From Prevotellaceae bacterium (lineage in GTDB: Bacteria; Bacteroidota; Bacteroidia; Bacteroidales; Paludibacteraceae): DNA of 34,464 nt. Positions 1 to 34,464 of the stretch are shown here, in pieces. The stretch lies in assembly GCA_031271005.1 (NCBI GenBank), contig JAISWT010000151.1, forward strand, positions 1-34,464. Direction: 5' to 3'. The notes beneath the pieces are model-generated. The model did no database searches, was not told the origin of the DNA, and saw nothing but the letters and a program-made list of their open reading frames with translations. The position numbers and the translations under genes are program-made. Position 1 is the first letter of the stretch. Each line of letters opens with the position of its first letter.

Positions 1-544
1 GCGGGACAAGTTTTGTGCCCTTTGTGGTAAAGAAACTTTGACTTTTGGGACAACCCCATTCGGTCTCTTGCACACGGCAACTTTGAAAAACTTATAGCAC
101 CTCAAAAAAAGATTTAGCCGATTTTGCAGAATTTGCATAATTTCTTTTTTATTACACAGAGAGACACGGAACTTGTCCCGCCAAAGCGGGAGGTTTCACA
201 GAAAAACACAGAGATTTTTTTGCAATTAATTAGAATTCAATTGTCAGAATTTTGATTTTACATAAATTTTTTTTATTACACAAAGAGACACAGAACTTGT
301 CCCGCCAAAGCGGGAGGTTTCACAGAGAAACACAGAGATTTTTTTTGCAATTAATTAGAATAAGGAATAAAGAATAAAGAATAAGACAATATGCAAAGTC
401 AAAATTCTGAAAACTGAAAACTGACAACTTTCAAAATTTTTTCGCTAACAATCTTAATTTTAAAAAAAAATGTACTATTTTTGTGTTGCGAATTTTTTAG
501 GAATACGCATTTTTGGTGAAATTAACAGATAAATCTAATATTAT
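1..544. repeat. Gene-free repeat region at the window start
   Basis: No gene is seen here. Positions 95-119 match one end of the 25-bp terminal inverted repeat found at 19646-19945, so a second copy of that element may extend to the left of the window. Positions 151-235 and 275-360 are near-identical direct copies of an imperfect palindrome made of CACAGAG-like words, each containing the 16-bp palindrome TCCCGCCAAAGCGGGA (176-191 and 300-315). Positions 1-8 hold a truncated copy of that palindrome. Two short 7-bp-period runs follow: AGAATAA-type at 364-384 and CTGAAAA-type at 407-427. Confidence 0.8.
476..483 (+). promoter_or_regulatory. Probable -7 box of the kdd promoter
   Basis: TATTTTTG fits the Bacteroidetes -7 consensus TAnnTTTG and lies about 60 bases before the kdd start. 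At the expected -33 position (453-456) there is only CTTA, so the -33 element is weak. Confidence 0.45.
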
Positions 545-1588
545 ATGCAAAAAAGAGGAAACAAATACGGGATTCACCGTGTAATAGAGCCTGAAGGCGT
601 GTTGCCGCAGCCGGCAAACAAAATTGACAATGATATGTCAGAGATTTATGACAACGAGATCCTCATTGATGTAAAGACGCTGAACATTGACAGCGCGTCA
701 TTCACCGACATCTCGGCACGCGCTTGTGGCGACAAATCAAAAATCGCCGAAATTATGCTCGACATTGTAGCAAAACAGGGTAAGCACCGCAACCCGTGGA
801 CAGGCTCAGGCGGAATGTTGCTCGGAGTGGTCGAGAAAATTGGAGACGCAATCAAAGACAAAATTGACCTTAAAGTAGGCGACAAAATAGCAACGCTTGT
901 CTCACTTTCGCTCACGCCCTTACGTATCGACAAAATTAAGGAGATACGTGCAGAGGTAGACCAAGTAGACATTGACGGCAAAGCAATACTGTTTGAGAGC
1001 GGAATTTATGCTAAAATCCCTGCCGACATGCCCGAAAAACTCGCGCTGTCTGCTCTTGACGTGGCAGGTGCGCCCGCACAGACAGCAAAATTAGTGAAAC
1101 CCGGACATACGGTTTTGATTATTGGCGCGGGCGGAAAATCGGGAATGCTGTGCTGCTACGAAGCGAAAAAACGGGCGGGAGTAACAGGTAAAGTTATCGG
1201 CTTGTGCGGAAGCCCAAAGTCAGCTGCGAGATTGGAAAAACTGAATTTCTGCGACCACGTCTTTGTCGCAAACGCAACGCAGCCGGTGCCCGTATTGGAA
1301 GAGATTGAAAAACTTACAAACGGACAAATGTGTGATGTTACAATTAATAACGTCAACATACCCGACACCGAAATGACATCTATTCTTTGCACAAAAGACA
1401 CAGGATTGGTCTATTTCTTCTCAATGGCTACAAGTTTCACAAAGGCAGCGCTCGGCGCCGAAGGCGTTGGCTCCGATGTTACGATGCTGGTAGGCAACGG
1501 ATACACCAAAGGACATGCAGAAATAACGCTGCAAGAACTGCGCGAAAGCCCGGAACTCAGAAAAATTTTTGAAGAGATGTATGGGTAG
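545..1588 (+). CDS. kdd: L-erythro-3,5-diaminohexanoate dehydrogenase
   Basis: The 347-residue product matches Kdd, which oxidatively deaminates 3,5-diaminohexanoate to 5-amino-3-oxohexanoate with NAD(P)+ in anaerobic lysine fermentation. The N-terminal text (KYGIHRVIEPEGVLPQ), the segment around HRNPWTGSGGMLLG (81-94) and the dinucleotide-binding glycine loop GAGGKSG (194-200) are characteristic. Length is normal for the family, and the ATG follows an AT-rich leader. Kdd usually clusters with kamA, kamD/E, kal and kce; none is visible here. The flanks are repeats and an unrelated convergent gene, so the gene stands alone or marks the end of a cluster beyond the window. The TAG stop is the first three bases of a heptamer array. 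Confidence 0.93.
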   Translation: MQKRGNKYGIHRVIEPEGVLPQPANKIDNDMSEIYDNEILIDVKTLNIDSASFTDISARACGDKSKIAEIMLDIVAKQGKHRNPWTGSGGMLLGVVEKIGDAIKDKIDLKVGDKIATLVSLSLTPLRIDKIKEIRAEVDQVDIDGKAILFESGIYAKIPADMPEKLALSALDVAGAPAQTAKLVKPGHTVLIIGAGGKSGMLCCYEAKKRAGVTGKVIGLCGSPKSAARLEKLNFCDHVFVANATQPVPVLEEIEKLTNGQMCDVTINNVNIPDTEMTSILCTKDTGLVYFFSMATSFTKAALGAEGVGSDVTMLVGNGYTKGHAEITLQELRESPELRKIFEEMYG

Positions 1589-1627
1589 CAATTAGCAGTT
1601 AGCAGATAGCAGATAGCAATTAGCAAT
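1586..1627 (+). repeat. Heptamer array, six TAGCARn units, starting at the kdd stop codon
   Basis: Six consecutive 7-bp units (TAGCAAT, TAGCAGT, TAGCAGA, TAGCAGA, TAGCAAT, TAGCAAT) begin exactly at the TAG stop of kdd. Because the period is not a multiple of three, TAG recurs in all three reading frames. Confidence 0.95.
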
Positions 1628-1639
1628 TGGGGCTGTTTC

Positions 1640-1740
1640 AAAAACGCTTTGCGCACCTTGCGAAAAACTTTGCGCCTTTGCGGTGAAATAATTTTTACCG
1701 CAAGGAACGCAAAGGAATACGCAAAGTGCGCAAGGTTCTT
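1640..1740. repeat. Imperfect palindrome of GCAAAG/CTTTGC words
   Basis: The left half (CTTTGCGCACCTTGCG then CTTTGCGCCTTTGCGGT) is mirrored by the right half (ACCGCAAGGAACGCAAAGG then CGCAAAGTGCGCAAGG) around an AT-rich centre near 1693. The convergent stop codons and heptamer arrays on both sides make the whole kdd/1786 gap roughly symmetrical. A similar palindrome lies at 26755-26870. Confidence 0.8.
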
Positions 1741-1744
1741 TTAA

Positions 1745-1779
1745 CTGCTAACTGCTAACTGCTAACTGCTAATTGCTAA
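1745..1779 (-). repeat. Heptamer array, CTGCTAA/TTGCTAA, at the 3' end of the convergent gene
   Basis: Five units (four CTGCTAA, one TTGCTAA) end six bases from the stop codon of the minus-strand gene at 1786-2454. Read in that gene's sense, the unit is TTAGCAG, the same orientation relative to the gene as the kdd array. Confidence 0.93.
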
Positions 1780-1785
1780 CTGTTT

Positions 1786-2454
1786 TCAATATTTCTCTTT
1801 CTGGAATCCCCACAGGCGGAGTTCCTCGCGCCATGTGGTTGGATAGTTGGCTTTGAGTAGCAGCGCCAGCGCGTTGAGCGTTTGTTTGATAACCGGGCGC
1901 AGTTCAAACTTTGTTCCGACTTGCTCCGAAAACGGGGAATCAATGCTTTCTGCTGCGGCTTTTTCCTTTTCAAAGCGTGTGAGAATGTCCTTCCAGTATG
2001 CTGTACCATACTTTTTGTCGGTAAATTCGGGGGCGCTTATTGCTGCAACAAGTTGTCGCAGGGACTGCAAACGGCGGTCGTTGTCGCGTGGCATACCATA
2101 TTGTCGTGCTATCTTTACAATGCCAAACTCCGAATAGTGCGCCACAGAATCGGCTTTGCCGTAGCGGTCGGCAAGATAGTTTTTCACAAACTGCAAAGAC
2201 CCGTTAATCACCGCGTTCAAGACTTTGAGTTCGTATGTGCTTGCGCTGCGTTCACTTTTAACTTCGGCGCGTATCTCAAAGGACTCCGCAAAATCTTTGA
2301 TTTGCTGCTCAAACCTGCTCGCTGTTGTCCATAGCAGCGTCAAGTTGTCGGCGCTTTTCCACCGAGCAACAACCTTGCTCGATGCTGTAATAAGGTCGGC
2401 TTCTCTGTTCGGAATACTGCGAACAGAGGATTTCTTTTTGGCTCTTTCTTCCAT
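1786..2454 (-). CDS. Conserved-looking hypothetical protein, 222 residues
   Basis: I do not recognise this protein. It is soluble, charged and mostly helical in appearance, with no signal peptide, membrane segment or obvious catalytic motif. The N-terminus is Lys/Arg-rich (MEERAKKKSSVRSIPNR). Other visible segments are TVASRFEQQ-like text near 45-50, KYGTAYWKDIL near 157-167 and an aliphatic helix (IKQTLNALALLLKANY) near 190-205, ending in WREELRLWGFQKEKY. The reading frame is long, starts with ATG, has normal codon use and has a good Bacteroidetes promoter about 180 bases upstream, so it is probably expressed. It converges on kdd. Its function cannot be inferred from its neighbours. Confidence 0.75.
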   Translation of the reverse strand: MEERAKKKSSVRSIPNREADLITASSKVVARWKSADNLTLLWTTASRFEQQIKDFAESFEIRAEVKSERSASTYELKVLNAVINGSLQFVKNYLADRYGKADSVAHYSEFGIVKIARQYGMPRDNDRRLQSLRQLVAAISAPEFTDKKYGTAYWKDILTRFEKEKAAAESIDSPFSEQVGTKFELRPVIKQTLNALALLLKANYPTTWREELRLWGFQKEKY

Positions 2455-2636
2455 AACAAAAACTTTTTTATAATTTAGTTAATAACGGTTAATAATTGCT
2501 GCATTTATGCAATCAGGTTTTGCGCGATATATGCCTGTTTGTAAAATATAAATTATGTTTTTTCAAACTTTTATGCCTGAAAAAAATCATTTTCTTTAAA
2601 ATAACGTTTTTTTTTGCAACGAATAACAATTATGCG

Positions 2637-2666
2637 CAAAAGTAGCAAAAATTATTGAAATGCAAA
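2637..2666 (-). promoter_or_regulatory. Bacteroidetes-type promoter for the 1786-2454 gene
   Basis: On the minus strand TTTG (2666-2663) is followed, after 18 bases, by TACTTTTG (2644-2637), which matches TTTG-N19-TAnnTTTG with one base less in the spacer. The predicted leader is about 175 nt. Confidence 0.7.
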
Positions 2667-2859
2667 ACAGCAGAGTTTTCGGTTTTCAGTTATTATAATG
2701 TAATAGGGCACATGCATCGCGCCTTAATAGCCAACTATTCCAAAAATAAATGAAAACCTGCAGCCTGAAAAAATCACCTTCGTATTGGCAGCAGTGATGT
2801 ATTCAGTCTCATTTTAGTTCAATTTTAAAAATTAAACGGAAAAAAAAATGATAATAAAT

Positions 2860-2890
2860 TTTGCGGATTAAAAAAAAAGCAATACCTTTG
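2860..2890 (+). promoter_or_regulatory. Consensus promoter of tRNA-fMet
   Basis: TTTG at 2860-2863, a 19-base spacer and TACCTTTG at 2883-2890 match the Bacteroidetes housekeeping sigma consensus exactly. The tRNA begins 13 bases downstream, so there is almost no 5' leader. Confidence 0.88.
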
Positions 2891-2902
2891 CACCGCAAAA
2901 CA

Positions 2903-2974
<72 letters not shown>

Positions 2975-2980
2975 CTATCT

Positions 2981-3018
2981 GAATACGGATTGCTTACAGG
3001 CATCCGTATTCGCTTTTT
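2981..3018 (+). terminator. Intrinsic terminator of tRNA-fMet
   Basis: A perfect 10-bp stem (GAATACGGAT at 2981-2990 with ATCCGTATTC at 3002-3011) with an 11-nt loop is followed by GC and five T residues. Confidence 0.9.
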
Positions 3019-3324
3019 CCCGCCTTGGAAGAACAATAGTTAGTGGTTAGTGGTTAGTGGTTAGTGATTAGTAGTGTTATGTTAAGTCTGAAATGTCAAA
3101 AATATTTATTGTAAATATCTATTAATTAGCAAATTATAAATCTATTTAATAATTAACTTAACAATAGTTATTAGAGTTTAATGATGAATTATGTGAAATT
3201 AAAACTCTGAAAACTGAAAATTTGGCACTGTTTTTGCAACGGAAAGAAAGGACTTCTGAAAAACAGCAATTTTTAGAGGTGTCAAAAGATAATGAATTTT
3301 AATAAAATAACAATTATAATAATA
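3019..3324. repeat. Gap with TTAGTGG heptamer array, otherwise AT-rich
   Basis: Five in-register units (TTAGTGG x3, TTAGTGA, TTAGTAG) lie at 3040-3074, in sense orientation behind the tRNA. The rest is AT-rich. A possible promoter for the next gene is TCTG (3206-3209), 19 bases, then TGTTTTTG (3229-3236), with one mismatch in each box. Confidence 0.75.
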
Positions 3325-3765
3325 ATGAAACACAACATTTTAATATTCAGTTTGGTTTTTTTGTTCGGCAATTTTGCCGCTTTGAGCGCACAAGCGAAAA
3401 AAGCAGAGAGTAACACTGCTGTAACAACCTTCAATGTTTCGCTGCATTGCGCAGCCTGTAAGAGTAAAATCGAGAAAAACATTTCGTGGGAAAAAGGCGT
3501 TAAAGATTTGTCGGTGGATTTGGACAAAAAAACCGTTACCGTAACCTACGACACGCGGAAAATTGATAAGCAAACGCTGCAAAAAGCAATCGAAAAACTT
3601 GGCTACACATGCAGCGAGCAGGTTGCAGCCGCAGGCGAATGCCAAAAAAGTGGCTGTAAAAAAGACGCGGAGCAAAAACAAGGCTGCTGCAAGCAAAAAG
3701 CCGAAGGTGAAAAAACTTGCGCAAAAGCCGCCGAACACAAAGCCTGCAATGCTGAAAAAAAATAA
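3325..3765 (+). CDS. Secreted heavy-metal-associated (HMA) domain protein with Cys-rich tail
   Basis: The 146-residue product starts with a signal peptide (about 1-24, ending ALSAQA), followed by an HMA fold at about 34-100. The metal site is HCAAC (Cys42, Cys45), the CxxC-type ligand of CopZ/MerP-like proteins that bind Cu(I) or other soft metals. A lysine-rich tail (about 103-146) carries several more cysteines (GECQKSGC, GCCKQK, TCAK, ACNA) that could bind metal or form disulfides. I chose the ATG at 3325, since an in-frame ATG at 3292 would add only an Ile-rich stretch before the signal peptide. mltG begins 12 bases after the stop, so co-transcription is likely. The metal and the role are inferred. 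Confidence 0.85.
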   Translation: MKHNILIFSLVFLFGNFAALSAQAKKAESNTAVTTFNVSLHCAACKSKIEKNISWEKGVKDLSVDLDKKTVTVTYDTRKIDKQTLQKAIEKLGYTCSEQVAAAGECQKSGCKKDAEQKQGCCKQKAEGEKTCAKAAEHKACNAEKK

Positions 3766-3777
3766 TTCTTTGTTTTT

Positions 3778-4815
3778 ATGATAAAAAGGAAGAAAATACT
3801 TACCTCGTTCATTATCATTGTTTTAGCAATAGTATTAATGGGTGGGGGATTTTTTATGTACACATTTTTCGCACCTAATATAACTGCCAAAAGTGAAAAT
3901 TCGTTTGTTTATATTTATCCTGATTACACTGTAAATCAGGCAGTTGCTCAAATTAATAAAGTTGCGAAAATAAAAAACGTAGCAACGTTTAACTTTGTAG
4001 CAAAACAAATGAAATACACTGACGGAAAAGTACGCGCAGGAAGATACGCCATTTCCAACAGAATGACCAACCTTGAACTTGTGCGCCGGTTGCGAAACGG
4101 TCAGCAAACCCCTGTGAATCTCACTTTTAACAATATCCGTACAAAAGAACAGTTGGCAGGACGGCTGTCCGAACAACTTATTGCCGACTCGCTGAGTATC
4201 ATTACCTTACTTAATGATACGAATTTTTTGCAAGGGCTGGGACTGACCCCTGAAACTGCTATAACTTTATTTATTCCAAATACTTACGAAATGTATTGGA
4301 CTGCCTCCGCCTCTGCTCTGCTCAAACGAATGGAAAAGGAATATCGCGCATTCTGGACCCCCGAACGGCTCAAAAAGGCGAAGCAAATATCGCTTTCGCC
4401 GCCCGAAGTGGCTACTTTGGCATCAATAGTAGAAGAGGAAACCAATTATCAGCCTGAACGCCCTGTGGTTGCGGGGCTGTATATCAATCGGTTGCGCAAA
4501 AACATCAAATTGCAAGCCGACCCGACTGTCAAGTATGCCAACGCGGATTTTAACTTGCGCCGCGTTCTGAATACGCATCTCAAAACGCAGTCGCCATACA
4601 ATACGTATCAAAATTTCGGCTTGCCGCCCGGACCTATTCGTGTGGCATCGACCAAAGGAATTGACGCGGTGCTCAACTACGAGCATCATAACTATCTGTT
4701 TATGTGCGCAAAAGAGACATTTGACGGCACGCACAACTTTGCAGCCACCTACGCCGAGCATCAACAGAACGCACGCCGCTATCAACAGGCATTGAACCAA
4801 AGAAATATTCAGTAA
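3778..4815 (+). CDS. mltG: Endolytic murein transglycosylase MltG (YceG family)
   Basis: The 345-residue protein has one N-terminal membrane anchor (about 8-31) and a YceG/MltG domain in the periplasm. MltG cleaves nascent peptidoglycan strands next to the membrane and so limits glycan length. Recognisable features are the LysM-like part with VRAGRYAI (85-92), the catalytic region LASIVEEETNYQPERP (214-229) containing the conserved glutamate (about 219), VAGLYINRL (231-239), the substrate motif QADPTVKYA (246-254), and SPYNTY with GLPPGPI. Length is normal for Bacteroidota. It lies 12 bases after the HMA gene and 15 bases before ribD, so the three are probably one operon. Confidence 0.95.
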   Translation: MIKRKKILTSFIIIVLAIVLMGGGFFMYTFFAPNITAKSENSFVYIYPDYTVNQAVAQINKVAKIKNVATFNFVAKQMKYTDGKVRAGRYAISNRMTNLELVRRLRNGQQTPVNLTFNNIRTKEQLAGRLSEQLIADSLSIITLLNDTNFLQGLGLTPETAITLFIPNTYEMYWTASASALLKRMEKEYRAFWTPERLKKAKQISLSPPEVATLASIVEEETNYQPERPVVAGLYINRLRKNIKLQADPTVKYANADFNLRRVLNTHLKTQSPYNTYQNFGLPPGPIRVASTKGIDAVLNYEHHNYLFMCAKETFDGTHNFAATYAEHQQNARRYQQALNQRNIQ

Positions 4816-4830
4816 AAACAAATATAGAAT

Positions 4831-5880
4831 ATGGAAGATTCTTTGTATATGTCCCGTTGCTTGACGCTCGCAGCATTGGGCGAAGGCTATGTTGCTCCGA
4901 ATCCGATGGTAGGGGCGTTGCTTATGTGCAACGGACAAATAATTGGCGAGGGCTATCACCGCGCTTACGGCGGCGTGCATGCCGAGCCGAATGCTATCAA
5001 CAGCGTAACAGACAAGTCAATGCTGTGTAAATCAACGCTTTATGTTACCCTTGAACCCTGCTCGCATTTCGGAAAAACGCCGCCTTGCGCCGAACTGATT
5101 GTGCGTTGCGGCATTCCGAAAGTCGTTATCGGCACGGAAGACCCAAACCCGAAAGTAGCCGGCAAAGGGATAAAAATATTGCAAAATGCCGGTATTGAGG
5201 TTGTTACGGGTGTCTTGAAAGATGAATGTTATGACCTTAACAAGCGGTTTTTTACTTTTATAGAAAAAAAACGACCCTTCATTGTGCTGAAATGGGCGCA
5301 AACCGCAGACGGCTTTTTAGACATCGAGAGGAAAAATTGCGCACAAAAGCCGCTGCAAATTTCCAATCGACTTACAAAAATTCTCACACACAAAGTTCGC
5401 ACCGAAAATCAGGCAATTATGGTTGGTACAAACACCGTTTTGCTCGATAACCCGAAACTTACCGCACGGCACTGGCAAGGCAAAGCGCCTGTTCGACTTA
5501 TCCTCGACCCGAAAGGCAGAATCCCCGATACGTTTAATGTTATGGACGGCTCTGAACCGACTTTTGTTTTCACCGAAAAAGAGAACAAAACAAACCGAAA
5601 AAATTGTGAATTTATTTATTTTGATTTTTCAAAAAAAAATATAACTCATTTAGTTACAGAAATTTACAATCTAAATATTCACTCTGTTCTGGTGGAAGGC
5701 GGCGCAAAATTGCTCACAAGTTTTATCAATGAACAGTTGTGGGACGATGCACAAATAGAAATCAGCCCGATACAAACGGGCAAAGGAGTGAAAGCGCCCT
5801 TTTTGCCACTTGCTCTGCTGGGCGAAAAAGAATATGAGAAAAACAGAATCTTGTTTTACAAAAACGCAATTAGTGGTTAG
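4831..5880 (+). CDS. ribD: Bifunctional riboflavin deaminase/reductase RibD
   Basis: RibD performs two steps of riboflavin synthesis: deamination of the diaminohydroxyphosphoribosylaminopyrimidine, then NADPH-dependent reduction of the ribosyl side chain. The N-terminal deaminase domain (1 to about 145) has the zinc site H50-A-E52 and Cys77/Cys86 (PCSHFGKTPPC), with Glu52 as proton shuttle. The C-terminal reductase domain (about 148-349) contains LKWAQTADGFLD, the NADPH-binding MVGTNTVLLDNP and a late VEGGAKLL motif. The 349-residue length is normal. The last codons and the TAG stop lie inside a TTAGTGG heptamer run, so the terminal residues (AISG) are probably set by the repeat. No other rib gene is in the window. 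Confidence 0.95.
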   Translation: MEDSLYMSRCLTLAALGEGYVAPNPMVGALLMCNGQIIGEGYHRAYGGVHAEPNAINSVTDKSMLCKSTLYVTLEPCSHFGKTPPCAELIVRCGIPKVVIGTEDPNPKVAGKGIKILQNAGIEVVTGVLKDECYDLNKRFFTFIEKKRPFIVLKWAQTADGFLDIERKNCAQKPLQISNRLTKILTHKVRTENQAIMVGTNTVLLDNPKLTARHWQGKAPVRLILDPKGRIPDTFNVMDGSEPTFVFTEKENKTNRKNCEFIYFDFSKKNITHLVTEIYNLNIHSVLVEGGAKLLTSFINEQLWDDAQIEISPIQTGKGVKAPFLPLALLGEKEYEKNRILFYKNAISG

Positions 5881-6150
5881 TGGTTAATGAAGAAATGAAG
5901 AAATGAAGAAATGAAGGAAGGAAGAAATTATATTCAATTACGAATTAAAAATTACGAATTACGATTTGCTAATTGCTAACTGCTAATTGAGAATTGAGAA
6001 TTGAGAGTTGAGAATTATTTTTACATTGAGACGCAAAGCATTGTGTCTGTACATTGCTAACTGCTAATTGCTAATTGCTAATTGCTAATTGCTAATTGCT
6101 AATTGCTAACTGCTAACTGCTAACTGCTAATTGCTAATTGCTAATTGATT
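5870..6150. repeat. Compound heptamer arrays downstream of ribD
   Basis: TTAGTGG units at 5870-5883 contain the ribD stop codon. An 8-bp-period run (GAAGAAAT) follows at about 5888-5920. At 5966-6014 seven units run in strict 7-bp register while changing sequence: TTGCTAA x2, CTGCTAA, TTGAGAA x2, TTGAGAG, TTGAGAA. At 6054-6144 there are 13 TTGCTAA/CTGCTAA units. Between them, a short imperfect palindrome (about 6028-6050) resembles the one at 8652-8674. Confidence 0.92.
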
Positions 6151-6187
6151 AAAGTTTCTAACTAAACTCTGACATCTGACAACTGCA

Positions 6188-6219
6188 TTTGGAAAACTCG
6201 TGTTTTATATGTAATTTTG
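6188..6219 (+). promoter_or_regulatory. Promoter of the acyl carrier protein gene
   Basis: TTTG at 6188-6191 and TAATTTTG at 6212-6219 are separated by 20 bases, one more than consensus. The leader to the ATG at 6314 is about 85-90 nt. Confidence 0.7.
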
Positions 6220-6313
6220 CGGAAAAGTTTGTGCCTAAGGGCAATAAGACATTGAAAACAAAGTTTTAAATTTTACATTTGAGAAGCATAATATATTAAT
6301 ATTTACAAGAATT

Positions 6314-6562
6314 ATGACAAGAGAAACAATAGAAGAAATTGTAAATAAATTTTTGATAGAAGAAATAGAAGTTGATGCGGAAAAACTGACATCAGACGCG
6401 AATCTGAAGACCGATTTGGGTATTGATTCGCTTGATTTTGTAGATATTGTGGTGATTGTGGAGCGCAATTTCGGGTTCAAAATCAAGGCAGAAGAAATGA
6501 CTGATGTTCGCACGCTCGGCAATTTTTACGGATATATTGAGAGCAAAATTGGCAATGGCTGA
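6314..6562 (+). CDS. Acyl carrier protein
   Basis: The 82-residue acidic helical protein is an acyl carrier protein. The phosphopantetheine attachment motif is GIDSLDF, with Ser39 as the modified residue, and the conserved helix II (VDIVVIVERNFGFKI) follows. It has its own promoter and no fatty-acid synthesis gene beside it. The housekeeping AcpP normally sits next to fabF with the motif DSLDTVE; here the motif is DSLDFVD, which suggests a second, specialised ACP for a lipid or aryl-polyene-type pathway encoded elsewhere. That assignment is inference; the ACP identity is secure. Confidence 0.9.
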   Translation: MTRETIEEIVNKFLIEEIEVDAEKLTSDANLKTDLGIDSLDFVDIVVIVERNFGFKIKAEEMTDVRTLGNFYGYIESKIGNG

Positions 6563-6613
6563 ACCTTTTTCTTGAGTTGCTACTGCTCTTTTTTTGCAGT
6601 TTTTTGGATAGTT

Positions 6614-6823
6614 TCATTTTTTTTTAAAAGCAAATTCAGCGCTTGGCAGATTATTTTTTTGCGCAATTAAGTCGTTGAATAAGAATGAGTAATACAGCGG
6701 AATATTCAGCAATCCTTCGTTATATTCCAAGCCTTTGAGCGAGAAGCGAATGCTTAAATCAGGGTTGTATTTTTTGCGAAATACGCGCAAACTTTGCCCT
6801 TTCACCTGTTCGCCTGATTTCAC
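6614..6823 (-). CDS. Possible small protein or gene remnant
   Basis: An open frame runs on the minus strand to 6614 with fairly protein-like composition (LSIRFSLKGLEYNEGLLN, then IPLYYSFLFNDLIAQKNN). It has no ATG. The first TTG overlaps the -7 box at 6857-6864 and cannot lie inside the transcript, so the start used here is an internal GTG (about 6823), giving about 69 residues. The lack of a clear start suggests a leftover C-terminal fragment of a larger gene. The upstream -7 box and palindrome suggest transcription. I recognise no family. Confidence 0.3.
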   Translation of the reverse strand: MKSGEQVKGQSLRVFRKKYNPDLSIRFSLKGLEYNEGLLNIPLYYSFLFNDLIAQKNNLPSAEFAFKKK

Positions 6824-6856
6824 CTTTGCATACCTTTTTATTTTTAATTTCGACTG

Positions 6857-6864
6857 CAAAGATA
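6857..6864 (-). promoter_or_regulatory. -7 box reading toward the small minus-strand ORF
   Basis: On the minus strand TATCTTTG matches TAnnTTTG. At the usual -33 position there is no TTTG; that position lies inside the 38-bp palindrome at 6866-6903. A regulator-dependent promoter is possible. Confidence 0.4.
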
Positions 6865-6865
6865 C

Positions 6866-6903
6866 AAAAAATCACATTATTAGTACTAATAATGTGATTT
6901 TTT
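6866..6903. promoter_or_regulatory. Perfect 38-bp palindrome, operator or bidirectional terminator candidate
   Basis: The sequence is a perfect inverted repeat with no spacer, centred between 6884 and 6885, with ATCACATTATTAGT as its left core arm and A/T runs at both ends. It sits directly upstream of the -7 box at 6857-6864. A dimeric regulator site is one reading; a T-tailed hairpin terminating transcription in either direction is another. Confidence 0.55.
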
Positions 6904-7108
6904 CCACCTTTTTTACTGTTTTGCGCGATTTTTTCGTGCCTCCCGCTTTGGCGGGACAAGTCTTGCGCACCTTGCGAAAAACTCCCGCTTGGGCGGGAGA
7001 ATAAACTATGCCGTGCTTTCGTGCCTGCGTTCTGCGCCCCTCTCCCCTCTCCTTCGGAGAGGGGCTGGGGGTGAGGTCAGGAGAGGTAAAGTTTATTTAT
7101 CTGCTCTG

Positions 7109-7894
7109 TCAGTACAATATGCCATCAGGCATATGAATGGGGATGGCAGTTATCGAATTTTCGCTAAAACTGCTCTTGTAAGTTGCAAAAATCGCATCGC
7201 TTGTAATGGTGGCATCTAACCCGCCTTTACGTAAATCAACTGCGCCCAAAATAAAATAATATCTTTTGATTGTCATTCCTGTATTTCTGATAATTACCGA
7301 ACCGGATACAAAATTATACCGGTCGTTGGGTTCTTTGATGCCGCTTATTAATTTGTAGCCTGCCATGCTTGGAATACCCACATCGGGAGATATGTGTCTG
7401 CTTTCGGCATTGTCGCCAAAAGTTCCCCGAAACCACATTTTATAGTCATTAATTATCATTGATTCCGCAGGCATACCCTCCAGAAGACAAATCACATCTA
7501 CCCGCCACATTCCCGGAGGCAATTCAATGTATGCGCCTGTGTTAAGAAATAAAGAATCCGCTTCTGTCATTCCTAAGGATGAGGGTGGTATAGAAGAAGC
7601 GCCTATCTTCTTAAAAGGAAAATTGATTGTTTTATTTACAATATTGCCAAAGATAACGGGCGTTGTAATTTGTTTCCACGTGCCCACGCCGTCAGCATCG
7701 CACACCAAAGCAAAAGTTTCTCTTTCATTTCCGTCAACAAGGCGGAAACCCCTGCCTTTGACTGTTGCGGTGTCTTTTTGGACAATGTCCAAAGTCGTTT
7801 TCGGGGTATCGGTGTTGATACCCACCTGCGCGGACAGCGATTGTCCGCCGCTCATCAGGGCTAAAAAGCCCAAAATTAAAATACTCTTGTTCAT
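7109..7894 (-). CDS. Secreted surface protein, paralog of the gene at 34220
   Basis: The 261-residue product has a signal peptide (about 1-22, ending SLSAQ), followed by VGINTDTPKTTLDIV, a motif of the VGIGTxxPxxxLDV type found at the N-terminus of many Bacteroidota fibre- or tail-fibre-like surface proteins. The rest (about 45-261) appears beta-rich; I recognise no named domain or sorting signal. The gene starting at 34220 has nearly the same first 27 residues and a nearly identical leader DNA, but the proteins diverge afterwards. The start is fixed by the signal peptide and the shared leader. Upstream lie heptamer arrays and the structured element at 8262-8549. Function unknown; exposure at the surface is inferred. 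Confidence 0.8.
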   Translation of the reverse strand: MNKSILILGFLALMSGGQSLSAQVGINTDTPKTTLDIVQKDTATVKGRGFRLVDGNERETFALVCDADGVGTWKQITTPVIFGNIVNKTINFPFKKIGASSIPPSSLGMTEADSLFLNTGAYIELPPGMWRVDVICLLEGMPAESMIINDYKMWFRGTFGDNAESRHISPDVGIPSMAGYKLISGIKEPNDRYNFVSGSVIIRNTGMTIKRYYFILGAVDLRKGGLDATITSDAIFATYKSSFSENSITAIPIHMPDGILY

Positions 7895-8260
7895 TTTTGT
7901 AAAAATTTAAATTTAAAATGTTATTATTTTATTTATTATTAGTGAATAATTTATTAATTCAAAATTGAGAATTGAGAATTGAGAATTGCTATCTGCTATC
8001 TGCTACCTTGTGTCCTTTGTGAATTTCTTTGTGTGCCTTGTGGTAGAAAAATTAACCACAAAGGACACAAAGGCTGCACAAAGTTCAATAAATTTAGTCG
8101 TTTTGCGCGACTCGGCATAGCCAAAACATTGATTTCGCTTTCGCTCAATATCTGCTTTGTCTCTGCTCTCGCTGCTTAAAACGTTCACAATAGTCGCATT
8201 AGTTATTCATTATTTATTGTTCACTATTCATTATTCAAGTTTTGTTTCAAAAAAGACAAC
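7895..8260. repeat. Leader, heptamer array and palindromes upstream of the 7109 gene
   Basis: In the gene's sense: the 70 bases next to the ATG are nearly identical to those before the gene at 34220. Then come six in-register heptamers at 7965-8006 (TTGAGAA x3, TTGCTAT, CTGCTAT, CTGCTAC as read on plus). Next is an imperfect palindrome of CACAAAGG words at about 8008-8086. At 8099-8131 there is a 33-bp repeat also present at 13196-13228. ATTCATTA/TTCACTA heptamers follow at about 8203-8236. No gene is seen. Confidence 0.8.
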
Positions 8261-8304
8261 ATAAAAATAGCGTGGATGACCTGTCTGTAATCAGGTTACC
8301 ACGC
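8261..8304 (-). terminator. Terminator-like hairpin of element copy 1
   Basis: On the minus strand GCGTGG and ACCTG pair with CAGGT and CCACGC around a short loop, with a small internal loop, followed by TATTTTTAT. The stem is kept in copy 2 although the internal bases differ. Confidence 0.65.
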
Positions 8305-8549
8305 CTACAACTCTGGCAAGTCGCTCCACGCCGTATAACACGGTGTTTCACGGACTTATTCTTGAGTTGTAGCCTTCTGTATAAGGGCTTTGTGGTAAAT
8401 GATTACAAGAATATCTGTAAATCGCAAGATTCATTATGTTTGCACACGCTTGCGCATCGTGTTTTTTATCAATTATTTATTTACAAAAAAATATAAAACA
8501 AATTGATAAACATTTTTACTATATCTGCCTGTTTATAAGCATTTTAGCG
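8262..8549 (-). ncRNA. Structured RNA or leader element, copy 1
   Basis: This stretch, read on the minus strand, aligns along its whole length with 33553-33842. Its first 100 bases are almost identical to the other copy. The rest is less similar but keeps the hairpins: TGCGC/GTGCA (TGCGC/GCGCA in the other copy), ATTCTTG/CAAGAAT closing a domain, an inner hairpin AGCC-TT/AAGGCT, and CCGT with ACGG. It ends in a hairpin GCGTGG...CCACGC plus U-rich tail. A -7 box precedes it. It reads toward the gene at 7109-7894, about 370 bases away. I recognise no known RNA family; it could be a small RNA or an attenuated 5' leader. Confidence 0.6.
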
Positions 8550-8552
8550 TGG

Positions 8553-8560
8553 CAAAGTTA
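8553..8560 (-). promoter_or_regulatory. -7 box for element copy 1
   Basis: TAACTTTG on the minus strand fits TAnnTTTG and sits at the same place relative to the element as the full promoter of copy 2. No clear TTTG lies 19 bases upstream. Confidence 0.5.
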
Positions 8561-8651
8561 CAAAACATTTCGGAATAAAAAATATTTTTGAAAAAAAAAG
8601 TAAAAAAAATTTCAAAAAAGTTGGTTTGGGCACGAAAGTCCGCAAACAATT

Positions 8652-8782
8652 GGGGACACAATGCATTGTGCCCCTAATTGCTAATTGCTAATTGCTAATT
8701 GCTAATTGCTAATTGCTAACTGCTAACTGCTAACTGCTAACTGCTAACTGCTAACTGCTAATTGCTAATTGCTAATTGCTAA
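8652..8782. repeat. Palindrome and 15-unit heptamer array next to the stop of the 8785 gene
   Basis: A short palindrome (8652-8674, core CACAATGCATTGTG) is followed by 15 uninterrupted heptamers at 8678-8782: six TTGCTAA, six CTGCTAA and three TTGCTAA. The array ends two bases from the stop codon of the minus-strand gene. In that gene's sense the unit is TTAGCAA or TTAGCAG. Confidence 0.95.
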
Positions 8783-8784
8783 TC

Positions 8785-11700
8785 CTATTTCACAAGCAAT
8801 TTCTTCATAATTGTACGGTTGCTGTTTTCAATACGGATGAAGTAAAGCCCGCTGCCAAGATTCAAATCCAAACGTACCGTCCCGCTCACCGATGCGTATG
8901 TTTCAAGCGTTTTGCCTGACAGGTCAATGATGCTCAGCGATGAATTATCCGGAACAGATGAAACATACACTGCGCCTGTTGCAGGGTTTGGATAAACTGT
9001 AATGTAATCCTGCCGGATAGCCTGCACCCAGTCGCTTGTGTGAGAATAAACAGTATATAATCCTGCTATCTCAGCATTGTTACCAATTTTCCCCAAATCT
9101 GTTGCGGCGCCTGTTTGTGGATTTAATTCAACGAGCCTGCCTCTGTCAAAGTCATACATTAAATCGTACATAGCCCAAAACAAACGTCCTGTATTGTGGT
9201 CGAATGTCATGCTTTGAAGGTAGGCAGGCAGAATTTCCGTATCTCCAACAGGAGTCAGTTCGCCGGTGGTTTTATCTACGGTAACCAAATATCCGGAGCG
9301 TTCAATGCCATACAACTGCCCGTTCAAATCGGCGGCAAGCGTAAACAGATAAGTCGAAGCGGGAAGAGATACAACAGGCGCCAATGCGCCGTTTTCCATA
9401 TTTACCGTATTCAATACCGATATTAAAGTTTGAGGATTGAGCGTAAGGGCATACATTGTGTTTGTTGAATAGTCGTAAGTTATATCGGCAAACAATATAT
9501 TTGGCGCAGAAACTTTTGAAACTTCCGTCCAGTCGCTTTTTAATTTAACAAAATTGACCGACTCGTAGTTTCCGTTTCCTGTATATCCGTAAATAAATCC
9601 GTCAACATATTCCGCTGCGCAAATCACATTTCCATTGTCGCGGTAACGATATTCCGTTGTTACTGTTTCGGGGTTATAACTGCTGAATGATACGTTTGCG
9701 AACAAGTCATCCATTGTCATCGTTCCGTCTTCGTATGCCGCGTCCCAAAGCCTGTAACCGTACAGCGTAACGTTTTTAAGGAAATTGAACGAAACGCTTG
9801 CCGTATCATTGCTTATATCGCCGTCATTCGGCAATTTTGTGTACGATTTGATATTGAAGGTTTTATATTCGGTCAAATCAACCGTACTTTCAAATGTAAA
9901 TTCTGCGGTTTGGCGCGGGGCAATTGTACCTGTGAAATTTTCAACTGTTTCTGCGCCTCCGTTCAGCGAGTAAGCAACGGGGAATGCAGAAACCGCATTT
10001 GAACCGTAGTTTTCGATTAGCACTTTCACTTGCGCCGCTTGGTTCCCGCCTGCTAAGGGCGCAATAATTTTGTTCACTCCTGCATCTTGCGGGTGCGGCT
10101 CAAAACATAAAACGCTGGCTTCCCAGCCGGGCGCCTCCGTGTTTTTGTGCTTGTCAAAAACAAATGTCAGCGAGCCATCGGCTGCTCTTGAACGGATAGC
10201 AGGCGGCAAATTATTGGTTAAATCGCCCGACAAAGCGGCAAGCAGTTCATTTTCGGCGGCAGCGCTGCCACTGTAAATAAACAAAGTATCTCCCGGTAAT
10301 TTGTATATCGTACCAAACCATTCGTGTGTTTCAAAGGGCTTTGAAAAGAAACTCGTAAATTCTACTTTCAGTCGATTTTCAGAGATTGCAGGATAGAAGG
10401 TAATGGTTTGCGTCTCTTTTCCGTCAGTTGGCGGTCCAAAATAATTGCCGGACATTCCGTCATCCATAAATTGAATATTGCAGGCAGTTACCGTTGCATC
10501 TGTGCCGATAACGGCTACATTTCCGTTGTTTGTTACGGTTACGGTTGCAGTGTCATTACGCGAGTCTATGTCGTTTTCAACCAAAGTATAAACTTTGATA
10601 TTGTAGTCTTTGACTTCCGAAAGGTTGGCTTTTGTTGGGAACGAATATTCTACTTCCGCATTTACGGGCAAGTCGGGTATGCTACCTTCAATTACGGTTG
10701 TTTCGTTGATTTCTGCTTTTACGGGGAAATCGGATAGAGGCAAAGAACCGAAATTTTTCACCCTAATTGTAATGGTTTCTTCGGTTGAGCGGTTTTCGCC
10801 GCTAACGGGACTTATAATTGCCGTTACTCCGGCATCCGCACCTGTAATTTTATCTATGCTTATATCATCCACGTACCATCCATGCGCAATAGTAGCGTTG
10901 TAACGAAAAGCAATATAAATGTCCTTGCCTGCGTAGTCGGTCAAAGGCAGTTTTGTTTCAACCCATGAATCGCTGACTGATGCAGGCGACCATATTTCTA
11001 CAAAACCATTGTCAGCGCTTGCAGGGTCAGCATTGCCTTGGGAAATCCATACGCTGTTGCCGCCGCTTGGATACCAGTCGGGAAAATCATTATACGACCA
11101 GAACGACAGTTGGTAAATTTCTTCAGCAGGAATGGATATTTTAGGCGAAACAAACCAGTCGTCTTGATGAATGCCTGCATCGTTGTAGTTGTGCCCAATG
11201 GACTTTGTGCCCGACCGTACAAATGACGAGTATGCTCCCCATACATTGTCCGTTGTTTGAGCAACAGCGTAATTTGTCCAGCAAAGCAGTTTAAGTACAT
11301 CTTCGGCGCCTTCTTCGTAGGGGAACGACGGCTCTTGGCAGGTTACGCTGATAACCGTTGCTGTGGCGGTATCGTTTTCAGGTATTGCATCGTCAGGCAA
11401 TTCTGTAAAGGCTTTGAGAGTATAGGTTTTTGCTTCCGATAAATCTACGGTCTCTGTAAATTCATATTCTATTTCTTCTTCGCGGGCAACGGCGAGAACA
11501 TTGCCGGTCAGAACAACAATATTGTCAATTTTCAACTTTACGGGAACATTGGTAAGAGGTTCTATTCCGTAATTTTTCACTTTTATTTTAACCTTTTCCG
11601 TTGTGCTGTGCTCGCCGTCTCGGGGAGAGAGAATAGCCGTTACTCCGGCGTCAAAGTCGGAAATCTGTTCGATTTGAAAATCGTCCAGCCACCATTGATG

Positions 11701-12768
11701 CGCATCTTGCCCTTCGTACCGGAAAGCAATGTAGATGTCTTTTCCGGCATATTCATCCAGGTCGATTTTTGTTTGCACCCAATCGTCAATAACTTCGTCT
11801 GGCGACCATACCTGTTCAAAATCACCGCTTTCAGGATCGCCGCTGCCTTCGGAAATCAGCAAGGAGTTTCGTTTATCCAAGTCAGTATCATAAAGCGTAT
11901 AAAAACGGTTATACGACCAAAATGAAAGGAGAGAATGACCGCTTGTCGGAACAGATATTTTAGGAGAGACCAGCCAGCCATCCTGATGAATGGAGTAATG
12001 ATCGGAATGATGAATAGAACGGTTTCCCGAATGAGAGTATTCTGTTCCTGTCTGCCAGTTTACGCCTGCCCCATCTCCATCATAGTCATAAAAGTTCCAG
12101 CAAGGCAGGGTAGCGTCATCTTCCCATCCTTCTTTGCAGGGAAATTCCGTAACAGCGCACACTACATTAACCACTTTATTTATTTTTATATCGTCCACAT
12201 ACCATCCGTGCGTATAGGTGGCGTTGTAACGAAAAGCAATGTAAATGTCCTTGCCTGCATAATTCTCCAAACTGAGTTTTGTTTCAACCCACGAGTCGCT
12301 AACCGATGCGGGCGACCATATTTCCACAAAACCATTGTTAGCGCTTGTGGGGTCTGCGCCGCTTTCGGAAATCCACACGCTGTTGCCTCCCTGAGGATAC
12401 CAGTCGGGGTATTCATTCCAAGACCAGAACGACAGTTGGTGAATGCCTTCGGCGGGAATGGAAATTTTGGGCGACACGAGCCAGTTGTCTAAATAAACGC
12501 CTTCGCTTCCCCATTTGTGATACAGGGCATTTGGTCCGGAATGACCTCCATTTGTTGAAACTTCCCATATCTGCTCGGTTGCGGCAGCGGAATAATTTGT
12601 CCAGCAGAGCCATAATGCGGTTTCATCCTCGGCGCTTTCTTCGTAGGGGAACAACGAAATGTTGCAGCCTTCTGTACTCGCTACTCTTTCCTTTTCTTGC
12701 GATTGTACTTGCCCGTTTAACGAATAAAACGACAAAACAATAATTAACAGGGTCATTGATATTCTCAT
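8785..12768 (-). CDS. Large modular T9SS cargo protein with cleaved-adhesin/choice-of-anchor J and CARDB-like domains
   Basis: The 1327-residue protein begins with a signal peptide (about 1-24) and ends with a type IX secretion sorting domain (about 1250-1327: VYPNPATGAVYV, LSIIDLSGKTLETY, SGLYFIRI, MKKLLVK). Between them I see three cleaved-adhesin/choice-of-anchor J modules (about 38-200, 205-370, 478-640), each with the motifs WLVSPKISIP and DIYIAFRY plus a following W-x-(V/L)-DD. Three CARDB-like Ig modules (about 372-475, 643-745, 890-990) begin DAGV. A CUB-like domain lies at about 750-885, and a propeller-like segment at about 1000-1240. No protease catalytic motif is evident, so adhesion or glycan binding is more likely than peptidase activity. 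It should be exported through the outer membrane and anchored or released. Confidence 0.88.
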   Translation of the reverse strand: MRISMTLLIIVLSFYSLNGQVQSQEKERVASTEGCNISLFPYEESAEDETALWLCWTNYSAAATEQIWEVSTNGGHSGPNALYHKWGSEGVYLDNWLVSPKISIPAEGIHQLSFWSWNEYPDWYPQGGNSVWISESGADPTSANNGFVEIWSPASVSDSWVETKLSLENYAGKDIYIAFRYNATYTHGWYVDDIKINKVVNVVCAVTEFPCKEGWEDDATLPCWNFYDYDGDGAGVNWQTGTEYSHSGNRSIHHSDHYSIHQDGWLVSPKISVPTSGHSLLSFWSYNRFYTLYDTDLDKRNSLLISEGSGDPESGDFEQVWSPDEVIDDWVQTKIDLDEYAGKDIYIAFRYEGQDAHQWWLDDFQIEQISDFDAGVTAILSPRDGEHSTTEKVKIKVKNYGIEPLTNVPVKLKIDNIVVLTGNVLAVAREEEIEYEFTETVDLSEAKTYTLKAFTELPDDAIPENDTATATVISVTCQEPSFPYEEGAEDVLKLLCWTNYAVAQTTDNVWGAYSSFVRSGTKSIGHNYNDAGIHQDDWFVSPKISIPAEEIYQLSFWSYNDFPDWYPSGGNSVWISQGNADPASADNGFVEIWSPASVSDSWVETKLPLTDYAGKDIYIAFRYNATIAHGWYVDDISIDKITGADAGVTAIISPVSGENRSTEETITIRVKNFGSLPLSDFPVKAEINETTVIEGSIPDLPVNAEVEYSFPTKANLSEVKDYNIKVYTLVENDIDSRNDTATVTVTNNGNVAVIGTDATVTACNIQFMDDGMSGNYFGPPTDGKETQTITFYPAISENRLKVEFTSFFSKPFETHEWFGTIYKLPGDTLFIYSGSAAAENELLAALSGDLTNNLPPAIRSRAADGSLTFVFDKHKNTEAPGWEASVLCFEPHPQDAGVNKIIAPLAGGNQAAQVKVLIENYGSNAVSAFPVAYSLNGGAETVENFTGTIAPRQTAEFTFESTVDLTEYKTFNIKSYTKLPNDGDISNDTASVSFNFLKNVTLYGYRLWDAAYEDGTMTMDDLFANVSFSSYNPETVTTEYRYRDNGNVICAAEYVDGFIYGYTGNGNYESVNFVKLKSDWTEVSKVSAPNILFADITYDYSTNTMYALTLNPQTLISVLNTVNMENGALAPVVSLPASTYLFTLAADLNGQLYGIERSGYLVTVDKTTGELTPVGDTEILPAYLQSMTFDHNTGRLFWAMYDLMYDFDRGRLVELNPQTGAATDLGKIGNNAEIAGLYTVYSHTSDWVQAIRQDYITVYPNPATGAVYVSSVPDNSSLSIIDLSGKTLETYASVSGTVRLDLNLGSGLYFIRIENSNRTIMKKLLVK

Positions 12769-13245
12769 AACTTAAAAATATATTGATTTTATTTTGATTT
12801 CAAAAGATTCCGTTTTTTGTCATTTTTCTACCAACCTTATTAATAGTTTTCAGTTTTCAGAAAATACAATTAAAAAAATAAAAATTCAGTTTGTCTTTAA
12901 TCTATTAAAAGTTAATTGAATTAGAATAAGGTTTTTAATAATTGTTAATTGTTTAAAGCGTTTTTTTTGCTATAAATATTGGAGATGAAATAATTCCACT
13001 GCAAATATAAATAAAAGTCTTCACATATACCCAAACAGGTAATAATGTATTGCAAAAATTTATAAAATATCGTAAAAAAACAGTTGCCTTGCTTTTTCGT
13101 TTGGTAACTGTTTTTTTCTGCTGTGGAATATTGCGGGGCGAGTTTGCAATGGGAAAGGGTTACGGTTTTATCTTTAAATGATAAGAAATTAATAACGTTT
13201 TGCGCCACTCGGCACAGTTAAAACATTGTTTATTTTTTTTGTCTT
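12769..13245. other. Intergenic region with inverted repeats; no convincing gene
   Basis: AACCTTATT at 12833-12841 is inverted at 12925-12933. A 27-bp stretch at 12917-12943 recurs, inverted and with two differences, at 29439-29465. A bidirectional terminator-like hairpin lies at 13074-13117. The 33-bp repeat shared with 8099-8131 lies at 13196-13228. The open frame at 12945-13208 (minus) has no recognisable protein character and contains the hairpin, so I do not call it. Confidence 0.7.
13074..13117. terminator. Bidirectional intrinsic terminator candidate
   Basis: ACAGTTGCC (13080-13088) pairs with GGTAACTGT (13103-13111), flanked by A7 on the left and T7 on the right, so it can act in both directions. 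It lies about 130 bases after the tonB stop codon. Confidence 0.7.
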
Positions 13246-14028
13246 TTAAATACCAAAATTAAAAGGAATAGAAAATTTCACTCTCACGGGTCTGCCGAGC
13301 CGTTCTCCCGGAGTCCATTGTGGCATCTCCCTAAGAATGCGCACAGCTTCGCGGTCAAGCACGGGGTCTACCTTTTTTTCTACGTTAATATTAGTTACTT
13401 TCCCGTCAATATCTATCATAAAACTGCAAACTACCTGCCCTTGAACTTTGCGGCGTTGTGCATCTTGCGGATACTGCATTGTGGCGGTGATAAACTTCAG
13501 CATTGCAGTTTTGCCGCCGGGGAAAACGGGCATCACGTCAACCACCAAATACGTTCTTTCGGGGTCAAGTTCGTCTATTGACTGCGCCATCTCTTTGGCG
13601 GTTTTTGTCAACTGCGCCTCCATTGTTTGTTTGATAACCTCGTCAAGTTCCACTTCGGGCTGCTGATTTTCAACATTTTGTATATTTTCCAAATCATCCG
13701 GCTGTACTGTTGCAATATCTTCACTTTCAGATATTTGATGAACAATTACAGGGTTGTTTTGTTGCCGTGCAAACTGCTGTAATTCAGACGATTGTTCCAT
13801 CTCGGCAATGGAAATCGGCGGCATTGCGCTACTTATAACCGGCGTCTTGTCAAAATAAATTGCAGCGAGCCGGTTATGCAGCAAAATGGAACCTGCAAAC
13901 ACCGCAACCACTATCAGAAACGACAGCAAATGCCTGCGAGACGAGGTAACACGCAATCTGAAAGCGCCGTAAGCCTTGTTACGACCCTCAAAAAGCAGAT
14001 TGTTCCATTTATATGAATTGAAGTGCAT
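13246..14028 (-). CDS. tonB: TonB family energy transducer
   Basis: The 260-residue inner-membrane protein has one transmembrane segment (about 33-52) and a C-terminal TonB domain (about 165-260). TonB passes proton-motive energy from ExbB/ExbD to outer-membrane transporters such as the SusC at 21002. Diagnostic text is PVFPGGKTAMLKFI, then YPQDAQRRKVQGQVV, FMIDIDGKVTNI, and VRILREMPQWTPGE with VKFSIPFNF at the end; the FPGG and MPxWxPG motifs are typical of Bacteroidota TonB. The linker is acidic/Gln-rich rather than proline-rich. The first residues (MHFNSYKWNNLLFEGRNKAYGAF) are also typical. No exbB/exbD lies beside it. It follows a small membrane protein gene 78 bases upstream and may share its transcript. 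Confidence 0.92.
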   Translation of the reverse strand: MHFNSYKWNNLLFEGRNKAYGAFRLRVTSSRRHLLSFLIVVAVFAGSILLHNRLAAIYFDKTPVISSAMPPISIAEMEQSSELQQFARQQNNPVIVHQISESEDIATVQPDDLENIQNVENQQPEVELDEVIKQTMEAQLTKTAKEMAQSIDELDPERTYLVVDVMPVFPGGKTAMLKFITATMQYPQDAQRRKVQGQVVCSFMIDIDGKVTNINVEKKVDPVLDREAVRILREMPQWTPGERLGRPVRVKFSIPFNFGI

Positions 14029-14106
14029 AGTTTTATTAAAAGAATCCTGTTTTACTCATCAAAAAACGTGCAAAACTGTAAAAAATTCCTGCTTTTCCTT
14101 TCGCGC

Positions 14107-14355
14107 TTATTGAGTTGCTGTTGCTGTTTCAGGGGTTGCTGTTTCAATAACGGTATCGTTTATAGCGGCAGATTGCCCACCTGCATCGCCGTTTGAGTCG
14201 GTGCGAATGGTTTCAAAGGGGCTAATGTCCGTTTTTTGAACACTTGACGGCAGAGCAGGCTCCGCAGCAATAATGCTTTTAACGGCGTTGCGCGTCCCGA
14301 ACATCACCAAAGCGGCGCCTGCCAGATAGAAAAATATATTCTTGAGTGTTTTCAT
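14107..14355 (-). CDS. Small secreted or membrane-anchored protein upstream of tonB
   Basis: The 82-residue product starts at MKTLKNIFFYLAGAALVMFG, a signal peptide or single membrane segment. A low-complexity Thr/Ala/Glu-rich tail (about 35-82, ending in ETATPETATATQ) would lie in the periplasm. I chose the start at 14355 since the upstream in-frame extension lacks protein character and overlaps the -7 box at 14387-14394. I recognise no family. The gene precedes tonB by 78 bases on the same strand, so a link with the TonB machinery is possible but unproven. Confidence 0.6.
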   Translation of the reverse strand: MKTLKNIFFYLAGAALVMFGTRNAVKSIIAAEPALPSSVQKTDISPFETIRTDSNGDAGGQSAAINDTVIETATPETATATQ

Positions 14356-14386
14356 CTTCTTTTGAAATATCAGAGAAATTTTTGCG

Positions 14387-14394
14387 CAAAAATA
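14387..14394 (-). promoter_or_regulatory. -7 box upstream of the small protein/tonB pair
   Basis: TATTTTTG on the minus strand fits TAnnTTTG and lies about 32 bases before the chosen ATG. No clear -33 element is seen. Confidence 0.45.
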
Positions 14395-14503
14395 AAGAAA
14401 ATTTTCGAAATCTGTAATGTTTGGTACTTTTTTTGTTGTTAAATTTATTCGTGAAAAATTTAACAAAAATCATATTTATTTATTTTTATATACATTAAAA
14501 TAT

Positions 14504-15046
14504 ATGTTAAAAAATATTTTATCAATTTCCGGCAAGTCCGGTCTTTACAAACTTGTTTCGCGCGGCAAAAACATGCTGATTGTTGAAACTTTGGCTGATG
14601 GCAAGCGCATGCCCGCGTACAACAGCGATAAAGTGGTGGCGCTGAGCGATGTGTCTATGTTTACCCGGGATGGCGAAATTCGTCTCAACGAAGTATTGAA
14701 AAAACTGTTTGACAGAGAAAATGGCGCCGAATACAAACTTGATGGCAAAACGGACAACGAAGCGCTGAAAAAATTCATGGGCGAACTTGTGCCTGAGTAT
14801 GACCGCAACAAAGTCTATCCTTCTGATATTAAGAAACTTATACAATGGTATAACATTTTGACAGGTGCAGGATTTACAGATTTTACGGTTAAAGAGGAAG
14901 AAAGTGAAGAGAATGCTGACAAAAAAGAAACGCTAACTGCCGAAGGCGAAAATAAAGACAAACCGAAGAAATCACCTGTAAAACAAGCAGTTAAGGTGCA
15001 GGACAAAAAGATGCAAACTACCAAACAAACACGTACAAAAGTGTAA
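14504..15046 (+). CDS. DUF5606 family protein
   Basis: The 180-residue product matches the Bacteroidota DUF5606 family, whose N-terminus reads close to MLKNILSISGKSGLYKLVS. The conserved domain covers about 1-125 (GKNMLIVETLADGKRMPAY, VYPSDIKKLIQWYNIL). A charged, disordered tail rich in Lys/Glu (about 130-180) follows. The start at 14504 is preferred over an in-frame ATG at 14417, since it fits the family start and the extension is AT-driven. No biochemical function is known to me. It precedes the NIF3 gene by 23 bases, so they are probably co-transcribed. Confidence 0.88.
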   Translation: MLKNILSISGKSGLYKLVSRGKNMLIVETLADGKRMPAYNSDKVVALSDVSMFTRDGEIRLNEVLKKLFDRENGAEYKLDGKTDNEALKKFMGELVPEYDRNKVYPSDIKKLIQWYNILTGAGFTDFTVKEEESEENADKKETLTAEGENKDKPKKSPVKQAVKVQDKKMQTTKQTRTKV

Positions 15047-15069
15047 ATTACGGAAAGTGTAACGAAACG

Positions 15070-16170
15070 ATGCCATCAGTAAAGGAAATTTGCCGTTTGA
15101 TAGAAGGCTTTGCGCCTCCTGAGTTGCAGGAAAGTTATGATAACAGTGGGTTGCTTGCAGGCAGCCCCGAAGCCGAAGCAACGGGCGCTCTGATTTGCCT
15201 TGATGTAACAGAAGACATTGTAAATGAGGCTATTGCGCTTGGATTGAATCTGATTATATCACATCACCCTTTTATTTTTGGTGGAATAAAACAACTTACA
15301 GGCAGCAACGAGACGCAACGTATTGCTATTGAGGCAATTAAAAATAACATAAATATTTTTGCAGCGCATACAAATCTCGACAGTGCGGCGGGCGGTGTAA
15401 GTATTGTAATGGCTCAAAAACTTGGCTTGCAACACATTAAGCCGCTTGAACCACGCAAACAGTCGCTTTTGAAACTCGTTACTTACGTTCCGACACATCA
15501 CGCAGAACAAGTGCGCAACGCGCTGTTTGCAGCAGGCGCAGGCAGAATCGGAAAATATGACGCATGCAGTTACAATTCTGAGGGCTACGGCACTTTCTGC
15601 GCAAGCGAAGGGGCGAAGCCGTTTGTCGGCAAAATTGGCGAAGTGCATTACGAAAACGAGGTGCGCGTAGAAACTGTTTTGCCCTTTTACCTGCGAAGCG
15701 CTGTAGAAGCCGCCTTGCTCAAGGCACATCCGTATCAAGAGGTGGCGTATGATGTATATTTGCTTGAAAATAAGTGGAATACAACAGGCTTTGGCGCAAC
15801 AGGCGAATTGCAAGAGGAGATGGAGACCCAATCTTTTTTGGAAAAAATAAAAAGAACATTTAATGTGCCAACTTTCAGGCACACCAATATTTGTAAGGAA
15901 AAGATAAAGCGCGTTGCGGTGTGTGGCGGTGCGGGCAGTTTCCTAATAAAAAATGCAAAAGCGGTGGCGGCAGATATTTTTATTACAGGCGACATAAAAT
16001 ATCACGATTTTTTTCTCGCTGATAATCAACTAATTATAGCCGACATCGGACATTATGAAAGCGAACAGTACGCAAAAGAAATTTTTTATGAAATAATCTC
16101 AAAAAATTTACCTAATTTTGCAGTTCAAATTTCGGAAATCAAAACAAATCCAGTAAATTATTATTTTTAG
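15070..16170 (+). CDS. NIF3-like dinuclear metal centre protein
   Basis: The 366-residue protein belongs to the NIF3/YbgI (DUF34) family, which forms hexameric rings with a di-metal site in each subunit. Metal-site text is LIISHHPFIFGG (about 60-71), AAHTNLDSA (about 98-106) and, near the C-terminus, DIGHYESEQ (about 323-331). The middle (about 125-235) carries the PII-like insertion of the long form, and the length matches it. Members are often annotated as GTP cyclohydrolase I type 2, but the physiological reaction is not established. It lies between the DUF5606 gene and the zinc-ribbon gene (8-base gap), a pairing common in bacteria. Confidence 0.93.
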   Translation: MPSVKEICRLIEGFAPPELQESYDNSGLLAGSPEAEATGALICLDVTEDIVNEAIALGLNLIISHHPFIFGGIKQLTGSNETQRIAIEAIKNNINIFAAHTNLDSAAGGVSIVMAQKLGLQHIKPLEPRKQSLLKLVTYVPTHHAEQVRNALFAAGAGRIGKYDACSYNSEGYGTFCASEGAKPFVGKIGEVHYENEVRVETVLPFYLRSAVEAALLKAHPYQEVAYDVYLLENKWNTTGFGATGELQEEMETQSFLEKIKRTFNVPTFRHTNICKEKIKRVAVCGGAGSFLIKNAKAVAADIFITGDIKYHDFFLADNQLIIADIGHYESEQYAKEIFYEIISKNLPNFAVQISEIKTNPVNYYF

Positions 16171-16178
16171 GGAAAAAT

Positions 16179-17024
16179 ATGGCAACAAAAAGCACGGCAA
16201 CAAAATCGAAGACTGACAAAAAAGAGACAAAAAAGCCTGAAAAACAGGGAGTTAAACCGGAAGTGAAAATAACGGACGACAATTCTGACAAAGACCTCAC
16301 TATTGAGGAAAAGTTGAGTGTTTTACACAATTTGCAAAAAATTGTGTCGGAAATAGATGACATCAAAACATTGCGTGGCGACCTGCCTCTCGAAGTGCAA
16401 GACCTTGAAGATGAAATTGTTGGGCTTAATACACGCCAGACAAAGTTCAATCAGGAAATCAAAGAAATCAACGTTGCGATGGGGCAAAAGCGGCACGAAA
16501 TAGAAGAGTCGCGTGTAAAGATTCAAAAATACACGTCGCAGCAGGACAACGTGCGCAACAACCGCGAGTTCGACAACTTATCCAAAGAGATTGAGTTCCA
16601 AACTCTTGAGGTTGAACTGAGCGAGAAGCGCATCCGCGAGTTCGCCGTAGAAAAAGAGCGTCTGGAGACAGAACTCAACGCTACAAGCGAGCAACTCAAA
16701 GAGCGTAAAGGCGACCTGAAATCGAAAAAGAGTGAACTCAACGAAATTGTTACAGAAACCAAACAGGAAGAAGACGTGCTGCGCGATGCAGCAAAAGACC
16801 TCGAAACGAAAATCGAGCCACGTCTGCTTACTGCTTTCAAGCGTATCCGTAAAAACGCGCGCAACGGTTTGGCGATAGTAACCGTGCAGCGTGACGCCTG
16901 CGGTGGCTGTTTCAACAAAATCCCGGCGCAACGTCAACTTGACATCCGACAGCGCAAAAAAATCATCGTTTGCGAATATTGCGGGCGTATCCTCATTGAT
17001 AAAGAACTGGCAGGCGAGGAATAG
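16179..17024 (+). CDS. Coiled-coil protein with C4 zinc ribbon (CdsZ type)
   Basis: The 281-residue product has a Lys-rich start (1-35), a long antiparallel coiled coil (about 42-215) and a C-terminal zinc ribbon with Cys241, Cys244, Cys265 and Cys268 (ACGGCFNKIP ... IVCEYCGRIL). This is the architecture of the bacterial CdsZ/C4-type zinc-ribbon family, thought to bind nucleic acid or act as a chaperone; its precise role is unsettled. It starts 8 bases after the NIF3 stop and is almost certainly co-transcribed. The gene converges on the TPR gene, with 49 bases between the stops. Confidence 0.9.
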   Translation: MATKSTATKSKTDKKETKKPEKQGVKPEVKITDDNSDKDLTIEEKLSVLHNLQKIVSEIDDIKTLRGDLPLEVQDLEDEIVGLNTRQTKFNQEIKEINVAMGQKRHEIEESRVKIQKYTSQQDNVRNNREFDNLSKEIEFQTLEVELSEKRIREFAVEKERLETELNATSEQLKERKGDLKSKKSELNEIVTETKQEEDVLRDAAKDLETKIEPRLLTAFKRIRKNARNGLAIVTVQRDACGGCFNKIPAQRQLDIRQRKKIIVCEYCGRILIDKELAGEE

Positions 17025-17073
17025 AGAAATCGCTTTTCGTGGGGGGGCGCTAAGTGCGCGGACTTGCACTTTT

Positions 17074-19122
17074 CTACTGCTTGTTATATCTTTTTATCAG
17101 ATTATATGCTCCAGCAATACCAAGTTCGCCGGCTTTACTCAAGTCGGCGAGTCCTTGCGTCTCGTTGGACAGGTACAGGTTGGCAATCCCGCGATTGAAA
17201 TATGCTTCGGCAAAATTCGGTTCGAGAGTTATTGCGTGCGTGTAGTTATCTATTGCTTCAGCAAAATTGCGCGTTTGACAAAGCGCATTGGCACGGTTGA
17301 AATAGGCGAAACAAAAATCGGGAGCATCTGCAATAACCTTGTCGTAGTCGCTCAAAAGGAGTTCGGCGTCGTGCTGATATTGTTTTTGCGCCATTGCATG
17401 CTCGGCATCGGTGTCTAAGAGTTGGGTTGCGCTGATTTCCAATATTTTGTAACGAATATTTGCCCGCTCAAAAGCAGCCAGCGTAAATTTTGGCTGTATT
17501 TGCAGTGTGCGGTTCAGGTCTTCTATAGCCGAAGTAAAGTCCTTCACAAGCGCAAAATCAATGGCTCTATAGAAATACAGATTTGCCGTGGGATGCGTGG
17601 CAATTTCTTTCGTAAGTTTTTCTATCTGAGCGAAATGCGTTTGAATAAATGCTTCTGTCATCGGCAGTTCGCGATTTGTTAATTTGAGGTCGTTTGTGGT
17701 TTTATTTTCTTTATTAAATTTATCCAACTCAATGTAATACGTCGGAGTGCGCCTTATTTCGTCGCTTTTTGCATAATAATTCAACTCAAAATTTTTCTCG
17801 AGTTGAATGTCCGCATACTTATCCTGAACGTTGCCGCGCAGAGGGTCTGAATATTTATTTTCGGACTTGTTTTTTTCATTATCAATTTTTTGAGAAGCAT
17901 TTGAACTGAAAAAACTCTCCCGTTTTTTATTCACATTTTGCACTGCCAGCGAAAGTACGTTATCACCTGCGGGTTCTTTGTCATCACCATCTGCATTTTC
18001 GGCGCTTTGCGTGTTTTGTGCAAGTTGATTCTTTATTTTTTCACGGTTTTTTTCAATATTATATGCTTTTTCGCGTGCCAGAAAAGCATTTCGCGCGTCT
18101 CCACGTGCATCATAAATTATTGCCATTTGCCGATATGCCGACACAAAGTAGGGATATTTTTTTAAAATAATATTAAAATCGGCAATAGCGCTGTCATATT
18201 GTCGCAATGTTTGAAAAACCAGTGCACGCCTCAACCGCGCCTCGTAATTGAGCGAATCTTGCTGTATAACAATGTTCAAGTCGCTGATAGCGTTATTGTT
18301 GTCGCCCAAAGAAGCCCGCAGTAACCCGCGATTATAGTAGGCAAGTGTGCTGCCGTCAAGCCCGATAGCGTAGCCGTAATCCTCAAGCGCTGTCATATAT
18401 TTGAGGCGGCGGACGTTCAAAATTCCACGGTTGATATAGTCTCCCGAAAAGTCTGAGCCGTAGGCAATTGCCCTGTTGAGATAATCGAGGGCTGCTGTAT
18501 CGTTGGTTTGAATTTTCAACAGCGCGAGCATTGACCACACGGAGGAATTTGTACTGTCTTTTTCCACATATTGCAGCAAATTTTGCTCTGCGGCAGCGCT
18601 ATCTTTGTTGAAAAAACAAAGCCGTCCGCGCTCGTAAAGCCATTCGCGATTTTTAGGGTCGAGTTTTTCGAGCGCGTCCAAATCGGCAAATGCCTTGTCG
18701 TAGTCCTTGTTCTGTGCGCGGGCGTACATTCTGCTTCGTATAAGATTCTGATTTTCAGGATTAAATTCCAATGCTTTATTGAAATCAATTTCCGCTTCGG
18801 TAAATTTATCAAGTTGCAGGCGCGTAAAGCCGCGTGCATAATAAGCCTGCGGCACAAACGGATTCAGCCGAATGGCTTGCGAACAGTCCGCCTCGGCGCC
18901 CGCAAAATCGCCCAACTGTATCTTGGCTATCCCGCGAAACATATACGGCTCGTAAAGGTAAGGCTTGACCGCAATTACCTGATTAAAATACTGAATAGCA
19001 AGTACATAGTCGTCAAAATACAGCGCGTTACGCCCGATGGACATTATTCTGTCTGTGTTCAATTGTGCCGATGCAAAAGCGCTACAACACAAAAATATAT
19101 ATGTAACAATTTTTTTTTGCAT
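17074..19122 (-). CDS. Secreted tetratricopeptide repeat protein
   Basis: The 682-residue protein starts MQKKIVTYIFLCCSAFASAQ, a clear signal peptide. An upstream in-frame extension to 19224 would bury it, so I place the start at 19122. The N-terminal half (about 25-370) is an array of about ten TPR units with the usual spacing (YFDDYVLAIQYFNQVIAVKP, FTEAEIDFNKALEFNPENQ). A charged linker (about 375-480) has no repeats, and three to four more TPRs close the protein (about 530-680: AIEDLNRTLQIQP, AIDNYTHAITLEPNFAEAYF). TPR proteins are protein-interaction scaffolds. No enzyme domain is seen and the partner is unknown. Downstream it converges on the zinc-ribbon gene. Confidence 0.88.
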   Translation of the reverse strand: MQKKIVTYIFLCCSAFASAQLNTDRIMSIGRNALYFDDYVLAIQYFNQVIAVKPYLYEPYMFRGIAKIQLGDFAGAEADCSQAIRLNPFVPQAYYARGFTRLQLDKFTEAEIDFNKALEFNPENQNLIRSRMYARAQNKDYDKAFADLDALEKLDPKNREWLYERGRLCFFNKDSAAAEQNLLQYVEKDSTNSSVWSMLALLKIQTNDTAALDYLNRAIAYGSDFSGDYINRGILNVRRLKYMTALEDYGYAIGLDGSTLAYYNRGLLRASLGDNNNAISDLNIVIQQDSLNYEARLRRALVFQTLRQYDSAIADFNIILKKYPYFVSAYRQMAIIYDARGDARNAFLAREKAYNIEKNREKIKNQLAQNTQSAENADGDDKEPAGDNVLSLAVQNVNKKRESFFSSNASQKIDNEKNKSENKYSDPLRGNVQDKYADIQLEKNFELNYYAKSDEIRRTPTYYIELDKFNKENKTTNDLKLTNRELPMTEAFIQTHFAQIEKLTKEIATHPTANLYFYRAIDFALVKDFTSAIEDLNRTLQIQPKFTLAAFERANIRYKILEISATQLLDTDAEHAMAQKQYQHDAELLLSDYDKVIADAPDFCFAYFNRANALCQTRNFAEAIDNYTHAITLEPNFAEAYFNRGIANLYLSNETQGLADLSKAGELGIAGAYNLIKRYNKQ

Positions 19123-19353
19123 AAAAAATTTCCAGAGAGATAATGATGAAAGTGTTTGATTAAATATGGACAACAATAGATAAAAACAGGCTTTGAAAAA
19201 AAATCGTACCTTCCGTATTGCCAAAATTGCAACAAATTAACGCCGAAACACTGCAATGTCCACTTTTGCGCGAATCAGGCACACACAATCACAAGGTCTG
19301 CCACTGCGAACAGCCACACCGTTACCCGCTCTGCTGCCACCGGGTTAACGTAA

Positions 19354-19506
19354 CTAAGGCTCAGGCTGTGGCTTCACTTTGACACGATTGTCGCCCAATT
19401 TGAAATTGTAGCCACAATCCTTACATCTATATCGCTGTGTCCCACGCACATAGCCACTTTTAGAATAACGGCTACTGCCACATCTTTTACATCTTATATC
19501 CTGCAT
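19354..19506 (-). pseudogene. IS1/InsA-type transposase zinc-ribbon remnant
   Basis: The 50-residue frame reads MQDIRCKRCGSSRYSKSG, then RYRCKDCGYNFKLGDN. The two CxxC pairs form the zinc ribbon that begins IS1-type (InsA-like) and IS1595-like transposases. In such elements the frame continues into a helix-turn-helix and DDE domain; here it stops after KVKPQPEP, and the next 90 bases show no continuation in any frame. It is probably the 5' remnant of an insertion sequence, though a stand-alone small zinc-ribbon protein cannot be excluded. No terminal inverted repeats are seen around it. Confidence 0.6.
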
Positions 19507-19645
19507 GTTTTTTTTGCTGCAAAAATAATAAAATATATTTGTTATTAAAATACTGTTATACAAATTAAATTACATTTACTTTTTTCGGTGCAACATTTTC
19601 ACCTGAAATTGATAACAAAGACTTTTTTGCGTCTTTGCCTTTTGG

Positions 19646-19945
19646 GGCTAAATCTTTTTTTGAGGTGCTATCCCCATCAATTCCCGAAGCCCTGACGGGG
19701 CGTAATCACATTGCACGGATTTTCGCCCTTTCAGGGCTTGTTCATCGTACATTTCTTCCTCGGCAGGGCGTTGCCCTGCGCTATTGATTTACGGGCTTTC
19801 AGCCTCTTCGTTTGCAAAATCTTACCATTTACCACTCGTTACAAACAAGAGGCGCACTGCCTGAATTGAAAATCGGGACGGCGTGTGATTGACCGGTGTG
19901 TATAACTGTGTGCGCTATCATAGCGCCTCAAAAAAAGATTTAGCC
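19646..19945. mobile_element. 300-bp non-coding element with 25-bp terminal inverted repeats (MITE-like)
   Basis: The left end (19646-19670) and right end (19921-19945) are inverted copies matching at 24 of 25 positions. The same 25-mer appears at 95-119. The inside contains hairpins of REP type: AAGCCCTGA with TTCAGGGCTT, and CAGGGCGTTGCCCTG. No protein is encoded. No target-site duplication is evident next to the ends. It may be a miniature element mobilised in trans, or a composite repeat. Confidence 0.65.
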
Positions 19946-19960
19946 AAATTTCGCGGCTTT

Positions 19961-19991
19961 TTTGCAGAATGGAATAAATTCATTACTTTTG
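19961..19991 (+). promoter_or_regulatory. Consensus promoter of rsmE
   Basis: TTTG at 19961-19964, exactly 19 bases, then TACTTTTG at 19984-19991. The ATG lies 34 bases downstream. Confidence 0.88.
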
Positions 19992-20025
19992 CACTGCGGA
20001 ACATTATTTTTATTTGTTACTTTGA

Positions 20026-20763
20026 ATGAACCTGTTTTATTCTCCAAACTTACGACATTCTAACCTTCTTCCCGAAGACGAGTCCGCTCATGCAGTCCGC
20101 GTGTTGCGACTGAAGCAGGGCGACAGCATAGAGGTGATTGACGGGAAAGGGTTGCTTTGCAGAGCGGAAATTGCGCTCGCGCATCCTAAATGCTGCGAAT
20201 TTAGGGTAGTAGAAAAAACATTTGCGGAAAATCCGCGAAAATTCAATTTGCATATCGCCATTGCGCCGACAAAAAGTACAGACCGCTTTGAATGTTTCGT
20301 AGAAAAAGCCACTGAGATTGGCATTGATACGATTACGCCAATCTTGTGCCGATTCTCAGAAAGAAAGAGTTTGAAAAATGAGCGGCCGGAAAAAATAATT
20401 ATCTCGGCGTGCAAGCAGTCCAAAAACTTTTATTTTCCTGAAATACACGAACTTACAGAGTTCGACAAATTTATACGAGCCATAGCAAACAAGTCATTAT
20501 CTGTCGACAGGTACAATGGGGACAACAGCGAGGTGCAAAAATTCATTGCCCACTGTCACGAAGGCGAAAAAGCGCAGTTGAAAAATATTTGCGCCCCACA
20601 GACCGACACAATTATTCTCATTGGACCCGAAGGCGATTTCAGCCACGAGGAGACGCTTCTGGCTGAGCAATGCGGATTCACATCCGTCAACTTGGGCAGC
20701 AGCCGTTTGCGTACCGAAACAGCCGGCATCATAGCCTGCGCAACGGTGGGGTTTGTACAGTGA
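20026..20763 (+). CDS. rsmE: 16S rRNA (uracil-1498-N3)-methyltransferase RsmE
   Basis: RsmE methylates N3 of U1498 in 16S rRNA with S-adenosylmethionine. The 245-residue protein has an N-terminal PUA-like RNA-binding part (about 1-70, HAVRVLRLKQGDSIEVIDGKG) and a SPOUT domain with the trefoil-knot motifs IAPTKSTDRFECFVEKATEIG, then LIGPEGDFSHEE and LGSSRLRTETAGI, where SAM binds. Length is normal for the family. It has its own consensus promoter and no operon partner: susC starts 238 bases later behind a separate promoter region. Confidence 0.95.
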   Translation: MNLFYSPNLRHSNLLPEDESAHAVRVLRLKQGDSIEVIDGKGLLCRAEIALAHPKCCEFRVVEKTFAENPRKFNLHIAIAPTKSTDRFECFVEKATEIGIDTITPILCRFSERKSLKNERPEKIIISACKQSKNFYFPEIHELTEFDKFIRAIANKSLSVDRYNGDNSEVQKFIAHCHEGEKAQLKNICAPQTDTIILIGPEGDFSHEETLLAEQCGFTSVNLGSSRLRTETAGIIACATVGFVQ

Positions 20764-20862
20764 GCAGCCGCCATATACAAAGATTCGGCAGGCTATTTGG
20801 CGGGTTGGCAAGCGAGAAAGAAAGGGTATGATTTATACATTTGTGAATTAATGTTAATTGTC

Positions 20863-20876
20863 TGCAAACGTTTGCA
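20863..20876. promoter_or_regulatory. 14-bp palindrome resembling a LacI/PurR-family operator, upstream of susC
   Basis: TGCAAACGTTTGCA is perfectly palindromic, with the central CG and GCAAACGTTTGC core of PurR-like LacI-family operators. It lies about 55 bases before the -7 box at 20931 and 139 before the susC start. Confidence 0.5.
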
Positions 20877-20930
20877 ACAAAAAAAAGTTTTTTTATGTGA
20901 ATAATTCTCAATTTCTCTCGCTGAAAATCA

Positions 20931-20938
20931 TACATTTG
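20931..20938 (+). promoter_or_regulatory. -7 box of the susCDE operon
   Basis: TACATTTG fits TAnnTTTG, 63 bases before the susC ATG. There is no TTTG at -33, which suggests dependence on an activator. A second TACATTTG occurs at 20836-20843. Confidence 0.55.
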
Positions 20939-21001
20939 CACCAGATTTTGTATGAAATTTTTAAATAATTTAATTAATTTAAACCTTAAAAATAAAATGT
21001 A

Positions 21002-24001
21002 ATGAAACATTTAAAATTCAGTATGTTACGTGTTGTGCCTGTGGTTGTGCTAATGCTGCTGAGCGTTAGCATGGCAGCACAAAAAATTACGGTTTCGGGG
21101 GTTGTTTCCGATGCAATGGGACCCATTACGGGCGCCACTGTTAAGGAAGCAGGCGCTACAAACGCTACGATGACCGACATTGACGGCGCCTACAGACTAA
21201 CAGTAGAACGCAATGCCACGCTCGAAGTTTCATTTGTGGGCTACTCAACGCAATCAGTTCCCGTTAACGGACAAACCGTTATCAATGTCACGCTCTCCGA
21301 AGATGAAGGTATCAGTCTGGACGAAGTAGTGGCAATTGGTTACGGAACGGCGAAAAAAAGCGACTTAACCGGCTCTATTACTGCAATTTCCTCAAGGGAT
21401 TTCCAAAAGGGGCTGGTATCAAACCCGGCTTCGCTGATTACAGGTAAAGTTGCAGGGGTACAGATTGTTTCCAATGGCGGACGTGCAGGCGATGGCAACA
21501 CCATTCGCATTCGTGGCGGCGCATCGTTGAATTCAAGTAACGACCCGCTGTTTGTAATTGACGGAGTGCCTGTGGATAATGGAAGTATTTCCGGAATGAC
21601 AAACCCGTTATCAACCATCAATCCTAACGACATCGAGTCAATGAATATTTTGAAAGACGCATCGGCAACTGCAATCTACGGTTCGCGCGCTTCTAACGGG
21701 GTAGTAATTATTACGACCAAAAAAGGAGCGGCAGCAGGAACGGGAACGGGAACAGGAACGGGAGGAATAACAGTTGAGGCTTCAACACAAAATTCTATAG
21801 CCACAATTGCTCGCAGAGTGGAAGTGCTAACCGGCGACCAATTCCGCGAAGCAGTAACTGCACAGGCAAGCGCCATAAGTGGTTATGAAAGATACATTGA
21901 GATGTTGGGCAGCGCCAATACAGATTGGCAAAAGGAAATTTTCCGTACTGCCTTTACAACTGATAATAATATCAGTTTGAGCGGAATTCTTAATGATAAA
22001 ACTCCGTATCGTTTTTCTTTCGGGTTTATCAGTCAGGACGGTATTCTCAAAACTGATAATATGAAACGCGGAACGGCTGCTTTAAGCGTAAATCCTTCAT
22101 TTTTTGACGACTATTTAAAAGTAAATATCAATATGAAAGGTGCGTGGACGCATAGCCGTTTTGGTAATGGCGACGCCATTGGCGAAGCATTGCGTATGGA
22201 CCCCACTCAACCTGTAAAAGCAGATGGTTTTGAGGATTATAATGGTTATTGGCAGTGGATTAGCAGTACCGGCGCGCGTAATACAATGGCTACCGGCAAT
22301 CCGGTTGCACTAATTGATGGAGTAAACGACCAGGCTGATGTGTTGCGCAGTATTGGCAATGTCCAACTGGACTACAAAATGCACTTTCTGCCGGACCTGC
22401 ACGCTAATTTGAATGTAGGGTACGATTATTCAAACGGACTTGGTAAAAAAGTTACTGAACCTTGGGCGCATAAAAACTTACCGACCGGCTTGCGGACTCA
22501 ATTTAATCAGGAAAAACAAAATTTGCTGTTAGAATTTTATTTGAACTATACCAAACAGTTAAATAGCGCCAATCGCCTCGAAGTGATGGCAGGTTACACG
22601 TGGCAGGACTGGAAAAAAAACGACAAAGCGTATAACGAAATGCAGTACGACAATGTTACTGTTAAGACAGAGGCCGGAATTATTATCCCTGAGCACAATC
22701 GTTTAATTTCTTTCTACGGACGCTTGAATTATAATTTACTTGACAGATACTTGCTTACAGCAACAGTACGCCGAGACGGGTCTTCGCGTTTCGCACCCAA
22801 TAATCGCTGGGGTACTTTCCCATCGGTAGCGCTGGCTTGGCGCATTAGCGAGGAAGGTTTCCTTAAAGACAATGACGTGCTTTCCAACCTGAAACTTCGT
22901 TTGGGCTGGGGTGTTACAGGGCAGCAGGAAGTTGGTAACTACGAATGGTTACCTATTTATGAAATTAGCGACCCCACAGCACAGGTGCAGTTTGGAGACC
23001 AATGGTACGCAATGTGGAGACCAAACGGCTACGACTCAGAGCGCAAATGGGAACAAACAACTACCAAAAACGCAGGCTTGGACTTTGGCTTTGCTAACAA
23101 TAGAATTTACGGTAGCGTAGATTATTATCAAAAACATACTACCGACTTGCTTAATACAGTTCCTCTGCCGGCAGGCAGCAACTTTTCCCCTTACATTACC
23201 CGAAACATCGGAACAATGGATAACTGGGGCGTTGAAGGAAGTATTGGCGTTGCAGCAATCGCTACAAAAGACATACAGTGGGATTTTGGTTTTAATGTTA
23301 CTTACAACAATACCGAAATCACCCAATTATCCTTGAATGACGGACCGGATTCTGATTATAAAGGGCAAATAGTTGGCTACATTTCCGGCGCAACAGGCAA
23401 CACCGTTCAACTTCATAAAGTTGGGTACGCGCCAAATACTTTTTATGTTTATCAACAGATATACGACGAAAGCGGAAACCCAATTGAAGGCGCTTATAAA
23501 GACTTGAACGGTGATGAAGTGATAAACGACCAAGACCTTTATTTGTTCCACAAACCTGCACCCGACTGGTATATGGGTTTTAACACATCATTTACCTACA
23601 AACGCTTTATGGTGGCTACCGCTTTGCGTGCCAATATTGGAAACTATGTATATAATAACGTAAATTCTGATTTGGGTAACTTTTCGCAAACGCTCAATCC
23701 TAACAACTTCCTGATGAATAATGTTGTTGATGGTTTAAACAGTAACTTCTACGAGAGTCAGTTGTTGTCCGACTACTATATTCAAAACGCATCGTTCTTG
23801 AAAATGGACTATGTTCAAATAGGTTACAATTTTGGGGAAGTGTTTGGCAAAAATACATATTTGCGTGCCAATGCAACAGTGCAAAATGTATTTACATTAA
23901 CTAAATACACAGGTATTGACCCCGAAATGAATGGCGGTATTGACGGTAACTTTTATCCAAACCCAAGAACTTTCAGTATAGGTTTATCTATTGGTTTTTA
24001 A
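21002..24001 (+). CDS. SusC/RagA family TonB-linked outer-membrane transporter
   Basis: The 999-residue protein forms the barrel through which a SusD-capped complex imports oligosaccharides or peptides. Segments in order: signal peptide (about 1-27, ending SMAAQ); a carboxypeptidase-regulatory-like domain (about 29-100: GVVSDAMGPITGATV, YSTQSVPVNG); a linker and TonB-interacting region with DEVVAIGYGTAKKSDLTGSI (about 105-124); the plug (about 125-240: IRIRGGASLNSSNDPLFVIDG, KDASATAIYGSRASNGVVII); and a barrel to the C-terminal PRTFSIGLSIGF. The ATG at 21002 begins the signal peptide. A (Gly-Thr)4 insert between plug and barrel is encoded by hexamers at 21737-21760. A SusD gene follows 28 bases later. 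Substrate unknown. Confidence 0.95.
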   Translation: MKHLKFSMLRVVPVVVLMLLSVSMAAQKITVSGVVSDAMGPITGATVKEAGATNATMTDIDGAYRLTVERNATLEVSFVGYSTQSVPVNGQTVINVTLSEDEGISLDEVVAIGYGTAKKSDLTGSITAISSRDFQKGLVSNPASLITGKVAGVQIVSNGGRAGDGNTIRIRGGASLNSSNDPLFVIDGVPVDNGSISGMTNPLSTINPNDIESMNILKDASATAIYGSRASNGVVIITTKKGAAAGTGTGTGTGGITVEASTQNSIATIARRVEVLTGDQFREAVTAQASAISGYERYIEMLGSANTDWQKEIFRTAFTTDNNISLSGILNDKTPYRFSFGFISQDGILKTDNMKRGTAALSVNPSFFDDYLKVNINMKGAWTHSRFGNGDAIGEALRMDPTQPVKADGFEDYNGYWQWISSTGARNTMATGNPVALIDGVNDQADVLRSIGNVQLDYKMHFLPDLHANLNVGYDYSNGLGKKVTEPWAHKNLPTGLRTQFNQEKQNLLLEFYLNYTKQLNSANRLEVMAGYTWQDWKKNDKAYNEMQYDNVTVKTEAGIIIPEHNRLISFYGRLNYNLLDRYLLTATVRRDGSSRFAPNNRWGTFPSVALAWRISEEGFLKDNDVLSNLKLRLGWGVTGQQEVGNYEWLPIYEISDPTAQVQFGDQWYAMWRPNGYDSERKWEQTTTKNAGLDFGFANNRIYGSVDYYQKHTTDLLNTVPLPAGSNFSPYITRNIGTMDNWGVEGSIGVAAIATKDIQWDFGFNVTYNNTEITQLSLNDGPDSDYKGQIVGYISGATGNTVQLHKVGYAPNTFYVYQQIYDESGNPIEGAYKDLNGDEVINDQDLYLFHKPAPDWYMGFNTSFTYKRFMVATALRANIGNYVYNNVNSDLGNFSQTLNPNNFLMNNVVDGLNSNFYESQLLSDYYIQNASFLKMDYVQIGYNFGEVFGKNTYLRANATVQNVFTLTKYTGIDPEMNGGIDGNFYPNPRTFSIGLSIGF

Positions 24002-24029
24002 TTAATAAAAAAAAAATTATATTATAACA

Positions 24030-25610
24030 ATGAAAAAGAATATATTTAAAATATTAATAATAGCAGCGCCAGCATTAATACTTGCCTCGTGTACCGATTT
24101 GGATATTTATCCCGAAAATACATCGTCTTCGGAAGTAGTATTTTCCACGCTCGAAGGCACGCAAGGCGCACTGGCAAAAGTTTATGGTGCATATTCATTA
24201 ACAGGCAATTCGGGACCCGGCGGAAAAACCGACCTGCCAATTCCCGGTGTTGACGAAGGTCAGAATGCCGATTTTCTGCGCACGTGGTTTAATCATCAGG
24301 AATTGCCTACCGAAGAGGCGCATTGCTTGTGGAACGACCCGGGACTTCCCGAATTGAACACCATCAGATTTACAGCAGACGGTAGATTTACGTCAGGTTT
24401 GTATTATCGTGTTATTATGCAGATAATGTATGCAAACGAATTTATCCGAAACGCAAAAGAAGATTTGGGCGCGGAAGTAAGAACATACAAAGCAGAGGCG
24501 CGTTTTATCCGCGCATTTGATTACTGGGTGCTGATGGACATTTTTGGTAATCCGCCTTTTGTAACAGAAGACGACGCGACAGGTATTTTGCCGCAGCAAA
24601 CCAACAGCAAAGATTTGTTTGCATACATAGAAAGCGAACTCAAAGACATTGCCGATAACGGCTTGCTCAAAGCGCCGCGTGCTAATGTTTACGGGCGTGC
24701 CGACCAGGCAGCAGCATGGGCTTTGCTTGCCCGCCTGTATCTTAATGCCGAAGTTTATACAGGAACAGCCCGATATGCGGACGCTGCTACATACAGCAAA
24801 AAGGTAATTGATGCCGGTTATTCATTGATGGCAAACTACGAACATCTGTTTTTGGCAGACAACGACCAAAATAACCCCGAAATGATTTTGCCCATTGCAT
24901 ACGATGGCGATAAAACACGTACGAATGGCGGTGTTACATTCCTTATTAAATGTACTTTCAGTGATGCATATCTAAACACTTATGGAAGTACTGTTATCGC
25001 CGAAGGTCTTTATGTAAACGCATTTTGGAGTGGCTATCGCACGCGCAAAGAACTTAATGACAAATTTGAAGCAGGCGACAAACGCCGTTTACTCGTTGGC
25101 GCAAATCCGGCATTGGGGCAATCGCCTAATACTTATGAAAATGGTTTAATGGTATATAAATATCGCAATATTAAATCAGGTTCTACTTATGGAAACATTA
25201 TTCCAAGCACAAGCGGCAACGAAGAATTTGCAGATACCGACTTCCCCTTGTTCCGTTTGGCAGAGCAGTATTTGATTTATGCAGAATGTGCAGCACGCGG
25301 CGCGGCGCAGAAAAGCGAGGCGCTGGGTTATGTCAATCAATTGCGCAACAGAGCAGGCGTTTCTACAATAAGCGAAGCGCAATTGACTCCTCAATTTATA
25401 CTTGACGAACGCGCTCGCGAACTCTATTGGGAATGTTTCCGCCGTACAGACCTTATTCGATATGGTTTGTTTACAACAGCAACTTATACATGGGAATGGA
25501 AAGGCGGCGTACAGACAGGTCAAGAGGTTGATGCTCACTATAATATCTACCCAATTCCTGCTTCTGACCTGAACTCTAATACAAATTTAAATCAAAATCC
25601 TAAATATTAA
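24030..25610 (+). CDS. SusD/RagB family outer-membrane lipoprotein
   Basis: The 526-residue product has a lipoprotein signal peptide with lipobox LASC (Cys21) and the SusD fold, a TPR scaffold that caps the SusC barrel and binds substrate. SusD landmarks are LDIYPENT near the start, AEARFIRAFDYWVLMDIFGNPPF (about 154-176), AAWALLARLYLNAEVYTG (about 230-247), FRLAEQYLIYAEC (about 408-420), LGYVNQLRNRAGV and LDERARELYWECFRRTDLIRYG (about 461-482), and YPIPASDLNSNTNLNQNPKY at the end. It lies 28 bases after susC and 7 bases before the susE-like gene, so all three are one operon. Confidence 0.95.
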   Translation: MKKNIFKILIIAAPALILASCTDLDIYPENTSSSEVVFSTLEGTQGALAKVYGAYSLTGNSGPGGKTDLPIPGVDEGQNADFLRTWFNHQELPTEEAHCLWNDPGLPELNTIRFTADGRFTSGLYYRVIMQIMYANEFIRNAKEDLGAEVRTYKAEARFIRAFDYWVLMDIFGNPPFVTEDDATGILPQQTNSKDLFAYIESELKDIADNGLLKAPRANVYGRADQAAAWALLARLYLNAEVYTGTARYADAATYSKKVIDAGYSLMANYEHLFLADNDQNNPEMILPIAYDGDKTRTNGGVTFLIKCTFSDAYLNTYGSTVIAEGLYVNAFWSGYRTRKELNDKFEAGDKRRLLVGANPALGQSPNTYENGLMVYKYRNIKSGSTYGNIIPSTSGNEEFADTDFPLFRLAEQYLIYAECAARGAAQKSEALGYVNQLRNRAGVSTISEAQLTPQFILDERARELYWECFRRTDLIRYGLFTTATYTWEWKGGVQTGQEVDAHYNIYPIPASDLNSNTNLNQNPKY

Positions 25611-25617
25611 AATCTAT

Positions 25618-26646
25618 ATGAAAAAAATAAGTTATATATTATTTGCTTTTGTCGCAGTGTTTTTAACATCTTGCGAAAAAGAACAGGATATGCTAAAGGC
25701 ATTACCGTTAGATCAGGTTACAAAACCTGTTTTAGATGCGCACGATGCTATTGAGATAACCGAAAGCAATATGGCTGAAACAACAACTTTCTATTGGACA
25801 AAAGCAGATTTTGGCGTACCAACGGAAATTGAATATTTGCTGTGTGCGGAAATGGCAGGAGGCACTTCCGCTGTAATCGCAACTTCAGCAGTCGACTCGC
25901 TGGATATTACTTTGGAAAATTTGAACAAAGCGTTGATTAACGCCGGCATTGACCCCGAAACACCTGTTGCTGTTCAATTTTATGTAGTAGCGGCGTTAAG
26001 CAGCACATACAAAGTACAGTCTAATATGGTTACCGTAAATGTAGATGCGTTCAAACCTTTATTCCCCGACAATGTTTATATGATTGGACAGGAATTTGGC
26101 GGTTGGAGTTGGAGCGATCCGGGCGTTGTGGAAATGACGCCAATATACGATCATCCGGGTATATGGTGGGCAGTGCGTTATTTTGCCAATCCGGAAAACG
26201 GGTTCAAATGGTGCAATGTAAAAGATTGGAACGGCGATTTCTTCTCGCTCGGAAGCGATGTTGGCTTTACAACACACGACGGCAACGCATTTGTATCGGC
26301 AGCAGGTTTCTATATTGTGGTTGTGGATTATACACAGGAAAAAATCACAATAGAACCCGCGCAGGTTTATGGTATGGGTGATTGCTTTGGCGGTTGGAAC
26401 ACAGGACAATACCCATTTGTTGCAAGTGGAAATGTAATGAAACTTACAACCACAAATTCAGCCGAATTGAGAATGTATGCAGCAACTACCGCTGTTGCTT
26501 GCGACTGGTGGCAAATGGAATTTGTATTCTTTGCTGATGGCAAAATTCAATATCGTGGAACAGGCAACGATCAAGCTCGTTTCACTGTAGCCGCAGGCAA
26601 AGTTATAACGCTTGATTTCAACAATGGAATGGGAACAGTTCAGTAA
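25618..26646 (+). CDS. SusE-like surface glycan-binding lipoprotein
   Basis: The 342-residue product has a lipobox LTSC (Cys19). The N-terminal part (about 30-150) resembles the SusE domain, with the DAHDAIEITESN strand and FYWTKADFGVPTEIEYLL. Two tandem carbohydrate-binding-like modules follow (about 150-245 and 248-342). Both show the SusE/SusF pattern of a start such as VYMIGQEFGGWSW or VYGMGDCFGGWNTG, with aromatic residues suited to sugar binding. SusE-like proteins sit on the outer surface and help capture polysaccharide for the SusCD pair. The gene starts 7 bases after susD and is followed by a strong terminator. No glycoside hydrolase or regulator gene is adjacent. Confidence 0.87.
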   Translation: MKKISYILFAFVAVFLTSCEKEQDMLKALPLDQVTKPVLDAHDAIEITESNMAETTTFYWTKADFGVPTEIEYLLCAEMAGGTSAVIATSAVDSLDITLENLNKALINAGIDPETPVAVQFYVVAALSSTYKVQSNMVTVNVDAFKPLFPDNVYMIGQEFGGWSWSDPGVVEMTPIYDHPGIWWAVRYFANPENGFKWCNVKDWNGDFFSLGSDVGFTTHDGNAFVSAAGFYIVVVDYTQEKITIEPAQVYGMGDCFGGWNTGQYPFVASGNVMKLTTTNSAELRMYAATTAVACDWWQMEFVFFADGKIQYRGTGNDQARFTVAAGKVITLDFNNGMGTVQ

Positions 26647-26674
26647 ATAGAATTTTCTGATATTAATTAATTTT

Positions 26675-26716
26675 CCGCCCTCGAAAAATTGAGTTTTCGG
26701 GGGCGGGATTTTTTTT
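26675..26716 (+). terminator. Intrinsic terminator of the susCDE operon
   Basis: CCGCCCTCGAAAA (26675-26687) pairs with TTTTCGGGGGCGG in a strong GC-capped stem with G-T and minor mismatches, followed by GA and a run of T. Confidence 0.88.
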
Positions 26717-27046
26717 GTGACAGTCAAAATTCTGAAACCGTTTTCCTGACTTCGACACAGGGACTTTGCGTCCCTTGCGTATCTTCTTTGCGAACTTTGC
26801 GGTAAAAAATATTTAACCGCAAGGGACGCAAGATTTATCCCGCCAAAGCGGGAGGTTTCGCAAAGGACGCTATGATAAATCAATAATCTCTCCTGACTTT
26901 GCCACAGGGACACCCAAAATGGTATCCTGAAATTTATAAATCATTAATTTGTAAATAATTATAAAATTAAAGAAAAAAACGTGTCAAAGTCAAAAAAATA
27001 AATCGTGGCTGACAACCGGCAACTGAGAAAATTCATTTTTTTTGAT

Positions 27047-27054
27047 TACTTTTG
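27047..27054 (+). promoter_or_regulatory. -7 box upstream of the MaoC gene
   Basis: TACTTTTG fits TAnnTTTG, about 58 bases before the ATG at 27112. The -33 position is not a clear TTTG. Confidence 0.55.
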
Positions 27055-27111
27055 CACCGACTTTTTTTCACAGTCATTTTTTTTACAAATTATTTAACAA
27101 ATAAAAATATT

Positions 27112-27528
27112 ATGCTTAACCCCGGCGATTTTTACGACCTCAATTTGAGTTTCACTCAGCAGCAGGTTAATGATTTTGCGGCAATAACCGGCGACAACAA
27201 CCCTCTGCACATCGACCCCGACTATGCAAAAACAACGCGCTTTGGGCGCCCCGTGGTTCATGGCTTTTTGGCAGGCGCAGTGTTTTCGCGCATCTTTGGG
27301 ACGCTCTTTCCCGGCGAAGGAACAATTTATATCTATCAGGACATGCGTTTTAGAGAACCGATTTTTGTAGATAAAAACTACAGAGCGCGGGTAGAAATTA
27401 CCGAGATAAACCCCGAAAAGCACAACGGCACAGTCAGTTGCCTGCTGATAGACGATGCCGCCGTCCCCGAACATCGCACCTGTATTGAAGGGACTGCGCG
27501 TTTGAAACACCTTACGGAATTTGTGTAA
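27112..27528 (+). CDS. MaoC-like (R)-specific enoyl-CoA hydratase
   Basis: The 138-residue hot-dog-fold protein belongs to the MaoC/PhaJ family, which hydrates enoyl-thioesters to (R)-3-hydroxyacyl-thioesters. The signature is FAAITGDNNPLHIDPDYAKT followed by FGRPVVHGFLAG, with the catalytic Asp (near residue 26) and His (near 31) in GDNNPLHID. The start at 27112 gives a normal N-terminus; an in-frame ATG at 27052 would add a hydrophobic stretch and overlap the promoter. The stop TAA directly abuts the ATG of the peptidase gene, so the two are translated from one transcript. Substrate length is unknown. Confidence 0.88.
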   Translation: MLNPGDFYDLNLSFTQQQVNDFAAITGDNNPLHIDPDYAKTTRFGRPVVHGFLAGAVFSRIFGTLFPGEGTIYIYQDMRFREPIFVDKNYRARVEITEINPEKHNGTVSCLLIDDAAVPEHRTCIEGTARLKHLTEFV

Positions 27529-28317
27529 ATGGATTTGCCCTCCAAGTATTGCATTGTAACCATACCGCTTGTGCCGTTGCGTGCCGTGCCCGCCGAGGCA
27601 GGCGAAATGACTTCGCAACTGCTCTTTGGGCAAATAGCCGAAATTTTGGAAACAAAAGATAAATGGTGCAAAATAAAGAACGTTTCGGACGGCTATCAGG
27701 GTTTTGCCGACAGAAAAACGCTTACAGTACTGACAGAGAACGACCTCGAATTTCAAAAAACACTGAAGCCTGTAAAAATTTCAGTCCCTACGTCAACAAT
27801 CCGCAACGCACAGAAGCAGCCGGTTATTCTTACATTTGGCAGCACGCTTTGGTTAAACAGAGAGAATATTTGCCTTATTAACAGGGAAAAATATACTTAC
27901 GATGCGGCGCACACAGTTGATTTTGCCTCTGCTACAGCAGATGAAATACTCGGCAATGCGAAGAAATTTATAAATGCTCCGTATCTCTGGGGCGGCAAAT
28001 CGATGTTTGGGGTAGATTGTTCGGGACTTGTGCAACTTGTTTTTGCGAATACAGGCATTCTCTTGCCGCGAGATGCTGCCCAACAAGCAGCAGCAGGCGC
28101 CCGAATTGCTTCAATTGCGGCGGCGCGGCAGGGAGATTTGGCGTTTTGCGAAAACAAAGACGGAAAGATAGTTCATGTCGGTATTCTGCTGAACAACAGA
28201 GAGATAATTCACGCATCGGGTTGCGTGAAAATTGAATCCATAGACAGCAAAGGAATTATTTCGCTGCAAACAGGCGAATATACACACAAACTTTCAATAA
28301 TTAAGAGAATTATTTAA
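27529..28317 (+). CDS. C40-family NlpC/P60 peptidoglycan peptidase with SH3-like domains
   Basis: The 262-residue protein carries two SH3-like segments (about 8-65 and 80-125) and a C-terminal NlpC/P60 domain (about 135-262). The catalytic triad is Cys164 (GVDCSGLVQL), His216 (KIVHVGIL) and His228 (IIHASG). It resembles gamma-D-glutamyl-L-diamino-acid endopeptidases (dipeptidyl-peptidase VI type) that process peptidoglycan peptides. There is no signal peptide, which fits a cytoplasmic recycling role. It begins immediately after the stop of the MaoC gene with no spacer, so it is translationally linked. Why a hydratase and a cell-wall peptidase are coupled is not clear. Confidence 0.92.
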   Translation: MDLPSKYCIVTIPLVPLRAVPAEAGEMTSQLLFGQIAEILETKDKWCKIKNVSDGYQGFADRKTLTVLTENDLEFQKTLKPVKISVPTSTIRNAQKQPVILTFGSTLWLNRENICLINREKYTYDAAHTVDFASATADEILGNAKKFINAPYLWGGKSMFGVDCSGLVQLVFANTGILLPRDAAQQAAAGARIASIAAARQGDLAFCENKDGKIVHVGILLNNREIIHASGCVKIESIDSKGIISLQTGEYTHKLSIIKRII

Positions 28318-28361
28318 TTAAAATTATTAACTATATATTAGAATTACAAATAAATTGTAAC

Positions 28362-29423
28362 ATGAAAAACAAATATATTTTAAATTTATTATTTTGCGCT
28401 TTAATTTCAATAAATATTTTTGCGCAACCGTCTGCAAATTATTACAACAGCGCAAACGGGCTAACCGAAGGAGCATTGAAAACCGCTCTGTATCAAATAA
28501 TTAAGAATCCGGGAGTTACAAGTTATGCGGGTTTGTGGAACTCGTTTGAGCAAACGGACAAAAAACCCGATGGGACAGTGTGGGATATGTATTCCAACTG
28601 TACGTTCCATTTTGGAGTAGACCAAGATTTTGGAGTAGGTGGAAGCGCTGAATGTCAGTATTTTAACCGCGAACATTCGTTCCCGAAAAGTTGGTTCAAC
28701 GATGAGACGCCAATGTACTCCGACCTTTTTCATTTGTATCCAACAGACAAGTATGTTAACGGTCAGCGCGGAAATTTGCCTTTTGGCGAAACTGCCAATC
28801 CTACAAACACTTACGGCAACGGCAGCAAAAGGGGCAACAGTTCTTTTGCGGGCTACTCAGGTACCGTTTTTGAGCCGATAGACACCTACAAAGGCGATTT
28901 TGCACGCACTTATTTTTATATGGTTACCTGTTATGAAAACATTGTTAAAAATTGGAATTCAGAACATTTAGCGGGAAATTCTTATCCCGCCCTTAATACG
29001 TGGTCTGTTAATTTGCTGCTTAAATGGCACAGGCAAGACCCTGTGAGTCAGAAAGAAACCGACAGAAACAATGCCGTTGAAAACATTCAGCACAACCGAA
29101 ATCCGTTTATTGACCGACCCGAACTTGCCGAATATATTTGGGGAAATAAAAAAGGCGAAGCATGGAATGTTGCAATTACGCAAAATATTGATATTCAATC
29201 AATTCCATTAAATATCATTTTTAATAACGAAAACAAAACAGTGCAAATTGTTTCGGAACAACAATTTAATTCTTTTATTATCAATAATTTAAATGGACAA
29301 ATAATTGAAAAAGGGAATATTGAAAATAATGTAATTAAATTGAAAACGAGCGCTAAGGGCTTGTATTTCATTACTTTAAATTCCGAAAACGTACACCTGA
29401 CAAAAAAACTTGTCATTAATTAA
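28362..29423 (+). CDS. Secreted endonuclease I family nuclease with T9SS sorting domain
   Basis: The 353-residue product has a signal peptide (about 1-21, ending IFAQ), an endonuclease I (EndA/NucM-like) domain (about 30-262) and a short T9SS C-terminal sorting domain (about 275-353, with FIINNLNGQIIEKG, LKTSAKGLYFITL and KKLVIN). The nuclease signature is REHSFPKSWF (103-112, His105 the likely general base), DLFHLYPTD (121-129), QRGNLPFG, LLKWHRQDPVS and HNRNPFID. These His/Asn/Asp residues bind the metal in this beta-beta-alpha-metal family. It is probably a secreted nuclease for scavenging nucleic acids. It stands alone between the peptidase gene and lptC. Confidence 0.93.
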   Translation: MKNKYILNLLFCALISINIFAQPSANYYNSANGLTEGALKTALYQIIKNPGVTSYAGLWNSFEQTDKKPDGTVWDMYSNCTFHFGVDQDFGVGGSAECQYFNREHSFPKSWFNDETPMYSDLFHLYPTDKYVNGQRGNLPFGETANPTNTYGNGSKRGNSSFAGYSGTVFEPIDTYKGDFARTYFYMVTCYENIVKNWNSEHLAGNSYPALNTWSVNLLLKWHRQDPVSQKETDRNNAVENIQHNRNPFIDRPELAEYIWGNKKGEAWNVAITQNIDIQSIPLNIIFNNENKTVQIVSEQQFNSFIINNLNGQIIEKGNIENNVIKLKTSAKGLYFITLNSENVHLTKKLVIN

Positions 29424-29619
29424 TAATTAACAATTAATAATTGTTAAAAACCTTATTTTAATTCAGATAACCTTAGTAGAAAAAAATGGGGAAATAAACA
29501 TAACCTTATTGCCTTATTAAACCCTTGAAAATAAATTATGCAAATTTTCTACTAAGGTTGATGGAATTTTTATTTCTATACTAAATTAGCAATATCCAAA
29601 AATAAATAAATAATCGTCT
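29424..29619. repeat. Inverted repeat between endonuclease and lptC genes
   Basis: AACCTTAGTAGAAAA (29469-29483) is inverted perfectly at 29545-29559, with a 61-base spacer. Next to it, 29439-29465 matches the reverse complement of 12917-12943 apart from two bases. Possibly a small dispersed element or a long-loop RNA hairpin in the lptC leader. Confidence 0.75.
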
Positions 29620-30183
29620 TTGAAAAAATCAAATTTTACATATATAATACTTATAATCGCTGTTTTATCTGTAGCCCTTGCTTGCCGTAAAGAGCAAAAA
29701 GAAATCATCGGCGCAGTGGAAGACCGTGCACTCACGCCGCGAATGCACTCCGACAGCGTTATAACGGTGGTGTCCGATTCGGGCGTTACGCGCTACCGTA
29801 TCAGTGCGCCGGTGTGGGACGTGTTCGACTTTGTGGATGAACCGTACTGGAACTTCCCGGAAGGGATTCGCTTTGAACGCTTTGACCGGGAACTGAAAGT
29901 TGATGCAAATATTCACGCCAATTATGCCAAATACGAAACGACCAAACAGTTGTGGGAACTCAAAGGAAAAGTACGCGCCACAAATATTGAGGGCGACATA
30001 TTTGTTACCGAACAAATGTTCTGGAACGAGCGAACCGCAAAAATATATTCCGACAGTTTGATTACCATCACCAAAACTGACGGTGCGAAACTCGTTGGGC
30101 AAAACGGATTTGAATCGAACCAGCAGTTAACCAAATATATTATAAAAAACAATATCGGAAACATTCCGTACAATAGCGATTAG
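29620..30183 (+). CDS. lptC: LPS export protein LptC-like lipoprotein
   Basis: The 187-residue protein resembles LptC, which takes lipopolysaccharide from the LptBFG transporter and passes it to LptA across the periplasm. The N-terminus has a lipoprotein-like signal peptide with Cys22 (SVALAC). The beta-jellyroll (about 35-175) contains SDSGVTRYRISAPVWDVFD, FERFDRELKVDANIHANYAKY, QLWELKGKVRATNIEGD and FVTEQMFWNERTAKIYSDS, all typical of Bacteroidota LptC. No ATG is available: an in-frame TAA lies just upstream and the frame begins with TTG at 29620, placed exactly at the signal peptide. The TAG stop is inside a TTAGTGG heptamer array. Confidence 0.88.
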   Translation: MKKSNFTYIILIIAVLSVALACRKEQKEIIGAVEDRALTPRMHSDSVITVVSDSGVTRYRISAPVWDVFDFVDEPYWNFPEGIRFERFDRELKVDANIHANYAKYETTKQLWELKGKVRATNIEGDIFVTEQMFWNERTAKIYSDSLITITKTDGAKLVGQNGFESNQQLTKYIIKNNIGNIPYNSD

Positions 30184-30256
30184 TGGTTAGTGGTTAATTG
30201 TTAGTTATTAGAGTTTAGAGTTTAGTTATTAGAGTTTAGAGTTTAGTTATTAGATT
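30180..30256 (+). repeat. Eleven-unit compound heptamer array over the lptC stop codon
   Basis: Eleven consecutive 7-bp units keep one register while the unit changes: TTAGTGG x2, TTAATTG, TTAGTTA, TTAGAGT x2, TTAGTTA, TTAGAGT x2, TTAGTTA, TTAGATT. The stop codon of lptC (30181-30183) lies in the first unit. The block TTAGTTA-TTAGAGT-TTAGAGT is itself repeated as a 21-mer. Confidence 0.95.
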
Positions 30257-30310
30257 ATTCCTTAATTTCTTCATTATTAAATTAATTGCTGCGTATTCTG
30301 TATTTTATTA

Positions 30311-30359
30311 TTCACTATTCACTATTCACTATTCACTACTCACTACTCTAATATCTAAT
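30311..30359. repeat. Heptamer array TTCACTA and variants
   Basis: Seven units in register: TTCACTA x4, CTCACTA, CTCTAAT, ATCTAAT. It lies 60 bases before mnmA, so it is probably within or next to the mnmA promoter region. No other promoter signal is clear between 30257 and 30418. Confidence 0.9.
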
Positions 30360-30418
30360 AACTACTAATTGTCTTTAATCTGTGCAGCAACTGCATAACA
30401 AAAAAAATATATATATAA

Positions 30419-31492
30419 ATGAAAATAGCAGCCTTACTTTCAGGCGGGGTAGACAGTTCGGTGGCTGTACATCTGCTCAACGAGCGGGGCGAGAAGCCGG
30501 ACCTGTTTTATATCAAAATAGGAAATAGCGAAGACCATTTGTTGCATTGCTCTTCGGAGGAAGATATTGAGATGGCTGCGTCTATTGCCAAAAAATACGG
30601 CAACCATCTGGAAATCATCGATTTGCACCGCGACTACTGGGACACTGTTGTGGATTATACAATACGCAAAGTGCGAGACGGGCTCACGCCAAACCCCGAC
30701 GTGATGTGCAATAAACTGATTAAATTTGGCGTTTTTGAGCAGCGGGCAGGCAAAAACTACGACAAAACAGCAACAGGTCATTACGCTACAACCACAGAAA
30801 TAAACAATAAAATTTTCCTTTCTACCGCACAAGACTATGTCAAAGACCAGACCGACTTTTTGGCGCAAATAGATGCCTTGCAGGTCTCCAAATTGATGTT
30901 TCCTGTTGGAAATTTGATGAAATCGGAGGTGCGCTCCATTGCCGAAAAAATCAATTTACCAAGTGCAAAGCGTGCTGACAGTCAGGGAATTTGCTTCCTC
31001 GGAAAAATCAATTACAATGATTTTATAAAACGCTATTTGGGCGAAAAACAGGGACCGATTGTAGAATTTGAGACCGGACGCATTTTGGGGCAGCACAAAG
31101 GCTACTGGTTTCACACCGTAGGGCAGCGCAAAGGCTTGTTGCTGTCGGGGGGGCCGTGGTATGTGGTTAAGAAAGATGTTGAAGCAAACATTATTTACGC
31201 TTCGAGAGGCTATGACGTTGAGACACAATATGGTACGGAATTTTTGGTGCGCAGTTTCAATTTCATTACCGAGCAGGCAGCGTGGGCGCACAGCGCCGAA
31301 CCGCAGAACATCACATTTAAAATCCGCCACACGCCCGATTTTACAAAAGGCACAATACAACTTACTCGCCAAAACCGCTATCTGATTAAATCTGAAACTC
31401 CCTTACAAGGCATCTCGGCAGGACAGTTCGGCGTTATTTATGATAGCGGACAAAAAATTTGCTTCGGAAGCGGGGAAATTTGCTACGCCTGA
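30419..31492 (+). CDS. mnmA: tRNA-specific 2-thiouridylase MnmA
   Basis: MnmA activates U34 of Lys, Glu and Gln tRNAs with ATP and inserts sulfur to give 2-thiouridine. The 357-residue protein shows the N-type ATP pyrophosphatase loop SGGVDSS (8-14), the first catalytic cysteine Cys97 in [13 protein letters not shown] (119-123), KDQTDFLAQ (142-150) and the persulfide cysteine Cys192 in DSQGICFLG. The C-terminal domain continues with [15 protein letters not shown] and ends in GSGEICYA. The spacing between Cys97 and Cys192 is normal. It is monocistronic in this window. Confidence 0.96.
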
Positions 31493-31864
31493 CAACGTAC
31501 TAAGTATCAAAAAATTAATAACCTGTAAAAGTTGAGGCTGTCTCAAAAATTCAATTTTACCACAAAGAACACAAAGAACAGATGTTGAAAACCGGCGCTT
31601 TGTGTTCATTGTGAAACCTCCCGCTTTGGCGGGATAATAAAAATAAATTCACTCAAAAATCATAATTCAGACAATAAGAAACGAACACGATTAACAAAAC
31701 ACACAAGCTTATGATTTTGTTGTCGCGTGAGTTCCATCTGACCTTAAAAATAAAATATAAACAGATGAAATCAAAAGAAATTCTGCAGTTTCAAAAATAT
31801 TCGCTACTTTTGTGTTATAAAAATACATTTTATGAAACCTGAAAATATAGAATAACAACACAAA
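31493..31864. repeat. Intergenic region with CACAAAG palindrome and promoter
   Basis: At about 31556-31612 there is an imperfect palindrome of ACACAAAG/CTTTGTGT words, followed by one copy of the 16-bp palindrome (31619-31634). AT-rich DNA follows, then the promoter of the ATPase gene (31782-31812). No gene is seen. Confidence 0.75.
31782..31812 (+). promoter_or_regulatory. Promoter of the AAA_14/DUF4143 gene
   Basis: TCTG at 31782-31785 (one mismatch to TTTG), 19 bases, then TACTTTTG at 31805-31812. The ATG lies 52 bases downstream. Confidence 0.75.
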
Positions 31865-33157
31865 ATGGAACGTAAATTCATAAACCAACTCTTGGAATGG
31901 AAAAATTCCACTGCACGAATGCCTTTAACGGTAACAGGAGCGAGGCAAGTGGGCAAAACATTTGGCTTGCTTGAATTTGGCAAACGGTATTATCAAAATG
32001 TTGTGTATCTGAATTTTGAGAATAATAACGATTTGCACAATGTTTTTGAGCGCGACTTAAATCCAATGCGCATTGTTCGCGAATTGTCCGTCAAATCGGG
32101 CGAAACGATATTTGAAAACGATACGCTGCTGATTTTCGATGAAATTCAGGCTTGCGAGCGGGCTTTGACTTCGCTTAAATATTTCTGCGAGGACGCACCC
32201 GGTTATCATATCGCGGCGGCAGGCAGTTTGCTTGGCGTTACGCTAAACCGTCAAAAATTTTCGTTTCCTGTTGGCAAAATAGACAAAATCACGCTTTACC
32301 CGCTTGATTTTGAGGAGTTTCTGTGGGCTTTGGGCAAGAGAAACGGCGCAGAAATGATACGCGAATGTTTTGAAACCAACTCCTTTTTTTCGGCTCACAA
32401 CGAGTTTCTGGATTTGTATAAAACCTATCTGTTGGTTGGAGGAATGCCGTTTGTAGTCAGTGAATACATTAAAAATCAGGATTTTATGCAAGTTTATAAT
32501 TTGCAAAAAAATATCAATGACGCTTACATTGCCGATATGGTAAAGTACGCTTTGCCAACGGAAACGAACAAAATTCTCGCGGCATACAATTCCGTTCCTG
32601 CGCAATTGGCAAAGGAAAATCACAAATTTCAGTACAAAATTATCAAGACTGGGGCGCGGGCGTTGGAATTTGAAAACTCGCTGGAATGGTTGCAAACAGC
32701 AGGAATTGCGCGTAAATGCGTGAAAACGAGCGATGGAAAATTTCCGTTGGAACTTTTTGCGCACCATAATTCGTTCAAAATCTATCTTTCGGACACCGGT
32801 TTGTTGTCGTCAAAATACAACCTTTCGCCGAATATTGTTATGAGCGATTTGTCGGGTTTTGAGAATGTAAAAGGCGCGTTGGCGGAAAATTACGTTTTTT
32901 CGGCATTGACGGCAAACGCTTATTCGCCGTTTTATTGGGAAAGCGAAGGCAAGGCGGAACTTGATTTTGTGATTCAAAACCGCGAAGGCAAAATCATTCC
33001 GATTGAAGTAAAATCGTCTGAACATAACCGCGCAAAAAGTCTGATGCAGTTTGTAGGCAAATATAAACCCGACTATTCCATAAAAATTCAGGCAAAAAAT
33101 TTCGGTTTTGAAAACGGAATAAAATCTGTGCCGCTGTATGCGGCGTTTTGTATTTGA
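31865..33157 (+). CDS. AAA_14/DUF4143 ATPase
   Basis: The 430-residue protein has an N-terminal AAA_14 ATPase domain (about 1-165) with Walker A TGARQVGKT (24-32), Walker B LLIFDEIQ (88-95) and AAAGSLLG (117-124) at the sensor position. A DUF4143 domain follows (about 205-390). It contains Glu341 (GALAENYV), Asp367 (ELDFVI), and Glu381 with Lys383 (PIEVKSS), the layout of a PD-(D/E)xK nuclease fold. Genes of this type are very common in anaerobic bacteria and archaea, often in several copies, and their role is not established; DNA processing or mobile-element functions have been proposed. It has its own promoter and no partner gene. Confidence 0.93.
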   Translation: MERKFINQLLEWKNSTARMPLTVTGARQVGKTFGLLEFGKRYYQNVVYLNFENNNDLHNVFERDLNPMRIVRELSVKSGETIFENDTLLIFDEIQACERALTSLKYFCEDAPGYHIAAAGSLLGVTLNRQKFSFPVGKIDKITLYPLDFEEFLWALGKRNGAEMIRECFETNSFFSAHNEFLDLYKTYLLVGGMPFVVSEYIKNQDFMQVYNLQKNINDAYIADMVKYALPTETNKILAAYNSVPAQLAKENHKFQYKIIKTGARALEFENSLEWLQTAGIARKCVKTSDGKFPLELFAHHNSFKIYLSDTGLLSSKYNLSPNIVMSDLSGFENVKGALAENYVFSALTANAYSPFYWESEGKAELDFVIQNREGKIIPIEVKSSEHNRAKSLMQFVGKYKPDYSIKIQAKNFGFENGIKSVPLYAAFCI

Positions 33158-33518
33158 AATTACAAAAAATAAGGGAATTTCTAAAAATTAGATTATTTTA
33201 GGAATTCCCAAAAACAAATTGTCCTAATCGGAATTTTATTTATCCTGATAAAGAAACCTGTTTAGATTTTTTCAAAATAATTTAACAGCAAAGGACGTAA
33301 AGATTGTCCCGCCAAAGCGGGAGTCCTTTTTTAAAAAATCTCTGTGTAACTCTGTGAAACCTCCCGCTTTGGCGGGACAAGTTCCGTGTCTCTCTGTGAA
33401 ATTTATTTTTCACAGAGGGACACAGAGTTGTGAAAATCTCCCGCTTTGGCGGGACAAGTTTTGCGGATTTAAGGTATTCTGTTAATTTTGAAAATTATGT
33501 AAAAAAAAATAATAAAAA
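33158..33518. repeat. Repeat cluster with three copies of the 16-bp palindrome
   Basis: Imperfect palindromes of CACAGAG/CTCTGTG words, an inverted relative of the repeats at 151-360, contain 16-bp palindrome copies at 33307-33322, 33362-33377 and 33439-33454. No gene is seen. Confidence 0.8.
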
Positions 33519-33549
33519 TTTGCGGTTAAAAAATAAAGTATTAAATTTG
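33519..33549 (+). promoter_or_regulatory. Consensus promoter of the structured element, copy 2
   Basis: TTTG at 33519-33522, exactly 19 bases, then TAAATTTG at 33542-33549. Transcription should begin a few bases later and run through the conserved element toward the gene at 34220. Confidence 0.8.
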
Positions 33550-33552
33550 CAT

Positions 33553-33842
33553 CGCTAAAATGCTTATAAACAGGCAGATATAGTAAAAATGTTTATCAAT
33601 TAGTTTTATATTTTTTACAAATAAATAATTTGATAAAAATACGATGCGCAAGCGTGCGCAGAAAATAATAAGATTAGTGATTTGCTAAAATTCTTGATTA
33701 TCATTTTCCACAAATTTAACCCAAATTGGGTTTTCCTTCAAGAATAAGTTTGCGAAGCGTCGCTTTTGCGGCGTGGAACGACTTGCCGGAAGGATAGGCG
33801 TGGAAACCTGATAATCAGACAGGTTGTTCCACGCTATTTTTA
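33553..33842 (+). ncRNA. Structured RNA or leader element, copy 2
   Basis: This is the plus-strand relative of 8262-8549. The first 100 bases (33556 to about 33660) are nearly identical to copy 1. Then hairpins are kept while sequences differ: TGCGC/GCGCA near 33645-33660; ATTCTTG (33690-33696) with CAAGAAT (33739-33745) enclosing AACCC/GGGTT; CGAAGC/GCTTTTG near 33753-33768; and the terminal hairpin at 33798-33834 with U-rich tail. Expected RNA length is about 290 nt. It does not show the signature sequences I know for RNase P, tmRNA, SRP or 6S RNA. It lies about 380 bases upstream of the surface-protein gene. Confidence 0.63.
33798..33841 (+). terminator. Terminator-like hairpin of element copy 2
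   Basis: GCGTGGAA and ACCTG (33798-33810) pair with CAGGT and TTCCACGC (33820-33834), followed by TATTTTTAT. An upstream stretch (33771-33782) can pair instead with 33823-33834 over 12 positions, so the stem has a built-in competitor. Confidence 0.7.
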
Positions 33843-33845
33843 TGT

Positions 33846-34219
33846 TTACACCTCACCCCCGGCCCCTCCCCGAAGGAGAAGGGAGAAGGACGCAAAACGT
33901 AGGTAAATAATTAACAATTAACAATTAATAGTGAATAGTGAATAGTGAATAATAAAATACAGAATACGCAGCAATTAATAATGAAGGAATGAAAAAATGA
34001 ATAATGAACAATGAATAATGAATAATGAATAACTAATGCAACTATTGTGCTCTTTGTGCAACCTCCCGCTTTGGCGGGATAAATTCACAAAGGGCACAAA
34101 GTAGCAATTAGCAGATAGCAATTTTAAATTCTCAATTCTCAATTCTCAATTCTCAATTCTCAATTTTGAATTAATAATTATTCAAAAAAATAACATTTTA
34201 AATTTAAATTTTTACAAAA
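33846..34219. repeat. Repeat-rich region and conserved leader of the 34220 gene
   Basis: In order: GC-rich REP-like repeat (33847-33886); heptamers TTAACAA/TTAATAG/TGAATAG in register (33911-33952); TGAATAA-type heptamers (about 33998-34031); a CTTTGTG/CACAAAG palindrome enclosing the 16-bp palindrome (34064-34079). Eleven heptamers in register follow at 34101-34177 (GTAGCAA, TTAGCAG, ATAGCAA, TTTTAAA, TTCTCAA x5, TTTTGAA, TTAATAA). The last 50 bases are almost the same as those before the gene at 7109-7894. No gene is seen. Confidence 0.85.
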
Positions 34220-34464
34220 ATGAAAAAGAGTATTTTAATTTTGGGCTTAACAGCCCTGATGAGCGGCGGACAATTTCTGTCCGCGCAAGTGGGTATCAAC
34301 AACGAAACCCCTGCAGCAACCCTCGATGTGGCTGCACAAAAAACTGACGGCACAACTGCCGAAGGCTTCATCGCCCCGCGACTCACGCTTGCGCAACTCA
34401 ACGCTAAGCAGGCGCAGTATGGCGAGGCGCAGACAGGAGCCAGCGTGTACATCACAGACGCTAC
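34220..34464 (+). CDS. Secreted surface protein, 5' part only (paralog of the 7109 gene)
   Basis: The frame opens with ATG at 34220 and continues past the window end, giving 81 residues. It has a signal peptide (about 1-22, MKKSILILGLTALMSGG, ending LSAQ), then VGINNETPAATLDV, which matches VGINTDTPKTTLDI in the protein at 7109-7894. After residue 30 the two diverge: here the text (GFIAPRLTLAQLNAKQAQY) is typical of Bacteroidota fibre-like surface proteins. The first 27 residues and the upstream leader are conserved between the paralogs, as is the structured element further upstream. The full length and C-terminal signal cannot be seen. Confidence 0.8.
   Translation, partial: MKKSILILGLTALMSGGQFLSAQVGINNETPAATLDVAAQKTDGTTAEGFIAPRLTLAQLNAKQAQYGEAQTGASVYITDA

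Follow-up and report, generated by a model that had tools for sequence, protein, structure and literature searches.

Only a small number of cis-acting RNA regulators have been described in the Bacteroidota, a phylum that dominates animal guts and relies on rapid surface-protein changes. FopS and GibS (PMC11697453, PMC7366714) share with the element described here their nature of multicopy Bacteroidales RNAs, the sigma-ABfr promoters and the linkage to surface transport genes. FopS is, however, ~65-70 nt long by northern blot, lies mostly in intergenic or antisense position and acts in trans via a 5′ seed (PMC11697453), whereas our element has a ~175-nt core whose place ahead of a gene is fixed; given this difference in size and architecture, identity with FopS was rejected. 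The DUF805 RNA (RF03081) is a cis-regulatory RNA and occurs in the same leaders at three loci, but it is a separate 68-nt element located downstream of the core RNA. In Flavobacterium psychrophilum, structured 5′ elements without Rfam hits and conserved in Flavobacteriaceae have been reported (PMC9723704); these are undescribed 5′ cis-regulatory RNAs, and the named ones (pheA, hisG, ftsY, acsA, alaS, rimP) precede different genes (PMC9723704). With terminating riboswitches and attenuator leaders the element has in common the 5′-leader position, a promoter of its own, exclusive folds, a U tract and a gene shortly downstream. It differs from terminating riboswitches in that no Rfam 15 model fits, the helix X:T3′ has a long loop as well as crossing helix A, unrelated genes are preceded by numerous copies in each genome and no ligand is known for the core RNA.

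Scanning Rfam 15 with the window (the whole stretch of 34,464 nucleotides analysed here) and about 60 loci gave no match over the core at gathering score, and permissive Rfam scans of three cores returned nothing or sub-threshold hits of microRNA or sRNA type. Published RNA discovery surveys covering 26 and 50 bacterial genomes mention no Bacteroides, Parabacteroides, Porphyromonas or Prevotella, and the earlier motif lists consulted concern other elements. A first-pass annotation, made from the sequence alone, had called the element apparently undescribed, and this held against Rfam 15, where no family matches. The RNA family is likely to be undescribed, with the reservation that subscription papers, bioRxiv preprints and supplements lay outside the search and that a prior description is possible.

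Two copies of the element in the window

The window contains two copies of the element, whose promoters and U tract were read directly from the sequence.

33553-33843, plus strand: element copy 1, structured RNA with a U tract at its end
8261-8549, minus strand: element copy 2, second copy of the same RNA
33519-33549, plus strand: promoter of copy 1, TTTG (33519-33522), N19 and TAAATTTG (33542-33549), exact match
8553-8560, minus strand: -7 promoter box of copy 2, TAACTTTG
33835-33843, plus strand: U tract of copy 1, TATTTTTAT

The copies aligned end to end over 292 columns with 78% identity, the first 115 columns being 90% and the remainder 70% identical. A hairpin and a U tract close both copies (33835-33843, plus strand; 8261-8269, minus strand), and the minus copy has only the -7 box of a promoter. 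The first-pass annotation was confirmed on all these points, namely an end-to-end alignment with about 100 nearly identical bases, an exact TTTG-N19-TAAATTTG promoter on the copy at 33553 with a -7 box (TAACTTTG) on the other, and a hairpin plus U tract at both ends. The resemblance is far beyond chance: BLAST returned 19 strong matches from the same genome, and covariation was higher than in any of the controls.

The window linkers carry short tandem units (AATTAGC, CTCAATT, TGAATAG) at 33300-33480, 33850-34200, 8560-8790 and 7930-8240, and are also filled with CCTCCCGCTTTGGCGGGA inverted repeats; as far as seen, such linkers are restricted to this genome. The gene of a secreted-looking protein of 1327 aa (8785-12768, minus strand), which contains repeated modules and has a sorting-like tail at its C-terminus, stops ~225 nt short of the start of the second RNA copy.

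Copies in the same genome

A BLAST search of the complete genome of origin (2.8 Mb, 245 contigs) with the element identified 20 places, 19 of them strong. About ten were full length; in the others the similarity was limited to the promoter plus the initial ~90-130 nt, followed by a different body, which by two covariance models mostly had the same architecture in another sequence. The union of the two models comprised 22 core copies in this genome, both window copies included. The 5′ part of the element shows the following features.

33554-33660, plus strand: 5′ module, conserved GCTAAAATGC...TAAAAATG, common to ~19 paralogues in the same genome
33592-33637, plus strand: AT-rich hairpin in the 5′ module
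33645-33660, plus strand: hairpin TGCGCAAGCGTGCGCA in the 5′ module

The first ~110 nt were conserved among the paralogues of this genome only, and strong matches in other genomes began at query position 118 or later. We also observed that promoter and 5′ module hardly vary from one paralogue to the next, although two diverged classes of RNA body follow them; at two places (C164, C113) the 5′ module stands alone, without a body. This mosaic of a 5′ module and two body classes hints at recombination or gene conversion, which we regard as a possibility.

Structure of the core RNA

Only the 3′ ~175 nt of the element (33665-33843 in the plus copy) are widely conserved. The features of this core are listed below, together with the corresponding strands of the second copy.

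33665-33843, plus strand: core structured RNA, covariance-model match 33665-33840 at 182.8 bits, plus the U tract
33674-33688, plus strand: P0 hairpin TTAGTGATTTGCTAA, by covariation analysis
33690-33745, plus strand: S1:S1′ helix, ATTCTTG (33690-33696) with CAAGAAT (33739-33745), crossing A and B; proposed termination-state helix
33695-33817, plus strand: helix A, TGATTATCA (33695-33703) with TGATAATCA (33809-33817); proposed read-through-state helix
33705-33711 with 33800-33806, plus strand: helix A2, TTTCCAC with GTGGAAA; proposed read-through-state helix
33718-33732, plus strand: variable hairpin H, AACCCAAATTGGGTT, seen in the sequence and weakly aligned
33734-33794, plus strand: helix B, TCCTTC (33734-33739) with GAAGGA (33789-33794)
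33746-33784, plus strand: PX hairpin, AAGTT...GACTT, inner stem GCGTCGC/GCGGCGT
33770-33834, plus strand: X:T3′ helix, X GGCGTGGAACGACTTG (33770-33785) with T3′ CAGGTTGTTCCACGC (33820-33834); alternative helix abutting the U tract
8264-8437, minus strand: core of the second copy, covariance-model match at 158.2 bits
Minus strand: 5′ strands of the second copy, S1 8406-8412, A5′ 8400-8406, A2 8392-8398, B5′ 8364-8370, S1′ 8358-8364
Minus strand: 3′ strands of the second copy, X 8317-8332, B3′ 8307-8313, A2′ 8296-8302, A3′ 8287-8293
Minus strand: 3′ end of the second copy, T3′ 8270-8283, U tract 8261-8269

The strands follow each other in the order S1, A5′, A2, B5′, S1′, PX5′, X, B3′, A2′, A3′, T3′ and U tract. 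A conserved ACC separates A and A2 on the 3′ side, the outer 9 pairs of X:T3′ were 100% paired, and the 5′ strand of P0 could alternatively pair with the U tract (P1), with weak support. The helices initially proposed from the two window copies turned out to be partly right: the invariant ATTCTTG/CAAGAAT stem held as S1:S1′, the pairing of CGAAGC/GCTTTTG in one copy versus AACAC/GTGTT with CCGT/ACGG in the other was not supported, unlike GCGTCGC/GCGGCGT, and the long-range helices A, A2, B and X:T3′ had been missed.

Covariation of the helices

The stem search on an alignment of 24 cores (A1) started from no assumed structure; most of the stems that it ranked highest were the helices described above and, given the structure, pairing and covariation were above shuffles and all slid versions. 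In a phylogeny-aware test of 86 sequences against a tree-simulated null, performed with a simplified R-scape written for this analysis, 8 pairs reached E<=0.07, all of them within A, A2 or B, and these three helices showed compensatory changes, with as many as five pair types seen for one base pair. Helix A was 93% paired in the divergent set (A5), where several individual pairs occurred as four or five pair types. In sequences from other orders, which lay outside model building, it was 98.8% paired and 6 of 7 pairs had changed on both sides; this alignment was fitted to the model and consequently leans to the structure.

The partner-swap test compared the own partner of a strand with partners from other sequences in 2000 swaps. 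None of the swaps was as good (0/2000) for A/A2, B, PX5:X, X:T3′ and S1:S1′ in group 1. For X:T3′ the swaps as good were 0/2000 in the divergent set and 116/2000 in the other orders, with seven sequences only; for the S1 helix they were 132/2000 and 0/2000, respectively. Two candidate helices were not retained as conserved parts of the structure. The P1 closing helix, formed by 5′ AAAAATAGCG with the U tract, was visible, with only weak support (146/2000 swaps as good). The local A3′:T3′ hairpin, stable in group 1, was demoted as a conserved terminator, since it showed no covariation (821/2000) and was absent from divergent members.

Compensatory changes beyond phylogenetic and shuffled controls make it very likely that the element is a structured RNA under selection, a conclusion about as certain as sequence allows. 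The same inference had been drawn at the outset from pairing preserved under change, and it held, the covariance search giving many significantly covarying pairs.

Distribution in the Bacteroidota

A covariance model of the ~175-nt core (R1) detected the RNA in 24 of 199 relatives and in 40 of 393 genomes of the order Bacteroidales, and it had no match beyond the genome of origin in a 396-genome sample of the phylum. The second model (R2), built from divergent members, detected it in 119 of 295 Bacteroidales genomes at E<=0.001 (about 40%) and in 60 of 396 genomes sampled across the Bacteroidota at E<=1e-4; covariance E-values are rough, the calibration having been short. Nine or more copies per genome were frequent, and the R2 copy numbers are to be read as "at least" on account of a per-genome scoring cap. 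A strict DNA pattern matched 22 named contigs, all of Bacteroidales-type assemblies, Candidatus Azobacteroides among them; the assemblies of these contigs probably belong largely to the termite-gut series. No match to the core was found in the phage, plasmid and viral-contig collections searched. This phylum-wide spread, the two-state architecture and the tie to small HTH proteins go beyond the first-pass annotation.

Genes downstream of the RNA

Both window copies read toward genes with the same N-terminus, which confirmed the initial assignment of the two genes to one N-terminal surface-protein family.

34220-34464, plus strand: downstream gene of copy 1, ATG at 34220, MKKSILILGLTALMSGGQFLSAQVGINNETP..., surface-protein gene running off the contig
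7109-7894, minus strand: downstream gene of copy 2, 261 aa, MNKSILILGFLALMSGGQSLSAQVGINTDTP..., paralogue

The 261-aa protein (7109-7894, minus strand) had no Pfam match. In the genome of origin, 13 copies precede paralogous MKKSILILG...QVGINT surface-protein genes, with the N-terminal pattern M(K/N)K(S/G)ILI(L/W)G...QVG(I/V)N, and a few other copies precede different exported proteins or mini-HTH genes.

The context was surveyed at 99 non-redundant loci, 93 of the loci being assessable for the downstream ORF. A same-strand ORF of at least 60 aa started within 200 nt of the core in 84 of these 93 (median 52 nt). The sequence TAnnTTTG occurred within 180 nt upstream at 65 of the 99 loci, a median of 65 nt before the core, as compared to 22 on the antisense strand and 10.9 in shuffles; there was no promoter excess between RNA and gene (TAnnTTTG in 5/99 loci versus 5.9 in shuffles). 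Of the 84 downstream proteins, 52 had a stretch of hydrophobic residues among their first 45, a rough indication of export. The downstream proteins include SusC/TonB plug, FISUMP (Fib_succ_major), Lcl_C, beta-helix, Kelch and cohesin proteins, ABC transporter, TetR, HTH and FHA proteins and many without a Pfam match. A mobile repeat, which the first-pass annotation had proposed as a refutation, would be MITE-like, with random neighbours and no orientation bias. This criterion was not met: the neighbours are non-random, with the same-strand ORF in 84/93 loci and 13 copies before the same family in the genome of origin.

Association with small HTH proteins

Small Cro/C1-type proteins starting with HIGxLI(K/R) recur downstream of the RNA. 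A profile search found these HIG-HTH proteins in 20 of 119 Bacteroidales genomes at the cut-off used, and the 12 best-scoring genes for which sequence was available all had the RNA 0-100 nt upstream in the correct orientation. One of these 12 loci (L226) was weak (E 0.005); nine were not seeds, some of them sharing genera with seeds. Beyond the best 12, the RNA was upstream at L216 and at the L220/L232 locus only. The same arrangement was found in Phocaeicola massiliensis (model E 1e-18), the copy of which was among the sequences building R2; in Parabacteroides distasonis and Bacteroides finegoldii it was recognised by eye alone. In other orders (L234-L239) the RNA lies ~225 nt ahead of a conserved gene with a SusC-like N-terminus (MNYFSFYKxGKALYCLF...), and several loci have a small divergent HTH gene on the far (upstream) side of the RNA. 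The idea of the HTH protein as an obligatory partner was weakened: because many RNA-bearing genomes lack the HTH, we consider it a frequent target or partner and not a requirement.

Two incompatible folds and a model of attenuation

Both the rod (A, A2 and B with PX) and the alternative set of helices (S1:S1′ with X:T3′) covary. They cannot co-exist as simple nested folds, because S1:S1′ crosses A and B and X serves both PX and T3′; PX and X:T3′ both prefer their own partners, therefore X satisfies two partners, PX5′ and T3′. The core meets the criterion of two mutually exclusive folds, one of which has a helix abutting the U tract. In constrained folding the rod was below the alternative by a mean of 8.3 kcal/mol in group 1, with a wide range, and calculated energies favoured it in 22 of 24 sequences. 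Since the rod is lower in calculated energy, termination would need kinetics or a trigger. The last rod strand is transcribed ahead of T3′. The plain reading, in which termination and switching are inferred, is that the read-through fold is the default and the termination fold is triggered or kinetically chosen. A permanent pseudoknot mixing parts of both helix sets is possible and is not excluded.

The best explanation in our opinion is a cis-acting transcription attenuator, to which we lean without being able to assert it: there are no transcript data, and transcription, termination, switching and the trigger are all inferred. What has been shown in its support is the conservation, the covariation of both folds, the upstream promoter, the close same-strand gene and the lack of a promoter excess in between. 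According to this model, the ~175-nt structured 5′-leader RNA would alternate between two folds that exclude each other. For read-through, the 5′ strands of A, A2 and B would pair with their 3′ partners into a long rod capped by PX, leaving T3′ and the U tract unpaired, and RNA polymerase would proceed into the gene. In the termination fold, S1 would pair with S1′, disrupting A and B, and X would quit PX and pair with T3′, forming a strong helix that directly abuts the U tract. The balance of the folds would depend on an unidentified trigger, be it a metabolite, an ion, a protein or another RNA, and in the genome of origin about 22 copies would govern dispersed genes, mostly for paralogous surface proteins, as one regulon. 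Against attenuation stand the long loop of X:T3′ (~35-50 nt), unusual for an intrinsic terminator, and the linker to the gene, which in the genome of origin measures several hundred nt and contains simple repeats. A further point against it is that the downstream genes are diverse and therefore suggest no ligand.

Alternative explanations

The copies could be free-standing trans-acting small RNAs, similar to FopS, that always end at the U tract and act on other mRNAs. Their own promoter, the terminator-like end and the many paralogues per genome, as in the multicopy sRNA families known in Bacteroides (FopS, PMC11697453), would fit. We consider this unlikely, however, since the next gene is consistently near and in the same orientation with no promoter between, all 12 best-scoring mini-HTH loci have the RNA directly upstream, FopS measures only ~65-70 nt on northern blots, and a sponge or seed RNA has no need of two incompatible covarying folds. 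Even less support exists for a protein-sensing leader, through which the HIG mini-HTH, a ribosomal protein or another RNA-binding protein would control its own synthesis and other leaders, the binding being only inferred. In its favour are the 12/12 best-scoring HIG-HTH loci with the RNA 0-100 nt upstream, 9 of them non-seed, and the same arrangement in Phocaeicola massiliensis, with examples from Parabacteroides and Bacteroides recognised by eye. On the other hand, the HTH was found in 20/119 Bacteroidales genomes as against 40% for the RNA, the RNA-rich genomes G076 and G079 have no HTH match, and HTH domains of the Cro/C1 type normally bind DNA; we regard the hypothesis as unlikely.

A DNA-level element, either a MITE-like inverted repeat or a recombination site, would account for the many copies per genome, the partly complementary outer ends (P1) and the 5′ module joined to two different bodies in the genome of origin. 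It is made very unlikely by compensatory changes in which one pair can take as many as five pair types, by crossing helices, by the single fixed orientation toward the gene with the promoter on a fixed side, and by the absence of any core match from the phage, plasmid or viral collections that were searched.

The attenuator remains the preferred reading. A bolder reading, which can be put forward only as a possibility, would combine a new, phylum-wide class of RNA switch (riboswitch or protein-responsive leader), a multi-locus regulon of the surface proteome and the HIG mini-HTH as an ancient autoregulated partner. A leader RNA of this spread (~40% of sampled Bacteroidales genomes, often with nine or more copies), standing before surface and regulatory genes and having two selected alternative folds, would be among the largest unexplained RNA regulons of the Bacteroidota. 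It is directly testable, as copies adjoin HTH genes in Phocaeicola from the human gut, which can be cultured, and, judged by eye, in Parabacteroides and Bacteroides.

Other elements in the leaders

The DUF805 RNA was located between the core RNA and the gene body at L038 (1753-1821), L042 (1783-1850) and L059 (1713-1780), where its in-frame translation gives an N-terminal stretch resembling METGNHFKNGASPKSLM. Just past the U tract and before the start codon, a motif similar to TTTGGGGCTGGGGCAAAC recurs at L177, L179, L182, L187, L194 and L202, and a second recurrent motif, GTTGCxCCCGACACAAAT..AGGGA, is present at L093, L101, L108 and L133.
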